64,000 bases of DNA. Origin: Planktomarina temperata RCA23. Its GTDB lineage: Bacteria; Pseudomonadota; Alphaproteobacteria; Rhodobacterales; Rhodobacteraceae. Of this stretch, positions 1 through 64,000 are shown one piece after another (within the stretch, counting starts at the first letter, position 1; each line of letters starts with the position of its first letter). The notes below the pieces were generated by a model that saw only the letters and a list, made by a program, of their open reading frames with translations, did not search any database and was not told where the DNA came from. The stretch covers positions 930,001 through 994,000 of the forward strand of contig NZ_CP003984.1 in the NCBI RefSeq assembly GCF_000738435.1. The letters are read 5' to 3'. A program made the position numbers and the translations under genes.

Positions 1-1
1 C

Positions 2-205
2 GACACAGGCGCACAGAATGAAGCCGCTCAAATTCGGATGATGGGCGAAATTGCCAAACTCACAGCCGGTTCCAACGGTGCGTTGGATGTGGCTGATTTT
101 GATCGTACGGTTGCGACTTTGTTGTCAGGTGGATCTGATCCGGTTATTTCTGCCGTTCCAGAAGGTGCGTGGACGCATAAAATTACGGACCTTGCGTTGA
201 AGTAG
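2..205 (+). CDS. C-terminal end of an ABC transporter substrate-binding protein (partial)
   Basis: Only the last 67 codons lie in the window; the start is off the left edge. The frame is open from base 2 to the TAG at 203-205. The tail carries phrases such as QIRMMGEIAKLTAGSNGALD and PEGAWTHKITD, which resemble the ends of NitT/TauT (NMT1-like) periplasmic binding proteins; this assignment is from recollection of that family. A strong hairpin terminator follows 25 bp after the stop, so this is the last gene of its transcript. The substrate cannot be told from this piece. Confidence 0.45.
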   Translation, partial: DTGAQNEAAQIRMMGEIAKLTAGSNGALDVADFDRTVATLLSGGSDPVISAVPEGAWTHKITDLALK

Positions 206-230
206 TCACACCGATCATAGTGAAAATTTG

Positions 231-262
231 AAACGCCCTGCACAGTGTAGGGCGTTTTTTTG
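231..262 (+). terminator. Rho-independent terminator
   Basis: An 8-bp stem, AACGCCCT (232-239) against AGGGCGTT (249-256), with a 9-nt loop, is followed at once by a T-run. It ends the transcript of the binding-protein gene just upstream. Confidence 0.85.
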
Positions 263-412
263 TAATTTGTGCGAAATTTGAAGAAATATAAGCGTCGCGG
301 ACGGTTGGACTCTTTGCTCTGGCTGAGCCGTTCTGGCCAAAATCAACCACGCAGAAATACTTGAGAAATTCGATGAGACACAGGCAAATTATGTGTGAGC
401 AAGCCTAGTAAT

Positions 413-1306
413 TTAGGTTCGAGATTTCAGGGATGTGCATAAGAGGATGACAACCGAAATGATTGACAAGGCAATGCCGCCGCTGATCCAAATCGGCGGA
501 TTCTCGTGGTCCAAGAGCCTCTCCCAAACCAGCACCCAAATGGGGGTCAAATAGGTGTAGGCCATGACATTCGTTGCCGGCAGATGCATCGACGCGAATT
601 GTAGGCAGAGGAAGGAGAGCGATGTGGCAAATACCGCAAGATAGATAATTGTGCCCCAGATCAAGAGCGGTAATCCGGTCCAATTCGTTTGCAAAATTTC
701 TGGGGCACCGTAAATGCTCAGTATGATTGTGCCGCTTGTGAGCATTCCAAAGGTGACCATGATGGCGTTTTCGCCTCGGTTCAATTGGCGAAAAAGGATT
801 GGTAAAAACGCATGGGCGATGCATCCAAGAAAATAAATCAGTTCTCCTGTGCCAACCTTAAATTGTGCTATGGCAAGAATATCCGCTCGGAAAATAACCC
901 ACACAGATCCAATGGTTCCAATAAGAATTGCCACCAGGCCATGCAGTCTTATTTTTTGCTTTAAAATAATAAACCCGAGTAAGCTGGACATCGCCGGCAT
1001 CAGCGTAAACACAGCTGCAGTAGAAATCGGCGTCGCGCTCTTTAGGCCTTCGAACATCAAGGTAAAATATATGCCAAATGTACCGCCAAGAATGAAATAA
1101 CGCCAAGAGGCTTGCATTGCCCGTTGAGTAATTGCTCCGGTAAAAAATGCAATCAGCCCCATAATGCAGGCAGCCAACCCAAAACGCACTGCCGTTAACG
1201 CAACGGGAGAAATATCATTTGCGATCATCGACCCAAATGAAAAGGATCCTCCAATGAGCATGGAAAAACCAAGCATCGCGGCATGACTTTGAAACATTCT
1301 ATTCAC
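413..1306 (-). CDS. EamA/DMT-family transporter
   Basis: A 297-residue integral membrane protein with about ten hydrophobic segments arranged as two EamA halves, the usual size and layout of drug/metabolite transporters that export small metabolites. A glycine-rich first membrane segment (MLIGGSFSFGSM) and the late TYLTPIWVLVWERLL stretch are typical of the family. The substrate cannot be read from sequence. A second, only distantly similar DMT gene lies 600 bp away on the same strand; the gap between them holds insertion-sequence debris. Confidence 0.85.
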   Translation of the reverse strand: MNRMFQSHAAMLGFSMLIGGSFSFGSMIANDISPVALTAVRFGLAACIMGLIAFFTGAITQRAMQASWRYFILGGTFGIYFTLMFEGLKSATPISTAAVFTLMPAMSSLLGFIILKQKIRLHGLVAILIGTIGSVWVIFRADILAIAQFKVGTGELIYFLGCIAHAFLPILFRQLNRGENAIMVTFGMLTSGTIILSIYGAPEILQTNWTGLPLLIWGTIIYLAVFATSLSFLCLQFASMHLPATNVMAYTYLTPIWVLVWERLLDHENPPIWISGGIALSIISVVILLCTSLKSRT

Positions 1307-1579
1307 AGACAGTTTTAGCCTTTGGGTTGTTATTGGTGGCCATCATCCGATCACCGGTTGTGAGAACATTATCTTTCCTGAGGGCTTCAAATAGACGGGT
1401 AGAGTGTTTGATATCGTTGAATAGCCTTCTAAACGCGCCATTTTGGCTTTTCGATTGGATGGTTTCCACTGCGAGCCGTTCTTGATACTGCTGAGCCGCC
1501 CCAGTTGAGTGGTCTAATTTGAATGTTAGTGCATGATTGGCCTTTGGTCCATCGGTGTCGTGGCTTCTGGCGCGGGTGG
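1307..1579 (-). other. Intergenic stretch with an open but unrecognised frame
   Basis: Between the IS3 remnant and the DMT gene the minus strand stays open for about 85 codons and ends at a TAG that overlaps the DMT start region. The peptide is hydrophilic, with phrases such as FRRLFNDIKHSTRLFEALRK and a C-terminal MMATNNNPKAKT. I do not recognise it. It could be the tail of a gene truncated by the same event that left the IS3 debris, or chance. Confidence 0.25.
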
Positions 1580-1681
1580 GCGATAGCCATACCGACCGTA
1601 TTGATGGGTCAACTCGATCATGTCTGCGACCAAGCGTTTTTCATCGGCACGGTCTTGGGGTAATCGCCGTTTCTTGCAGAT
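1580..1681 (-). pseudogene. Remnant of an IS3-family transposase (OrfB)
   Basis: On the minus strand a frame of about 34 codons reads KRRLPQDRADEKRLVADMIE and continues to LTHQYGRYGYR. This matches the segment just before the integrase core of IS3-family OrfB proteins, where a call such as QYGRYGYR is characteristic. Similarity stops abruptly after that motif and no DDE core or terminal repeats remain. It is a decayed fragment from an old insertion between the two DMT genes. Confidence 0.65.
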
Positions 1682-1912
1682 TGTGTTTGTAGGCCAAATT
1701 TCCTCAATCTAGTTTATAATATGAAGCGGTATGGTGCTCCGCCCCTTCATTCTCTCTGGTGCGCAACTGGCGCAACACGTGTACGCGAAACCGCGCCGAT
1801 GCGCTTGCAGAGCGGCGAAAATAACAGGGCGGTTAGATTTAAACCATGACCGAAGTCTAATGCCTATGCGAATGAGGCTGACAGTCGCGACAACGAGTAG
1901 GGTTAGAGATCT

Positions 1913-2791
1913 CTACGTCTTGTTTCTTTCTTCGCGCCAAAGAATTGTTAACCCTGAAAGAATAATTAATATTACACCGGGGAATAACTTATCTAAGGGA
2001 AGTTCGTCAAAAACTATCCAACCTAAACCAAATGCTGTTAAAATTCCGAAGTAGCTAAATGGGGCTAAAACGGAGGCTGGAGCCTGTCGAAATGCATACA
2101 TTAGAAAAACGACTCCAAAGCCTCCACACAGAGACATGCTAAGTATGAGAAGTGCATCACTCATGGATTGGATCGGGCTGAAATCAGTGGTTCCAGTCGC
2201 CAAAAGGATCGCTCCAAGCGCAGCAGCTATGGAGGAATACAAATAAATTATTGCACTTGAAATAGAAACATCGAAACTTCGAAGTGTCACCATAGAAGCG
2301 GCATAGCAAAAGGCTGCACCGATGGGTAAAGCTGCTGTCCAGGTAAACATGTTAGAGCCTGGCTGCATGATCCAAACTGCGCCGCCAAATCCTATAATGA
2401 CAGCGCTCCAGCGCCACGCGCCCACCTTTTCTCCGTAAAAAATGACTGCAATTAACACTATAAAAATTGCATTGGTTTGGCCCAAGGCCGACACTGTTGC
2501 CAACTCTAGGTCCGCTAAAGCGGTGTAAAATAGAAGTTGAGCTAAAGCGACCAAGAGACCGCGGCCAAAAGCCAATTTCCATTTTTTTATTTTATAGTCT
2601 TTGATGTCAAAACTAAGTTCACGCGTATACATGAGCAATAAAATTGATGGCAGGACACCCAAAACATTCCGATAAACTGACAGCTCTTGAGGCGAATAAC
2701 TTGCTGATAAAATTCGGACGTGGACGCTCATGAGATCAAAGCAAAGATAAGCGAGCAAGCAAACAAGAATTGCGCGAATATTGGTCGTCAT
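1913..2791 (-). CDS. EamA/DMT-family transporter
   Basis: A 292-residue polytopic membrane protein with two EamA repeats. The N-terminal half carries ALGQTNAIFIVLIAVIFYGE and the C-terminal half carries APFSYFGILTAFGLGWIVF, both typical positions for DMT exporters of the RarD/YdcZ type. The length is normal for the family. The region upstream of its start (2792-3009) has no convincing gene. The substrate is unknown. Confidence 0.85.
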   Translation of the reverse strand: MTTNIRAILVCLLAYLCFDLMSVHVRILSASYSPQELSVYRNVLGVLPSILLLMYTRELSFDIKDYKIKKWKLAFGRGLLVALAQLLFYTALADLELATVSALGQTNAIFIVLIAVIFYGEKVGAWRWSAVIIGFGGAVWIMQPGSNMFTWTAALPIGAAFCYAASMVTLRSFDVSISSAIIYLYSSIAAALGAILLATGTTDFSPIQSMSDALLILSMSLCGGFGVVFLMYAFRQAPASVLAPFSYFGILTAFGLGWIVFDELPLDKLFPGVILIILSGLTILWREERNKT

Positions 2792-3009
2792 TAAACCTCA
2801 AAACTTAAGGCAAATACGCCTTATCGATGGACAGTCTGCCCCTAATTGATCGAAGTCAAGTTTCACAAATGAATTGAGATGGGCGAAAATGCCACCGCCA
2901 AATTATACGAGGGTGAAGCGGGCATGGCTGCGGGCCTGTGAGCCATGCGTCAGGGCCTGCATAAAGCGCCCAGCGGCCTCTGATATGTTCTATTGATCTG
3001 CCTTATGGT

Positions 3010-4104
3010 ATGGCCTCGGTGTCAATGGCGTTTGTGGGGTCGGATATGGACAATAAGATTCTTGATTCAATTCTAGGTGCAATACCACAACCCATCATTG
3101 CGATTGATGCGAGCGAACGCATTCTTGCTGTGAATAGTGCCGCGGTTTCCTTGGTCGGTCATACAGCCATGCAACACAGTTACGTAACCATTTTACGTCA
3201 GCCCGCGTTGTTGGAAGCTATTGAGGCGACATTAAAAGATGATGTGCCGCGCACCACGAAGTATCTAAGCACAGACGGTGCACAGGACACAACTTACAAA
3301 GTCACCTGCCGAGCGGCCCCCGGCGTTGGTAACGGCGGTACAAAGGCAATAATATTGTTCTTTGAAGATATCAGCCAAATGGAAGAGGTCGGGCAGATGC
3401 GTCGTGACTTCGTGACCAATGTAAGTCATGAATTGCGCACGCCTCTCACCGCACTGATCGGATTTATTGAAACCTTGCGCGGGCCGGCGCGGGATGATGC
3501 AAAAGCCGCCGCGCGGTTTTTGAACATTATGCAAGATGAGGCGGAGCGCATGAATCGTTTGGTGGGCGATTTGATGTCACTTAACAGAGTAGAAGAAAAT
3601 GAACGCGTGCGGCCCACGCAGCGCGTTGTGTTAAATGACATTATCCAATCGACATGCCACAGCCTGCAGCCCTTGGCTCTTCAGGCTGGGGTGAAATTTG
3701 AGTTTGAGAGCCCAGAGCTTCCCGTCGAAATATACGGCGATTCCGATCAGCTGACGCAAGTTTTTACCAATATCATCGGAAACGCTCTTAAATATGGCGC
3801 GTCTGGCGGGCGCATTACCCTGCGCATGACGACTGTCGCGCGGGAAGCGGCTTTGCGCGCCCCTGGCGTCAGACTCCAAGTCATTGATTATGGCGCGGGC
3901 ATTGATCCTGTCCATCTGCCGCGCCTGACCGAAAGGTTCTACCGCGTTGATGGGCACCGCAGCCGTGAACTCGGTGGCACAGGTCTTGGTCTTGCGATCG
4001 TCAAACATATCATCAATCGCCACCGTGGGAAATTGAACATAGAAAGCGCTTTGGGGGAAGGCACCACGGTCACTGTGATGCTGCCGACCGAGCCGCTATC
4101 GTGA
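3010..4104 (+). CDS. phoR: Phosphate regulon sensor histidine kinase PhoR
   Basis: A two-component kinase of 364 residues that by family role senses phosphate status through the Pst/PhoU complex and phosphorylates PhoB. Visible in order: a short N-terminus without clear membrane segments, a PAS domain (about 20-120), a HisKA domain with the phospho-acceptor H140 in VSHELRTP, and a HATPase domain with the N-box NIIGNALKYG and the G-box GGTGLGLAIVKH. Starts at 3010 or 3046 are both possible; the family N-terminus suits the later one. It stands directly upstream of the pst operon, which supports PhoR over a generic kinase. Confidence 0.9.
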   Translation: MASVSMAFVGSDMDNKILDSILGAIPQPIIAIDASERILAVNSAAVSLVGHTAMQHSYVTILRQPALLEAIEATLKDDVPRTTKYLSTDGAQDTTYKVTCRAAPGVGNGGTKAIILFFEDISQMEEVGQMRRDFVTNVSHELRTPLTALIGFIETLRGPARDDAKAAARFLNIMQDEAERMNRLVGDLMSLNRVEENERVRPTQRVVLNDIIQSTCHSLQPLALQAGVKFEFESPELPVEIYGDSDQLTQVFTNIIGNALKYGASGGRITLRMTTVAREAALRAPGVRLQVIDYGAGIDPVHLPRLTERFYRVDGHRSRELGGTGLGLAIVKHIINRHRGKLNIESALGEGTTVTVMLPTEPLS

Positions 4105-4121
4105 ATTTCGAAGAAAATAAA

Positions 4122-4165
4122 ATGTCATGAAAACGTAATATCCCTGTCACAAAACTGTTACGTCC
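4122..4165 (+). promoter_or_regulatory. Tandem PHO box upstream of pstS
   Basis: Four consecutive 11-bp units can be read: ATGTCATGAAA, ACGTAATATCC, CTGTCACAAAA and CTGTTACGTCC. Units three and four form a near-ideal PHO box (CTGTCAC-N4-CTGTTAC), and units one and two look like a weaker second box. PhoB dimers bind such direct repeats, so the pst operon is expected to be induced under phosphate limitation by the PhoB encoded at its far end. Confidence 0.8.
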
Positions 4166-4232
4166 AGCCGTTACAAAGGTCCGGAGAATCCCATGGGGGA
4201 TTGCTTGCAAATGGACAAAACAGGAGACATCC

Positions 4233-5270
4233 ATGTCTTTACTTAAACTTGCAACTTCCGCGCTGGCTCTTTCGGGGCTTTGCGTAACAACCGCTGCCGC
4301 GCGTGATCAAGTGCAGATCGCCGGATCGTCAACCGTTCTGCCATATGCGTCGATCGTCGCAGAGGCGTTTGGCGAAAACTTTGACTTTCCAACACCCGTT
4401 GTTGAGTCCGGTGGCTCCAGCTCAGGTCTGAAGCGCTTTTGTGAGGGCGTCGGTGAAAACACAATCGACGTTGCAAATGCGTCACGCGCAATTCGCGAAA
4501 AAGAAAACAAAGCCTGCGCCGAAGCTGGGGTCACTGACATCATCGAAGTGCGCATCGGGTATGACGGTATTGTCTTTGCCAGCCAGATTGACGGACCAGC
4601 TTACACTGCTTTCCAACCGGCTGATATTTTCAATGCACTTGGCGCCAAGGTTCTTGTCGACGGTGCGATTGTCGAAAATCCGCATCAACAGTGGGCTGAC
4701 TTCAATGGTCAACTTCCAGCGGCTGATATCATGGCCTTTATTCCCGGCACAAAGCACGGAACACGCGAAGTTTTTGAGGACAAAGTGTTGCTTAAAGGTT
4801 GCGAGGTCACCGGTGCTATGGAAGCCATGATGGCCTCTGGTATGTCTGAAGATGATGCCGAAGATGCGTGCCTCGATGTGCGTCAAGATGGCCGCTCTGT
4901 TGATATCGATGGCGATTATACCGAAACTCTCGCACGCATTGATGCCAACCCCAACGGCATCGGCATCTTTGGCTTGGCCTTTTATGAAAACAATCAAGAC
5001 AAGTTGAAAGTGGCGACAATGGGCGGCGTTGCGCCGTCGACTGAAACGATTTCGACGGGCCAATATCCTGTGTCTCGTCCGTTGTTCTTTTATGTGAAGA
5101 AAGCCCACATTGGTGTGATCCCAGGTCTGAAAGAATATGCCTCATTCTTCATCGCCGATGAGATTGCTGGACCAGACGGCCCGCTATCTGCCTATGGTTT
5201 GGTTGCAGATCCCGATCTGGCGACAACCCAGGCGGCCGTATCTAATGAGACAGCCATGGGCAGCAATTAA
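4233..5270 (+). CDS. pstS: Phosphate ABC transporter substrate-binding protein PstS
   Basis: A periplasmic phosphate-binding protein of 345 residues. A Sec signal peptide covers about residues 1-23 and ends in TAAAR, which suits signal peptidase I. The mature start IAGSSTVLPYA and the motif VESGGSSSGLKRFCEG hold the serines and arginine that cradle phosphate in this family. An AGGAG-like ribosome site (caggagac) lies before the ATG. First gene of pstSCAB-phoU-phoB, just downstream of the PHO box. Confidence 0.95.
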   Translation: MSLLKLATSALALSGLCVTTAAARDQVQIAGSSTVLPYASIVAEAFGENFDFPTPVVESGGSSSGLKRFCEGVGENTIDVANASRAIREKENKACAEAGVTDIIEVRIGYDGIVFASQIDGPAYTAFQPADIFNALGAKVLVDGAIVENPHQQWADFNGQLPAADIMAFIPGTKHGTREVFEDKVLLKGCEVTGAMEAMMASGMSEDDAEDACLDVRQDGRSVDIDGDYTETLARIDANPNGIGIFGLAFYENNQDKLKVATMGGVAPSTETISTGQYPVSRPLFFYVKKAHIGVIPGLKEYASFFIADEIAGPDGPLSAYGLVADPDLATTQAAVSNETAMGSN

Positions 5271-5293
5271 GAGCTGCTGTAAAACAATAGTGA

Positions 5294-5320
5294 GGGTGGC
5301 GGCTTCCGCCATCCTTAAAA
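5294..5320 (+). terminator. Hairpin between pstS and pstC (attenuator)
   Basis: A 9-bp stem, GGGTGGCGG (5294-5302) against CCGCCATCC (5306-5314), with a 3-nt loop and TT followed by A-rich sequence. The T-run is short, so it probably attenuates transcription or protects the pstS 3' end, giving more binding protein than membrane subunits. Confidence 0.5.
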
Positions 5321-5369
5321 AACGCTTACCCCCTTTGCTGGGGGCGCATTTGACGGTAGGAAGAACAAA

Positions 5370-6857
5370 ATGGATGGAGGCGTTATGCCGATACTCTGGG
5401 TTGTCGCAGTGATTTTTGTTGTTTCCGTTGTTGGGTTCATCACTGGGCGCGCACGTGCTTTGCAATCGGCCGGTGGCGATGCGCGCCGGCTTCATTCCTT
5501 GCCGATATATTACGGGTCGAACGTTGCTTTATGGGCCGTCGTGCCCGCGGCTGCGACCCTCATCGTCTGGCTTATTGTGCAGCCATTGTTCGTGAATTCC
5601 CGCGTGGCGGAAACCTTGCCTGGTAGCTTGCTCGATGAAGGCAGCTCAATTGGCCTGATCATGAGCGATGTGCGCCGCGTGGCAGAGGGGCTTGATGTGG
5701 CTGTGGCCCAAGGCGCTTTGAGCCGCGATGAGGCTGCGTCAATCGGATCCTCATCGGTCAATATTCGCGAATTTTTAGGATCCATAGGCGTGGCTCTTGG
5801 CTCAGATGTCAGCCCTGAAGTGGTGGCCGCGGCGCAGCTTTACCGCGGGTTCAATGCAACCGGGTCTGCGCTTATGTCCTTGATTGTGCTGGCAATTTCT
5901 GCCGGAGGGGCTGCCTATGCCTATAGGCGGTCAAACGCAGATTTCCGCGCGCGCAATGTGGTTGAGCGTGGGGTTTTGGGGCTACTCATCGGGGCAGCCT
6001 CAATTGCTATTTTGACGACCATCGGCATCCTATTCGCGCTGCTGTTTAACACCATCGAGTTTTTCAAACTCTATCCTGCTACCGAATTCTTCTTTGGAAC
6101 CAATTGGGCGCCCAGTTTTTCCGGTCGGGGCGGGCTGTCTGATCTTGGTGTTTTGCCTCTGTTGTGGGGCACTTTTTATATTTCTTTCATTGCGATGTTG
6201 GTCGCGGTTCCTATTGGGCTGTTTTCAGCAATTTACCTCTCTGAATATGCAAGCCCTCGGGTGCGCAGTGTCGCCAAGCCTTTGATTGAAATTCTAGCCG
6301 GGATTCCGACGATTGTTTACGGGCTATTTGCGCTTTTGACCGTTGGGCCTTTGCTGGTGAGCCTTTTTGGCAAAGATACTTTGAACTGGATGCAGGGGGG
6401 CACTGCGGTCATGACCGCGGGTTTGGTGATGGGCATCATGCTTATCCCATTCGTGTCATCGCTTTCCGATGACATTATCAATGCCGTACCGCAGGCCTTG
6501 CGCGATGGATCTTATGGCTTGGGTGCAACCCAGTCTGAAACCATACGTCTGGTTATCTTGCCAGCGGCCCTGCCGGGCATCGTTGGCGCGATCCTCTTGG
6601 CGGCGTCGCGGGCCATTGGGGAAACGATGATTGTCGTGCTGGGGGCCGGTGCGGCGGCGCGCCTGTCGATGAACCCTTTTGACGCGATGACAACAATCAC
6701 GGCCAAAATCGTAAGCCAATTGACCGGAGATGCCGATTTCTCATCTCCGGAGGCTTTGGTTGCCTTCGCACTTGGCATGACCCTCTTCGTACTGACCTTG
6801 GGGCTTAATGTTTTTGCCCTCTTCATCGTACGCAAATACCGGGAGCAGTATGACTAA
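5370..6857 (+). CDS. pstC: Phosphate ABC transporter permease PstC
   Basis: Membrane permease subunit of the high-affinity phosphate importer, 495 residues. It has the long N-terminal extension found in alphaproteobacterial PstC (an extra domain with several membrane segments) before the BPD_transp_1 core. The EAA-type loop is visible as GSYGLGATQSETIRLVILPA, the contact site for the PstB ATPase. An in-frame ATG at 5385 is an alternative start. The stop overlaps the pstA start by one base (TAATG), which implies coupled translation. Confidence 0.95.
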   Translation: MDGGVMPILWVVAVIFVVSVVGFITGRARALQSAGGDARRLHSLPIYYGSNVALWAVVPAAATLIVWLIVQPLFVNSRVAETLPGSLLDEGSSIGLIMSDVRRVAEGLDVAVAQGALSRDEAASIGSSSVNIREFLGSIGVALGSDVSPEVVAAAQLYRGFNATGSALMSLIVLAISAGGAAYAYRRSNADFRARNVVERGVLGLLIGAASIAILTTIGILFALLFNTIEFFKLYPATEFFFGTNWAPSFSGRGGLSDLGVLPLLWGTFYISFIAMLVAVPIGLFSAIYLSEYASPRVRSVAKPLIEILAGIPTIVYGLFALLTVGPLLVSLFGKDTLNWMQGGTAVMTAGLVMGIMLIPFVSSLSDDIINAVPQALRDGSYGLGATQSETIRLVILPAALPGIVGAILLAASRAIGETMIVVLGAGAAARLSMNPFDAMTTITAKIVSQLTGDADFSSPEALVAFALGMTLFVLTLGLNVFALFIVRKYREQYD

Positions 6858-8185
6858 TGGCCATTAAGAACCAGACTTCTCGCGGCGTGTCACATACGTC
6901 ACTGCTCTCAATAAGGGATGGGCATACCCAAAAACGCAACTCAGCCGAAAAGCGGTTCCGCATTTACGGGATGGTCGCCCTCTCCATCGGCGTGTTGTTT
7001 CTTATATTCTTATTTGCTTCGATCCTACGCTCAGGTTTGCCGGCCTTCACCCAGACCGTAATGAATGTTGAATTTGTTGTGTCTCAAGAAGAGTTTGACA
7101 AAGCCGAAAGCAAAATGCTGAAAACCAAGGCCTATCAAGACATATTCGTTGCGGCATTGAGCGCGGAGCTTGCAAGAAGGAACTTGGATGTGGCCTTCGA
7201 TAATAAAGCGATCGAACGCATTGTGGGCAAGCCGGGCGGCACAATTCGAAGTTATTTTACCGAAGATCCAAGCCGGGTCGGACAGCCTGCGACTTTCGAG
7301 CTTGCGGCCTCCAGCCGGGTGGATGGCTATTTTAACGGCCGCGTCACCCGTGAGACTTTGGTTGACAGCCGCTTTTTGAAGGCAACGGATCTGGATCTGG
7401 TCGATGCTTTACAGGCCGGCGGCATAATTCGTCAGGCATTCAATTGGAATTTTATCACCGGCACGGATTCCGGCGTGGATAACCCTGGAGGCGCCGGACT
7501 TGGGGCTTCCGTTATTGGATCGTTCTTCATGATGTTGGTGGTGCTGTTTTTGTCACTCCCGATTGGGGTTGCCGCTTCGATTTACCTTGAAGAATTTGCC
7601 CCGCGAAATCGTTGGACGGATTTTATTGAGGTGAATATCTCCAACCTCGCCGCGGTGCCGTCCATCGTGTTTGGTATTCTTGGCCTCGCCGTTTTCATAC
7701 AATTTGCGGGGTTGCCACAATCTGCCCCGCTTGTCGGTGGCCTTGTTTTGACCTTGATGACATTGCCGACGATCATCATCTCAACCCGCGCATCGCTTGC
7801 GGCTGTTCCACCCTCTATCCGCGATGCCGCCCTTGGTGTGGGTGCATCCAAGATGCAGTCAGTGTTCCACCACGTCCTGCCGCTGGCGATGCCCGGTATT
7901 TTGACAGGCACGATTATTGGCCTGGCCCAGGCCCTTGGCGAAACGGCGCCTTTGCTCTTGATCGGGATGGTCGGTTTTGTTGCGCGCGAGTATCCCGAGG
8001 GGTTTCTGTCAGGCTTTACGGACGCCAACTCGGCAATGCCGGCGCAAATTTATACCTGGGCCAGTCGCGCTGATCCCGGATTTTATGAAAAAGCATGGGG
8101 CGGCATTATCATTTTGCTGCTATTCCTCATTACGATGAATGCTATCGCAATCATCTTAAGACGTCGCTTCGAACGGCGTTGGTAA
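6857..8185 (+). CDS. pstA: Phosphate ABC transporter permease PstA
   Basis: Second permease subunit of the phosphate importer, 442 residues. The N-terminal part (about residues 1-190) is the DUF3333-type extension seen in alphaproteobacterial PstA, with one membrane segment near residues 37-57. The C-terminal half is the transport core, with the EAA-type loop [20 protein letters not shown]. It overlaps pstC by one base and sits 4 bp before pstB. Confidence 0.94.
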
Positions 8186-8189
8186 GGAC

Positions 8190-8996
8190 ATGTCAAAAAT
8201 GCTCGATGTAACAACTGTGGAGAGAGATGTGGCAGTAAACAATGTCAAAATTTCAGCAAAGGACGTACAGGTCTTTTATGGAGATAATCACGCCATTAAA
8301 GATGTCACTGTCGAAATCGAAGACAAGACTGTAACTGCGTTTATTGGCCCATCTGGATGCGGGAAATCGACATTTTTGCGGTGTATCAATCGTATGAACG
8401 ATACGATTGAAGTGTGCCGTGTCGTGGGTGATATTCGGATTGACGGTGAAAATATTTACGATCCAAAGATTGATCCGGTCCAGCTGCGCGCCAAGGTTGG
8501 AATGGTCTTTCAAAAGCCAAATCCCTTTCCAAAATCGATCTATGACAATGTCGCATATGGGCCGAGAATACATGGCCTGGCCCGGAACAAGGCGGAATTG
8601 GACGAGATCGTCGAGCGTTCGCTGCGCAGTGGCGCGATTTGGGATGAGGTGAAAGATCGGTTGCAGGCGCCAGGGACAGGGCTGTCTGGTGGGCAACAGC
8701 AGCGGCTATGTATTGCACGCGCCATCGCGACGGAACCCAAGGTTCTGCTGATGGATGAGCCTTGCTCCGCTCTTGATCCCATTGCCACCGCGCAAGTTGA
8801 AGAACTTATTGATGAGCTGCGCAAAAGTTATTCGGTGGTGATTGTGACCCATTCGATGCAGCAAGCCGCACGTGTGAGCCAAAAGACGGCTTTCTTCCAT
8901 CTCGGCAGCCTTGTTGAGTTTGGTGAGACCTCCAAAATTTTCACCAACCCAATCGATCCGCGCACTGAAAGCTATATTACTGGCCGTATCGGCTGA
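8190..8996 (+). CDS. pstB: Phosphate ABC transporter ATP-binding protein PstB
   Basis: The ATPase that powers phosphate import, 268 residues, cytoplasmic and bound to PstA/PstC. Walker A is GPSGCGKST (residues 53-61), the signature is [16 protein letters not shown], Walker B ends in [12 protein letters not shown] and the switch histidine is in IVTHSMQQA. The CSALDP form is characteristic of PstB. The length is normal for the family. Confidence 0.97.
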
Positions 8997-9006
8997 GGAG
9001 TTCAAA

Positions 9007-9699
9007 ATGACCGATCAACACATTGCATCCGCTTTTGACAGAGATCTTGAGAAAATTCAGGCTCAAATTATGAAAATGGGCGGCCTGGTCGAAAACGCCA
9101 TACTTGAGGCCGCGGTCAGCTTAGAAGAAAGAGACGAGGAGCGTGCCGAACAAGTGCGCCGCAATGACAAAGCCATCGATGCTCTTGAGGAGAGTATCAA
9201 CGAGGAAGCTGCGCGCGTAATCGCTTTGCGTGCACCTGCCGCGATTGATCTCCGGGTCGTGCTTTCAGTGATGAAAGTAAGCGGCAACTTGGAGCGTATT
9301 GGTGATTATGCAAAAAATCTTGCCAAACGGACGCGCATCCTGGCGCATATGGAGCCTATGAACGGCAGTGCCAGCTCGCTCCGCCGTATGGCCAAGGAGG
9401 TTGAGCGTATGCTTAATGATGCGCTTGATGCCTATGTCTCACGCGACGCGGAATTGGCACAGAACGTGATTGACCGAGACATCGTGGTCGACCAAATGTA
9501 CAACGCTCTGTTTCGAGAGTTTTTAACATTCATGATGGAAAACCCAAGCAACATCACGTCCTGCATGCACCTGCATTTCATTGCTAAAAATATTGAGCGT
9601 ATGGGAGATCACGTGACGGCCATCGCGGAGCAAGTTGTTTACCTGGTTACCGGAGCGATGCCGGACGAGGAGCGTGAAAAAGCCAACACCACTGTGTAG
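9007..9699 (+). CDS. phoU: Phosphate signalling protein PhoU
   Basis: A 230-residue all-helical protein with two PhoU repeats; it links the Pst transporter to PhoR and restrains the Pho response when phosphate is plentiful. The repeats show the family metal-contact motifs: NLERIGDYAKNLAKR in the first half and NIERMGDHVTAIAEQ in the second. The ATG at 9007, 10 bp after the pstB stop and preceded by GAGGAG, is the likely start; the frame is open further upstream but overlaps pstB there. Confidence 0.95.
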   Translation: MTDQHIASAFDRDLEKIQAQIMKMGGLVENAILEAAVSLEERDEERAEQVRRNDKAIDALEESINEEAARVIALRAPAAIDLRVVLSVMKVSGNLERIGDYAKNLAKRTRILAHMEPMNGSASSLRRMAKEVERMLNDALDAYVSRDAELAQNVIDRDIVVDQMYNALFREFLTFMMENPSNITSCMHLHFIAKNIERMGDHVTAIAEQVVYLVTGAMPDEEREKANTTV

Positions 9700-9723
9700 T
9701 CGATCCAGGGGGGGACCGAGAAA

Positions 9724-10413
9724 ATGTTCAAAGAGCAGCCCCGCGTTCTTGTTGTAGAGGATGAGCCAGCTCAACTCGAGGTTTTGGCATATAATCTGGA
9801 ATCCGAAGGGTTTTTGGTGAGCCGGGCGCGCGATGGAGAAGAGGCCATTCTTGTCATTGGTGAGGATGTGCCAGATGTCATCGTGATGGATTGGATGATG
9901 CCACATCTGTCTGGAATCGAAGTCTGTCGGCGCCTCAAAAGCAATCCGGAAACCCGCTCGATCCCGGTCATCATACTTTCGGCGCGATCAGAAGATGTGG
10001 ATAAAGTGCGTGGGCTGGAAATTGGCGCAGATGACTATGTTGTGAAACCCTATTCGGTGGTTGAGTTAATGGCGCGGGTGAGAACTCAGCTGCGCCGTTC
10101 GCGCCCCTCCTCTTTGGGGGGGGAAATTAAATTTGAGGATTTAATTTTAAATTTGGAAACCTACAAAGTTACCCGTGGTGAAATTGATTTAAAGCTTGGG
10201 CCCACTGAATTTCAGCTATTGAAAACATTTATGGAAAAACCGGGACGTGTATGGAGCCGCGAAGAGCTTCTGGATCGGATTTGGGGGCGAGATTTATATG
10301 TTGAGACCCGCACGGTTGATGTTCACATAGGCCGCCTTCGGAAGGTTCTGTCGAGACATGGCGGAACGGATACGATTAGGACCGTACGGGGTGTTGGTTA
10401 TTCGCTCGGATAG
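9724..10413 (+). CDS. phoB: Phosphate regulon response regulator PhoB
   Basis: An OmpR/PhoB-type response regulator of 229 residues, the DNA-binding partner of PhoR. The receiver domain has the phosphorylated aspartate D56 (in VIVMDWMMP) and the conserved lysine in DDYVVKPY. The C-terminal winged helix ends in TVDVHIGRLRKVL and IRTVRGVGYSLG. A strong ribosome site (GGGGGGA) precedes the ATG. Its likely targets include the PHO box at the head of the same operon. Confidence 0.96.
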   Translation: MFKEQPRVLVVEDEPAQLEVLAYNLESEGFLVSRARDGEEAILVIGEDVPDVIVMDWMMPHLSGIEVCRRLKSNPETRSIPVIILSARSEDVDKVRGLEIGADDYVVKPYSVVELMARVRTQLRRSRPSSLGGEIKFEDLILNLETYKVTRGEIDLKLGPTEFQLLKTFMEKPGRVWSREELLDRIWGRDLYVETRTVDVHIGRLRKVLSRHGGTDTIRTVRGVGYSLG

Positions 10414-10419
10414 AGGGAA

Positions 10420-10441
10420 ATGGCACTGTCAGACAGAACGA
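10420..10441 (+). repeat. 22-bp direct repeat, left copy
   Basis: Starts ATGGCACTGTCAGACA and ends AACGA, with G at the one variable position. The other copy (11742-11763) differs only there. The pair brackets the M20 amidohydrolase gene, which suggests insertion or duplication by recombination at this sequence. Confidence 0.75.
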
Positions 10442-10588
10442 CTTCAACCAGGACCGCCATCTTTATTCACGCCTCAATTTTTAGCTCAACCAGCAATCCG
10501 ATGCGAATTTTCAGCACGTTGACAGCACCCACTCATGCAAATTATCAACGCATGATTGGCTTTAACGAACGTCGAAAGCAGAGCAAGC

Positions 10589-11791
10589 ATGCTAACAAAT
10601 CTTGATCTCACGGAACTTACTGAATTTCGCCGTGAACTTCATCGCCATCCCGAATTGTCTGGGGAAGAGGTGGAGACAGCCAGTAAGATCACCGCTGCGC
10701 TGAGATCGATGTTACCAACTCGCATTTTGACTGGATTAGGTGGTCATGGTGTCGCTGCGGTTTTTGACAGCGGAAAAGCTGGACCGACAGTGCTTTTCCG
10801 TGCTGAGCTTGACGCGCTGCCAATTGAGGAACGCAATAATATTGCCTGGTCGTCGCAAACACCTGGGAAAAGCCATGTTTGCGGTCATGATGGCCATATG
10901 ACAATGTTGCTTGGATTGGGGCGCATGATGTCTCGTCAACCCGTTGCACAAGGGCGTGTCATTCTCATGTTCCAGCCCGCAGAAGAGGACGGCAGCGGTG
11001 CAAAAGCTGTGGTCGCCGATCCAGCGTATCAAGAAATCCAAGCTGATTGGGCATTCGCCATTCATATCGAACCTGGACGACCGTTTGGGTACGTCTCCAC
11101 CTGCGAGGGGCTCATTAACTGCGCCTCTTTAGGACTTAAGATTAGGCTTGCGGGCAAAACTGCCCATGCAGCCGACCCTGAAGATGGCGTTTCTCCAGCG
11201 CAGGCAATAGCCAAGCTGATCCCGTCCTTGGATGCACTTGGTCAAGGAGGACCACTTGACGATGATTTCCGACTGGTGACGATTACCCATGTAAAAATTG
11301 GCGAACCATCATTTGGCGTGGCGCCCGGTGAGGGCGAGGTTTTCGCCACGTTGCGGACAACTCGTGACGAAGGTATGGAAAGTCTTGAGACCAAGGCACG
11401 CAAACAGGCTATCACGCTTGCGGAAGAATTTGGGCTTAGCGTGGATTTTGAGGTGTGCGATAATTTTGCAGCCTCAATCAATGATCCAGATGCCTATGCG
11501 GTGGCAACAATGGCCATGAAAGCAATCGGCATTGCCTACGGCGATGCAGGTGTTCCCATGCGCGCCTCAGAAGACTTTGGCGTGTTTGGGTGGGACGCTA
11601 AGGCTGCCATGCTATGCCTAGGGCCTGGCGAAGATTATGCAGCGCTGCACAATCCGGACTATGATTTTCCCGATGATTTGATCCCTATCGGCTGCGCGAT
11701 CTTTGAGCGTATAGCTCGCGAATTATTGGGCACCGCTTCGGATGGCACTGTCAGACAAAACGAGCTCGAGCCGTTCAGGGCGGTTTCGTAG
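10589..11791 (+). CDS. M20-family amidohydrolase (hippurate hydrolase/IAA-amino acid hydrolase type)
   Basis: A cytoplasmic metal-dependent amidase of about 400 residues that by family cleaves N-acyl amino acids or similar amides. Metal ligands are visible in HVCGHDGHM, in FQPAEEDGSGA and in the C-terminal ASEDFG. The N-terminal HRHPELSGEE is the usual opening of this subgroup. ATG at 10589 is preferred; the frame continues to a TTG at 10556. The last 15 codons fall on and after the right copy of a 22-bp direct repeat, so the C-terminus may have been re-made on insertion. The substrate is not known. Confidence 0.88.
   Translation: MLTNLDLTELTEFRRELHRHPELSGEEVETASKITAALRSMLPTRILTGLGGHGVAAVFDSGKAGPTVLFRAELDALPIEERNNIAWSSQTPGKSHVCGHDGHMTMLLGLGRMMSRQPVAQGRVILMFQPAEEDGSGAKAVVADPAYQEIQADWAFAIHIEPGRPFGYVSTCEGLINCASLGLKIRLAGKTAHAADPEDGVSPAQAIAKLIPSLDALGQGGPLDDDFRLVTITHVKIGEPSFGVAPGEGEVFATLRTTRDEGMESLETKARKQAITLAEEFGLSVDFEVCDNFAASINDPDAYAVATMAMKAIGIAYGDAGVPMRASEDFGVFGWDAKAAMLCLGPGEDYAALHNPDYDFPDDLIPIGCAIFERIARELLGTASDGTVRQNELEPFRAVS
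11742..11763 (+). repeat. 22-bp direct repeat, right copy
   Basis: Matches the copy at 10420-10441 at 21 of 22 positions. It lies inside the 3' end of the M20 gene and codes its residues near GTVRQNE. Confidence 0.75.
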
Positions 11792-12120
11792 CCTCGTCGT
11801 ATGACAAAACGCTCTCCAGTCAGCTACTTTAAAACGCGCCCAGAGATCTGGACTTGTGCCGCTCTAAGTGCGCGTTCAAGCTGAACAGCACTGCTGCTCT
11901 CACCGCGTGGCGTCAATTATTAAGCGCATCGATCAAGGCTGTACCGGCAACCGGCACCATATGCCAACTTTTTAGAGTGCTTGTTTAATAGAATTCCCCG
12001 CTTAAAATTTAATCAAAAAACCAAAAAATAGATAAAACCCATGGGCACCTGATCCGATCCTTGTTCGCCAAAAGAATCCCAGTCACGCTAAAAAAAAAAT
12101 TGAAGCGTGCTGAGGATTGA
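11792..12120. other. Intergenic region without a recognisable gene
   Basis: About 330 bp between the amidohydrolase and the urease operon. No credible ORF, RNA or clear terminator was seen. The last 150 bp are AT-rich with A-runs, and presumably hold the urease promoter. Confidence 0.5.
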
Positions 12121-12192
12121 ACGATAAAACATCTTTCCCTAGACAGAGAAGGCATCTTTCAGCGCGCGCGCGGGACACTCAACATAAGCGCG

Positions 12193-12954
12193 GTGTTTGC
12201 TGATGGAGATCAGTCGCGCTTGAAAGATCTGCGCCAACAAGGGTCCTATCGTGCCATCTTTCCACGCCCGGCAAATGACGAGATCGAAGCCGTAATAATT
12301 AACACGGCAGGCGGCATCACAGGCGGTGATAAATTCTCAACTGAAGTCACTGCCAACAGTCACGCTAAGATCAGCGTTACTACTCAAGCGGCTGAACGCA
12401 TTTACCGCGCTTCAAATGCAATAGCCGGATCGATGCAAACGCGGCTCAAAGTGAAGTCGAACGCGCAACTTTATTGGCTGCCTCAAGAAACGATCCTGTT
12501 TGAAGGCTCCCGCTTATGCCGGCGCTTAGAAGTTGAAGTCGCAAGGGATGCAAAGTTCCTCATGGTCGAGCCACTCGTCTTCGGTAGAGAGGCCTCTGGA
12601 GAAATCCTCCAACAGTGCTCCCTGGACGACAGAGTTTGCATTACCACTGAAGGAACACCAATTTATGTTGATCGCGTCAAACTGGACGGTGACATCGCAT
12701 GTATCCTGAAGCGGCCTGCAGTCGCAGCTGGAGCACGTGCCATGGCCAGTATTGTTCTTGTCGATCAAATGGCCAAAGCGATGATTGATGGCGTACGCGC
12801 CCTGCTTCCTTCCTCTGGTGGGGCAAGTCTTTTGGCAGACAACATCCTCGTTATTCGATTGCTTTGCTCTGACAGCTTCGCGCTGCGCACTGCCTTGCTC
12901 CCGATCCTGACCCATCTAACCCACAACGCAGTTCCCAAAAACTGGAGGCTATGA
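12193..12954 (+). CDS. ureD: Urease accessory protein UreD
   Basis: UreD binds apo-urease and, with UreF and UreG, delivers nickel to the active site. The protein shows the family opening SRLKDLRQQGSYRAIFPRP and the NTAGGITGGDKF motif. The first usual start codon is GTG at 12193, but the frame is open back to 12121 and encodes FQRARGTLNISAVF, which looks like the missing UreD N-terminus. No ATG, GTG or TTG exists in that extension, so either a rare start codon is used or a frameshift has removed the true start. From the GTG it is 253 residues, somewhat short. Confidence 0.88.
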   Translation: MFADGDQSRLKDLRQQGSYRAIFPRPANDEIEAVIINTAGGITGGDKFSTEVTANSHAKISVTTQAAERIYRASNAIAGSMQTRLKVKSNAQLYWLPQETILFEGSRLCRRLEVEVARDAKFLMVEPLVFGREASGEILQQCSLDDRVCITTEGTPIYVDRVKLDGDIACILKRPAVAAGARAMASIVLVDQMAKAMIDGVRALLPSSGGASLLADNILVIRLLCSDSFALRTALLPILTHLTHNAVPKNWRL

Positions 12955-12957
12955 ACG

Positions 12958-13260
12958 ATGCATTTGACCCCGCGTGAAAAAGATAAACTGCTGGTTGCAA
13001 TGGCCGCCGAAGTAGCCCGTAAGCGGCTCGCCCGTGGTGTGAAGCTAAATTATCCAGAGGCGATTGCATTGATTGCTGACGCTGTTGTTGAGGGTGCGCG
13101 TGACGGGCGCTCTGTCGCAGACATGATGGAGAGCGGTGCCCATGTGATCACCCGTGATCAATGCATGGAGGGCATCCCAGAGATGATCCACGATGTTCAG
13201 GTAGAGGCCACTTTTCCTGATGGGACCAAATTGGTCACCGTTCACAACCCCATTAGATAG
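12958..13260 (+). CDS. ureA: Urease gamma subunit UreA
   Basis: Smallest structural subunit of urease (100 residues, the normal size); it packs against the alpha subunit in the cytoplasmic enzyme that splits urea to ammonia and CO2. The opening [20 protein letters not shown] and the closing [19 protein letters not shown] are diagnostic. It starts 3 bp after ureD stops and is followed 9 bp later by ureB. Confidence 0.97.
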
Positions 13261-13269
13261 GAGAGTGCT

Positions 13270-13575
13270 ATGATCCCCGGAGAAATTTTTCCAGCCGATG
13301 GCGAGCTCATCCTAAATGCAGACCGTGAGGCGATCACCTTGATAGTGGCCAACACTGGCGACCGCCCAGTGCAGGTTGGCAGTCACTACCATTTTGCTGA
13401 GAGCAACGCCGCGCTGGATTTTGATCGCCTAGCCGCCTTTGGCCGTCGCCTGGATATCGCACCCGGCACCGCAGTCCGGTTTGAACCGGGTCAACGGCGC
13501 GAGGTCCATTTGATCGAGATATCAGGCGCGCGGCGTGTCTTTGGGTTCAACAGTCAAGTTATGGGAGATTTATAA
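13270..13575 (+). CDS. ureB: Urease beta subunit UreB
   Basis: Structural beta subunit of urease, 101 residues. It begins [16 protein letters not shown] and carries the [18 protein letters not shown] motif and [12 protein letters not shown], all standard for UreB. A GGAG ribosome site precedes the ATG. The stop overlaps the ureC ATG by one base. Confidence 0.97.
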
Positions 13576-15314
13576 TGGCCACATCGATTAATCGCGCCGA
13601 TTACGCTGCCATGTTTGGGCCAACTGTGGGTGACAAAATACGCCTTGCTGACACGGATCTTATTATTGAGGTCGAACGCGATCTGACCGCAGAACGCACC
13701 AATGGCCGCAATGGCATGACCTATGGCGAGGAGGTAAAATTCGGCGGTGGTAAAGTCATTCGTGATGGCATGGGCCAATCCCAAGTCACCCGTGCTGCAG
13801 GTGCTGTGGATACTGTTATGACCAACGCTTTGATCATTGATCACAGCGGCATCTACAAAGCGGATGTGGGTTTGCGCGATGGTCGCATTCATAAGATCGG
13901 CAAGGCCGGCAACCCAGACACGCAACCGGGTGTAGATATCATCATAGGCCCGGGAACCGAAGTCATTGCTTGTGAGGGGCGCATCCTGACAGCAGGCGGT
14001 TTTGACAGCCACATACACTTTATCTGCCCGCAACAGATCGAGGATGCCTTGCATTCTGGTATGACCACAATGCTCGGCGGGGGCACTGGCCCAGCACATG
14101 GTACTTTGGCCACGACTTGTACGCCGGGACCATGGCACATTGGGCGCATGTTGCAGGCTGCAGATGCTTTTTCCATGAACCTCGCTTTTGCAGGCAAAGG
14201 CAACGCCAGCCAACCGAACGCATTGGTCGAGATGGTAAGAGGTGGTGCGTGCGCGCTAAAGTTGCATGAAGATTGGGGCACGACTCCTGCTGCGATTGAT
14301 TGCTGCCTTTCTGTGGCTGATGACATGGATGTGCAGGTTATGATCCATACTGACACACTCAATGAATCTGGCTTTGTTGAAACCACGGTAGCAGCATTGA
14401 AAGGGCGCACAATTCACGCTTTTCATACCGAAGGTGCAGGCGGCGGGCATGCTCCGGACATCATCAAAATCTGTGGTGAAGAGCATGTTCTGCCGTCCTC
14501 CACCAACCCAACGCGGCCCTATACTGTGAACACATTAGAAGAGCATTTGGACATGCTGATGGTCTGCCACCACCTCGACAAATCCATCCCAGAGGATGTT
14601 GCGTTTGCAGAAAGTCGCATCCGCCGCGAAACCATTGCGGCAGAAGATATTCTGCATGACATGGGTGCCTTTTCGATCATAGCCTCTGACAGTCAGGCGA
14701 TGGGCCGTGTGGGTGAGGTGTTGATCCGCACATGGCAAACCGCTGACAAAATGAAAAAACAGCGCGGCCGGCTGTCTGAAGAAACAGGCGACAATGATAA
14801 TTTCCGTGTGCGCCGCTATATTGCAAAGTACACGATCAACCCTGCGATTGCTCATGGGATTAGTCGCGAAATTGGCAGCATCACTGAGGGTAAACGTGCC
14901 GATCTGGTGCTATGGGCCCCTGCGTTTTTTGGCGTAAAACCTGAGATGGTTCTAATGGCAGGTACAATCGTTTGTGCGCAGATGGGCGACCCAAACGCCT
15001 CAATCCCGACCCCGCAGCCAGTCTATTCACGCCCCATGTTTGGGGCCTATGGAAAGTCGGTCGAGCATTCAGCCGTCTGTTTTGTTTCCGCCGCTGCCCA
15101 AGCGGATGGGATTGGTGACAAATTGGGTCTGTCAAAGCAAACCGTTGCTGTGGAAAACACCCGCAAAATTGGCAAATCCCATCTGATACACAACACCGCC
15201 ACGCCACATATGGAGGTCAATCCAGAAACCTACGAGGTGCGCGCCGATGGTGAACTTCTAACCTGTGAACCCGCTACAAAACTTCCGATGGCCCAAAGGT
15301 ATTTTTTATTTTGA
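13575..15314 (+). CDS. ureC: Urease alpha (catalytic) subunit UreC
   Basis: Catalytic subunit with the dinickel site, 579 residues. Nickel ligands are in [12 protein letters not shown], the carbamylated lysine is K229 in ALKLHEDWG, and the mobile flap cysteine and catalytic histidine are C331-H332 in MVCHHLDKS. The C-terminal end [16 protein letters not shown] is typical. All active-site residues are present, so the enzyme should be functional. Part of ureDABCEFG. Confidence 0.98.
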
Positions 15315-15787
15315 TGACGGATTATATTTCTCAAACAATCTTAAAAATGGGCGCTTGGTCTAATGCTTCCGACAGGTGTTTTCTCCGGTATGAGGACAGA
15401 TTTTTGCGCCGCAAGGTTCTAAAAACTGTCAAAGGCGCGAGTCTTTTGGTGGATCTTGCTCATACTACATCTTTGGACAATGGCGACGCGTTCGCATTGG
15501 CCGACGGTCAGGCCATTGAAGTCGTCGCTGCGCCCGAGCCATTGCTGGAAATCACCGGTGATCTGGTTCAACTCGCATGGCATATCGGCAATCGCCATAC
15601 CCCTTGCCAGATTGAGAGAGATCGCCTTTTGATCCAAAACGACGCCGTCATAGGCCATATGCTTGAGCATCTGGGTGCAACAGTGACGCAGATTGAAGCC
15701 CCCTTCACGCCGGAGGGTGGTGCCTATGGCCACGGGCGCACCCATGCGCATGAACATGGTGCCACTGCGCATGACCATGACCACTGA
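15311..15787 (+). CDS. ureE: Urease accessory protein UreE
   Basis: Nickel chaperone of 158 residues that passes Ni to UreG and urease. The fold's core includes [16 protein letters not shown], with the family's metal histidine. The C-terminus is a histidine-rich tail ([18 protein letters not shown]), a nickel store found in many UreE proteins. It overlaps the ureC end by 4 bp and the ureF start. Confidence 0.94.
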
Positions 15788-16415
15788 CATATTAACCCTA
15801 TCACAGCTTTTGTCGCCCAGCTTCCCTGTTGGTGCTTTCGCCTACTCACATGGGCTGGAGACGGCTATAAGCGAGGGGCAGATTGTGTCCGCACCTTCAC
15901 TGCAGTCATGGCTGACGGACTTGTTAGAACATGGTGGCGCGCAGTCGGATGCTCTAATGTTGAATGCAGCCTTTGGTTCGGCTGAAGACGCAGTTCAGAA
16001 CATAGACACCCATGCACGCGCATTTGCCGCATCCGCAGAACGCTTGCGGGAAACAGATCTGCAAGGCGCGGCCTTTTGTGAAACCGTTCAGACGGTGTGG
16101 GGCATAGAACTTGGACGGCTTTGCTATCCAGTGGCTGTTGGCCGCGTGGCTGCAATACTTGCGCTTGAGTCTGAACTTACAACTGCAATGTATCTACAAT
16201 CTTTCATCGCAAACTTAACAGCCGCTGCAATGCGGTTGGTCCCTTTAGGCCAAGTCGATGGGCAGAAAACACAACTCGCTTTGCAGCAGCACTGCACTGA
16301 AATTGCCAAACAGCTGCAGGGCGCAACATTAGACGATCTTCATAACAGTGCATGGATGTCAGATATCACATCTATGCGTCACGAAACTCAATATTCACGC
16401 GTCTTTCGCACATAA
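15777..16415 (+). CDS. ureF: Urease accessory protein UreF
   Basis: All-helical urease maturation factor of about 212 residues that joins UreD and UreG in the activation complex. The N-terminus [18 protein letters not shown] is the hallmark of UreF. The start is ATG at 15777 or 15771, inside the 3' end of ureE; longer reading frames upstream overlap the His-rich tail and are unlikely. It ends 11 bp before ureG. Confidence 0.92.
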
Positions 16416-16426
16416 GGAGACAGCCC

Positions 16427-17074
16427 ATGGCGTCGAAAAACGGCCCTCTGCGCATTGGTATTGGTGGCCCTGTTGGAGCAGGAAAAACAACTTTGACAGC
16501 TGCACTGGCAAAAATCCTTCATCCTCAGACATCCATCGCTGTAATCACGAACGACATCTACACCCAAGAGGACGCCGAAGCTTTGATGCGGATGCAAATT
16601 CTGCCTCAAGATCGCGTGATCGGTGTGGAAACAGGGGGCTGTCCACATACGGCTATTCGCGAGGATGCCTCGATCAATTTGGCAGCTATTGCTGAAATAC
16701 GCGAGCGTCACCCCGATGTTGAGATCGTTCTAATTGAGAGTGGCGGGGACAACCTGTCTGCCACTTTCAGCCCTGAATTGGCAGATGTTACAGTTTATGT
16801 GATTGATGTTGCGGCAGGTGAAGAGATACCACGCAAGGGGGGACCTGCAATCACCAAGTCAGATGTATTGGTCATCAACAAAACAGATCTTGCGCCCCAC
16901 GTTGGGGCCTCGCTTGAAGTGATGGAACGCGATGCAATACGGATGCGTGGGGATAAGCCCTTTTGTTTCACGAGCCTGCGCAATGGAGTTGGTGCAGATA
17001 AAGTGATCAGCCTTTTGGCGGCTATTGGTGGGTTTGAAGACCCTAACTGGGACGGTCAGATCAAACTCGGTTGA
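16427..17074 (+). CDS. ureG: Urease accessory GTPase UreG
   Basis: SIMIBI-class GTPase of 215 residues that provides GTP hydrolysis for nickel insertion. The P-loop is [13 protein letters not shown] near the N-terminus, followed by [12 protein letters not shown], the metal-binding CPH in [14 protein letters not shown], and [10 protein letters not shown]. An AAGGAGA ribosome site precedes the ATG at 16427. Last gene of the urease operon. Confidence 0.97.
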
Positions 17075-17159
17075 AGCGGGCAGGCGAGTTTATCGGACGC
17101 GTGAATGAGACAACACTTCCCATTCCGCTATTTTGAAATGACAACATGTTGTCCCTTCA

Positions 17160-17295
17160 AATATTTCAAGACTTCACCTAAAAATCATCCCAATGGCAGT
17201 GATCTATCACATGCGCTATCCATTGAGGTTTCGTCCGGTGGAAGACATCTTGCATGAACGTGGCATCGACATCTTTCACGAAACAGTTCGGTGTC
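17160..17295 (+). pseudogene. Remnant of an IS6-family transposase
   Basis: A plus-strand frame reads AVIYHMRYPLRFRPVEDILH and then ERGIDIFHETVRC. This is the N-terminal part of IS6/IS26-type transposases, where RYPLSFRDVEDLLAERG and SHETVRCW are typical. Similarity ends near base 17295 and no DDE core follows. The remaining 270 bp up to the IS481 element (17296-17569) hold only short frames that I could not place. Confidence 0.7.
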
Positions 17296-17573
17296 TTGAT
17301 GGCCATTTATGGTCCTCCATTTCCGAACAGCGGTGGACCACTTCAAAGGGGGAGGCTCAGGGGGATCACAAATTTTGCGGCAGGTTCTGCGCGTTGACTA
17401 GTCCATCATTGAAAAGATGGAGAAGGCACCGGATCAGGTTGCGAAATGACCCTAGTCATAAAAAGATCGTCCCAACATGGCCATCGTGGCATCACAGCTG
17501 CTGTAAGACTAAAAATGGTTGCGCAGTGTTTCTCATGCACCCCATAAAGTATGGTGGCAATATCTGGATTTAA

Positions 17574-18746
17574 CTGTAAAAGACATTATTTAATCTGACA
17601 TTGTTATCATCCAGCGTGTGTCATTTCGTACATGCTGTCAGATTGGTTTGTGATAGGGATAGTCTTTTCGCCTACCAAATGTCGAGCTTCACGGAATGTT
17701 TGCATGGGCGTTTTTCCGTAGCAATGTTTTCCCGAATGGGGTCGCTGTTCGTTGTATTTTGCCAACCAATGATCAACGTCTGTTTGCAGCTCTTCCAGCG
17801 ATCCGTAGATTTTCTTGCGGAACGCTATGTCATAGAACTCATTTTTCATGGTGCGATGAAAGCGTTCACAGATCCCGTTTGTTTGGGGATGGTTGGCTTT
17901 TGTCTTGCTGTGATCAATATCTTCCATGGCCAGATACAGTTGATAGCTGTGACGCTCAACGGTGCCGCAATATTCCGTGCCCCGATCTGTTAAGATGCGC
18001 AGCAGGGGCACCTCTTGTTCGTCAAAGAAGGGTACGACTTGGTCATTCAACATATCGGCGGCAGTGATCGCCGTTTTCTCAATGTACAGTTTTGCCATTG
18101 CCACGCGGCTATATGTATCGACGAAGGTTTGTTGGTAAATCCGTCCAACCCCCTTCATTGTGCCGACAAAATAGGTATCCTGGCTGCCAAGATAGCCGGG
18201 ATGGTAGGTCTCAATCTCACCAGCCGCTTCACGTTGTGACTTGGCTTTTTCCAGCGCCACAATCTGCGCTTCGGTCAGAACAAACCCTTCTTGCGCGGAC
18301 CGCGTTTCCAAGGCTTTCAGGCGTTTTTTCATGGTTTCCAGCTCGTTGCGCAACCAAATCGACCGCACCCCACCACTGGAGACCACGATGCCCCGCTGCA
18401 ACAATTCTTGGGCGACACGCAGCTGGCCCAAGGCAGGATTTTCAATCGCAAGCTCAATCACCGCGCGTTCGACATGTTCCGGTACACGGTTGCGGATGAT
18501 CGGCTTCTTACGGCTGATCTCGCGCAAGGCTTCTTCGCCACCGTTCTCATAAAGCTTCTTGAAGCGGTAAAAACTGTCACGCGAATAGCCCATGGTTTTG
18601 CAAGCCGCGCTGACGCTGCCAAGCTGCTTTGCCAATTCCAAAACGCCAAGCTTGGGCTTGATTAGTTTACTTTCGATGTTCGTCATCTCTCTGACTCCTT
18701 TTGTTCAAATATACAAAATTGTCAGATTAAATCTCGTTCTTTACAG
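17574..18746 (-). mobile_element. IS481-family insertion sequence
   Basis: A 1,173-bp element carrying one transposase gene. The left end reads CTGTAAAAGACATT and the right end, reversed, CTGTAAAGAACGAG; further in both share ATTTAATCTGACA, so the terminal inverted repeats run for over 30 bp with mismatches. Both ends are flanked by TTAA (17570-17573 and 18747-18750), a plausible 4-bp target duplication, though TTAA is itself a palindrome. The element looks intact and recently active. Confidence 0.8.
17607..18686 (-). CDS. IS481-family transposase
   Basis: A full-length DDE transposase of 359 residues. An N-terminal helix-turn-helix region (about 10-60, with CKTMGYSRDSFYRFKKLYE) is followed by a second HTH and the rve integrase core. 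Catalytic residues are visible: D in TFVDTYSRVA, D in RILTDRGTEYCG and E in HPQTNGICERFHRTM. The gene fills nearly the whole element and has no internal stop. Confidence 0.93.
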   Translation of the reverse strand: MTNIESKLIKPKLGVLELAKQLGSVSAACKTMGYSRDSFYRFKKLYENGGEEALREISRKKPIIRNRVPEHVERAVIELAIENPALGQLRVAQELLQRGIVVSSGGVRSIWLRNELETMKKRLKALETRSAQEGFVLTEAQIVALEKAKSQREAAGEIETYHPGYLGSQDTYFVGTMKGVGRIYQQTFVDTYSRVAMAKLYIEKTAITAADMLNDQVVPFFDEQEVPLLRILTDRGTEYCGTVERHSYQLYLAMEDIDHSKTKANHPQTNGICERFHRTMKNEFYDIAFRKKIYGSLEELQTDVDHWLAKYNEQRPHSGKHCYGKTPMQTFREARHLVGEKTIPITNQSDSMYEMTHAG

Positions 18747-18763
18747 TTAATCTTAGAGTTTAG

Positions 18764-19201
18764 AAATACAGATTTGAAAAGCCTGAATTTTTTGTAAATA
18801 CCGTAAGAAATAAATTTATTGTTCCGCTAATCGATATCGAGACACCCATTACGGTAACCACAAATATTGATAGTTTTAATGCGGAAATTGATGCATATCT
18901 TTCACCGGATGTTGGAATGCTAAAGGTAGTTCAAGAGGCGATAAACAATGCTGTCCATAGAGCAAAATGTGAATGTCTCGACATTAGGTTCAACATTATC
19001 GAGGGTCATATCTTGGAGGTTACGATAGAAAATACCGGTGGCCAAACTCTGGATATGTCCAAGATTGAAAAAACTCCCGGCTTCGGGCTTAAAAACATGA
19101 AAAGGCGTATTCTTGACAGTAATGGCGAGTTTTCAATCGTCAGCATCGATGGTGGCGCGCGGTTACGGTTCACCTGTCCTCTATCACCTGTGCAAGCATA
19201 A
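18764..19201 (+). pseudogene. C-terminal fragment of a sensor histidine kinase
   Basis: The frame opens immediately downstream of the right end of the IS481 element and runs 145 codons to a TAA. It contains the HATPase part of a NarX/DegS-type (HPK7) kinase: the N-box QEAINNAVHRAK and the G-box GFGLKNMKRRI. The sensor and dimerisation parts are absent, and the sequence on the other side of the insertion (17075-17573) does not continue it, so a deletion has also occurred. It is AT-richer than its neighbours. Confidence 0.65.
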
Positions 19202-19423
19202 CAGATTACGACCCAGAGCTCTTCCTTGCCTACGTTGGCGCTATCGCTTCGGCATGGTGACCGCTCGCAAGACCTGCGCAACAGTCAGAGTTGGAATTGG
19301 CGATCATGTGGTCCCAAAATCCGCTATCTTCGAGACCCTTCACAACGGGCCGATCTGAAAAGCGAGGCCGTGGGGCAGGGTGTCAGTGAGGAATACCGCT
19401 TAAGGGTGTGGCCCTTTGCAGAC

Positions 19424-21070
19424 TCATTTGCCCTTGATAGACACAGCATCAGCTTTGATCATATCCGCTGCTTTTTCTGCGATCATAATGGTTGGTGCAT
19501 TCGTATTTCCGGAGATTAACTCTGGCATGATGGAGGCATCAACCACGCGTAAATTATGAATGCCATACACGCGAAGTCTACTGTCGACCACGTCGCCCGC
19601 ATCCGGGCTTGGCCCCATGCGGCAGGTTGATACGGGATGATAGAGCGTGACGCCCGTTGCGAGCGCATAGCTCAGCAGATCCGCATCGCTCAATCTATCA
19701 ATCCCTGGGGCAATCTCACGATCAACCCACTGTGACATTATTGGGGTTGCCATGAGATCGCGCGCAATTTTCATACCGGCGATATGCACGGATTGATCTC
19801 TTTGATCCTCTAAGTAATTCGGGACGATAAGCGGCGCGTCTGACGGGTTTGGCGATTGAATATGCACATGACCGCGACTGAAGGGGCGCAATTGGCAAGG
19901 TCCAATCGTCAGGCCTGGAAAGCGGTCAAACACCCGTTCCGCTGGATTTTCAAAACTTGCATTTGCGATATGATACTGAATATCTGGCCGTGGTTGTGAG
20001 GGATCCGATTTCACAAATCCCGCCAGCATTCCCGCCGGGAGCGACAGCGTGCCTCTGCGGGTCAAGCCAAACCGCAAGATTTCACCCAAAAGGCGCAGCC
20101 CCCTAGAATTTTTGTTGATAGAAAGATCCGCAGATAGCTGCCACGACAGGCGGGAAATATAATGGTCGGACAGATGCTCTCCTACGCCGCTGAGCGGATG
20201 AGTGACAGCGAGGCCGTGTTTTTGCAAAATTTTTGGATCGCCAATGCCGGACAATTCGAGCAGCTGCGGGGATTGTATGGCACCGGCGGATAGAATGACC
20301 TCGCGGGTTGCCTGCAAGTTTTGCCTCCGCCCGCTGCGAAAGACATGCACGCCGCGCGCCGTTTTGTTGTGGTCAATATCGAGGCCAATGACCTGACATT
20401 TGGTCAGAACCGTCAGATTGGAACGGCGCCGAACCGGTGCGAGATAGGCCTTTTTTGCGGAAAATCGTAACCCGTGGCTTTGCGTCAATTGGTAGTAGCC
20501 AAACCCTTCTTGCGTCTGGCCATTATAGTCGGCGTTTATCGGAAATTGCAAAGACTGGGCCGACTCCATAAGCCGGTCCAATATGGGATATGTCGAGCGA
20601 ATAGCGTTGACTTTTAAAGGCCCATCAGCGCCGCGAAATTGCATGTCTTTTGGCTCCTGCAAAGATGCAATTTGGCAATTTTCGGATTTCTTGAAGTAAG
20701 GCAAAACGTCCAAATAGGACCAGCCAGCGTTGCCCCGCGCCGCCCAAGCGTCATAATCTTCCGCTTGACCGCGCACATAGAGCATCGCGTTGATAGCAGA
20801 AGACCCGCCCAGAACTTTGCCCCGCGGCATCGCAATTTTTCGATCCGCCGTGCGTGCATCTGGCGCAGTGTCGAACATCCAATTCACCTTTGGATCGACC
20901 ATGGTTTTGATATAGCCGGCGGGTATATGGATCAGCGGATTCCAATCCTCGCCCCCAGCTTCAACCAATGTGACATGCACATTGGGGTTTTCGCTCAAAC
21001 GGTTGGCCAAGACGCAGCCAGCCGATCCCCCGCCAACAATGATGTAGTCTGTTTGCACGTCATATTCCAA
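19424..21070 (-). CDS. GMC-family oxidoreductase (choline dehydrogenase-like)
   Basis: FAD-dependent alcohol dehydrogenase/oxidase of 548 residues. The N-terminal dinucleotide fold is YIIVGGGSAGCVLANRLSE, followed by the first GMC signature around GKVLGGSSAINAMLYVRGQ and the second at GAIQSPQLLELSGIG. The C-terminal active-site region has YHPVSTCRMG and the conserved histidine/asparagine pair (SGNTNAPTIMIAEKAADMI). Relatives are often labelled choline or alcohol dehydrogenase; the real substrate is not readable. It stands alone, with no bet genes beside it. Confidence 0.88.
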   Translation of the reverse strand: MEYDVQTDYIIVGGGSAGCVLANRLSENPNVHVTLVEAGGEDWNPLIHIPAGYIKTMVDPKVNWMFDTAPDARTADRKIAMPRGKVLGGSSAINAMLYVRGQAEDYDAWAARGNAGWSYLDVLPYFKKSENCQIASLQEPKDMQFRGADGPLKVNAIRSTYPILDRLMESAQSLQFPINADYNGQTQEGFGYYQLTQSHGLRFSAKKAYLAPVRRRSNLTVLTKCQVIGLDIDHNKTARGVHVFRSGRRQNLQATREVILSAGAIQSPQLLELSGIGDPKILQKHGLAVTHPLSGVGEHLSDHYISRLSWQLSADLSINKNSRGLRLLGEILRFGLTRRGTLSLPAGMLAGFVKSDPSQPRPDIQYHIANASFENPAERVFDRFPGLTIGPCQLRPFSRGHVHIQSPNPSDAPLIVPNYLEDQRDQSVHIAGMKIARDLMATPIMSQWVDREIAPGIDRLSDADLLSYALATGVTLYHPVSTCRMGPSPDAGDVVDSRLRVYGIHNLRVVDASIMPELISGNTNAPTIMIAEKAADMIKADAVSIKGK

Positions 21071-21293
21071 ATCTGTCGATCGCTACCGAATTAAAGACAC
21101 AGTCCAGTTTAAACCCATTGGATACAAATAGGCGATACATAAATAATAAGGTTATAAGGTTGAAAAGCGCGCCCGCTTCGCCAGTGATTTAAACCTTAGA
21201 GCTGAGATTTATTTTACCAGTTAGCTATTTCTATTCTATCAAAAAAAGGCAGGAGCGCTTAAGCTGGTTCCAACTTTCATGGACGGGACAAAA

Positions 21294-21830
21294 ATGGCGC
21301 AAAAATCTACGATCTATAAAGCCGAACTCTCCGTTTCTGATATGGATCGCCATTACTACGAAACCCACAAGCTTACGGTGGCGAAGCATCCTTCCGAAAC
21401 CTATGAGCGTATGATGCTGCGCTTGCTTGCCTTTGCATTGCACGCAAGCGAACGTCTGGAGTTTTCCAAAGGCATTTCCACCGATGACGAACCGGACCTT
21501 TGGGAAAAAAGCTTGAATGGTGAGACAGATCTATGGATTGCGCTCGGGTTGCCCAGCGAGAAACTTCTTCGGCAATCCTGTGGCAAAGCTAAGACCGTCA
21601 TCATCTATTCTTACGGTGGAAAATCTGCCGAAGTGTGGTGGGATAAAGTTCAAAACGGCACCACAAGATTCAAAAACCTAAGTGTCATGAATATGTCAGA
21701 AACCAATTGTGCCCAATTGGGGGATCTGGCCAGCCGTTCCATGCAGTTGCAAGTGAATATTCAAGACGGGGATGTCATGGTAAGTGTGGGGGACACTATG
21801 CTCTATGTCACACCGAGTAGGTGGAAATAG
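21294..21830 (+). CDS. YaeQ family protein
   Basis: A 178-residue relative of E. coli YaeQ, whose fold resembles PD-(D/E)XK nucleases but whose role is unsettled. The match runs from end to end: STIYKAELSVSDMDRHYYE, HPSETYERMMLRLLAFAL, GISTDDEPDLWEKSLNGE and LWIALGLPSEK. ATG at 21294 gives the usual N-terminus; an in-frame ATG at 21279 is less likely. Monocistronic by appearance. Confidence 0.9.
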   Translation: MAQKSTIYKAELSVSDMDRHYYETHKLTVAKHPSETYERMMLRLLAFALHASERLEFSKGISTDDEPDLWEKSLNGETDLWIALGLPSEKLLRQSCGKAKTVIIYSYGGKSAEVWWDKVQNGTTRFKNLSVMNMSETNCAQLGDLASRSMQLQVNIQDGDVMVSVGDTMLYVTPSRWK

Positions 21831-21905
21831 CGTTTTTAATTTGAGATCTAGCTTCTCTGGTCCCCAATATCTTGCAGCGCGCGTATTGTTCTGTCCAATG
21901 TTCGG

Positions 21906-22316
21906 CTATTTCGGAGGAGGCGTTTTCTCAAAGCTTGGCAGACCCTTTGGGATCTGATGAAAGGGCTGCTTGTCTACACAATAAATTGCGGATTGCGGCT
22001 GAAACCATGAGTGATCATCTAACGTACCAATTTTTAAAACCAACATGCCGGGTCGAGGCGGGCTTTTGACGCAGATGTGAGTTCCGCAATTGCCGCAAAA
22101 ATATCGAACACGGGGCTCGTTTAAATCGCTTCTTGCGAAGGTTTTGAGTTCACCGCTTATGACCATAAACGTGTTTTCGGAAATCACAATTGAGGCATTG
22201 GGTTCACCGCCTGAAAGATAACGGCATTCCCTACAATGACATAAAATTTGCGCATGTATTGGCTCCTTAAACTCAAACTCAATATCTCCGCAATAACATC
22301 TGCCCCTATGTTTCAT
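21906..22316 (-). CDS. GFA family protein (CENP-V/GFA zinc fold)
   Basis: A small zinc protein of 136 residues. The cysteines sit as in the GFA (glutathione-dependent formaldehyde-activating enzyme) family: CYCGDIEFEF near the N-terminus, CHCRECRYLSGG, and FCGNCGTHICV. Most members are not known to act on formaldehyde, so the name should be taken as a fold label. It lies on the same strand just downstream of a possible frameshifted small gene. Confidence 0.9.
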   Translation of the reverse strand: MKHRGRCYCGDIEFEFKEPIHAQILCHCRECRYLSGGEPNASIVISENTFMVISGELKTFARSDLNEPRVRYFCGNCGTHICVKSPPRPGMLVLKIGTLDDHSWFQPQSAIYCVDKQPFHQIPKGLPSFEKTPPPK

Positions 22317-22327
22317 CTCTACCGCCT

Positions 22328-22529
22328 TTACCCGTTTTGGTGCTGTAACTCTTGCACCATCTCATAAAATACCCAAGAAAAATCTGGTTCCTGATGATAA
22401 GGTTTGCAGATAACCTCAAACCAGACCTAATATTTTATGACGCAATTGGGGTTGGATCGAGATTGTACCCGTACGCTCTATTGAACCGTCTAGGATCGTA
22501 TACTGCGCTGTATCGACGCCAATAGTCAT
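22328..22529 (-). pseudogene. Possible small gene broken by a frameshift
   Basis: An ATG at 22529 overlaps the stop of the upstream DMT gene (ATGA), a usual sign of coupled translation, and opens a 37-codon frame containing DTAQYTILDGSIERTG that ends at a TGA near 22416. A second frame, open from 22426 to the TAA at 22328, reads VWFEVICKPYHQEPDFSWVF and then YEMVQELQHQNG, which looks protein-like. Joined by a one-base shift near 22420 they would give about 68 residues. I do not recognise the family, and chance is possible. Confidence 0.3.
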
Positions 22530-23443
22530 GGGGAGGTGATTGGCGGGGGTTTTCTTCTCTTGCCTGAGAGGGCATTGCCCGCAATCGCTGCAAGCAAAAC
22601 CATTCCGCCGATTAGCGTGTTCAGACTTGCGGTTTCGCCGAGAAATAACCAAACCCAAATTGGACCCAATAGGACTTCGGCGAGCGACAATAAGGCAAGT
22701 TCTGCGGCGGGCAGGCTGCGAGAGCCTAACGTATATAGGATGAGACCGGCCCCAACTTGAAACACCCCCATTCCCATTGATATCACGCCATCGTTCGGGC
22801 TCAAAATGAGTGGGAGCTGAAGGCTGAGGCAGATGACAAGGGTAATAATGATTGCAAAGAGGCCTGACAGAAACACTGCGGGCAGCATTTCGCCCGTTCG
22901 ACCCCAGCGCAATGCGACTGTGAAAATAGCGAAGCCAAAGGCCGATCCGAGCGCCGCTAAACTGCCCTTAATCGCAACGCTGCCGGACTTGTCTGCAACC
23001 ATGACTGCGATTCCGGCAATAGCAATGACAATCGCAATCCAGGTTGCAAGGCGTACGCGTTCGCGCAGAACAACCCATCCCAGCACGGCCGCCATAAACG
23101 GGGCTGTTGCAAATAAAAGCATGGCATTTGCGACCGAAGTATTTTGTATGGAGTAAATACCGCCAGAATACGCTGCGACCAGTGAAAGTCCGGCTATGAT
23201 GACCGGATAGCCAATGCGTCGAATTTGAGCAAAAGGGCTTTCGCCTGAGCGAATTTTAATAAGCACGTAAAGAAACAGCGACATGCTTACCGACCGATAA
23301 AGTAAGATCTGCCAAACAAAGGCATCTTCGATCATGCGAATTCCGAGCCCGACTGTCGACCATAGAATTCCCGCTGCGAAAACGAAAAATACGCCATATT
23401 TGTGAGCATCTGCACGAACCGGAGTTGAGGATAGGATTGTCAT
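22526..23443 (-). CDS. EamA/DMT-family transporter
   Basis: A 305-residue polytopic membrane protein with two EamA halves (ATAPFMAAVLGWVVLRERVR at the end of the first, LALLSLAEVLLGPIWVWLFL in the second). The conserved glutamate of the ELALLSLAEVLLGP motif is present. ATG at 23443 is favoured over an upstream TTG at 23473. The substrate is unknown; a small broken ORF follows with overlapping stop and start. Confidence 0.86.
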   Translation of the reverse strand: MTILSSTPVRADAHKYGVFFVFAAGILWSTVGLGIRMIEDAFVWQILLYRSVSMSLFLYVLIKIRSGESPFAQIRRIGYPVIIAGLSLVAAYSGGIYSIQNTSVANAMLLFATAPFMAAVLGWVVLRERVRLATWIAIVIAIAGIAVMVADKSGSVAIKGSLAALGSAFGFAIFTVALRWGRTGEMLPAVFLSGLFAIIITLVICLSLQLPLILSPNDGVISMGMGVFQVGAGLILYTLGSRSLPAAELALLSLAEVLLGPIWVWLFLGETASLNTLIGGMVLLAAIAGNALSGKRRKPPPITSP

Positions 23444-23473
23444 TTTAGGGCCGATTAAAAAATGGTATTTCAA

Positions 23474-23802
23474 CCTAGGTTAGCTTTTTAATCACAGTCT
23501 TGGCCCGTCAAATGCGACACTGCAAGAGATATAGTGAAGGGCTGGTTTGAAGCGGGCTTGTTTAAGATTGCCAATGACCTCGCTTGAACTTTTGAGCACA
23601 TACGGGGACGGCTGCACAAGGGCATGGTGGTGACTTGGTCGCCCCCCCATAGGGGTAAATTTTTTATAATGGGGCTGTACATTTTTAGGAAAATCCGAAA
23701 AAGAGGCCTATCGTTTTGATAGATTGATAAATAAGCGCCGATATTGGGGCAGATAATATTATCCGTGATGCAGATTTTGGCGTGCGGTCCTAGGAGTTTT
23801 GA
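23474..23802. other. Intergenic region upstream of ugd
   Basis: About 330 bp between divergent genes. A TATAAT sits at 23665-23670 after a CCCCCCATAGGGG stretch, but no good -35 box is spaced to it. Short protein-like frames are present on both strands and could not be identified. A TAGGAG ribosome site lies just before the ugd start. Confidence 0.4.
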
Positions 23803-24969
23803 TTGAGAATTGCCGTTGCTGGGCTTGGCTATGTTGGATTAACCAACGCCGTTCTGCTTGCCCAAAATAATCCAGTTATTGCCTTGGATATTGATGCTGC
23901 TCGGGTGGAATTGGTCAATGCGCGCCAATCCCCAATTGCCGATCCAGAGCTAGAAGAATTCTTGAGAAATCGCGCGTTGGACCTTAGCGCCACGGTGGAT
24001 GCGCAGCGTGCCTATAGTCAGGCAGATTATGTCATCGTGGCCACGCCCACCAATTATGATCCGCTCACACATTTCTTTGACACCTCCTCTGTGGAAGCGG
24101 TGATTGAGCAAGTGAGCGCGATCAACCCGTCTGCGGTGATCGTAATCAAATCAACCATTCCTGTGGGGTTTGTGGAGCAAGCGCGGGCAAGGTTTGCCTC
24201 TAATAACATAATTTTTTCGCCGGAATTTTTGCGCGAAGGCCGGGCTCTTTTTGACAATTTGCACCCCTCGCGGATCATTGTCGGTGAGAGGTCTGAGCGG
24301 GCCAAGGTATTTGCCAATTTACTCTTGGAGGGCGCGCAAACGCGCGAGGTGCCTTTGCTCTTCACGGATGCGCAGGAGGCGGAAGCGATCAAACTCTTTG
24401 CCAATAGCTATTTGGCCATGCGGGTTGGTTTTTTTAATGAGCTGGACAGCTATGCCATGGCGCGCGATCTGCAGACACGCCAGATCATTGACGGCGTCTG
24501 CCTCGATCCGCGCATTGGGAGCCATTATAACAACCCGTCTTTTGGCTATGGCGGGTATTGCTTGCCGAAGGATAGCAAGCAATTGTTCGCCAATTTTGCC
24601 CAGGTCCCGCAAAATCTCATTCGAGCGATTGTGGATGCCAATGACACTCGGAAGACGTTCCTGGCCGAGAAAATTGTGGAGCGCGCGCCCAAAACAGTTG
24701 GGGTGTTCCGTTTGGTGATGAAGACAGGGTCTGACAATTACCGCGAGTCGGCGATCCAAGGGATTATGGATCGGTTGAAGGCGCGGAATGTTGAGGTGAT
24801 CATCTACGAGCCAACGCTGTCAGTTGGGCGGTTTGACGGCGCGCGTGTGGAGCCTGATTTGGTGGCCTTTAAGGCGCAATCAGACGTCATATTGGCAAAT
24901 AGAGCCGATGCCACCCTGGCCGATGTTGAGGATAAACTGTTCACCCGCGATGTGTACGGCATTGATTGA
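23803..24969 (+). CDS. ugd: UDP-glucose 6-dehydrogenase
   Basis: NAD-dependent oxidation of UDP-glucose to UDP-glucuronate for surface polysaccharide. The 388-residue protein follows E. coli Ugd from end to end. The NAD site is [18 protein letters not shown], the catalytic cysteine is in [15 protein letters not shown], and [29 protein letters not shown] and [18 protein letters not shown] are family landmarks. The start is TTG at 23803, placed by TAGGAG upstream; no ATG fits. Confidence 0.95.
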
Positions 24970-25120
24970 TTGGTCTTTGGATCAATTGCTGAACAACAGC
25001 CGTATTGAGGCGGTGGGTGTCTCAACCGATGATGAAGAGATTTATGCCCACACCCGCGCCAAAAACACGGTTGATATCGGCCGTCGCCCCGCAGAGCTTT
25101 GCACTGATACGGCGCCAAAA
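24962..25120 (+). pseudogene. Fragment of an acylneuraminate cytidylyltransferase
   Basis: A frame that overlaps the end of ugd encodes [20 protein letters not shown] followed by STDDEEIYAHTRA and RRPAELCTDTAP. These match the inner region of NeuA-type CMP-sialic acid synthetases (the VSTDdeeIa and RPaeLa-D-ta motifs). The N-terminal nucleotide-binding motif and the C-terminal half are missing. The next 250 bp (25121-25372) give only short frames I could not place. Confidence 0.6.
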
Positions 25121-25372
25121 TGGCCAGTTTGGCAACATTCACGGGCCGCTGCTGAAGAAAATTGGTCAAGTTTCGGTCTTTGTTGACCTTGATGGCACCG
25201 CGCCGCAAGTCCGGAAAAATCCAGTTTCTCACAGAGACCCGCTGCAATGGCTTCACGGGTTGGACACTCGATGGTGCTGTCATTGGGGCCGATGATAACA
25301 GGCTTTTTTAGGCAGATCCCCCACATCACGCGCAAGCTCATAGGTATTTTCTGCAAGATTACGTCACGCGCT

Positions 25373-26644
25373 TTAAGGACTGATCCGTTCGAGCAGCTGG
25401 CCTGTCAAATCGTCCAGCTTGGCCTGGCAATCCGTTTGTAAGCGTTCAAATCCTTCAAGTCCCCGCGCTGCGGGCACCTGCAGCGCCGCATAGAGATCTT
25501 CGGGTCGCGGGGTAAGGGTGGCCGCTTGCGCTGCGTTGAGGGCGGCATAATCGGCCGCAAAATTGGCCACCCGTGGGCCGTGCATTACGGCACAGCCCAA
25601 TTGCAGAGCCTCCCAAGGGTTATGCCCTTCCACTGCGCAAAAACTGCCCCCGATCAGCGCGTGATCGCTACAGGCATACCAAAGCCCCATTTCAGAAAAC
25701 GTATCGGCGAGATAGACTTGCGTCTGAGTATCTGGCGCTTCGCCCTGGCTGCGTTGCGCATGACGCAGGCCCGAAAGTTTGGCCAAAATTTCCTTGCGGC
25801 GGTCTGGAAACCGGGGGGCAAGGATGAGCAAATGCGATCCGCCTTGCTCTACAACCTGCCTTTGCACCTGCAGGGCGATATCTTCGTCTGCCGCATGGCA
25901 AGACGCGGCAAGCCAAATCGGGCGCTCACCGATTTGCTCCAAAAATGCCTGTTTTGCGGCGGATGTATAGGCCAGCGGTGGGCAATGGGGCTTAAGGGAG
26001 CCGCCAATTTGAATGTCCTGCCTTTGTGACAGTTCGGCCACTGCAGCGGCGCTTTGGGCCTCTTGAGCGGAGATCAGATCAAATTTCTGATAAAGGGCCC
26101 GAAACAAGATCCGAGCCATGCGTTTGCGCCGAAAAGAGCTGGGCGCCATGCGCAGGTTGATCAGCGCTTGTGGGATGCGCCGGCGGGCGGTCTCTACCAC
26201 CAGACCAGGCCAAATGTCTTGTTCTGACCACAACGCCAGATCTGGCCGCCAATGATCTAGAAATCGACGATTGTAGAGTGGCGTGTCCAGGGGCAGAAAT
26301 TGGTGCAGGGTTCGAGGCGGAAGATTTTTCTCAAAAGTTTCCGCTGAGGCCAGAGTTGTTGAGGTCACCAAGAAATGCAGCTCTGGCCGGGCTGCGTGAA
26401 GCGCCGCGATCAGGCCGCGCAGGGCCATGACCTCGCCCAGCCCCACAGCGTTGATCCAGACCAACTGCCCTTGGGGCCGCGGCTGGCAAGCATGGCCAAG
26501 TTTTTCGCGCCAACGCTTAGGGTGTTCTTTGGCGTTGTTTTTCCGGCGCTTAAGATGCCAAGGCAAAATAGGGGTGATGAGGGCCGTGGCCCCTTGGTAC
26601 ATCGCTAAGCTGATGCGGCCGAAGAGATTAGGACGCAATGTCAT
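25373..26644 (-). CDS. waaA: 3-deoxy-D-manno-octulosonic acid (Kdo) transferase
   Basis: GT30 glycosyltransferase of 423 residues that adds Kdo to lipid A precursor at the inner membrane. The N-terminal membrane anchor lies near residues 10-30. The catalytic glutamate is in WINAVGLGEVMALRGL, where most relatives have AxSVGE. Nucleotide-site landmarks are ILAPRFPDRRKEI and GGSFCAVEGHNPWEALQLG. It overlaps the neuC-like gene upstream by 17 bp. Its place among sialic-acid-type genes suggests a role in surface glycan, perhaps as a second copy beside a housekeeping waaA. Confidence 0.88.
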   Translation of the reverse strand: MTLRPNLFGRISLAMYQGATALITPILPWHLKRRKNNAKEHPKRWREKLGHACQPRPQGQLVWINAVGLGEVMALRGLIAALHAARPELHFLVTSTTLASAETFEKNLPPRTLHQFLPLDTPLYNRRFLDHWRPDLALWSEQDIWPGLVVETARRRIPQALINLRMAPSSFRRKRMARILFRALYQKFDLISAQEAQSAAAVAELSQRQDIQIGGSLKPHCPPLAYTSAAKQAFLEQIGERPIWLAASCHAADEDIALQVQRQVVEQGGSHLLILAPRFPDRRKEILAKLSGLRHAQRSQGEAPDTQTQVYLADTFSEMGLWYACSDHALIGGSFCAVEGHNPWEALQLGCAVMHGPRVANFAADYAALNAAQAATLTPRPEDLYAALQVPAARGLEGFERLQTDCQAKLDDLTGQLLERISP

Positions 26645-27788
26645 GGAATTGTTTTTGCATGGATCTTTGCCAAAACGCCTCAGAATTCAGCAGGGTGATG
26701 AAATGCTCGGTTGCATTGCCATCGCCAAATTCAGCGCCGCGGGCAAAGCGTTTGTGCCAATTGGTTTCAATAAATTGCAAAATTCCCTGCATGTCTGAGG
26801 CGGGGAGCTTGGAGATGGATGGACCGAAGGCACGATCCGTTTGCCGCGTGCCCACGTCAAGAGAGGCAACCCCCAAAAATGGCGCCTCGCGCACCCCCGC
26901 AGAAGAGTTGCCAACCAGACAGCCGGCGTTGCGCAAAAGCTCTGAAAACCTGCCAAAGCGCATGGATGGGATAATTTGAAACTGCGATCTTGGCAGGGTT
27001 TCCAGGACTTTGAGGATGCCTTCTGAACCGGGATCATTATTGGGCTTTATCACGACGAAATATTTGCCGCTGGCTTGTAAGGCTGCACATAAGTCCTGGG
27101 CCTGCTGGCCCATGGTGGCAGCTTCGGATGTGACGGGGTGCAAAATGCAAATGCCATAATCCGCTGTGCGGATCTCGTAATGGCTCAAGACATCTTGCAA
27201 GGTAAAGCCAGAGGGCTGGCCGTGAATGTCCAGTTCAGGCGAGCCGATCACATGAATAGAGCTGTCATCCTCCCCCAAAGCCTGCACGCGGCGGGCTGCG
27301 GTTTGGGAGCTGACAAAGTGGCAATAGGCCAGTTTGGAATTGCAGTGACGCAGAATTTCATCAATGGTTCCAGAAACTTCGCCACCTTCGATATGGGCGC
27401 ATTTCACATAGTTTGTCGCGCATACGAGAGCGCAGGCGAGGGCCTCCACCCGATCCCCATGCACCAGCACGAGATCCGGCTTGTCTTCCATAATAAAGTC
27501 AGAAAATCCGAGCATGGTCTTGGCTAGGATCACGTCTTGCGGATCACCGGGCCTTTGGTTGACAAATTCATGGACTGAAGCCCCCGCAAGGCGGTTTACT
27601 TCGATTTTGGTGAGACCATAGCTTTCCAGCATATGCATGCCGGTGACGAAAAAAGAGACTGAAAACCCATCCGCAATCGCGGCTTTGGCCAGCGGTTCGA
27701 TTTTTCCGAAATCGGCCCGTGTTCCGGTGACAAAGAGAAGGCGCTGTTTTTGGATCATAAGGCTCAATACTCTAAATCGCGCGACCAT
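26628..27788 (-). CDS. neuC: UDP-N-acetylglucosamine 2-epimerase (hydrolysing), NeuC family
   Basis: Releases an N-acetylated hexosamine from its UDP-sugar while inverting C2, the first step to nonulosonic (sialic-like) acids. The 386-residue protein has VTGTRADFGKIEPLAKA at the start, LVLVHGDRVEALACALVCA, the active-site region HIEGGEVSGTIDEILRHCNS, and GNSSAGVREAPFLGV. These are the standard NeuC/WecB motifs, the HIEGGEVSGTID form being that of the NeuC/LegG group. An in-frame ATG at 27758 may be the true start. Confidence 0.88.
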   Translation of the reverse strand: MVARFRVLSLMIQKQRLLFVTGTRADFGKIEPLAKAAIADGFSVSFFVTGMHMLESYGLTKIEVNRLAGASVHEFVNQRPGDPQDVILAKTMLGFSDFIMEDKPDLVLVHGDRVEALACALVCATNYVKCAHIEGGEVSGTIDEILRHCNSKLAYCHFVSSQTAARRVQALGEDDSSIHVIGSPELDIHGQPSGFTLQDVLSHYEIRTADYGICILHPVTSEAATMGQQAQDLCAALQASGKYFVVIKPNNDPGSEGILKVLETLPRSQFQIIPSMRFGRFSELLRNAGCLVGNSSAGVREAPFLGVASLDVGTRQTDRAFGPSISKLPASDMQGILQFIETNWHKRFARGAEFGDGNATEHFITLLNSEAFWQRSMQKQFHDIAS

Positions 27789-27814
27789 AAAAGACGTGCG
27801 GTAGGGGCGCGGGG

Positions 27815-28846
27815 CTAATCAGTCAAATCGCTCCAGGTCAGTTGGTCGTTTCGGTTGACCGGCCGGGTGAGGCATTTGCCCAAAACACTGTCAAATTCAA
27901 AGCCAGGGATTTCGCCATTACCGGGCCGACGGGCCCAGATATCTTGCTCCGTGATGCGGTGGCCCTTGGGCAAATCTTTGTCGGCAACAATGCTAGCCCG
28001 GGCGAAGCGGTAGACATCTTCCTCCGGTCCGGTGCGGTGTTTGGGATTGTGCAGCGCGGTGTGGATTTCCTGCGACCGATCGATCAGGTGGCGCAACTCG
28101 GAAGGGTCCATCGAACAGGCGATATCGGGTCCTTTTCGGTAGCGGCTGTCCGTATAATGACGTTCCAAAATTGAGGCGCCCAAAGCCACTGAGGCCAAAG
28201 CCATTTCCGGGCCAATGGAGTGATCGGAAAAGCCAATAATGGCATTGGGAAAAGCCGCTTTAAGATCGCTCACGCCCCGCAGAGAGACAATTTCCGGTGG
28301 CGAGGGGTAGAGATTGGTGCACTCCAACAGCGCATAATCGACGCCGGAGTCTTCAAGAATTTGAACGCTTTGGCGAATCGTCTCAATCGTCTGCATGCCC
28401 GTGGACAGGATCACCGGCTTACCTTTTTTGGCAATGTGTCGGATCAGTGGCAGATTATCTGCCTCGCCCGAGCCAATTTTGAATCCAGGCACGCCAATTT
28501 CTTCGAGAAAGTCCGAGGCCGCGCGTGAGAAAGGGGTGGATAGGTAGATCAAACCGAGATCTTCCGTATAGGCCTTGAGGGCAATTTCATCGTCTTTGGA
28601 CAGGGCGCAGCTGGCCATCACATCCCAAATCGACATATCTGCATTGGGAGGGAAAATCTGCTTGGCGGCCTCTGTCATCTCATCTTCGACAAAATGCGTC
28701 TGATGTTTGATGCACTCGCAGCCCGAGCGCGCGGCCAGCTCCACCATATGTTTGGCCACCGCAAGATCACCTCCATGGTTGATACCAATTTCTGCAATCA
28801 CCAATGGCTTTTCATTGGGTCCTATTTTTCGATGTCCGATTTGCAT
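27815..28846 (-). CDS. neuB: N-acetylneuraminate/nonulosonate synthase, NeuB family
   Basis: Condenses phosphoenolpyruvate with an N-acylated hexose to make a nine-carbon acid sugar. An NeuB TIM-barrel (residues 10-265, with VIAEIGINHGGDLAVAKHM, KIGSGEADNLPLIRHIAKKG and IGFSDHSIGPEMALASVALG) is followed by an antifreeze-like SAF domain (about 285-340, IVADKDLPKGHRITEQDIWA). The frame is open 69 codons further upstream, but ATG at 28846 with GGAG before it gives the normal 343-residue protein. Legionaminate or a related product is possible. Confidence 0.9.
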   Translation of the reverse strand: MQIGHRKIGPNEKPLVIAEIGINHGGDLAVAKHMVELAARSGCECIKHQTHFVEDEMTEAAKQIFPPNADMSIWDVMASCALSKDDEIALKAYTEDLGLIYLSTPFSRAASDFLEEIGVPGFKIGSGEADNLPLIRHIAKKGKPVILSTGMQTIETIRQSVQILEDSGVDYALLECTNLYPSPPEIVSLRGVSDLKAAFPNAIIGFSDHSIGPEMALASVALGASILERHYTDSRYRKGPDIACSMDPSELRHLIDRSQEIHTALHNPKHRTGPEEDVYRFARASIVADKDLPKGHRITEQDIWARRPGNGEIPGFEFDSVLGKCLTRPVNRNDQLTWSDLTD

Positions 28847-28925
28847 GTGCCGCTCCGGTGAAACTTGCCGCAACTTAGACCGAAGCCCGGGTAAGGTGAA
28901 GTCAAAACCACTCTTGAGCGGGTTG

Positions 28926-29840
28926 CTAGCCGGCATCTGCCTCTGTTTTGTCAGAATAATAAGCAATGAGTTTTTGACGCATGCTGCCGAGGGCGAAGTC
29001 TGTCCAGACCAGGACCCGACCTTTGGGGTCAGAGATGTGAGCGCCGAGCTCAAGTTTCATCAAGTTCTCTGGCTTGTTCCCAACGTCACACAGGGTGACC
29101 ACCGTCAGCTTGTCCCGCCGTTTGCGCACCCAAGGCAGGCAGGATTTTGCATAGGTAAGCAGCCAATGATGCATCATAAATTCCGTGGGAAATTTCACTG
29201 CAAAATGATTGGGAAGTGCAATCATATGCTCCTGTGCGACCCAGCTGATGAAGCGCTCATCGGCAATGGTTGGGCGGAATTTTAAAAACTTGCCCGCGTC
29301 GTAAGTTTTGAGAAATTCGTCAGAAATCCTGCTGCAATGCTTGGGGTGAAAGACGATAAAAGACGAATTGCCCCGCGCATAGCGTTTGCCCTTGGTCAGG
29401 CGATAGATCATACGCGCCAAGCCTGAAAAGGGCAGGACCGCACTTTGAAACATCACAATGGACCTGTCGTCTTTGCGAAACTGAAAGGCCTGTTCAATCG
29501 GCCCCAAGATCACTGTGTCCAAATCAATATAAATGGCCGGCATGTCAGGTTTCAAAACGCCCGATTTGAACATGCCTAATTTCGCTTGGCATCCGCCGGT
29601 CATGAATTCGGGTTTGAGATAGACTTCTGGCAAGGCGGCATGTTCGACCCTTGGGTCAAGCCCCTCATGCGGGCGATCCGAAACCAGCACGAAGCGCGCG
29701 ACAGAGCTGTTTTGATCCGCCACCCGTTTGACCAATCTATTGACATCAGCCGCGCCATATTTTGTCCCCCAACAGATCAAAACGCATTGCCAGGCTTTGG
29801 GTGGAGAGGGGCGCATGTCTTCATCCATAATGTTGTCCAC
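28926..29840 (-). CDS. Glycosyltransferase-like protein (GT-A fold, DxD motif)
   Basis: A 304-residue soluble protein. The centre holds YIDLDTVILGPIEQ, a DxD-type metal and sugar-nucleotide motif, followed later by NSSFIVFHPKHCSRI and DERFISW, the arrangement seen in GT8-like or capsule glycosyltransferases. No signal peptide. It is the first gene of the minus-strand surface sugar cluster, so it probably helps to build the glycan that receives the nonulosonate. Acceptor and donor are unknown. Confidence 0.6.
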   Translation of the reverse strand: MDNIMDEDMRPSPPKAWQCVLICWGTKYGAADVNRLVKRVADQNSSVARFVLVSDRPHEGLDPRVEHAALPEVYLKPEFMTGGCQAKLGMFKSGVLKPDMPAIYIDLDTVILGPIEQAFQFRKDDRSIVMFQSAVLPFSGLARMIYRLTKGKRYARGNSSFIVFHPKHCSRISDEFLKTYDAGKFLKFRPTIADERFISWVAQEHMIALPNHFAVKFPTEFMMHHWLLTYAKSCLPWVRKRRDKLTVVTLCDVGNKPENLMKLELGAHISDPKGRVLVWTDFALGSMRQKLIAYYSDKTEADAG

Positions 29841-30024
29841 GCAGAGCTGGCGTCGCCGGAAGATCTTGCGAGGTTCTGTCAGAGTTTCCGGTCAATGAAT
29901 ACTGCGGTTTACCGGCGCGGGGCAAGGGTGCGGTGTGAGAATTTTTACCCGTTGCGGCAGATTGGCCGCTGGTCTTCGGCACAGGCATCTGCCAGACTGA
30001 ACCGGATCTATAGGAGTTTAGAGA

Positions 30025-30732
30025 ATGCGCGCAATCCTTTTGGCCCTTGCCTTTGCAGGCTTTGCACAGAGTGCCCCCGCCCAAAGCATGACGGAGGATC
30101 AGGTCAAACAGCTGGCGCTTGAGGCGATTTTGGAAAATCCAGAAATCATCATGCAGGCGGTCGCTATTTTGCAACAGCGCGAGAAGGAACGGGCGGCCTC
30201 TGGAGCCAATACCGTGCGTTTGGAACTCGAATCCGACCCCAACGCCCCCAATCTTGGCAACCCCGAGGGGGATGTCACCGTAGTGGAGTTTTTCGACTAT
30301 AATTGCCCCTATTGCCGAAGCGCGGGTCAGACGGTGCAGGCGCTTCTTGCGGCCGATAAAAATATACGGGTCATCTATCGCGAATGGCCAATTTTGGGCG
30401 ATGACAGCGTGATTGCGGCCCGCGCTGCTTTGGCCGCACGCGAGCAGGGCAAATATGAAGCCTTCCATTGGGCTTTGATGAATGGGGAAGGGCGTGTCAC
30501 GGAGGCTCTAATTTTCAAAGTGGCGCGAGATCTGGGCATGGATGTGGCCCAACTTGAAGCGGATATGGTGAGCCCGGCTGTGGAGGCGCATATCGCCTTG
30601 AGCAATGCTTTGGCGCAACAATTGGGCTTTACCGGAACGCCGGCCTTTATTGTCGGCGATAAAACTGCGCCAGGCATGTTGAGTCTGGACGAGATCACCA
30701 CGCTCGTGGCGGAGGCACGCGCCGATCCGTAA
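30025..30732 (+). CDS. DsbA-family thiol:disulfide protein
   Basis: Periplasmic thioredoxin-fold oxidoreductase of 235 residues. A signal peptide covers about residues 1-20 (ends APAQS). A short helical segment precedes the DsbA domain, as in the Com1/BdbD-like group. The active site is NCPYCRSAG and the cis-proline loop is GFTGTPAFIVGDK. The CPYC dipeptide and the N-terminal extension differ from classical DsbA. It could work as an oxidase or isomerase partner. Confidence 0.9.
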   Translation: MRAILLALAFAGFAQSAPAQSMTEDQVKQLALEAILENPEIIMQAVAILQQREKERAASGANTVRLELESDPNAPNLGNPEGDVTVVEFFDYNCPYCRSAGQTVQALLAADKNIRVIYREWPILGDDSVIAARAALAAREQGKYEAFHWALMNGEGRVTEALIFKVARDLGMDVAQLEADMVSPAVEAHIALSNALAQQLGFTGTPAFIVGDKTAPGMLSLDEITTLVAEARADP

Positions 30733-30788
30733 ACTTGGCAGCGCAGCAGTGTCGTTTTTGGGATGGCTTACAATTTGAAACTGCGCCA

Positions 30789-30811
30789 CATCAAACCAAA
30801 TTGGTTTGATG
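30789..30811 (+). promoter_or_regulatory. Perfect inverted repeat (operator) before betC
   Basis: ATCAAACCAA (30790-30799) and TTGGTTTGAT (30801-30810) are exact reverse complements around one A, with an extra C/G pair outside. The repeat ends 11 bp before the betC start. Its form suits a dimeric repressor of the LacI, GntR or TetR type; no regulator gene is adjacent in the window. Confidence 0.6.
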
Positions 30812-30821
30812 GAGCAACGCA

Positions 30822-32327
30822 ATGACACCCCCGAATATTCTAGTGATCATGGCCGATCAACTGGCGCCACATTTCACCGGTGCCTATGGTCATGAGGTGG
30901 TGAAAACCCCGCATTTGGATGCTTTGGCCGAACGCGGGATGCGATTTGATGCGGCCTATTGCAATAGCCCGCTTTGCGCCCCATCGCGCTTTTCTATGAT
31001 GGCGGGGCAATTGATTAGCAAGATTGGCGCCTACGATAATGCGTCTGAATTTGCCGCCTCTATCCCAACCTTTGCCCATTATCTCAAATCTCTAGGCTAC
31101 AGCACATGCCTGTCTGGAAAAATGCATTTTGTGGGCCCAGATCAAATGCATGGCTTTGAAAGCCGGGTGACCACAGACATCTACCCCTCTGATTTTGCCT
31201 GGACCCCAAATTGGCAGCAGGCCGATGAGCGGATCGATAAATGGTACCACAACATGCAGACCGTGAAAGAAAGCGGGCAAACCATGGCCAGCTTTCAAAT
31301 TGACTATGATGACGAGGTGGAATTTTCAGCCAAGCGCAAGCTGTTTGATTATGCCCGCGATGGGGCCCAACCTTGGTGCATGGTGGCCTCTTTCATTCAT
31401 CCTCATGACCCTTATGTTGCGCGGCCCGAGTGGTGGGGTCTTTATAGTGATGAAGAAATTGATATGCCGCGCCATCCCGATTATGCAACCGATGCCTTTG
31501 GTCAGCGGGTATTGGAGGGGATTGAGGCCTATTCTAAGCCTCTGACCGAGGAGGAGGTCCGGCGCGCGCGCCGAGCCTATTACGCAAATGTCAGCTATTT
31601 TGACAGTAAGATCGGTGCGTTGGTTCAAACGGTTGAAGAGATGGGCCAGCTGGACAATACCATCATCATCGTCACCGCAGATCACGGCGATATGCTGGGC
31701 GAAAAAGGCCTATGGTATAAGATGAATTTCTTTGAGCACTCCGCGCGCGTACCCCTAATTATGGCGGGCCCAGGCGTGGCCCGGGGGCAGACTGCAAATG
31801 CCTGTTCGCTGGTGGATTTATTGCCGACGATGGTCGAGATCGGCGGTGGAACAGCGGATATGTTTGGCATGCCTGTGGACGGGCGCTCGTTGATGGCTTT
31901 GGCGCGGGGAGAGGATGATGGGGTCTCAGAGGCGATTGGTGAATATTGTGCGGAGATGACAGGGCACCCGGTATTTATGATCCGACGGGGCGATATGAAA
32001 TATATCCACTGCGACAGTGATCCGGCACAGCTGTATGATCTGGCGAATGATCCTTGGGAGCTTGAAAATCTGGCTGACCATCCGGCCTATCGGGTGATTG
32101 CCGAGGGATTTGCACAGGAGGTGGTGCAGCGTTGGGACAGTGCGGCCTTGCGCGATAAGGTCATGGCGACCCAGAAAAATCGATTTGCACTCAATGCTGC
32201 GATGCAGGCCGGGGCATCGCAGCATTGGGATTACAACCCGCCGTCTGACGCCTCACAGCAATATGTGCGCAATCATATGGATTGGACCGTGGTGGCCGAA
32301 CGCTTCCGCTTTCCGCCTGTCGGGTGA
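30822..32327 (+). CDS. betC: Choline-sulfatase
   Basis: Hydrolyses choline-O-sulfate to choline and sulfate. The 501-residue cytoplasmic protein starts PNILVIMADQLAPHFTGAYG and has the sulfatase motif CAPSR, whose cysteine becomes formylglycine, then GKMHFVGPDQMHGFE and TADHGDMLGEKGLWYKM. The C-terminal tail YVRNHMDWTVVAERFRFP is specific to choline-sulfatases among sulfatases. An inverted repeat just upstream suggests substrate-responsive control. The usual betBA and transport partners are not in the window. Confidence 0.92.
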   Translation: MTPPNILVIMADQLAPHFTGAYGHEVVKTPHLDALAERGMRFDAAYCNSPLCAPSRFSMMAGQLISKIGAYDNASEFAASIPTFAHYLKSLGYSTCLSGKMHFVGPDQMHGFESRVTTDIYPSDFAWTPNWQQADERIDKWYHNMQTVKESGQTMASFQIDYDDEVEFSAKRKLFDYARDGAQPWCMVASFIHPHDPYVARPEWWGLYSDEEIDMPRHPDYATDAFGQRVLEGIEAYSKPLTEEEVRRARRAYYANVSYFDSKIGALVQTVEEMGQLDNTIIIVTADHGDMLGEKGLWYKMNFFEHSARVPLIMAGPGVARGQTANACSLVDLLPTMVEIGGGTADMFGMPVDGRSLMALARGEDDGVSEAIGEYCAEMTGHPVFMIRRGDMKYIHCDSDPAQLYDLANDPWELENLADHPAYRVIAEGFAQEVVQRWDSAALRDKVMATQKNRFALNAAMQAGASQHWDYNPPSDASQQYVRNHMDWTVVAERFRFPPVG

Positions 32328-32345
32328 CACTGGCCAATCATCATT

Positions 32346-32376
32346 AAAAAACCCCCGCGTCTTTCGATGCGGGGGC
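32346..32376 (-). terminator. Rho-independent terminator of the purine permease gene
   Basis: Stem CCCCCGC (32352-32358) against GCGGGGG (32369-32375), extended inward by weaker pairs, with a run of six A at 32346-32351 that reads as a T-run on the minus strand. It ends the minus-strand permease transcript and may also stop readthrough from betC. Confidence 0.85.
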
Positions 32377-32402
32377 AATGTTGGCGTGTTTCACGCGGAC
32401 AA

Positions 32403-33713
32403 TCAGTCGTCCTGAGGCAGCATCAAGTTAAGCACCACGGCCAGCAAAGCTGTTGGCGCTACGGCAGAAGTTGCCAAAGTTTTCCAGATACCAGGCAGAT
32501 ATTGTACAGCGCTTGGCACCAGGTTGAGGCCCAGACCGACCGCAAGCGATACAGAGATAATGATCATGTTGCGACGGGACATCTTCACTTCGGTCAACAT
32601 ATTCATACCGGCCGCAGCCACCATTCCGAACATCACGATCACGCCGCCGCCAAGAACAGGCAAAGGCATGGAGGAAATGACGGCCCCTATTTTTGGGATC
32701 AGTCCGCAGACGATCAAGAAAATCCCTGCGATGGTCACCACATGACGCGACATAATGCCGGTCATGCCCACAATACCGACGTTTTGGCTGAAGGATGTAT
32801 TTGGCAGGCCACCAAAGACGGCCGCGACAGCTGTGCCCAGACCATCTGCATAGGTCGCGCCGGCGATTTCATCATCGGTTGCATCGCGACCTGCGCCGGC
32901 TTTGGTTGTTGCTGAAGCATCACCCACAGTTTCGATGGCCGAGACGACAGATACCAATGTGACACCGATCACAGCGCCGAGGCTGAATTCGAATCCATAG
33001 GGCATAACGGTCGGCACTTGGAACCAAGCGGCTTTGGTGACGCCGCCAAAGCTAACCATTCCAGCGAGAATGGCGACACAGTAGCCGGCAATCAGACCGA
33101 TCAAAACCGCTGCATTGGAAATCAGGCCTTTGGTCAGGAACTTACAAGCCAAGGAGACGACGACGACGGTCAAGGCCACAGTCCAATGCTTTAAGGATCC
33201 AAAGCTTTCAGCAGCCATTTGAAAATCTGCCGCGCCACCTGCTGCGTATTTAATCGCAACGGGGATGAGGTAGAGGCCAATCGCCAAGATCACCAGACCG
33301 GTGACGAGAGGTGGGAACATAAAGCGCAGCTTCTGGATCACACTACCCAAAGCGAAGTGTATGATGCCGGCAATTAAACAGGCGGTGAGGGCGACGCTCA
33401 AGCCTTGTGTTGCGGCCACACCGGCCAAAACACCGACAAATGCAAAGCTGGTGCCCTGCATGATGGGCAAACGCGCGCCAATCGGGCCCATGCCAACCGT
33501 TTGAAACAAAGTTGCCACGCCGGCAAAGAGCATGGCCATTTGGATGAGGTAGACCTGCTCTGCACCGCCAAAGGCCAGACCGGCGGCCCCGGCGACGATG
33601 ATAGATGGGGTCACGTTTGAGGCGAACATCGCCAGCACGTGTTGCAATCCCAATGGGATAGCCTGCCCCATTGGGGGCGTGGCGTTTGGATCGCCATAGT
33701 TGATATCAGACAT
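32403..33713 (-). CDS. Nucleobase:cation symporter 2 (xanthine/uracil permease family)
   Basis: Polytopic inner-membrane carrier of 436 residues, NCS2/NAT family. It starts with a GLQHVLAMFASNVTPSIIVA segment, the QH motif typical of this family, and contains GLPNTSFSQNVGIVGMTGI, the substrate-binding NAT stretch. The match favours xanthine/urate over uracil permeases, but this is not firm. ATG at 33713 is preceded by AAGGGA and is preferred to a start at 33743. Confidence 0.88.
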   Translation of the reverse strand: MSDINYGDPNATPPMGQAIPLGLQHVLAMFASNVTPSIIVAGAAGLAFGGAEQVYLIQMAMLFAGVATLFQTVGMGPIGARLPIMQGTSFAFVGVLAGVAATQGLSVALTACLIAGIIHFALGSVIQKLRFMFPPLVTGLVILAIGLYLIPVAIKYAAGGAADFQMAAESFGSLKHWTVALTVVVVSLACKFLTKGLISNAAVLIGLIAGYCVAILAGMVSFGGVTKAAWFQVPTVMPYGFEFSLGAVIGVTLVSVVSAIETVGDASATTKAGAGRDATDDEIAGATYADGLGTAVAAVFGGLPNTSFSQNVGIVGMTGIMSRHVVTIAGIFLIVCGLIPKIGAVISSMPLPVLGGGVIVMFGMVAAAGMNMLTEVKMSRRNMIIISVSLAVGLGLNLVPSAVQYLPGIWKTLATSAVAPTALLAVVLNLMLPQDD

Positions 33714-34048
33714 TTCTTTTCCCTTCGTTGTGAGTATTGGCACCTGCCAATTATCGATCCTTATTTTTAATTTTCCGTGTCATTTAATGAACTACCGGCC
33801 ACGCCCCTGGACCTTTGGGCCGCGATGACTGCAGTTTATCCATGTTTTTTCCCCTAGGTCAAAAGAACTTTGGCACAATCGCTGTATTCCTTGGATGCGT
33901 GGGGCGCGTTTTTGGGGCGGGCAATTTAATGCTTAAATCCACCGGCCCACCGACAGTCTTTAATCAATTGTTAGGACTTTTCGGGTCATAGAGGTTTTAT
34001 TAACTTTGGGGCGATATCATGAGCAGCTTACAATAAAATGCCTCCTTT
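33714..34048. other. Intergenic region between divergent genes
   Basis: About 330 bp forming the leader of the purine permease (minus) and the upstream region of an uncharacterised gene (plus). On the minus strand a GC-rich block (around 33805-33835) can pair GGCC with GGCC about 20 nt apart, then AT-rich sequence runs to the start. I could not identify a known riboswitch by eye. Confidence 0.35.
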
Positions 34049-34585
34049 TTGACATTTTCGGGCGAATTGACCTCATCTGGTGCGGTGCGACTGCTTTCCG
34101 TGTTGTTACAAGCGCCGGGGCATCGCTTGACGCTGGAAGCCAATGGCGGTGGCGATTGGCTGCGCGAAGACCTTGCTGAATTGGGCGAGGAGCTGTTGCG
34201 CGCCGCGCAGCGCCGGCCGGTCCGGCGCGATTGGTTCCTCTATGACCTGCCAGGTTTGCGACTTGAAGATTTTCAACCAGATGTCGATTCCAAAACTCAT
34301 CCGCAGGTCACCCTGCGCCTCACGCGCGGCGGCGTTCAGCAGTTGGTGGCCAAACCGAGCGCGGAGGGCGCAGTGCCAGCTTTGGAAGATGTTGTTTTGC
34401 CATTGCGCAACCTTTCGGCCTATCTCCATGCGATGGGAGATCGGGCAGTGCCTCAGCTTGGTGCACAGGCTTCCAAAATGACAGCGCGCCGAATTGATGA
34501 ATTTTTATTGGCCTTCGGGGGGCGCATTTTAGAAGTTAAACAGGAAGAAGTGCTGCCATTGCACCGATATTGGCGACATGGCTAG
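34049..34585 (+). CDS. Uncharacterised protein
   Basis: A frame of 178 codons with clean Rhodobacterales-like codon use. The start is a TTG at 34049; no ATG is available upstream because the frame is closed at 34037-34045, and the ribosome site is poor. The protein is soluble, rich in leucine and arginine, and carries DWFLYDLPGLRLEDFQPD and HAMGDRAVPQLGAQASKMTA. I do not recognise the family. It lies 98 bp before the dipeptidase gene on the same strand and may belong to that operon. Confidence 0.55.
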   Translation: MTFSGELTSSGAVRLLSVLLQAPGHRLTLEANGGGDWLREDLAELGEELLRAAQRRPVRRDWFLYDLPGLRLEDFQPDVDSKTHPQVTLRLTRGGVQQLVAKPSAEGAVPALEDVVLPLRNLSAYLHAMGDRAVPQLGAQASKMTARRIDEFLLAFGGRILEVKQEEVLPLHRYWRHG

Positions 34586-34682
34586 ACGCGAAATGTGACC
34601 CATTCAGGGGCGATGGCGCAATTGCAAAGGTTGATGTCGCACAAGCTCTTGCCAATTTGCCGTGATAAATTACTGTCATGGC

Positions 34683-35636
34683 ATGTTTATAGATGCCCTC
34701 CAATATATTGTCCCCAGCCGCGCTGTTTTTGAGCAAATGCGCGCTGGGCGCCTGTCGGCCGTTCATGTGACGGTTGGATACCACGAAGATTTTCTTGGGG
34801 TGGTGCAAAACCTGCAGGTTTGGAATCGGTGGTTCGAGGAGTGCGGCGATGTGATTGCCCGGGCTGTGACCTGCGATGAGATCCGGGCGGCCAATGCTGC
34901 GGGCAAAACCGCTATTTTATTTGGCCTGCAAAATCCTTTGGCGATTGGGGCGGATATCGGCCGGGTTGAAATCCTAGCGCAATTGGGCATTCGCTTTTGC
35001 CAGATCACTTATAATCAGCAATCCCTTCTTGGCGCTGGCTGTTTTGAACCCCATGACAGCGGTCTCACCCCTTTTGGCCGTGAAGTGGTCAACGAAATGA
35101 ACCGCGTCGGTATGGTCATTGATCTGTCCCATGCGGGCCATCAAACGGCGATGGATGTGGTGGCCTATTCTTCGCGTCCCGTCACCGTGACCCATGCCAA
35201 CCCCGATGCTTGGCATCCCGCGCCGCGCAACCTGCATCATGATTTGCTGCAAGCCTTGGCTGAGCGCGGTGGCATGGTGGGCTTTTCACTTTATCCGCAT
35301 CATCTGCGCGGCGGCAGCGATTGCAGCCTGGCTGACTTCGCGGAAATGGCGCTGGAGATGATGCAAAGCTATCGGGCTGGGATGTTTGGAATTGGCTCGG
35401 ATCTGTGCCAAGATCAACCCGACAGCGTGGTGAATTGGATGCGTAATGGCCATTGGCGTAAACATCCCGCACCGCCTGTCGCCTTTCCGGACTGCCCAAG
35501 TTGGTTTGGCGACAATCGGGATTTTCCTGGTCTGGCGCCGGGGCTAGAGGCGGCGGGCATGACCGGGGCGGAAGTCGCGGGCCTCTTGGGGGGTAATTGG
35601 ATGAGGTTTTGGCAAGAGGCATTTGTAAAGCCATGA
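34683..35636 (+). CDS. Membrane dipeptidase family protein (peptidase M19)
   Basis: Zinc-dependent dipeptidase of the renal dipeptidase family, 317 residues. Family motifs include ALQYIVPSR near the first metal-site position (the usual HxD is replaced by FIDALQ), QITYNQQSLLGAGC, GMVIDLSHAGHQTAMDV and RPVTVTHANPDAW with the histidine ligands. The loss of the first histidine is seen in some M19 groups and may alter metal use. ATG at 34683 or GTG at 34662. Its TGA overlaps the next ATG (ATGA), so the downstream gene is translationally coupled. Confidence 0.88.
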   Translation: MFIDALQYIVPSRAVFEQMRAGRLSAVHVTVGYHEDFLGVVQNLQVWNRWFEECGDVIARAVTCDEIRAANAAGKTAILFGLQNPLAIGADIGRVEILAQLGIRFCQITYNQQSLLGAGCFEPHDSGLTPFGREVVNEMNRVGMVIDLSHAGHQTAMDVVAYSSRPVTVTHANPDAWHPAPRNLHHDLLQALAERGGMVGFSLYPHHLRGGSDCSLADFAEMALEMMQSYRAGMFGIGSDLCQDQPDSVVNWMRNGHWRKHPAPPVAFPDCPSWFGDNRDFPGLAPGLEAAGMTGAEVAGLLGGNWMRFWQEAFVKP

Positions 35637-37285
35637 AAGATTCCGTGATCGAGCAGCCCGATTTGCGCCCGGCCGATGAGGTGATGCGCTTGCGGCGTAT
35701 GGGGTCTATGTTTCCCTCGCGCCTGTCGTTTCTGCGCACATTAACCCGCCGTCTGATCGCGGATGGCAGCCGGGTGAGCCGGCCGCATTGGCAGATAGAT
35801 GGGGATGGGTTTGGCACCGCAGTTTATACGGTGACCTTGGGCGGGCATCGCTATTCGCTCTTTGCCATCACCCAGCCGCTTGACCCAGAAATGCGTACCG
35901 ACCGGGTGATTGCTGAGGCTTGGGATGCGGCCTTTGTCTTGTATGATGGGGTGCCGGATGCCGCCGAGATTGCGCGTCTGTCAAGCCAGGCCCCCTTGCA
36001 AGAGGCGGGCCGGTTCACACAAAAAGATCTCTGCCTGTCGCGGGCCAATAAATCCGTCCGCTTGTTTGAGCAGATTGTCGGTGCCCTGCGCGCGGGCAGC
36101 GCCTTGCCGATGGGGATGATCCATCAGATCGGCTATTTGATGCGCACCACGGCGGTTTACGGCAACGGCAAGTTTGGCATTGCTGATCGGCGTGTCGTGG
36201 CGCAACGACCGGGGCTTGAAGGGCCCTTCATGGCCGAAATGCTCACCGTTTGGCTGATCCGCGCCTTCACTCATGATTTGATTGAGCATATGGGGGGGGC
36301 GCCTCTTCCGGCGCGGGTGAAACGGCAATTGGGCATTGGCAATTCAACCGGCTTGGGCATGGCACCGTTTTTGGTGTCGCATCCCCTCTTGCTGCACTCC
36401 TGGATGATTTGCCGTGAGACCGCTTTGGCGCGGGTGCGCGCGGCGCAGATTGACGAAGGCGTGGCACAGAGGCTGATCGCCCTGGCGCGCCGGGCCGCGC
36501 AACACTTGCTTGAGTGGAATATCCCTGACCCGATGCATCAAGCGCGGATTGTCACACTGCGGCAAGAATGGGCGCGGCTCACGCAGGGGCTGACCGAGGC
36601 TGGGCTGTGCCAGGAGGGTGCTGTTGACGCGCTTTTGGAGCGTAGCCGTGCAGGCAGCTTTGATTTGCAAGAACTGGCTGTCAGCTGGCTGATCGAGCCT
36701 TTTGGCGATGTGGTGGATGGGTTGACAGAGTGTATGGCCAACCCGTTTGACCCTGTTTTGCAGCCGCAGATGAGCTGTGATGAGCTGCGCGGGCTTTTGC
36801 AGGAGCATTGCGCATTTGCCACCGAGATTGATTTCACAGATCCGCAAGCCAGCGCGCAATTTTGGTATGTCTCTGAAGCCAAGTTGGAGCCACGCATCGG
36901 GCAGCGCCAATCGGAGCCGGGTGCAGATCGGGAAAGCCCGCTTGATATCGCGCGCCGCATTCAGGAGCTTGCCAAGGATTTAACCGGTCACAGCGGGCCT
37001 ATTTGGCAGTTTTTGGCACAATTGCCTGAGCATCGCTATGCCGTGCAGCGGGTGCAGGCTTTGGCCCAAAATCCATATGCGGAGATTCGCGACAATCTGG
37101 TGGATGCGGATATGGCGCCAATTGATATGCTGCGCTGCAAATTGTCCTTCTTTGGGGCCAGTAAATTTGATCCAAAGTCGCAGCTTTGGACCCGGATTAC
37201 CCTGGCGCAGGGGGCACCTCTGGCGCAAGATTTGGCCGATGGCACTGCGCGTGATGATTGGTGGCTTCCGGTGTCTGCGCCATGA
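35633..37285 (+). CDS. Uncharacterised protein, coupled to M19 dipeptidase
   Basis: A 550-residue protein that I cannot assign to a characterised family. It is soluble with no signal peptide. Landmarks: HRYSLFAITQPLDPEMRTDR in the N-terminal part, GYLMRTTAVYGNGKFGIADR in the middle and WYVSEAKLEPRIGQRQSEPG near residue 415. It overlaps the dipeptidase stop and the next gene start by ATGA in each case, so three genes form a tightly coupled unit. The even domain spread suggests an enzyme rather than a regulator, but that is only an impression. Confidence 0.8.
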   Translation: MKDSVIEQPDLRPADEVMRLRRMGSMFPSRLSFLRTLTRRLIADGSRVSRPHWQIDGDGFGTAVYTVTLGGHRYSLFAITQPLDPEMRTDRVIAEAWDAAFVLYDGVPDAAEIARLSSQAPLQEAGRFTQKDLCLSRANKSVRLFEQIVGALRAGSALPMGMIHQIGYLMRTTAVYGNGKFGIADRRVVAQRPGLEGPFMAEMLTVWLIRAFTHDLIEHMGGAPLPARVKRQLGIGNSTGLGMAPFLVSHPLLLHSWMICRETALARVRAAQIDEGVAQRLIALARRAAQHLLEWNIPDPMHQARIVTLRQEWARLTQGLTEAGLCQEGAVDALLERSRAGSFDLQELAVSWLIEPFGDVVDGLTECMANPFDPVLQPQMSCDELRGLLQEHCAFATEIDFTDPQASAQFWYVSEAKLEPRIGQRQSEPGADRESPLDIARRIQELAKDLTGHSGPIWQFLAQLPEHRYAVQRVQALAQNPYAEIRDNLVDADMAPIDMLRCKLSFFGASKFDPKSQLWTRITLAQGAPLAQDLADGTARDDWWLPVSAP

Positions 37286-37791
37286 TCGTCTCGTCCAATG
37301 AGCTGCAAATGCTGGTGCTCAAAGCCTGCCGGGGCGTGGGGGTTCCAATGGGGCAGGCCCAAGAGGTGGCCGTGGCTTTGGCGGAAAGCCCGCAAGCCTT
37401 GGGCGCCTTGCTGCCGCATTTAGCCCTGCCTATGAAGTCTGCGAAGTTTGATTTTTCCGACGGGCTGACGGTGCAGGGTGCCGCTTTGCTGCGCGATTTT
37501 TCGGCCTGTGCGGATGCGGCCGCGCTGGGGGTGAAGCCGGTGCGTCTTTGCGGCTTGGCGGCCTGTGATCTGGCCCATGCACTCGCGCGCTCCCGCGGCC
37601 TGTCGATTGCAGCGGAGGGGGCGGATGTGGTTTTCACCGAACAAGAGGCGGTGCGTCCGCAGGTATCACGCGGCGCAGTGGTGCCCGAAATTTGGCAGCA
37701 AGTCGCCAGCTTCGCCGCATTGACCTATGTGCCAGAGACCGACGCCTCCCGTCTTGCGGGGGCGGGGGCTGGTTTGAGTGATAATGACTAG
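37282..37791 (+). CDS. Uncharacterised protein, probably DUF3726 family
   Basis: A 169-residue alanine- and leucine-rich soluble protein opening MIVSSNELQMLVLKACRGVG. From memory this resembles the DUF3726 family of Rhodobacterales, which has no known role. The ATG overlaps the stop of the 550-residue gene (ATGA). Its N-terminus resembles the start of malate/lactate dehydrogenase-like (YlbC) proteins only loosely. It ends the coupled trio. Confidence 0.7.
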   Translation: MIVSSNELQMLVLKACRGVGVPMGQAQEVAVALAESPQALGALLPHLALPMKSAKFDFSDGLTVQGAALLRDFSACADAAALGVKPVRLCGLAACDLAHALARSRGLSIAAEGADVVFTEQEAVRPQVSRGAVVPEIWQQVASFAALTYVPETDASRLAGAGAGLSDND

Positions 37792-37815
37792 GTTATACTG
37801 ACTAGGCGATGCTGA

Positions 37816-38589
37816 CTAAGGCCAGCTGAACACGTCCTGTTCATAGCGCACATGTTCAAGATAGAGCCCATCGGGCGGGCAAACCGGCCCGCAGGCGGCG
37901 CGGTCGCAGGCCGCCAATGCCTCCGCCACCCGCTCGGGCGGCCAAGCCCCGGCGCCGACCCGTTCAAGCGTGCCAACCAGGCTGCGCACTTGATTGTGCA
38001 GAAAGCTGCGAGCTTTGACGTGAAAGCGAATCTCTTGGCCCCCGTGGTAGTCATGGGTGGTGATATCCAAGACATCCAAGGTTTTGATCGGGCTTTTCGC
38101 TTGGCACATGGTTGAGCGGAAAGTCGTGAAGTCATGGTTGCCCACAAGAAAGGCGGCGCCAGCGCGCATGGCGTCTGCATCCAGCGGGTGCCTGGATTGC
38201 CAGACCAAACCGGCATCATGGGTCACCGGGGCCGCGCGGCAGACAAGTCGAAACAGGTAGTCGCGGCCAATCGCGGAAAAGCGCGCATGCCAATCTGGAT
38301 CCACTTGCCGGCAATCGAGCACGACTATGCGATTGGGTTTCAGGTGATAATTCAGCGCGCCTTTGAGTTTTATTGGATCCCAAGCTTTGCGCATGTCGCA
38401 ATGGGCGACCTGTCCCAGCCCATGCACGCCCGTATCGGTGCGCCCGGCGGCCGCGATGCTGGGCAGATCAGGCTCAAGCTGTGCCAAAGCCTGCTCCAGT
38501 GCACTTTGCACGGTGGGCAGATCATTTTGCCGCTGCCAGCCATAGAAACCTTGGCCATGGTATTCAATTTTGAGAGCATATCGAGGCAT
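37816..38589 (-). CDS. truA: tRNA pseudouridine(38-40) synthase TruA
   Basis: Converts uridines 38-40 of the tRNA anticodon arm to pseudouridine. The 257-residue protein starts [20 protein letters not shown] and carries the catalytic aspartate in [20 protein letters not shown], then the [19 protein letters not shown] helix. The open frame runs far upstream of 38589, but this ATG gives the standard N-terminus. Confidence 0.96.
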
Positions 38590-38866
38590 GGATCTGCCAT
38601 TACCCCGTACATGCGAATTTGGCAATTGCCGCAAAGCCTGACTGGAATTGCTTCGAAAGACCTCTGCATACCCCAACCGCCACGCCAAAACACTTTGCCC
38701 GGTGGCAACACCGGGCTGCGCCTGCCTGCCCCCCCGGCAGGCGCTGCGCTCATGTCGTGTTGAGATGGCGTTATGCGGAGGTCTTTTAGATGCGCGCATG
38801 GGACAGTTTAAGCCTAGGCAAAGCGGATACAGGTTCCTATCTATGAGACAAAGACAAAGGGACCCT

Positions 38867-40279
38867 ATGGTTTTAACTTCAGTGACAGATCGCCTGGGCA
38901 ATGCTGCAGGCAGCGCAGTTGGTGCGGTCTCCGGGCGTTTCACTGATCGGGTTATCCGGCTTGGGGTGACCGGGCTCAGCCGTGCGGGAAAAACTGTGTT
39001 CATCACCTCTTTGGTGGCCAATCTGCTCAACCGAGGGCGGATGCCGCAGCTCTTGGCCGCCAGTGAGGGGCGCATTCAGGCCAGTTTTTTGCAGCCTCAG
39101 CCCGATGATACGCTGGCGCGCTTTGACTATGAGGCCAATCTCGATTCTTTACTGCGCCCCGCGCCGCAATGGCCACCAGGCACCCAAACCATCAGCCAGT
39201 TGCGCCTGTCGTTCAAACTCGCGCCGCAGGGGATGTTCGCGGCCATGGCGCCGTCAAAAACGGTGCATCTGGACATTGTGGATTATCCCGGCGAATGGCT
39301 GCTTGATTTGGGGTTATTGGATTTGACCTATGATCAGTGGTCAGAGCAAGCGTTGCAATCGGCTGAAGGACGCGCGCAGGCCAGTGAATATTGCGCCAAA
39401 CTGAACACGGTTGACGGCGCAAAACCCTTTGATGATGTCAGTGCCTCCCAATTGGCCAAAGCCTATGCGGCCTATCTCACAGCGGCGCGGCAAGCAGGGT
39501 TTTCAAATTTAACCCCGGGGCGCATGCTTTTGCCCGGTGATTTGGCCGGCTCCCCCGTGTTGACCTTTGCGCCTTTGCCCAAGAGCGCGGGCGATAAGCG
39601 GTCTTTGCGTGCGGAAATGCAGCGGCGATTTGAGGCCTATCAGGAGAAGATCGTGAAGCCGTTCTTTCGCGATCATTTTGCGAAATTGGATCGGCAAATT
39701 GTTTTGGTGGATCTGCTGAAGAGCTTGTCGGACGGCCCGGCCGCCGTCGCGGATCTTGAGCAGGCGATGACAGGCATTTTGAGGGCGTTTCGTCCAGGAA
39801 AGCGGGGATTTTTGCGCGAATTGCTGCGCGGGCGGCGCATTGACCGGATTTTATTTGCCGCCTCAAAGGCCGATCACTTGCATCACCTACAGCATGGCGC
39901 ATTGCAAGATTTGGTGGCCGCGCTCACGCAATCGGCGCGGGACACGGCGCGGTTCAAGGGAGCCTTGACCAGCTCAATCGCGATGGCGGCCCTGCGCAAT
40001 ACGGTTGAGATTGATTTGGATAGGCACGGGCAAAGCTTGCCTGCCGTAAAGGGCTTGGCGCTGGGGTCTGGTAAGACCGTGGGATTTTATCCCGGGGAGT
40101 TTCCAGCCTCGCCCGCGCGGGTTATGGCGCAAGCCCGGGCCGGCGTTTCGCAGTGGGAGGAGGGTGCGTTTCACGATCAAGCCTTTGCTCCGGCGCCATT
40201 GTCTTTGCCGCCGGGCTACGGACCGCCCCATATCCGCCTGGATCGAGCTCTGCAATTTTTGATTGGAGATGTCTTGTGA
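38867..40279 (+). CDS. YcjX-like GTPase family protein
   Basis: A P-loop protein of 470 residues related to E. coli YcjX, a stress-linked protein of unknown detailed role. The Walker A is [20 protein letters not shown], followed by [20 protein letters not shown] (Walker B/switch region) and [17 protein letters not shown], which takes the NKxD-like position. An AAAGGGA site precedes ATG 38867; ATG 38843 is an alternative. The stop overlaps the next GTG, and a YcjF-like gene follows, the pairing seen in other proteobacteria. Confidence 0.92.
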
Positions 40280-40722
40280 GCCTGCATTTCACTCGGGCTG
40301 ACCTGTCTGATGCCACAGAGATCAGCGCAATTTTGGAGGAATGGTATCTGGCGAACAGCTGGATTCCTCCGGTGCATGATCCGGTGGAGCGGGCCGATTA
40401 TGGCCGTGTCTTGCTGGATCACTCTGAGGTGACGATGTTGCACTGGCGGGGGCAGTGCGTTGGATTTTTGGCTCTGGAAAGGGATATCGTGCAATCGCTT
40501 TATATTCGCTCGCAGTTTCAAAGGCGCGGGTTTGGGCGCGCGGCCATGAGCTATGCGCAATCCCAATGTGACCAGCTTCGGCTTTGGGTGTTTCAAAGTG
40601 ACCGGAGGGCGCAGGGGTTTTATCGCAGCTTGGGCTTTCAGGTGGTGGAGACCAGTGATGGGCAGGATAATGATTACAATCTGCCTGATATGATGTTGTG
40701 TTGGAGGCAGACCCATGGATGA
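40276..40722 (+). CDS. GNAT-family N-acetyltransferase
   Basis: A 148-residue acetyltransferase. The acetyl-CoA motif is QSLYIRSQFQRRGFGRAAMS, followed by RLWVFQSDRRAQGFYRSLGF, the standard motif A and B of the GNAT fold. The start is GTG at 40276, overlapping the ycjX-like TGA, and the end overlaps the ycjF-like start by 8 bp. The acceptor is unknown. Confidence 0.88.
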   Translation: MSLHFTRADLSDATEISAILEEWYLANSWIPPVHDPVERADYGRVLLDHSEVTMLHWRGQCVGFLALERDIVQSLYIRSQFQRRGFGRAAMSYAQSQCDQLRLWVFQSDRRAQGFYRSLGFQVVETSDGQDNDYNLPDMMLCWRQTHG

Positions 40723-41731
40723 GAAACGCAATGCGCCTTTGGTTGTAGAGCTGCCGGCATCAGATCAAGATGTGACGCCTGAAACCGCCCCACCCATCCC
40801 TGAGGCGGGGCTGGATGCGGGGCAGCGCTCGACCAATTTTCAGGCTACAACGCTGATGCTCGGTCGCCGCCCTGGCCGGGCGCTGCGCTGGGCTTTTGGG
40901 TTTTTCAGCGCCTTTGTGGCGATGAGTATGTGCCTGGCCATCTGGGAATTTCTGACCGGGCTGATCGTGCGCTTTCCCGCCCTGGGGTGGTTGGCCGTTG
41001 CCTTATTGGTGGGTGCCAGCGTTGCGACCTTGGTCTTGGTCGGCAAGGAAATCTCGGCCCTGCGCCGTTTGACGCGGCTTGATCAAATTCAGCAAAGGGC
41101 CAGCGTTGCGCGCGGGTCTGGGGTGCTGGCCGAGGCGCAGTTTGTCTGTGCCGAGCTTGAGGCACTCTACCGTGGCCGGGAGGAGCTGCGTTGGCAGATG
41201 GCCCGTTTTGCGGAGCAAAAACCAGACATATTTGATGGCGATGGGATGATGGAGGCGGCAGAACGCGCGCTGCTATCGCCTTTGGATCGTTTGGCCGAGC
41301 AAACGATCGAGGCCGCGGCCCGGCAGGTCACGACCCTCACCGCTTTGATGCCGCTCGCCTTGGTGGATGTGGTCGCAACTCTGGTCACCAATCTGCGCAT
41401 GATCCGCAAGATTGCTGAGATATATGGCGGCCGTTCAGGATTTTTTGGCAGTTGGCGTTTGACGCGTCTGGTCTTGGCCCATGTGATTGCAACGGGGGCT
41501 GTGGCCATTGGTGATGATCTCATTGGGTCGGTTGCGGGAGGGTCTGTTTTGGCCAAGTTTTCCAGAAAATTCGGCGAAGGTGTCATCAATGGGGCTTTGA
41601 CCGCGCGGGTGGGGGTTGCAGCCATGCAGCTGTGCCGCCCCCTTGCCTTTCAGCCGGGGGCATCCCCCAGTGTGACGGGCCTCATGAAGCGGGCACTCTT
41701 GGGCGTTTTCCTGTCGGATCGGACGCGCTGA
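40715..41731 (+). CDS. YcjF family membrane protein (TIGR01620/DUF697)
   Basis: A 338-residue inner-membrane protein related to E. coli YcjF. After a hydrophilic N-terminus come two membrane segments (about residues 65-90 and 92-112), then a soluble part and the DUF697 region with LMPLALVDVVATLVTNLRMI and IAEIYGGRSGFFGSWRLTR. It is the usual partner of YcjX. Its function is unknown. Confidence 0.9.
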   Translation: MDEKRNAPLVVELPASDQDVTPETAPPIPEAGLDAGQRSTNFQATTLMLGRRPGRALRWAFGFFSAFVAMSMCLAIWEFLTGLIVRFPALGWLAVALLVGASVATLVLVGKEISALRRLTRLDQIQQRASVARGSGVLAEAQFVCAELEALYRGREELRWQMARFAEQKPDIFDGDGMMEAAERALLSPLDRLAEQTIEAAARQVTTLTALMPLALVDVVATLVTNLRMIRKIAEIYGGRSGFFGSWRLTRLVLAHVIATGAVAIGDDLIGSVAGGSVLAKFSRKFGEGVINGALTARVGVAAMQLCRPLAFQPGASPSVTGLMKRALLGVFLSDRTR

Positions 41732-41936
41732 AGGGAATTTTCTGCCCTGCGGCAAACTCTCTGCGTCAAGCCAGTTGTGCAGCGGCACAGAGGGGCCTAT
41801 AACCGGCGCGAGATGGAACGGATATTGATCATTCTACGAATTATATCCCCGGCACTGTGACAATGCAGCTGCCGGGCCAAAGGCGTTGGAGCCCACCGCG
41901 CCGCCTTTCCCCAGTTTATTAAAGATGAGACGAGAT

Positions 41937-44843
41937 ATGTCCGAGCAAACACCTGACTACAAAGACACCCTCAATCTGCCTAAGACAGATTTCCCCATGC
42001 GTGCCGGCCTGCCAAAACGCGAACCTGAATGGCTGGCCCGTTGGGAAGAGATAGGTATCTATGACCGATTGCGCGAGAAAACAGGGCGTGAGAGCTTTAC
42101 CCTGCATGACGGGCCGCCCTATGCCAATGGCAACCTGCACATTGGTCATGCACTCAATAAGATCCTCAAAGATATGGTGGTGCGCTCGCAGCAAATGATG
42201 GGCAAAGATGCGCGCTATATCCCCGGTTGGGATTGTCACGGGCTGCCGATTGAGTGGAAAATAGAAGAGAAGTACCGCAAAAAAGGCCGAGATAAAGACG
42301 CGGTTCCTGTGGTCGAATTTCGTCAGGAATGCCGCGAATTTGCCGCCGGTTGGGTCGATATCCAGCGCGATGAATTCAAGCGACTGGGCATCACCGGCAA
42401 ATGGGAAAATCCGTATTTGACGATGGATTTTCATGCGGAACGGGTGATCGCGGCGGAATTTCAGAAATTCTTGATGAATGGCACCCTGTATCAAGGGTCA
42501 AAACCTGTGATGTGGTCGCCTGTGGAGAAAACGGCCCTGGCGGAAGCTGAGGTGGAATATCACGACAAGGAAAGCTTCACCGTTTGGGTGAAATTTCAAG
42601 TGGTTGGCACGGGTGATGCGACATTAGACAGTGCGAAAGTTGTGATATGGACCACCACGCCCTGGACCATGCCGTCGAATAAGGCGGTGGTCTATGGCGC
42701 GGGAATTTCCTACGGGCTGTATGAGGTGATCGGCCGGCCTGAGGAATGCTGGGCCCGGATCGGCGAGCGGTTTATTTTGTCAGATGCACTGGCCGAAGAT
42801 GTCTTGGGCCGTGCGCGTCTTGATCCGTCGATGTATCGCCGCCTTTGTGATATCACCTCCGAGGATTTGGCGAAGATTCAGCTGCTTCACCCGTTGCACG
42901 GTGTTGAAGGTGGCGCGGGCGAATGGGATGATATTCGCGACTTCCGCGCGGCTGATTTTGTCACCGACAGTGAAGGCACGGGATTTGTGCATTGTGCACC
43001 CTCGCACGGCATGGAAGAGTTTGAGCTCTACCGCGACTTGGGCATGTTGGAGCAGGTGATCACCTATAACGTGATGGAAGATGGGCGTTTTCGCGCGGAT
43101 CTTCCATTCTTTGGCGGCAAGGCGATCCTCAAGCCCAATGGCAAAGAGGGCAACGCCAATGGCGCGATTATTGAGAAACTGGCCGAAGTGGGTGGTTTGT
43201 TGGCGCGTGGCAAAATCAAGCACAGCTACCCGCACAGCTGGCGCTCTAAGGCGCCTGTGATCTATCGCAATACGCCGCAATGGTTTGCTGCCGTCGACAA
43301 GCCGGTCAACGATGGGCAAGACACCTATGGCAAGACCATCCGCGAGCGGGCGCTGACCTCCATTGATGAGCTTGTCACTTGGACTCCGCCGACCGGGCGC
43401 AATCGGTTGTATTCCATGATCGAAGCCCGGCCCGATTGGGTGTTGTCGCGCCAGCGCGCCTGGGGCGTGCCTTTGACGTGTTTTACCAAAAACGGCAGCC
43501 TGCCCACGGATGACGATTATCTGCTGCGCAATGAAGAGGTTAATGCCCGCGTGTTAGAGGCTTTTGAGGCCGAAGGAGCCGATGCTTGGTATAAAGAGGG
43601 CGCGAAAGAGCGCTTCTTGAGCGGGATTGTGGCACCCGAGGACTTCACGCAGGTGTTCGACATCTTGGACGTTTGGTTTGACAGCGGATCCACGCATGCT
43701 TTTGTGTTGCGCGACCGGGCAGATGGGTCTGATGATGGCTTGGCCGATCTCTATCTTGAAGGTACAGACCAACATCGAGGATGGTTTCATTCCTCAATGC
43801 TGCAATCTTGCGGCACCCAGGGCCGCGCGCCTTATCGGGGCGTGTTGACCCATGGGTTCACGCTGGATGAAAAGGGCATGAAGATGTCCAAATCCATCGG
43901 CAATACCGTTTCGCCTGAGGATGTGACCCGGCAATATGGCGCGGATATTTTGCGTCTTTGGGTGGCGCAATCCGATTATACCAGTGATCTTAGGATTGGG
44001 CCGGAGATCCTCAAAGGTGTGGCCGATAGCTATCGACGGTTGCGCAATACAATGCGGTTTATGCTGGGCTCTCTGGCGGATTTCACCCCGTCAGATCAGG
44101 TGGCGCCTGAGGCAATGCCTGAGCTGGAGCAATGGGTATTGCATCGTTTGGCGCAATTGGATGCCACCGTCCGGGAAGGCTACTCAGCCTATGACTTCCA
44201 AGGGGTTTTCCAAGCCTTGTTCCAATTTGCGACCGTGGATCTGTCATCATTCTACTTCGATATTCGCAAAGACGTGCTTTACTGCGATGGCGATACCGCA
44301 GAACGCCGGGCGGCTCGGACGGTTTTGGATATTCTCTATCACCGTTTGACGACTTGGCTGGCGCCGGTTCTGACCTTCACGATGGAAGAGGTTTGGCTGG
44401 AGCGCCACCCGGAGGAGGGCAGTTCGGTGCATTTGCAAGACATGCCGCAGACCCCATCGCGCTGGTCCAATCCGGATTTGGCTGAGAAATGGTCCAGCAT
44501 CCGCAAGGTGCGCCGTGTGGTGACCGGCGCCCTGGAAGTGCAGCGGCGTGAAAAGAACATCGGCTCCAGCCTTGAGGCCGCACCCGTGGTCTATGTATCC
44601 GCAGAGGTGGCCGAGGTGTTGAAGTCTGTGAGTTTTGCCGATTTGTGTATCACATCTGGCATTGAAATTTCGACCCAAGCCGCGCCAGAGGCTGCCTTTG
44701 TCTTAGAAGACACAGATAGGGTGGCGGTGTCCTTTGCGAAAGCCAGCGGTGAAAAATGCCAGCGGTGTTGGAAAATTTTGCCCGATGTGGGTCAACACAG
44801 TCACGCCGGTGTCTGTGGGCGCTGCGATGCGGCGTTGCGCTAG
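41937..44843 (+). CDS. ileS: Isoleucyl-tRNA synthetase
   Basis: Charges tRNA-Ile; class I synthetase of 968 residues. Landmarks in order: HIGH as [35 protein letters not shown], the editing domain, the KMSKS loop in [19 protein letters not shown], an anticodon-binding domain, and a C-terminal zinc site with cysteine pairs in CQRCWKI and [11 protein letters not shown] at 41937 or 41925. No T-box-like leader is evident. Confidence 0.97.
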
Positions 44844-44909
44844 GGCGAGCTGTGATTTTGTGGTGGGGCGCCCTATGCGCCCCGCTTCCCTTTATTTTGT
44901 GAGGGCGCT

Positions 44910-45746
44910 GTGACTGGGCTGGTGTTCAGCTCGGTGGTGTTTGCCGCGCTGCTGCATGCCGGCTGGAATGCTTTGGTCAAAACTGGACAAAACAAGCAAT
45001 CGGGCATGCTGCTTTTGACTTTGGCTCATGCCTTCTTTGGGCTTTGCATTCTCCCCTTTGTTTCGCTGCCGCAGGGCACGGCTTGGCTCTGGCTCATCGC
45101 CTCGGGCCTTATTCATATGTTTTACCAACTGTTCTTAGGCCTTGCTTACGAGCGTGGCGATTTAAGCCGGGTCTACCCGATTGCGCGCGGAGCTGCGCCG
45201 ATGATCGTTCTGATCGTGAGCCTGTCATTCGGCATTGACTCGCTGCGCGGGTTGGATCTGCTGGGGATATTGGTTTTGGGACTGGGGATTGTCCTGATGG
45301 CGCATGGGGTGTTCAGCTCGGGTGAGGATCGCAGGCTCATTCCGCTGGCGCTTGGGTCTGCGGCCGCGACGGCGGGCTATTCGCTGGTGGATGGGATGGG
45401 CGCGCGGGTGATGGGGGATGCGCTGGCCTATGTCTCGTGGTTACTGATTTTCTCTGCGGTGTTTTACACCCCCGCAATATTGGCGTTACGCGGTCGTTCG
45501 GTTCTTCCGCGGGGGGGTGGGCAGATGGCGCTTGGGCTTTTGGCCGGGTTTGCTTCTTTTATTGCTTACGCCCTTGTGGTTTGGGCGATGACGAAAGCGC
45601 CAATTGCCCTGGTCACCGCTTTGCGTGAAAGCTCCATTCTATTCGCGATGCTGTTGGGTTGGCTGTTCTTTCGCGACACAATGGGGCCAGCCAAAATTTT
45701 GGCCGGTCTGGTGATCGTTGCAGGGGTAATTCTTACCCGTCTCTAA
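44910..45746 (+). CDS. EamA/DMT-family transporter
   Basis: A 278-residue polytopic membrane protein with two EamA halves. It opens with a VFAALLHAGWNALVKTGQNK segment and carries ELSSILFAMLLGWLFFRDT-like sequence near the end (RESSILFAMLLGWLFFRD). The start is GTG at 44910. Its stop overlaps the convergent pcs gene by 4 bp. The substrate is unknown. Confidence 0.86.
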   Translation: MTGLVFSSVVFAALLHAGWNALVKTGQNKQSGMLLLTLAHAFFGLCILPFVSLPQGTAWLWLIASGLIHMFYQLFLGLAYERGDLSRVYPIARGAAPMIVLIVSLSFGIDSLRGLDLLGILVLGLGIVLMAHGVFSSGEDRRLIPLALGSAAATAGYSLVDGMGARVMGDALAYVSWLLIFSAVFYTPAILALRGRSVLPRGGGQMALGLLAGFASFIAYALVVWAMTKAPIALVTALRESSILFAMLLGWLFFRDTMGPAKILAGLVIVAGVILTRL

Positions 45747-46432
45747 GGTTTCGCACTCATTTGCTGAGCAATGCCGGCAAAGAGAAGATAGGCCGAACAG
45801 GCCACCAAGCCGAGATTGGCCAAATAAACCTCGGTGAAATTGCCCCAAGCGGCCCAAGCGGCGAAGCCCACCCAGGCCAAAGCAATGGGCAGGGTCAGAG
45901 GGCGCCAGCGCTCCGTGCGCACGGGGTGGACAAATTTGAGTGGCAGGAACATTGAAATGGCCAGGAGCGCCACCGCCGCAAGAATGACCCAATGGTTGGG
46001 TTCGGTGGCAAAGATGACAATCACCGCCATATTCCAAGCGCCTGGAAAGCCCTGAAAGGAATTGTCTTTTGTCTTCATACGCTGATCTGCGAAATACATC
46101 GCGCTGGCGAAAGTGATGACAATGATCGCCACCCATCCCGACCACCCAGCCAGCAAGCCGCTGGCAAAGAGGGCATAGGCAGGAATGAACACATAGGTGA
46201 GGTAATCGATGATTAAATCGAGCAGCACCCCATCGAAGAGTGGGGCATTGGTTTTGACATCATAGCGACGGGCTAAGGGACCATCGATTCCATCGACGAA
46301 AAACGCCACCACAAGCCAGACAAACATCATGTCCCATTTTTCATTGACCGCTTCCAGCATTGCCAACATGGCAAAAACAGCTCCGGTTGCAGTCAGCAAG
46401 TGAACTGCCAAGGCTTTTAATCGAATATCCAT
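45743..46432 (-). CDS. pcs: Phosphatidylcholine synthase
   Basis: Membrane enzyme of 229 residues that condenses CDP-diacylglycerol with choline to give phosphatidylcholine in one step. The CDP-alcohol phosphotransferase motif is split as VDGIDGPLARRYDV and LFDGVLLDLIIDYLTYV, whose aspartates bind metal and substrate; the LLDLIIDYLTYVFIPAYAL form is typical of Pcs. Several membrane segments follow. ATG at 46432 is preferred to the TTG at 46450. It uses free choline, which betC in the same window could release. Confidence 0.93.
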   Translation of the reverse strand: MDIRLKALAVHLLTATGAVFAMLAMLEAVNEKWDMMFVWLVVAFFVDGIDGPLARRYDVKTNAPLFDGVLLDLIIDYLTYVFIPAYALFASGLLAGWSGWVAIIVITFASAMYFADQRMKTKDNSFQGFPGAWNMAVIVIFATEPNHWVILAAVALLAISMFLPLKFVHPVRTERWRPLTLPIALAWVGFAAWAAWGNFTEVYLANLGLVACSAYLLFAGIAQQMSAKP

Positions 46433-46467
46433 GCTCCCATATAGGCGCAATTCTCAGCCGGTGGCAA

Positions 46468-47409
46468 TCAAGCTTTGGGGTGGGCGGCGTTGTAAATGTC
46501 CATCAATCGCCCGCTGTCAACCGCGGTATAGGTTTGCGTGGTCGAGAGCGAAGCATGGCCCAGCAGCTCTTGGATGGTGCGCAGGTCACCGCCGGCGCTG
46601 AGCAGATGTGTGGCAAAGGAGTGGCGCATGGCGTGGGGGGTGGCACTTGCCGGCAGACCCAATTGCATCCGAGCCATGCGCATGGATTTTTGAACCATTC
46701 CTGGCCCCAATGCCCCGCCGCGCTTTCCTCGAAAGATCGGATCCTTTGCTCTGATGTGAAAGGGGCAGAGCTCCACATACCGCGTGACAGCGGCGCGGGC
46801 CACCGGCAGGACCGGCACCAATCTTTGCTTGCCGCCTTTTCCGGTGATGCGCAGGACATCGGGCAATGGGTGATCTGCCCCGGTTAATCCGAGGGCCTCC
46901 GATATCCGCAGGCCGCAACCATAGAGCAGGGTTAATACTGCCGCATCGCGAGCGGCGATCCAATCCTCTTGGGCCTGCATCTCGACGGTTCCAATCATTT
47001 CATGAGCGGCATCTTCGGTCAAAGGACGGGGCAGTTTGCGTTCGAATTTTGGCGCGCGTGCCGATAAAACGGCGGTTGGCGCAAGCGCATGGCGCTCGGC
47101 GAGCCAACGAAAGAAGGTTTTCACCGCAGAGAGAGATCGCGCTAAACTGCGGCTGCTCACTCCGCGGCCGCGCTCATGTGCCATCCACGCGCGCATATCG
47201 CGTGTGGCGATGGCGGCCAGAGACGACAGCCCCTGCCGTCCGCCGCGATGTTGGGCCATGAAGGCGGTAAATCCAGCCACGTCGGTTGCGTAGGCGCTAA
47301 GGGTATTGTCAGCCGCAGATTTTAAAGCGCGCTCGTGAGACAGCCAATGCTCCATGGCATCGCGAATAGCCGGTGATATCAAGGTGAGGTCAGGCCTCTG
47401 TGACATCAT
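46468..47409 (-). CDS. xerC: Tyrosine recombinase XerC
   Basis: Site-specific recombinase of 313 residues that, with XerD, resolves chromosome dimers at dif. The N-terminal SAM-like domain has HERALKSAADNTLSAYATDV. The catalytic set is visible: R in YGCGLRISEALGL, HAMRHSFATHLLSAGGD and LLGHASLSTTQTYTAVD with the nucleophilic tyrosine. It lies 6 bp after the DUF484 gene on the same strand, the usual pairing. Confidence 0.95.
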   Translation of the reverse strand: MMSQRPDLTLISPAIRDAMEHWLSHERALKSAADNTLSAYATDVAGFTAFMAQHRGGRQGLSSLAAIATRDMRAWMAHERGRGVSSRSLARSLSAVKTFFRWLAERHALAPTAVLSARAPKFERKLPRPLTEDAAHEMIGTVEMQAQEDWIAARDAAVLTLLYGCGLRISEALGLTGADHPLPDVLRITGKGGKQRLVPVLPVARAAVTRYVELCPFHIRAKDPIFRGKRGGALGPGMVQKSMRMARMQLGLPASATPHAMRHSFATHLLSAGGDLRTIQELLGHASLSTTQTYTAVDSGRLMDIYNAAHPKA

Positions 47410-47415
47410 CGCCCC

Positions 47416-48135
47416 CTATGTCAGCCACCGGCGCAGGGCGCGTTCAAAGATTGTTGCAAAGAATGTCAACAAATCTGTTCCCTGGGCGGGGGAAAATTGC
47501 TCGGCATCCTTGGCGCCAAGGACCAAAAGTCCGGGCAGGGTGCCGGCGCCAAAATCCAGCTGCAAACAAGCCTCAGACCCCACAGGCCCAGTGGCTTCAG
47601 GGTAGACAAAAACATCCGGCTTCGTGACCGTGCGCAGGGTCACCTTGGCCTCTAAATTTTGGGACAGGTAATGGGAGACAAAGCCGATCGGGGCCGGTTT
47701 CACAACAGGGCCAAGCGGCGCGAGGTTGGGATCGGGACTTTGAGTCTGCGTTTCCAGAATCAAACAGGCATAGTCGATCCGCAAAATATCGACCATCTCT
47801 GCGCCAATCATGGTCAAGAACCCGCCAAAATCGGTCGGCTCCATGATTTTCAGTAAGGCGCGATGGATTTGCTGCGTGCCGGCGAGGTTGTCGTAAGCGG
47901 CCGCAATAACGGAGCGGTTAGTTTCTTCCAGCCGGCCCAATTGCGCTTCAAGCCGGTGCATGGCCACGCTGCGCAAGTCCACAATATTTTGACCCAAAGT
48001 CTCATCATGGGCCGTCAGTAATGCGCGCATCACCTCCGGGGCGTCTAGAACGATCCGTGGATTCTGGGTGATGATATCGCGCAAGATTTCTTCGGCCTGC
48101 GCTGCGGTTTGCGGTGTCATGGCTGTCCCATTCAC
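47416..48135 (-). CDS. DUF484 family protein
   Basis: A 239-residue cytoplasmic protein of the DUF484 family, often found beside xerC. The N-terminus IITQNPRIVLDAPEVMRALL is followed by a coiled helix with IVDLRSVAMHRLEAQLGRLE and a GAF-like C-terminal domain (FGAGTLPGLLVLGAKDAEQF). An ATG at 48120 is an alternative start. The role is not established. Confidence 0.9.
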   Translation of the reverse strand: MNGTAMTPQTAAQAEEILRDIITQNPRIVLDAPEVMRALLTAHDETLGQNIVDLRSVAMHRLEAQLGRLEETNRSVIAAAYDNLAGTQQIHRALLKIMEPTDFGGFLTMIGAEMVDILRIDYACLILETQTQSPDPNLAPLGPVVKPAPIGFVSHYLSQNLEAKVTLRTVTKPDVFVYPEATGPVGSEACLQLDFGAGTLPGLLVLGAKDAEQFSPAQGTDLLTFFATIFERALRRWLT

Positions 48136-48181
48136 TTATGCGATGGCGGTCCCCATTGCATGGAGACAGGCTTACCATAGG

Positions 48182-48835
48182 TTAGAGAATTTTCTGCCCT
48201 GTTTTTGCCCAATCTGACATAAATTGCTCCAAACCCTTGTCGGTCAATGGATGATTGGCCAGGGATTTGATCACATTTGGCGGCGCTGTGATCACATCTG
48301 CCCCAATCAAGGCCGATTGCGTGACATGGTTCACTGTGCGGATAGAAGCGGCCAAAATTTGTGTATCGAAACCAAAGTTGTCATAAATTTGGCGGATATC
48401 TGCGATTAAATCCATACCGTCGATGTTCACATCATCCAGGCGGCCAATGAAGGGGCTGATGAAGGTGGCTCCAGCCTTGGCGGCCAAAAGTGCTTGGTTG
48501 GCGCTGAAGCAGAGGGTGACATTCACCATTTTGCCTTCACCCGACAAGGTCTTACAGGCTTTGAGCCCGTCCCAAGTCAGCGGCAGTTTGACGGTGATGT
48601 TCGGCGCAATTTCCGCCAGCTTACGCCCTTCGGCGATCATATCTTCCGCTTTGGTCGCAACCACTTCTGCGCTAACCGGACCGGAGACCAATTCGCAAAT
48701 TTCGCGTGTAACTTCAATGATATCACGGCCAGATTTCAAGATCAGAGAGGGGTTGGTCGTCACCCCGTCGACCATGCCCAAATCGTTCAATTCGGCAATT
48801 GCGTCTATTTCAGCAGTATCAACAAAAAATTTCAT
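48182..48835 (-). CDS. fsa: Transaldolase-like / fructose-6-phosphate aldolase
   Basis: A small class I aldolase of 217 residues (transaldolase subfamily 3B). It opens [18 protein letters not shown], has the Schiff-base lysine in [17 protein letters not shown] and [19 protein letters not shown] further on. Short transaldolases of this kind act either as transaldolase in the pentose phosphate route or as fructose-6-phosphate aldolase; sequence alone does not settle it. It is divergent from priA. Confidence 0.92.
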
Positions 48836-48924
48836 GGCGTATGTCCTTGATAGGTTGGCCTTCGTTGGGGCAAGCTTTATCGGAGTTTTTAGGGTACTGA
48901 AAGCCCTGCTGTTAAGGAAATGCT

Positions 48925-51114
48925 GTGTCAGAGCCTCAATTCTTTCATCAAGGTGATTTGGTTGCCGTCTTAACCAGCCAACCGCTGGATCGGGTGCTGG
49001 ATTATAAGGCGCCTGAAGGGGGATGCTGGCAGGGGGCCTTTGTTGAGGTGCCCTTGGGACCGCGCAAGGTCTTGGGTGTCGTCTGGCGGGCCGGCGCGGG
49101 GGATTATGACCACGCCAAGATCCGCTCGGTGATCCGCGTGCTTGATGTGGCGCCCATGCAACAGAGTATGGCAGAATTCTTGCGTCGGGTCTCGGAGTAT
49201 ACGCTCACACCTATGTCGAAAATGCTGCGCCTGGCCACGCGCGCGCCGGGCTTGGGAGATCCGCCCTCGATGCGGCAGGTTTACCGTTTGGGTGCACAGA
49301 CCGAGGCCCGTATGACCGATGCGCGGCAAAAAGTGCTCGCGGTTTTGGAAGAATTTGCTGAGCTGAGTTTCACACTCAAGGAATTGTCCGATGCGGCAGG
49401 CGTCACCTCATCGGTGGTTAAAGGCCTGGTGAAACTGGGGGCGGTGGAGGAGCTGGCCACGCCGCAAGATATGCCCTTTGCGCATTTAAACCCAAGCTTG
49501 CCCGGCAAGAGCCTGTCAGAAGATCAGGCCGCAGCGGTTGCGCAATTGCAGGCAAATTCCGCGGGCTATCGCACGACGCTTTTGAAAGGTGTCACTGGAT
49601 CGGGCAAAACGGAGGTCTATTTGGAGGCGGTGGCAAGCTGCCTCAACGAGGGGCGACAGGCCTTGGTCTTGTTGCCTGAAATCGCTTTGACAGCAGAATT
49701 TTTGACCCGGGTTGAGGCCCGCTTTGGCGCACGCCCGGCGGAATGGCATTCGGGTGTGACCATGACAGAGCGGCGCCGCACTTGGAAAATGGTGGGGCAA
49801 GGTCATGCGCAAATGGTCGTGGGGGCCCGGTCGGCTTTGTTTCTACCCTTTCAAGATTTGGGGCTGATCGTTGTCGATGAGGAACACGACAGCAGCTACA
49901 AGCAAGAGGACGGCGTGCTGTATAACGCGCGCGACATGGCCGTGCTGCGCGCGTCTTTGGTTGGCGGGCAGGTGGTGCTGGCCAGCGCCACGCCCAGTCT
50001 CGAAAGTTGGGCCAATGTCGAGGCCGGAAAATATACGAAAATTGAACTGAAAAGCCGCTTTGGAGCGTCAGTTTTGCCCGAGATGATGGCGATTGATATG
50101 CGGCAAGAAACGCTGCCTGCAGATCGTTGGATATCCCCCCGCCTGCAAAAGATGGTTGAGGCACGCATTCAGGCAGGGGAGCAATCCTTGCTCTTTATCA
50201 ATCGCCGCGGTTATGCGCCCATCACGCTCTGCCGGGCTTGTGGCAATCAAGTGGGTTGCGATCATTGCGATGCGCGGATGGTCGAGCATCGCTTTCTCAA
50301 GCGCCTAATGTGTCACCAATGTGGCGAAAGCAAACCAGTACCAAAAATTTGTCCCAGTTGTGCGGCAGAAGACCGTTTGGCTGTGGTGGGGCCCGGTGTG
50401 GAGCGATTGGCCGAGGAGGCCACAGCGCTTTTCCCCGAGGCGAAAGTCGCGGTTCTCTCCTCTGATTTATTTGGCTCAGCGCGCGCATTGAAAGAGCAAA
50501 TCGCCAAACTTGCCGCCGGGGAGGTGGATGTGATCATTGGCACGCAGCTGGTCGCCAAAGGGCATAACTTCCCAAAGTTAACCTTGGTTGGGGTGATTGA
50601 CGCAGATTTAGGGCTTCAAGGTTCGGACCTGCGCGCCGCAGAACGAACCTTCCAGCTGATGCGTCAAGTGGCCGGTCGCGCTGGACGGTCCGACAAGCCG
50701 GGGGTGGCGGCCCTGCAAACCCATCAGCCAGAGCACCCGGTCATCCGCGCAATTCTGGATGGGGATGAAGAGGCCTTTTGGAGCGCCGAAGCGCAAGCCC
50801 GCGCACAAGCCGGCGTGCCACCCTATGGCCGCTTGGTCGGGGTTGTATTATCCTCACCCGATGCGCAGGAGGCCTTTGAGGTTGGGCAGGCCATGGCGCG
50901 CAATTGTCAGCCTTTGACACAGATCGGTGCACAGATTTTTGGACCGGCCCCAGCTCCAATTGCCCGCATCCGTGGGCGCCATAGGGTACGGCTCTTAATT
51001 AAGGCAGAAAAAAACGCCCCTATTCAAGCGGCTTTGACCGCTTGGACAGCCCTATTCAAGCTGCCAAACTCCCTCCGCTTGTCGATTGATATTGATCCGC
51101 AGAGTTTTTACTAA
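48925..51114 (+). CDS. priA: Primosomal protein N' (replication restart helicase PriA)
   Basis: DNA helicase of 729 residues that restarts stalled replication forks. Visible in order: an N-terminal 3'-DNA-binding domain, a winged helix, Walker A in [18 protein letters not shown], the DEEH box in [16 protein letters not shown], a zinc-binding cysteine cluster ([14 protein letters not shown] ... CHQCGE ... CPSCAAED), and [20 protein letters not shown]. The start is GTG at 48925, with AAGGA upstream. Confidence 0.96.
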
Positions 51115-51121
51115 CGCCTTG

Positions 51122-53095
51122 CTATTGCGCCGCAATATTGCCTGGACCGGGATCGGCAAGGGCGACGATATCGAACATGATCCGGTTGAGCTCAAAGTCC
51201 TTTGGCGTATAGATGCGCGCTATTCCCATGGCCCGCAACTTCTGCGCATCCTCATCGGGAATAATCCCGCCGACGATCACCGGAATATGGATCAGCTCGG
51301 CCGCGCGCAGCTTGGACATCAACTCTTGCATCAGGGGCATATGTGAGCCTGAGAGAATAGACAGGCCGATCACATGCACCGCGCCATCGCGCGCGGCTGT
51401 GATGATTTCGTCCGGCGTGAGGCGGATGCCTTCATAAGAGATCTCCATCCCGCAATCCCGCGCGCGGGTGGCGATTTGTTCGGCTCCGTTGGAATGCCCA
51501 TCCAGACCCGGTTTTCCCATCAAAAAAGTCAGCTTGCGTCCCAGCCGATCACTGACTGCCGCGACTTGATCGCGAATCTCATCTAAACCTTCGGTACGAT
51601 TGGACGGGGTGGCGCTGACGCCCGTGGGGCCTCTATATTGACCGAAGGCTTGGCGCAGCACATCGCCCCATTCGCCCGTGGTTACCCCGGCTTTTGCGGC
51701 GGCAATAGAGGGCGGCATAATATTGCTGCCATCGAGGGCGGCGGCGCGCAGATCCCGAAGGGCCTCGTTCACCGCCTGCGCATCTCGTGCCGCGCGCCAG
51801 CGGGTGAGCCGCGCGATTTGCTCGGCTTCGTTCTTGGGGTCCACTGTCATGATCGCATCGTCGCCTGCGGTGAGCGGGCTGGCTTCGCCGCTTTGATAAG
51901 CGTTGACCCCGACCACAGTCATATCCCCGCTCTCAATCTGACCAATGCGGGCCGCATTGGACTCGACCAAACGCGACTTCATATATTCGATCGCCTCGAC
52001 GGCGCCGCCCATGGAATCGATCAACGCCAGCTCGGCCCGTGCGCCCTCCTTGAGGGAGGCAACTTTGCGCTCAACGGCGGGGTTTTCGTCAAACAGATCC
52101 TCATATTCCAAAAGATCGGTTTCAAAGGCCATAATTTGTTGCATCCGTAGAGACCATTGCTGATCCCAAGGGCGCGGCAGACCTAAGGCCTCATTCCAAG
52201 CGGGCAATTGCACAGCGCGGGCGCGGGCTTTTTTGGACAGGGTGACCGCCAGCATTTCAATCAAGATGCGATAGACGTTGTTTTCGGGTTGTTGTTCGGT
52301 CAGACCCAAAGAATTGACCTGCACGCCATAGCGGAAACGCCGCATCTTAGGATCACTCACCCCGTAGCGGTCGCGGCAGATCTCGTCCCAAAGATCAACA
52401 AAAGCCCGCATTTTGCACATTTCAGTGACAAAACGAATGCCGGCGTTCACGAAAAAGCTGATCCGCCCAACCATTTGGCCAAAATGTTCTTCGGGTACCT
52501 TGCCTTTGAGGTCATCCAAAACCGCAGTCGCTGTCGCGAGGGCAAAGGCCAGCTCTTGCTCGGGTGTCGCGCCGGCCTCTTGCAGGTGATAAGAACAGAC
52601 GTTCATCGGGTTCCATTTGGGCAGATGCGCGCGCGTGTAGGCGGCGATGTCGGTGATCATCCGCAAGGAGGGTTTGGGCGGGCAAATATAGGTGCCTCGG
52701 CTCAAATATTCCTTAATTATGTCGTTTTGCACCGTACCTTGCAGCGCGCTGATATCGGCGCCTTGCTCCTCGGCTGCGGCGATATAGAGCGCCAGCAGCC
52801 AAGGCGCTGTGGCATTGATGGTCATTGAGGTGTTCATCTGATCGAGGGGGATGTCGGCAAAGAGCGTGCGCATATCCCCCAAATGGCTGACGGGGACGCC
52901 CACTTTGCCCACTTCGCCGCGCGCCAAAATATGATCGCTGTCATAGCCCGTTTGTGTCGGCAGATCAAAGGCCACGGACAGGCCCGTTTGCCCTTTGGCG
53001 AGATTGGAGCGATAGAGCGCATTAGAAGCCTCGGCCGTAGAATGGCCTGCATATGTTCGAAACAACCAGGGACGATCTTTTTGCACTTGGGTCAT
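51122..53095 (-). CDS. ecm: Ethylmalonyl-CoA mutase (MeaA type)
   Basis: B12-dependent mutase of 657 residues that turns (2R)-ethylmalonyl-CoA into methylsuccinyl-CoA in the ethylmalonyl-CoA pathway. The catalytic barrel covers about residues 1-500 (YAGHSTAEASNALYRSNLAK, QTGLSVAFDLPTQTGYDSD) and the B12 domain about 515-650 with the cobalt-binding histidine in MGKPGLDGHSNGAEQIATRA and ILSGSHMPLMQELMSKL. The length and the YAGHSTAEASN form point to MeaA/Ecm rather than methylmalonyl-CoA mutase. ccr, the gene for the enzyme that makes ethylmalonyl-CoA, is 1.6 kb away. Confidence 0.93.
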   Translation of the reverse strand: MTQVQKDRPWLFRTYAGHSTAEASNALYRSNLAKGQTGLSVAFDLPTQTGYDSDHILARGEVGKVGVPVSHLGDMRTLFADIPLDQMNTSMTINATAPWLLALYIAAAEEQGADISALQGTVQNDIIKEYLSRGTYICPPKPSLRMITDIAAYTRAHLPKWNPMNVCSYHLQEAGATPEQELAFALATATAVLDDLKGKVPEEHFGQMVGRISFFVNAGIRFVTEMCKMRAFVDLWDEICRDRYGVSDPKMRRFRYGVQVNSLGLTEQQPENNVYRILIEMLAVTLSKKARARAVQLPAWNEALGLPRPWDQQWSLRMQQIMAFETDLLEYEDLFDENPAVERKVASLKEGARAELALIDSMGGAVEAIEYMKSRLVESNAARIGQIESGDMTVVGVNAYQSGEASPLTAGDDAIMTVDPKNEAEQIARLTRWRAARDAQAVNEALRDLRAAALDGSNIMPPSIAAAKAGVTTGEWGDVLRQAFGQYRGPTGVSATPSNRTEGLDEIRDQVAAVSDRLGRKLTFLMGKPGLDGHSNGAEQIATRARDCGMEISYEGIRLTPDEIITAARDGAVHVIGLSILSGSHMPLMQELMSKLRAAELIHIPVIVGGIIPDEDAQKLRAMGIARIYTPKDFELNRIMFDIVALADPGPGNIAAQ

Positions 53096-53116
53096 AACGG
53101 GCCTCTCTTTCTTGTG

Positions 53117-53135
53117 TGCGAAATATAATTGCGCA
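53117..53135 (-). promoter_or_regulatory. Imperfect inverted repeat upstream of ecm
   Basis: TGCGAAAT (53117-53124) and ATTGCGCA (53128-53135) are reverse complements at 7 of 8 positions around ATA. It lies 22-40 bp before the ecm start, where a regulator would act on the promoter. The ATTGCG half also occurs before ccr. Confidence 0.4.
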
Positions 53136-53234
53136 TTAGCACTTAATGGCGGAATAATACCACCCTGTCAATTCGCTGCAACGCGGCAATTTTGCCATCT
53201 GGCGCATATCTGCCATTTCAGGCAGATTGGCCGG

Positions 53235-54599
53235 ATGTTTGAGACAATTGAGCTTCCGATGTGGTTTGTAGTGATCGCGGCGATTTTCGCTGCGATTGCC
53301 GCTTTGGAGCGTGCTTTGATCCCCTCTGTACGGTGGTTTTTCCGGCGCAGAATGGAGCGGGTGGTCAGCCAATTAAACGCGCGGCTGGACCGTCCGATTG
53401 AACCGTTCAAATTGGCCCGGCGCCATGATATGATTCAAAGATTGCTCTATCATCCCGATGTGATGCAGGCGGTCAATGATCACGCCCGCAAGGAGGGCAT
53501 CCCTGAAAATGTCGCTTTTCAAGAGGCGCAGAAATACGCGCGGGAGATCGTGCCGTCCTTCAGTGCGACGGTCTATTTCACCGTCGCCAGCACCATTGCC
53601 CGCTTTCTCAGCGAGACGCTCTATAGGGTGCGCATTGGCCGTTTTGAGGATGTTTTGAGCGGCTTGGATCCCAAGGCAACTGTGGTGTTTGTCATGAACC
53701 ATCGCTCAAATATGGATTATGTTCTGGTGACTTATCTGGCCTCAAAACGCTCTGCATTGTCTTATGCGGTGGGCGAATGGGCACGGATCTGGCCGATTAG
53801 CCTACTCATTCGCGCGATGGGTGCGTTTTTTATTCGCCGCAAATCGCGTGGGTTGCTTTATCGGCGGGTTCTGGCCCGCTATGTCCAGATGGCGACGCAG
53901 GGCGGCGTGACACAAGCGGTGTTTCCAGAGGGTGGCCTGTCCTTGGACGGGCGTTTGGCACCGCCGCGGATGGGGTTTATGAATTATGTCATCGCTGGGT
54001 GGGAACCAAAGGGCCGAGATGTCATATTCGTGCCAGTCTCGATCAATTACGATCGGGTCTTGGAGGATTACATTCTTCTCGCTGCTGGCAAGCGCGGAGA
54101 AAGGCGTTTTGGTGCCAATATTTCCGTCATCGCGCGTTTTTTGGCACAGCAGTTTTGGTTGTGGTTGACGGGCCGCTATCGGCGCTTTGGTTATGCGGCT
54201 GTTCATTTTGGCGCGCCGGTGAGCCTGTCGGCGTTTCACAAACAGACGGGCGGGATCTCTTCTCCTGTTCTGGCGCGCGAGATCATGGCCCAGGTGGAGG
54301 CCGGCATTCCTGTTCTGCCTGTTCCTCTAATCTCATTGATATTAATTCATAAAGCGCCACTGCGGGCGCTGGAGCTTACTGCCGCATTTGCGGAGGTCAT
54401 GCAGGCAGTTGAGCCGGAGTATTTGCAAGCCACTCCAGAGGCCTGGGCCGAGGCGGCGGAAGCGGGCGTTTTAAATTTGATGCAGCGCAAGCTGATTGTG
54501 CAGGATGGGGGGCGTTATGTCATTACTGAGAAGGGCAAATTTGTGCTCCCCTATTATGCCGCCAGCCTGTCCCATATATCAGAAAAATTACGTGAGTAA
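53235..54599 (+). CDS. Glycerol-3-phosphate acyltransferase-like protein (PlsB/PlsC superfamily)
   Basis: Membrane-associated acyltransferase of 454 residues. One membrane segment lies near the N-terminus (residues 8-28). The acyltransferase block I is VMNHRSNMDYVLVTYLASKR (the HX4D catalytic pair) and block III is AVFPEGGLSLDGRLAPPRMG. Its size is between PlsC and PlsB; family members are annotated as 1-acyl-glycerol-3-phosphate or glycerol-3-phosphate acyltransferases. The frame is open upstream, but ATG at 53235 gives the natural start. It sits between ecm and ccr, as in other Rhodobacterales as far as I recall. Confidence 0.85.
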   Translation: MFETIELPMWFVVIAAIFAAIAALERALIPSVRWFFRRRMERVVSQLNARLDRPIEPFKLARRHDMIQRLLYHPDVMQAVNDHARKEGIPENVAFQEAQKYAREIVPSFSATVYFTVASTIARFLSETLYRVRIGRFEDVLSGLDPKATVVFVMNHRSNMDYVLVTYLASKRSALSYAVGEWARIWPISLLIRAMGAFFIRRKSRGLLYRRVLARYVQMATQGGVTQAVFPEGGLSLDGRLAPPRMGFMNYVIAGWEPKGRDVIFVPVSINYDRVLEDYILLAAGKRGERRFGANISVIARFLAQQFWLWLTGRYRRFGYAAVHFGAPVSLSAFHKQTGGISSPVLAREIMAQVEAGIPVLPVPLISLILIHKAPLRALELTAAFAEVMQAVEPEYLQATPEAWAEAAEAGVLNLMQRKLIVQDGGRYVITEKGKFVLPYYAASLSHISEKLRE

Positions 54600-54629
54600 T
54601 TAAATTACAAATTAATACGAAAATTGGTT

Positions 54630-54657
54630 GCAATATTGCGTGATGGATTTTATCCAT
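54630..54657 (+). promoter_or_regulatory. Two palindromes in the ccr upstream region
   Basis: GCAATATTGC (54630-54639) is a perfect 10-bp palindrome that extends to ATTGCG. It is followed by ATGGAT (54643-54648) and ATCCAT (54652-54657) around TTT. Either may bind a regulator of the ethylmalonyl-CoA pathway. Confidence 0.4.
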
Positions 54658-54674
54658 TGAAGTGCAGGTTGATT

Positions 54675-54685
54675 CTGCATCGCAG
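54675..54685 (+). promoter_or_regulatory. Candidate PhaR site before ccr
   Basis: CTGCATCGCAG fits CTGC-N3-GCAG, the motif described for the polyhydroxybutyrate regulator PhaR in Rhodobacter. It ends 21 bp before the ccr ATG. Short motifs of this kind also occur by chance. Confidence 0.4.
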
Positions 54686-54706
54686 CAATATCGTAAGGGG
54701 CTTCTC

Positions 54707-55993
54707 ATGCCATTGGATTCAAACTCACCCTTGACCGCCTATACCGCGGAGAAAAAAGATCTCTATGACATGGGCGAAATGCCGCCCTTGGGTCATGTTC
54801 CGAAACAAATGTATGGCTGGGCCATTCGCAAAGAGCGTCATGGCGAGCCAGATACGGCCATGTTGCAAGAGGTTTTGGACGTGCCTGAATTGGACAATTA
54901 CGACGTTTTGGTCTTGGTGATGGCGGCTGGTATTAACTATAATGGAGTTTGGGCCGCTTTGGGCGTGCCAATCAGCCCCTTTGATGGCCATAAGCAACCC
55001 TATCACATCGCGGGGTCTGACGCGTCGGGCATCGTCTGGGCTGTGGGCTCAAAAGTGACCCGTTGGAAACTGGGCGATGAGGTCGTGATCCATTGCAATC
55101 AAGATGATGGGGATGACGAGGAATGCAATGGCGGTGATCCGATGTATTCGACCTCACAGCGCATTTGGGGCTATGAAACCCCCGATGGCTCGTTCAGCCA
55201 GTTCACTCGGGTTCAAAGCCAACAATTGATGCCGCGTCCGAAGCATCAAACCTGGGAAGAAAGCGCCTGCTACACGCTGACCCTAGCCACCGCCTACCGA
55301 ATGCTCTTTGGTCATGCGCCGCATGAGCTGAAACCGGGGCAAAACGTATTGATCTGGGGTGCATCGGGCGGGTTGGGCTCTTATGCCGTGCAGCTGGCCA
55401 ATGTGGTTGGTGCCAATGCGATTGGTGTCATCAGTGACGAAAGCAAACGTGATTTTGTCATGGGGCTCGGCGCAAAAGGCGTGATCAACCGCCGCGATTT
55501 CAATTTCTGGGGACAAATGCCCACGGTCAACACCCCTGAATACGCCACTTGGTTTAAAGAGGCTCGCAAGTTCGGCGCCGCGATTTGGGAGATCACAGGC
55601 AAGGGAAACAACCCCGACCTGGTGTTTGAGCATCCCGGCGAAAGCACCTTTCCTGTCTCAACCTTCGTGTGCAAAAAAGGCGGTATGGTGGTGATCTGTG
55701 CAGGGACGACCGGTTACAATTTGACCCTGGATGTGCGCTATATGTGGATGCATCAAAAACGCCTTCAAGGCTCTCATTTTGCCAACCTTAAGCAGGCGGC
55801 TGCGGCCAATCGCTTGATGTGTGAAGACAAGCTTAACCCTTGCTTGTCTGAAACCTTTGATTGGAACGATCTGCCGGAAGCGCATATGAAAATGCGCCGC
55901 AATGAGCATCTGCCGGGCAATATGTCTGTATTGGTGCAAGCGCCCCGCCGCGGGCTGCGCACGATTGAAGAGACCCTTGCGGTTGCACGGTAA
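54707..55993 (+). CDS. ccr: Crotonyl-CoA carboxylase/reductase
   Basis: Reductive carboxylation of crotonyl-CoA with NADPH and CO2 to (2S)-ethylmalonyl-CoA, the defining step of the ethylmalonyl-CoA pathway for C2 assimilation. The 428-residue MDR-fold protein has the signature runs GWAIRKERHGEPDTAM, VMAAGINYNGVWAALGVPIS, CNQDDGDDEECNGGDPMYS and the nucleotide-binding WGASGGLGSYAVQLANVVGA. AAGGGG precedes ATG 54707; the frame is open 15 codons further back. Confidence 0.96.
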   Translation: MPLDSNSPLTAYTAEKKDLYDMGEMPPLGHVPKQMYGWAIRKERHGEPDTAMLQEVLDVPELDNYDVLVLVMAAGINYNGVWAALGVPISPFDGHKQPYHIAGSDASGIVWAVGSKVTRWKLGDEVVIHCNQDDGDDEECNGGDPMYSTSQRIWGYETPDGSFSQFTRVQSQQLMPRPKHQTWEESACYTLTLATAYRMLFGHAPHELKPGQNVLIWGASGGLGSYAVQLANVVGANAIGVISDESKRDFVMGLGAKGVINRRDFNFWGQMPTVNTPEYATWFKEARKFGAAIWEITGKGNNPDLVFEHPGESTFPVSTFVCKKGGMVVICAGTTGYNLTLDVRYMWMHQKRLQGSHFANLKQAAAANRLMCEDKLNPCLSETFDWNDLPEAHMKMRRNEHLPGNMSVLVQAPRRGLRTIEETLAVAR

Positions 55994-56080
55994 AAGACCC
56001 GCCGGGGGCAATTAATTTGCTCCCGGCATCCGAGTGCGCGCAATAGCTCTGGCCCCATGGCAAGCCATTGGCTAAACAAA

Positions 56081-57634
56081 GGCATGTCACAGACGCCAAT
56101 TTCCTATTCCGAAGATCAGGCCCAGGCCTATGATACCATCAGTGAGATTCTGCGCTCTGCGGGCGTGGATCTGGCCAATGGGATCGTGACCCCGCCGCGC
56201 GAGGGCAAAGACAATATCGCCGCTGTCATTGGCAAGGCCGGATCTGGCAAAACCTTGCTTTTGGCGCAGCTGTATCATGCGTTGAAAGATGCGGGGCTGA
56301 ACATCGTGTCGGGAGACTATGAACCCCGCGCGCGCAAAGACCGCCGGACCTTGGCGATTCTGGCCCCCACCAACAAAGCTGCGAGCGTATTGCGCAATAG
56401 AGGTGTACCCGCGACGACCATCCACCGCATTCTCTATACGCCGATGTATGATCCCGAGTATGAAAAAATCGCAGAGTGGCTCGGTGGCAATGGCGACCGG
56501 CCAGAGGTGGAGGGGGTCAGTGACCTCGCATTGGATCGAGCCTTGAGTTTCTTCACCTCCAATGCGTCTATTCCGGGCGCTTTGGCAGCGGCGGGGCTGC
56601 GGGGGTCTGACTTTATTACCGGATGGAAGCGCCGCGAGGAGCCTTTGGACGTGGGCTTTGTCGATGAGAGCTCCATGCTCGATGCGCAGCAATTGGAAGA
56701 TCTCAAAGAGATTTTCCCCACATTGATTCTGTTTGGCGACCCGGCGCAATTGGCGCCTGTGAACCAATCGGGGGCGATGGTGTTTGACGCTTTGCCTGAG
56801 GAGCGCCGCTTGGTGCTCAGCCGCGTCCATCGTCAGACGCAAGACAATCCGATCTTAGATCTGGCCCATGCTTTGGGCGATGCTTCTTTGCAGTTTTCTG
56901 ATTTTGAACAGATGGTGCGGGATGCGTCGATGCGCGATGATCGGGTGGTGATCGGTCAAAGGGTTGAGTCCGACCTCATGGCGCGCTCGCCCGTTCTGGT
57001 GTGGCGCAACGTGACACGGATCAAGCTCATTCAAGCCTTCCGCGGCGCCTATCAAGCCCCGATGGAGGAGCTCTTGCGGGGCGAGCCATTGATCTGTGAT
57101 GGTATTGAGCTTCCTTTAAAGCACCGCAAAAAGCGGTTGGATTTGGAGGCGCGGGGTCTGATCAAAGGGGCGCAGGTGGTCTATCTTGGGCCGGGCCGCA
57201 AACCGGGATTTTCGCGCCTGCATGTCATCGGTGCCGAGCAACCGCAGTTGAGCGCCGCCAGCATCGTCAAGATTGAAATGCCCGATGAGGAAGAACCCTT
57301 TATTCCCTTTGCCGCCCGCATGGGCGCCACCTTTCTGCATGGGGCTGCGGTGACCATTCATAAGGCCCAGGGCTCGCAGTGGGATACGGTCCAGGTGTTT
57401 GCGCCAGATATTTTTGTGGCCGCCCGCATGAACCGAACAGAGGCGGGCACGCAGCTTTGGAAACGGTTGGCCTATGTGGCGATCACCCGAGCAGAGAACC
57501 GGCTCATATGGGTTGTGCGCAACCGGCTGGCGCGTCCAAGTGGGGCTCTGGCGGTTGATGATTTGACCGAAGCGGTGCCGAGTTTTGAACTGACGATGGA
57601 GCCGATTGAGGATCAAAAAGACGGTGCATTCTGA
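56081..57634 (+). CDS. RecD-like ATP-dependent helicase (SF1B, AAA_30)
   Basis: A helicase of 517 residues. Walker A is VIGKAGSGKTLLLAQLYHAL, followed by AILAPTNKAASVLRNRG, the DE box in DVGFVDESSMLDAQQLEDLK, and FGDPAQLAPVNQSGAMVFD; the C-terminal motif is GAAVTIHKAQGSQWDTVQV and RLAYVAITRAENRLIWV. It is shorter than RecD and RecD2. An in-frame ATG at 56057 is an alternative start. The exact role in DNA repair is not known. Confidence 0.88.
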   Translation, partial: GMSQTPISYSEDQAQAYDTISEILRSAGVDLANGIVTPPREGKDNIAAVIGKAGSGKTLLLAQLYHALKDAGLNIVSGDYEPRARKDRRTLAILAPTNKAASVLRNRGVPATTIHRILYTPMYDPEYEKIAEWLGGNGDRPEVEGVSDLALDRALSFFTSNASIPGALAAAGLRGSDFITGWKRREEPLDVGFVDESSMLDAQQLEDLKEIFPTLILFGDPAQLAPVNQSGAMVFDALPEERRLVLSRVHRQTQDNPILDLAHALGDASLQFSDFEQMVRDASMRDDRVVIGQRVESDLMARSPVLVWRNVTRIKLIQAFRGAYQAPMEELLRGEPLICDGIELPLKHRKKRLDLEARGLIKGAQVVYLGPGRKPGFSRLHVIGAEQPQLSAASIVKIEMPDEEEPFIPFAARMGATFLHGAAVTIHKAQGSQWDTVQVFAPDIFVAARMNRTEAGTQLWKRLAYVAITRAENRLIWVVRNRLARPSGALAVDDLTEAVPSFELTMEPIEDQKDGAF

Positions 57635-57844
57635 AGCAAGACGTGGCGGGCCCACCAGAACAACCGTGTTGGTACTGAATTCCCGAGGACCTGTATGTAC
57701 AGGTGGGCGCCAGGTAAAAGAACCAGGGTTCAATCAGAGCCAGCTCCCTCGGATTGCGTATGGCCACTGGAATTTGACCGCTTTCGAGAAGGGCAGAACC
57801 CGCCGCTGTTTGAGATAGGCCTTTGCACGAACTTGTGCAAGGGC

Positions 57845-59413
57845 TCACTCGAGAATCGGTGCCCCGCCTGCTTGGGTAAACCGGGCGATCATTGCCTCCA
57901 CGCGGCCAACCCGCTCCTGAGCACCCGGCGGGGCGGTAAAGTCGTGCAAGATTGCCTGCCATTTCGCCGTGGCCCGGGCTTCGGCGGTCAATGCGCCATT
58001 CTTTTGCCAAGTGCCAAAATTTGACAGATCCGCATTAATAGGCTCCAGAAAAGCTGTGCTATAATTGTTTAATGTTTGATCTGTTTCGAAAAAATGTCCG
58101 CCGGGTACCACTTGCTCGATGGCGTCAAGCCCGATTGCGGCTGCGTCTGCGGCCACAGGTTTGCACAGATGGGCAATGGCTTGCAGCGCTTCGATGTCCT
58201 GGATGAATTTCTCAAAACCAAAGGTCAGCCCGCCTTCAAGCCAGCCTGCCGCATGGATGACCATAGTCGCATTGGCTTGAAGACAGCCCCAGAGCGACAT
58301 GACGGTTTCATGGGTGGCTTGCATATCATTGGTGTTGGCGGCCGCCCCAGCAGCTGAACGCCAAGGCAGGCCGATGTGACGGGCCAATTGTCCCGAGCCG
58401 ATCGACATTTGAATATGTTCCGGCGTGCCAAAACTCGGCGCTCCCGATTTCATATCCACGTTCGAGCCAAAGCCGCCATACATCACCGGAGCGCCCGGTT
58501 TTGCGAGTTGATTGAGCGTAATGGCCGCCAAAGCCTCGGCATGTTGCAAGGTCAAAGCCCCGGCGATTGTAATCGGAGCCATAGCCCCTGCCAAACAAAA
58601 CGGCGTGACAATGCACATTTGACCGGTGCGGGCGAAGTCGATCAATGCCTGCGCCATGGGCTTGTCCAACATGCGCGGCGAGTTGGTATTAATGACCGTG
58701 GAGCAATAGGGCGCATCGCTAAATTCAGCAGCGCTGAGACCCAGGGCGGTTTGGATGATCTCAAAGCACTCCTGTACCTGCTGCCGGCCCCGACCATAGA
58801 CGGTCACGGCCTTATCTCCCAATCCCATTTGCGTTTGCATCATTGCGTAGTGGCGCAAATGCACTGGAATGTCTTGCGGTTCGGGCGCAGGGGTGAGCTT
58901 GTGGATGACGTCGAAGCTCTGCATTAAGCGCACGGCATCTTGATAGCTGGCCAGATCACCCGGCCTGCGGCCTCGGATGGCGTCGCTGACATTGGGGCAA
59001 CCGCCGCCGGGGGTAAAGATCAACTGTCCCGGCGCGACCGGCAGATTGCGTGCAGGGTTGGGCGCGTGCAGGGTGAAGGATTGTGGCGCAGAAGCCAGGG
59101 CGGCCTCCACCATATCCGAGCCGATCCGCAGCATGTCCCCAGAGACGGCCGCGCCATGTTTGGCGAAAAGCTCAATCGCTTCGGGCAAAAGCACTTTTAT
59201 TCCAAGGTTTTGCAAGACGTCCAAGGCCGCTTGATGGATGGCCTCCACGCGATCTTGAGAGAAAATACTTTGTGGCTCAAAAGGATGGCGTAGGACCGAC
59301 CAACTGTGCGTCGAATCGGCCGCTTGTCTGGTTTTGCGGCGTCTCATGGCCGTCACGATAACCGCGTTTGGGCCGCGCGCAATAGGCAGCTTGCCCTTGC
59401 GCCGCTTACCCAT
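57845..59413 (-). CDS. Trimethylamine methyltransferase (MttB) family protein, without pyrrolysine
   Basis: A corrinoid-dependent methyltransferase-like protein of 522 residues. It shows FIRTG-like barrel motifs such as QLIFTPGGGCPNVSD and GGFGSNVDMKSGAPSFGTPE, typical of the MttB superfamily. The reading frame is continuous with no in-frame TAG, so it belongs to the non-pyrrolysine group, whose known members demethylate glycine betaine and related quaternary amines. ATG at 59413 is 17 bp from the divergent mmcB start; ATG at 59347 is an alternative. No corrinoid-protein gene is adjacent. Confidence 0.88.
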   Translation of the reverse strand: MGKRRKGKLPIARGPNAVIVTAMRRRKTRQAADSTHSWSVLRHPFEPQSIFSQDRVEAIHQAALDVLQNLGIKVLLPEAIELFAKHGAAVSGDMLRIGSDMVEAALASAPQSFTLHAPNPARNLPVAPGQLIFTPGGGCPNVSDAIRGRRPGDLASYQDAVRLMQSFDVIHKLTPAPEPQDIPVHLRHYAMMQTQMGLGDKAVTVYGRGRQQVQECFEIIQTALGLSAAEFSDAPYCSTVINTNSPRMLDKPMAQALIDFARTGQMCIVTPFCLAGAMAPITIAGALTLQHAEALAAITLNQLAKPGAPVMYGGFGSNVDMKSGAPSFGTPEHIQMSIGSGQLARHIGLPWRSAAGAAANTNDMQATHETVMSLWGCLQANATMVIHAAGWLEGGLTFGFEKFIQDIEALQAIAHLCKPVAADAAAIGLDAIEQVVPGGHFFETDQTLNNYSTAFLEPINADLSNFGTWQKNGALTAEARATAKWQAILHDFTAPPGAQERVGRVEAMIARFTQAGGAPILE

Positions 59414-59430
59414 TCGTCCATAAATGGCGC

Positions 59431-59895
59431 ATGGATGAAAGCAATCTTTCAAATCTGATGCCGGGCCAGCTTTTGGCGCGGGGCGTTTGCCGCCATTTGC
59501 TGAGCTATGATTTTGTTTCAGTCGAAGAATTGGTCCCAACACCAGGTCGCCGCGTGGATGTAATGGCGCTGGGACCCAAGGGAGAGATATGGATTATCGA
59601 ATGCAAATCTTCCCGCGCAGATTTTCAATCCGACCATAAGTGGCAAGAGTATTTACAGTGGTGTGACAGGTATTTTTGGGCGGTCGACCAAGAGTTTCCC
59701 AGTGAAATATTGCCCGGTGACACGGGGCTCATTATGGCCGATGCCTATGATGCGGCGATCCTGCGCATGGGGCCGGAACATAGGTTGGCACCCGCCCGGC
59801 GCAAAGTCATGATCCAAAAATTCGCTCGCCATGCCGCAAGACGGGCACAGGCCAGTCGCGACCGCGGCGTGGCGCGCTTTAACACTTCCTCGTGA
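59431..59895 (+). CDS. mmcB: MmcB family DNA repair protein
   Basis: A 154-residue protein of the PD-(D/E)XK nuclease superfamily, required for mitomycin C resistance in Caulobacter. The active-site region is IWIIECKSSRADFQSDHKWQ, and WCDRYFWAVDQEFPSEILP is the other conserved block. The length suits the family. It is divergent from the MttB-like gene with a very short gap, so promoter elements must lie within the neighbouring coding sequence or a start needs revision. Confidence 0.9.
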   Translation: MDESNLSNLMPGQLLARGVCRHLLSYDFVSVEELVPTPGRRVDVMALGPKGEIWIIECKSSRADFQSDHKWQEYLQWCDRYFWAVDQEFPSEILPGDTGLIMADAYDAAILRMGPEHRLAPARRKVMIQKFARHAARRAQASRDRGVARFNTSS

Positions 59896-59907
59896 CGGAT
59901 ATCGCGG

Positions 59908-60096
59908 CTATTTTGCCACAGCTGCGGCTGCCCGGGCCGCGGCCATTATTTCTTCTGCAATATCATTGGCTTCGTCAATTTCAAAGTCCATCGGGATTTC
60001 AGCATCGCCGGCAGTGACGAAGATCCGTACCATGCCTTGATCCGTGGGGCCAATTTGCAAATTGGCTTCGATGTCTTTTTCTGTGTTGATGCCCAT
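59908..60096 (-). CDS. Small conserved protein (DUF6324-like)
   Basis: A 62-residue protein beginning MGINTEKDIEANLQIGPTDQ, with VTAGDAEIPMDFEIDEAND and an alanine-rich end. From memory it matches the DUF6324 family of small alphaproteobacterial proteins with no known role. It is convergent with mmcB 12 bp away. Confidence 0.75.
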   Translation of the reverse strand: MGINTEKDIEANLQIGPTDQGMVRIFVTAGDAEIPMDFEIDEANDIAEEIMAAARAAAAVAK

Positions 60097-60295
60097 GGGT
60101 GTGCCTTTCGCTCTATGTCCTTGGGGTAAGGGGCTTTTGAGATATGATCAAGGGTCTTTCCGGCGGCTTTCACGCAGGTTCAAGCCTCCGCTCGGGTCCG
60201 CAGGTGCATTTTCTTGCATTTTGCTCGGCCGATGGCGTTTATTGCACACGCGAGCCCTTGCATTCACGCAGCAGCCCCGCTAAATCGCTCTGAGT

Positions 60296-60372
60296 GCCGC
60301 CTTAGCTCAGTTGGTTAGAGCGCCTGATTGTGGATCAGGAGGTCCCTGGTTCGAGACCAGGAGGTGGTACCA
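60296..60372 (+). tRNA. tRNA-His (anticodon GTG)
   Basis: A full cloverleaf of 77 nt with an encoded CCA end. The anticodon stem CCTGA/TCAGG holds TTGTGGA with anticodon GTG, and the T-arm is CCTGG-TTCGAGA-CCAGG. The base before the acceptor stem is T, not G; the first pair is G-U and the discriminator is A. This is the known alphaproteobacterial form of tRNA-His that lacks G-1. It marks the left edge of an accessory region, a common place for island insertion. Confidence 0.95.
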
Positions 60373-60784
60373 TTACTTTCAATGGGTTACCCTGTATATT
60401 GCCCTCGCGTAGTATTTTGAACTCGAATAATTGTCGCGTTCATTGCTACGTTTGAATAATGCTTGGCGGCATTTAACTATTATATAAGATTAATCATTGC
60501 TCGGTGTGGTCACTTTAGTTTTTTGCATCCACAACCCATCTAATTCCTCATTCCCAAGACCCCACCCCAGCGGTACCCCCCTTTACAGGCTAGGAGTCCC
60601 AGCTAGACTAGTAATACGAGTATGGACGAACGATTTAGTGTTTGTGGCGAAAGGCTTTTAAGACTGATTAATTGTTGTCATATCTCTGGCTTTGTCGATT
60701 GTAATACATTTGAGTGCCACCATGCTATGGATGTGTTTGGATGCCGCACTAATTGCACGGGCGGATGTTGAAAGGGGATAAGTA
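60373..60784. other. Intergenic region holding repeat copy 1
   Basis: About 410 bp between tRNA-His and the DUF411 gene. The first 160 bp are AT-rich with nothing recognised. The rest contains the first copy of the accessory repeat and, past it, a short minus-strand sequence ending KAFRHKH-stop that resembles the end of the minus-strand MORN gene. Confidence 0.5.
60541..60657 (+). repeat. Accessory-region repeat, copy 1
   Basis: Shares with the other two copies AATTCCTC at the left, a run of C, TTTACA (60582-60587), TAGGAGTCCC, TAATAC and ACGAACGATTT (60626-60636). The spacing from TTTACA to GACGAACG is 43 bp. It also shares with copy 3 the stretch from CGATTTAGTG to GGCTTT. Confidence 0.75.
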
Positions 60785-61279
60785 ATGAGGGACCAAGTAT
60801 CGTTAAGCCGGCGGCAACTGTTAATACTTGCTTCAAGTTCTATCGTTGCTGCTCCGTTGGCTGCCTTAGGTGACGGCACTTCTCCTGATATTCACGTAGT
60901 TAAAAACCCACAATGTGGCTGCTGCACTGCATGGATAGAGATTTTAACAGACAAAGGCTTCAATGTTACCACTGAAGATCGCGCTGGTGGCCTTTTGACT
61001 GAATTTAAGATTGAGAGTGGTATCCCCAAAAATATGATGTCCTGTCATACCGCTAAAGTTGATGGGTACTTCATCGAAGGACACGTTCCCGCCAGCGACA
61101 TAAGACGTCTCTTAGCAGACCTCCCTGATGCATTAGGATTAGCCGTGCCAGCAATGCCTTACGGCTCGCCCGGGATGGGACCTGAAGATGAACGTGAAGC
61201 CTACGATGTGTATATAATCAGTGCCGACGGCACAGCAGAGGTGTTTCAACATTATCCTAAAGCAGGAATACCCGTTTAA
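60785..61279 (+). CDS. DUF411 domain-containing protein (metal-binding, Tat-exported)
   Basis: A 164-residue protein with a twin-arginine signal (SRRQLLILASS) and a DUF411 domain. The motif NPQCGCCTAWIEILTDKGF is diagnostic, and FKIESGIPKNMMSCHTAKVD and YFIEGHVPASDIRRLL follow. DUF411 proteins are often found with copper genes, so periplasmic copper binding is a reasonable guess. Unlike most, it has no copper neighbours. It lies between repeat copies 1 and 2, as though carried in a cassette. Confidence 0.9.
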   Translation: MRDQVSLSRRQLLILASSSIVAAPLAALGDGTSPDIHVVKNPQCGCCTAWIEILTDKGFNVTTEDRAGGLLTEFKIESGIPKNMMSCHTAKVDGYFIEGHVPASDIRRLLADLPDALGLAVPAMPYGSPGMGPEDEREAYDVYIISADGTAEVFQHYPKAGIPV

Positions 61280-61575
61280 GATTAGCCTATTGACTGTCCA
61301 ATTCCTCCGTCGGTGAAGGGTACCGGGGGGTACACCCCCGTTTTACAAAGTAGGAGTCCCTGCTGGACTAAGTAATACTAATGCAGACGAACGATTTGAA
61401 AATTTTTGGGTTATGCTATGATGGTCACTGGTATCAATGAAACGGTGATGTTGGTGAACATGGAGTTGCACTCTGTTTTGTCTATAGCAGCGGTAGCGCT
61501 TCTTAGCATATTTCCGGGTGCAGTGCTGTCCAATGCGGCCATAATTATTTCTTAAGGCAAGGTTTGGGGCCAAGC
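61280..61575. other. Intergenic region holding repeat copy 2
   Basis: About 300 bp between the DUF411 and MORN genes. The first 120 bp are repeat copy 2, including a GGGGG-TACA-CCCCC hairpin. The remainder shows no confident gene. Confidence 0.5.
61300..61398 (+). repeat. Accessory-region repeat, copy 2
   Basis: Contains AATTCCTC, the run CACCCCCG, TTTACA (61342-61347), TAGGAGTCCC, TAATACTA and GACGAACGATTT (61386-61397), with 44 bp from TTTACA to GACGAACG. AGTCC and GGACT inside it can pair around CTGCT. It lies between the DUF411 and MORN genes. Confidence 0.75.
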
Positions 61576-62391
61576 ATGTCGATAATTTGTGCAAGTTGTG
61601 GAGCAGATTCTAATGGTGATTTCGATGTTGACTGGTGTCAAAATTGTAGAAAACCTATCTTAGGTGCCACTGCCCCCACACCTCAGAATTTATCAGATGG
61701 TATTTGGTCACTAGACAGTTCTGGAGAAAAATTTTCAGGTAATGTAATCGATGGGCTTGCTGAAGGCCTCGGTACATTAATTTCTGACGAAAGTTGTAGT
61801 GTGGGAAATTTTGAATCTGGCAAACTTAATGGGAAATGTACTGTCATAGACCTCTATGAACAAGGCTGAGGTAACACTTTTGTTGGTGAGATCAAAAATG
61901 GAATTCGTTCCGGTTATGGAAAGTATCTTTTTCATTACCCATGTTTTTATGAGGGTTTCTTCAAAAATTTTAGGTATCATGGTAAAGGTGTTCGAGTTTT
62001 TCCCGATGGTACTAGGTACGAGGGACAATTTAAGGACGGAGTCCCTCACGGACGTGGAATAGAAAGATATTCAGACGGCAGTAAGTATCATGGTACCTTT
62101 GAATTGGGGAAAAAAAGTGGAAAGGGTATCGAAACTTTTCTGCTAGGTTCAATATACCAAGGTGATTTTTGTGAAGGACGATTTGGTGGTTGTGGCAGAT
62201 TTACTTTCCCAACTGGTGAATTTTGGGAAGGAAGTTTTTCTACTGAGTGGCTAAATGTACGAGGTGGAAAAGAAATTTTTTACACTATTCAAGAAAAGAA
62301 CGGAAAAAAACGGTTTGGTCAGTTTCAAAATAGTGGGTATTTTAATGATTATACGTCCTTATTGGGCAGGCTGCTTAATCTACTAAAATAG
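61576..62391 (+). pseudogene. Zinc-ribbon plus MORN-repeat protein gene with an in-frame TGA
   Basis: From ATG 61576 the frame encodes an N-terminal zinc ribbon with cysteines C5, C8, C21 and C24, then about six MORN repeats (for example YEGFFKNFRYHGKGVRVFPD and YEGQFKDGVPHGRGIERYSD), and ends at 62391. Codon 98 is TGA (61867-61869), after which the same frame continues through all later repeats, so a single change splits the gene. The intact form would be 271 residues. A MORN protein could be membrane-attached. It could still be expressed as a 97-residue piece. Confidence 0.75.
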
Positions 62392-62489
62392 ACGTGAGCC
62401 CTAATGCAACGATTAACGAAATCATAGTGAAAATGATTTTAAAACAGACTGAATTAAAGATTGTGAAAATGAGCGGTCATTAGCAATCT

Positions 62490-62609
62490 ATTCGCTCACC
62501 TCTCCGACCATACCCCCGGCACCCTCCACTTTACAGATCAGGTCTTCTAGCTTCTTTCTGTAATACTAATCCACACGAACGATTTAGTGGATATGGTAAA
62601 CGGGCTTTG
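62490..62609 (+). repeat. Accessory-region repeat, copy 3
   Basis: Contains TTTACA (62530-62535), TAATACTAAT and ACGAACGATTT (62575-62585), with 44-45 bp from TTTACA to ACGAACG. The inner part differs more than in copies 1 and 2. Its right end overlaps the 3' end of the minus-strand MORN gene. Confidence 0.65.
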
Positions 62610-63360
62610 CATTAATCGTTTTAGGGACACTTAACACCCGCTGCAAACTCCCATTATCCCAAACGCCGTCATAGTTCTGTCCGTTCGGTAGGCGAACCTT
62701 CATAAAGCCGTGCGGCTTTAAATTCTCCAATGTGCCGTACCATCGGACGCCTTGGTCGTCTGTGCTCGTTGCGTAATGCACACTGGTATCATTTACCCAG
62801 CAGCCAGATATTAGGTTGCTAGATTTACTAGTATACTTACCGATACCATGCCGCGTAAAATGTAGCAGTTCTCCTACATATTTAGCGCCGTCTGTGTAGG
62901 TTATTGTGCCGCTTGTGCGCCCATGCTGATCAGGGAAAGTACCAGAAAACTTCCAGTCATTGCTTGCTATTTGGACATCACCAGTAAGGGTTCCGTTCTG
63001 CCAGCTCCCTTTGAACGTCCTTTGGGATGACTTTTCAAATAATTCACCAAACCCAGATCGAACGCCATTCTTCAATAACCCATGATACGTGTCGCCATTT
63101 TTATAAAATATTTTGGCTGATCCTGTCTGTTCGCCATTGGCCCATTCACCAGCATATTGAAAGCCAGAAGCTGAATTGAAAATACCAAAGCCATGTTTTA
63201 CGCCAAACTTGAAATCGCCCTCGTAAACGCCACCATATTTGTACTGCAGAACGCCACGACCGTGGAACATACCTCTGCGCCAAGAGCCTTGGTAGCTCAG
63301 CACATCTGAATGGTTTACAGAATAGAAGCGCCCAAACAGGCGTCGTATAAAATTGTTCAT
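62584..63360 (-). CDS. MORN-repeat protein
   Basis: A 258-residue protein made of about eight MORN-type repeats (YQGSWRRGMFHGRGVLQY, YEGDFKFGVKHGFGIFNS, YAGEWANGEQTGSAKIFY, YHGLLKNGVRSGFGELFE and so on). No signal peptide is clear; the first residues MNNFIRRLFGRFYSV could form a short amphipathic helix. ATG at 63360 with AGGTG upstream is preferred; the frame runs to a TTG at 63441. MORN repeats bind membranes or partners in other proteins, but no function can be assigned. Base use is AT-richer than in the housekeeping part. Confidence 0.82.
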   Translation of the reverse strand: MNNFIRRLFGRFYSVNHSDVLSYQGSWRRGMFHGRGVLQYKYGGVYEGDFKFGVKHGFGIFNSASGFQYAGEWANGEQTGSAKIFYKNGDTYHGLLKNGVRSGFGELFEKSSQRTFKGSWQNGTLTGDVQIASNDWKFSGTFPDQHGRTSGTITYTDGAKYVGELLHFTRHGIGKYTSKSSNLISGCWVNDTSVHYATSTDDQGVRWYGTLENLKPHGFMKVRLPNGQNYDGVWDNGSLQRVLSVPKTINAKPVYHIH

Positions 63361-63511
63361 ATAAACACCTGCTACCGGCCACTTGTACATTGCAGGTGAT
63401 TCCACTTTTCTCCAGTATTGGCCTGTAGGTTTTTGAGTCAACGAACGTAAAATTAGTCAGCTGAAAGTTGCCGTTTATCTTTGACGAGCTGCGGTTTATG
63501 TCGAGCACATA

Positions 63512-63934
63512 TTACTTAGTTAGAACGCCTGCTGACAGAAGCTCTTCTCTTGTTGGGACCCACATGTCATGGCTATCTGTTGAAAATATTCTCAAAATGA
63601 AATCTATGTCCACGCCTCGGCTGAGCATAAATTCGACATCTTCGACCATGCTGGCAATTGCTGAACCGAAAAGCATTGTAGCGTAATCAAATTCATCGTC
63701 CCAACCCTCTTCGATACGATTTTCAACATAATTCTTTTTGATGTACTCCCGGTCGATCCACGTTCGATGAAATCCTAATTTCGCTTCAGGGGATAGGGTT
63801 CGGGTTTCACCTCCCAGAAAAATGTGGGCACATGCGCTGTCACATTCGCCAAACGCTTCAGTGTTGATGTTATGACGCGCTAAATACTCTGCAATAGCAC
63901 TGGAAGCAGACGCTGAGCCTCCGGGGCCGGTCAC
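63512..63934 (-). CDS. ClpP-like periplasmic-type protein (COG3904), 5' end uncertain
   Basis: A 140-residue frame with the motifs of COG3904 proteins: TGPGGSASASSAIAEYL, GECDSACAHIFLGGETRTL and LGFHRTWIDRE. The family has a ClpP/crotonase-like fold with a serine in the GGS region. GTG at 63934 is the first usable start, yet upstream codons VYLFDNPEITALR also look family-like and the frame is closed by TAA at 63983-63985. Either the true N-terminus is encoded in another frame beyond the window edge (frameshift) or the gene is truncated. Confidence 0.65.
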   Translation of the reverse strand: MTGPGGSASASSAIAEYLARHNINTEAFGECDSACAHIFLGGETRTLSPEAKLGFHRTWIDREYIKKNYVENRIEEGWDDEFDYATMLFGSAIASMVEDVEFMLSRGVDIDFILRIFSTDSHDMWVPTREELLSAGVLTK

Positions 63935-64000
63935 TCGTAATGCGGTAATCTCAGGGTTATCGAACAGGTATACTGCGAGTCCTTAAGGACCCGAAGAAGT

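Follow-up and report, generated by a model that had tools for sequence, protein, structure and literature searches.

Copies of a diverged repeat of about 115 bp, forming a family nearly restricted to the genus Planktomarina, were found at the joints of small gene modules in Planktomarina temperata RCA23 and its relatives. The DUF411 gene, which in the window has one of these copies behind it, recurs in different settings among the genomes, and this copy shares an exact 25-mer with a family of marine phages, at a site upstream of the position of the large terminase gene (terL). The repeats are tentatively regarded as a phage-related cis site, for packaging or replication, borne by gene modules without an integrase. 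This explanation was ranked first because it accounts for the conserved core, the linkage with accessory genes, the lack of a recognised recombinase, the islands beside tRNA genes and the 25-mer. No published description of the family was found in a limited literature search.

Bacteria of the RCA/Planktomarina group abound in temperate to polar oceans and, according to PMC10675870, are almost without prophages, plasmids and complete gene transfer agents. For these genomes, a site family which marks swapped modules and shares terminase-proximal sequence with a marine phage provides a testable route of accessory-gene transfer.

Repeat copies in the window and in the rest of the genome

The window is the whole stretch of 64,000 nucleotides that was analysed. 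Its coordinates equal the position on G000:C1 minus 930000, G000 being the genome under study (a single contig of 3,288,122 bp). The features concerned were as follows.

60296 to 60372, + strand: tRNA-His (GTG), found by ARAGORN; left edge of the variable stretch
60541 to 60655, + strand: repeat copy 1, 168 bp 3' of tRNA-His; match to model R2 (eleven copies, see below) at E=2.6e-24; exact core pattern
60717 to 61307, + strand: DUF411 unit, kept across genomes as a BLAST block with sharp edges; ORF at 60785 to 61279
61299 to 61413, + strand: repeat copy 2, 19 bp past the DUF411 stop; match to model R2 at E=7.9e-20; carries the 25-mer common to marine phages
61564 to 62391, + strand: MORN-like frame with one in-frame TGA at 61867 to 61869, otherwise open
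62489 to 62601, + strand: repeat copy 3, into which the reversed MORN ORF extends with its 3' end; match to model R2 at E=1.4e-17
62584 to 63441, - strand: intact MORN-repeat ORF (Pfam PF02493, E=1.4e-12), its 3' end overlapping copy 3

The sequence-only reading had described three copies at gene boundaries and in one orientation with TTTACA, TAATAC and ACGAACGATTT in common, lying beside tRNA-His and marking off units of about 760 and 1,190 bp. The copies, their common motifs and their place beside tRNA-His were all confirmed at the boundaries given above, and the copy spacings were 760-761 and 1188 bp, respectively. In the whole genome of 3.29 Mb the pattern TTTACA-N36-42-ACGAACGATTT was counted three times and the reversed control pattern 0 times. 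A BLAST search with copy 1 retrieved copy 2 (E=1e-8), and reached copy 3 solely through a 15-bp match (E=0.8), while a sequence-only model, built in part from the window copies, recovered all three of them at E 5e-26 to 2e-20.

A fourth copy was located at G000:C1:779493, 211 kb from the window copies, truncated by an insertion sequence that bears a transposase and is IS6-type by eye; a tRNA 3' half was read by eye 165 bp before it. Exact-pattern and model searches gave few copies in the genome, and the scattering throughout it that had been named as the sign of an ordinary dispersed repeat was not seen. A two-gene unit is present twice just before the 779493 copy (L066:5394-6336 and 7984-8959, near 775-779 kb of G000), with protein identities of 51% and 37% between the pairs; the second pair, which was scanned, had no Pfam match.

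The second part of the interrupted MORN-like frame resembles the adjoining MORN ORF (best E=1e-9). A search of 28 loci for sequences related to the two MORN units and the adjoining ORF gave two weak matches, and no moved copy of the 1188-bp MORN unit was found among these loci. Elsewhere in the window, 13757-14046 on the - strand matches the Rfam family 5_ureB_sRNA with 122.9 bits.

Divergence of the copies and distribution among genomes

Pairwise identity between copies was 41-69%, with the exception of 74-86% among those of G018:C11, L113 and L118. The window copies are 51-61% identical to each other and no closer than to copies elsewhere; they are therefore not the product of a recent tandem duplication. 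The alignment of 11 copies contains 13 invariant and 15 near-invariant columns, most of which belong to the core; the flanks diverge, and about 40 bases left of the core are variable. A mini-mobile element had been proposed, and one of recent activity does not agree with the identity of 41-69% for most pairs; together with the few copies and the absence of an inverted repeat pairing the copy ends, this sets the family apart from MITEs.

The sequence-only model, made from six copies, was searched against 195 genomes (the own genome included). Matches at E<=0.1 were obtained in 12 of the 195, and those at E<1e-3 came from 6 of the 20 Planktomarina genomes and 0 of the 175 others. Searched against the 20 genus genomes, model R2, made from 11 copies, gave 14 matches (E<=0.02), all of them within these six and one at G017:C3:127634; the 779493 copy, from the six-copy model, is additional. 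Partial copies are present in G015 (two), G017:C4 and G018:C7. A pattern scan of GTDB genomes returned nine stretches, i.e. four known copies, L113, L118 and three low-scoring ones. L113 is a Rhodobacteraceae MAG assigned to family level and L118 is a Tara MAG labelled as a gammaproteobacterium, and both carry the repeat; L118, if it is correctly binned, would be an exception to the genus limit.

Copy 1 had no match among plasmids and the query g17 none among phages at E<=1, and the searches of copy 2 against phages and of the query g18a against plasmids gave only 22-26-base matches at E 1-5. A second dispersed sequence of about 40 bp, CTTAACAATATTACCGTTTCTGTGAAGTC, was noticed in several genus genomes (L065:8552-8596, L064:115-178, L153, L155 and L157). 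It proved to be distinct from the repeat, though it twice lies just left of weak repeat copies.

The DUF411 unit and the joints between gene modules

The ORF at 60785-61279 matched Pfam PF04214 (E=4e-26). The unit of about 594 bp that contains it is present, in more than one setting, in eight genomes (G000, G005, G009, G010, G014, G016, G017 and G018), and in a ninth, G015, only 133 bp of it aligned. At six of the seven places outside G018 the block ran from query position 634 (640 in G009) to 1225-1228, and in G005 from 703 to 1245.

At the right edge of the unit, identity fell in all 28 pairs of the eight loci from 0.77-0.97 on the gene side to 0.13-0.54 in the next 40 columns, these pairs including loci without the repeat, where a drop is expected. 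The drop falls just after CTAATTCCTC, i.e. at the left edge of the repeat; between G017 and G018 it was from 0.97 to 0.39. Among the repeat-bearing loci identity recovered in the core (0.72 for G000-G017, 0.76 for G017-G005 and 0.65 for G000-G005), above the 0.46-0.50 of the adjacent 40 columns in these pairs. Behind the unit, the site is present in one orientation throughout in G000, G017 and G005, and weakly in G010 (a diverged copy, E=0.12). Only the left part of the repeat is kept at the G018 locus, and DUF411 stands without a full repeat in three of the eight genomes (G014, G009 and G016), the G014 locus appearing by eye as a fusion of a left and a right end.

On its left side the unit starts about 60 bp beyond copy 1 in G000, and in other genomes non-repeat DNA adjoins it there, so the units are not simple repeat-to-repeat cassettes. 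The only exact joint was the left one in G018, whose left flank matches G009:C4 up to the joint, and no repeat is there. A separate 286-bp stretch common to L113 and G018:C11 terminates inside the repeat. The joints cluster at the repeat, yet not at one fixed base. The earlier claim that the repeats delimit gene units was upheld by the fall of similarity at the left edge of the repeat after a unit found in eight genomes. The proposed cassette array, with the repeat as its recombination site, agreed with the DUF411 unit at its right edge and not at its left, nor with the absence of attC core sites.

DUF411 follows tRNA-His in G000 and tRNA-Ser in G017. In G014 and G016 it comes after a tRNA-Ser 3' end or remnant as read by eye, where no whole tRNA was detected by ARAGORN; on account of this common tRNA-Ser position, the loci of G017, G014 and G016 may share one ancestral place. 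Seven DUF411 relatives were obtained from viral contigs, none with the repeat. In G017, L030:17431-18258 holds a remnant of the DUF411 leader and then a peroxiredoxin gene, directly after tRNA-Ser.

tRNA genes, variable stretches and recombinases

In support of the earlier reading, the sequence past tRNA-His was unlike that of G000 in all ten relatives that were readable beyond the tRNA, with G010 and G014 resembling each other there. G002 and G004 are 97% identical to G000 up to tRNA-His, and the similarity is lost 2 and 9 bp past it, respectively. To judge from a weak 31-bp similarity (E=1e-4), G000 and G009 may have part of the spacer in common. Integration of the tRNA type at tRNA-His was considered and rejected, as a search of 984-1024 kb gave no further tRNA-His 3' end. 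A clean empty site was sought at tRNA-Lys, G018:C7, G017:C4, G018:C16 and tRNA-His, and none was found. By ARAGORN, tRNA genes were placed within 170 bp of 3 of the 16 copies examined, i.e. copy 1 (His), G010:C46 (Lys) and G005:C57 (Gly); the last is a weak repeat copy whose tRNA-Gly is on the opposite strand.

The earlier statement that no integrase lies in the window has to be corrected, since a tyrosine recombinase is encoded at 46468-47409, which we take, in view of its neighbour, to be the housekeeping XerC. G000 contains 26 matches to PF00589 (tyrosine recombinase), 21 of them above cut-off, and the one nearest to the copies is this presumed XerC, 13 kb away. Among the selected neighbour ORFs scanned, no mobile-element integrase, phage gene or other recombinase was recognised near any copy. 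Four short tyrosine-recombinase frames of 192-202 aa (G000:C1:700061, 736025, 2372248 and 1341584) are probably too short for the usual N-terminal domain.

The marine phage family sharing the 25-mer of copy 2

IMG/VR was scanned with the pattern TTTACRNANTAGGANTCCC, and the reversed pattern was used as the control. The 19 contigs obtained were 14 related ones (one family) and five singles with the match inside stop-free frames, and with 15 contigs from the control the count of 19 is not above chance. The exact 25-mer is common to copy 2 and 12 of the 14 family contigs, the other two sharing 20 and 14 nt; the longest exact run with copy 2 was 9-18 nt in the 15 reversed-pattern matches and 10-14 nt in the five other real matches. 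The 14 contigs are one lineage, and the sharing therefore counts as one event; the strong phage match is to copy 2 only. The phage site lies outside stop-free frames of at least 100 codons in 11 of the 14 family contigs, as against 3 of the 15 controls and 0 of the five other real matches, and crosses a stop-free frame in 3 of the 14. In both respects, run length and non-coding position, the family stands apart from chance matches. A second viral scan gave 12 contigs, all from this family (two in the reversed control), and a scan for the commoner bacterial core form gave 0 viral contigs. When the seed was kept and only the flanks were shuffled, the real score was reached by 5 to 25 out of 300 shuffled versions, and similarity beyond the shared run is thus weak.

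In an alignment of 13 phage contigs, few parts of the region are conserved as well as the site. It lies 140-235 bp (581 in one) from a leftward gene, 1.2-1.8 kb upstream of the terL position and 0.6-1.2 kb, with one or two genes between, from an ORF of 213-222 aa that we take by position only to be terS; this presumed terS had no PHROG match. terL was identified in L237 only (PHROG terL, E=1e-101), and an ORF at the same position is present in 13 of the 14 contigs, with 511-517 aa in nine and shorter or cut in four. The top four named terL matches ranged from 52.4% (phage DSL-LC04) to 49.4% (Pelagibacter phage HTVC023P). The site is absent from the terminase regions of the named relatives DSL-LC04, 023Pt_psg01 and HTVC023P and of Roseobacter phage CRP-901, and the phage region matched no named phage at E<=0.01. 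A long non-coding region with GAAC-rich repeats was observed at L237:7587-8414 and in its relatives among L231-L244; it adjoins the large terminase gene and two kinds of gene judged by eye to be HesB-like and metalloprotease-like.

Weighing of the explanations

According to the tentatively favoured explanation, the repeats would be copies of an old, sequence-specific cis site of about 115 bp on small integrase-less gene modules, which would reside in hypervariable islands of Planktomarina. The site would be related to phage DNA, since the part of it that is conserved best recurs in the phage family, upstream of terL and mostly in non-coding sequence. Passing phages, or elements using phage machinery, would package or replicate the DNA linked to the site, and DUF411 and other accessory genes would thereby pass from host to host and become lodged in islands, in some cases beside tRNA genes, with sequence breaks left at or inside the site. 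We infer a cos/pac or replication function for the phage site, a like function, present or past, for the bacterial copies, and phage-mediated transfer. Since 0.6-1.2 kb and one or two genes separate the site from the presumed terS, a promoter or an origin region could be an alternative to cos. The near freedom from prophages reported for RCA genomes in PMC10675870 counts against this explanation. An old dispersed repeat without a present role, such as a decayed mobile-element end or an intergenic element with which breaks would coincide through frequent island rearrangement, is somewhat less likely and a live alternative. The strong divergence of the copies, several of which are partial and one cut by a transposase-bearing element, accords with it, as does the fast change between species of the regions checked for empty sites, but it leaves unaccounted for a core of invariant or near-invariant columns that persists in 11 copies and the higher identity of this core over the adjacent columns in the G000, G017 and G005 pairs.

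Less probable than a dispersed repeat, yet likewise a live alternative, is an undescribed exchange system of the cassette kind that uses the repeat for recombination, in which a recombinase encoded elsewhere would join modules by integron-like logic and not by integron sequence. The order of gene unit and then site in four genomes (weakly in G010), the breaks at the left edge of and inside the repeat, the partial copies in G015, G017:C4 and G018:C7 and the supply of tyrosine-recombinase matches, the four short frames included, would suit such an exchange; the left edges of units off the repeat (about 60 bp away in G000, with no repeat there in G018), the breakpoints at several places, the lack of a recognised recombinase near the copies and the 0 of 14 attC core sites speak against it. 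Integron gene cassettes in an array without integrase are very improbable: the likeness is confined to a gene with a site of about 100 bp, in one orientation and several in a row, and the pair RYYYAAC...GTTRRRY was absent from all 14 copies (partial ones included) on both strands at spacings of 20-140, with no fold common to 11 copies as the imperfect palindrome of attC would require. A structured RNA or small-RNA gene, also suggested earlier, has an equally slight chance: against the intergenic position, the conserved core and the foldability of single copies stand 0 pairs on the + strand and 3 weak pairs on the - strand (RNAalifold, 11 copies), the seven weak pairs of a five-copy alignment being lost with 11, and the lack of an Rfam match at the copies. 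Within the favoured phage-related cis site, a further idea is that modules too small for mobility genes travel as 'site-only' hitchhikers on a cos-like site alone and that tRNA-side islands are built from them; it is doubtful.

Comparison with known systems

In tycheposons and other tRNA-associated islands of marine bacteria, variable units lie next to tRNA genes. The Planktomarina units likewise adjoin tRNA genes, but differ in the single tRNA-His 3' end of the stretch searched and in having no integrase recognised in them. The pdif modules of Acinetobacter plasmids are small gene modules bounded by short 28-bp XerC/XerD sites, with no recombinase of their own; small modules without a recombinase are the likeness here, and the length of the Planktomarina site, about 115 bp, is the difference. 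Integron arrays, as described in PMC3053210, also have single-gene units each followed by a site of about 100 bp in one orientation; unlike attC, the repeat is without RYYYAAC/GTTRRRY and without a conserved palindrome, the left edges of units are off the site, and no linked integrase was recognised.

Gram-positive PICIs are about 15 kb, with int, regulator and replication genes (PMC6092414), whereas the Planktomarina units are of 0.8-1.2 kb, with no int, regulator or replication genes recognised among the selected ORFs, and their packaging is putative. In the PICI EcCICFT073, cosN resembles that of lambda and phi80, and the phage cosB was not found, as stated in the same paper. As in PICIs, chromosomal islands in Planktomarina bear a site that may resemble a phage packaging site, and only part of this site matches phage, as in EcCICFT073.
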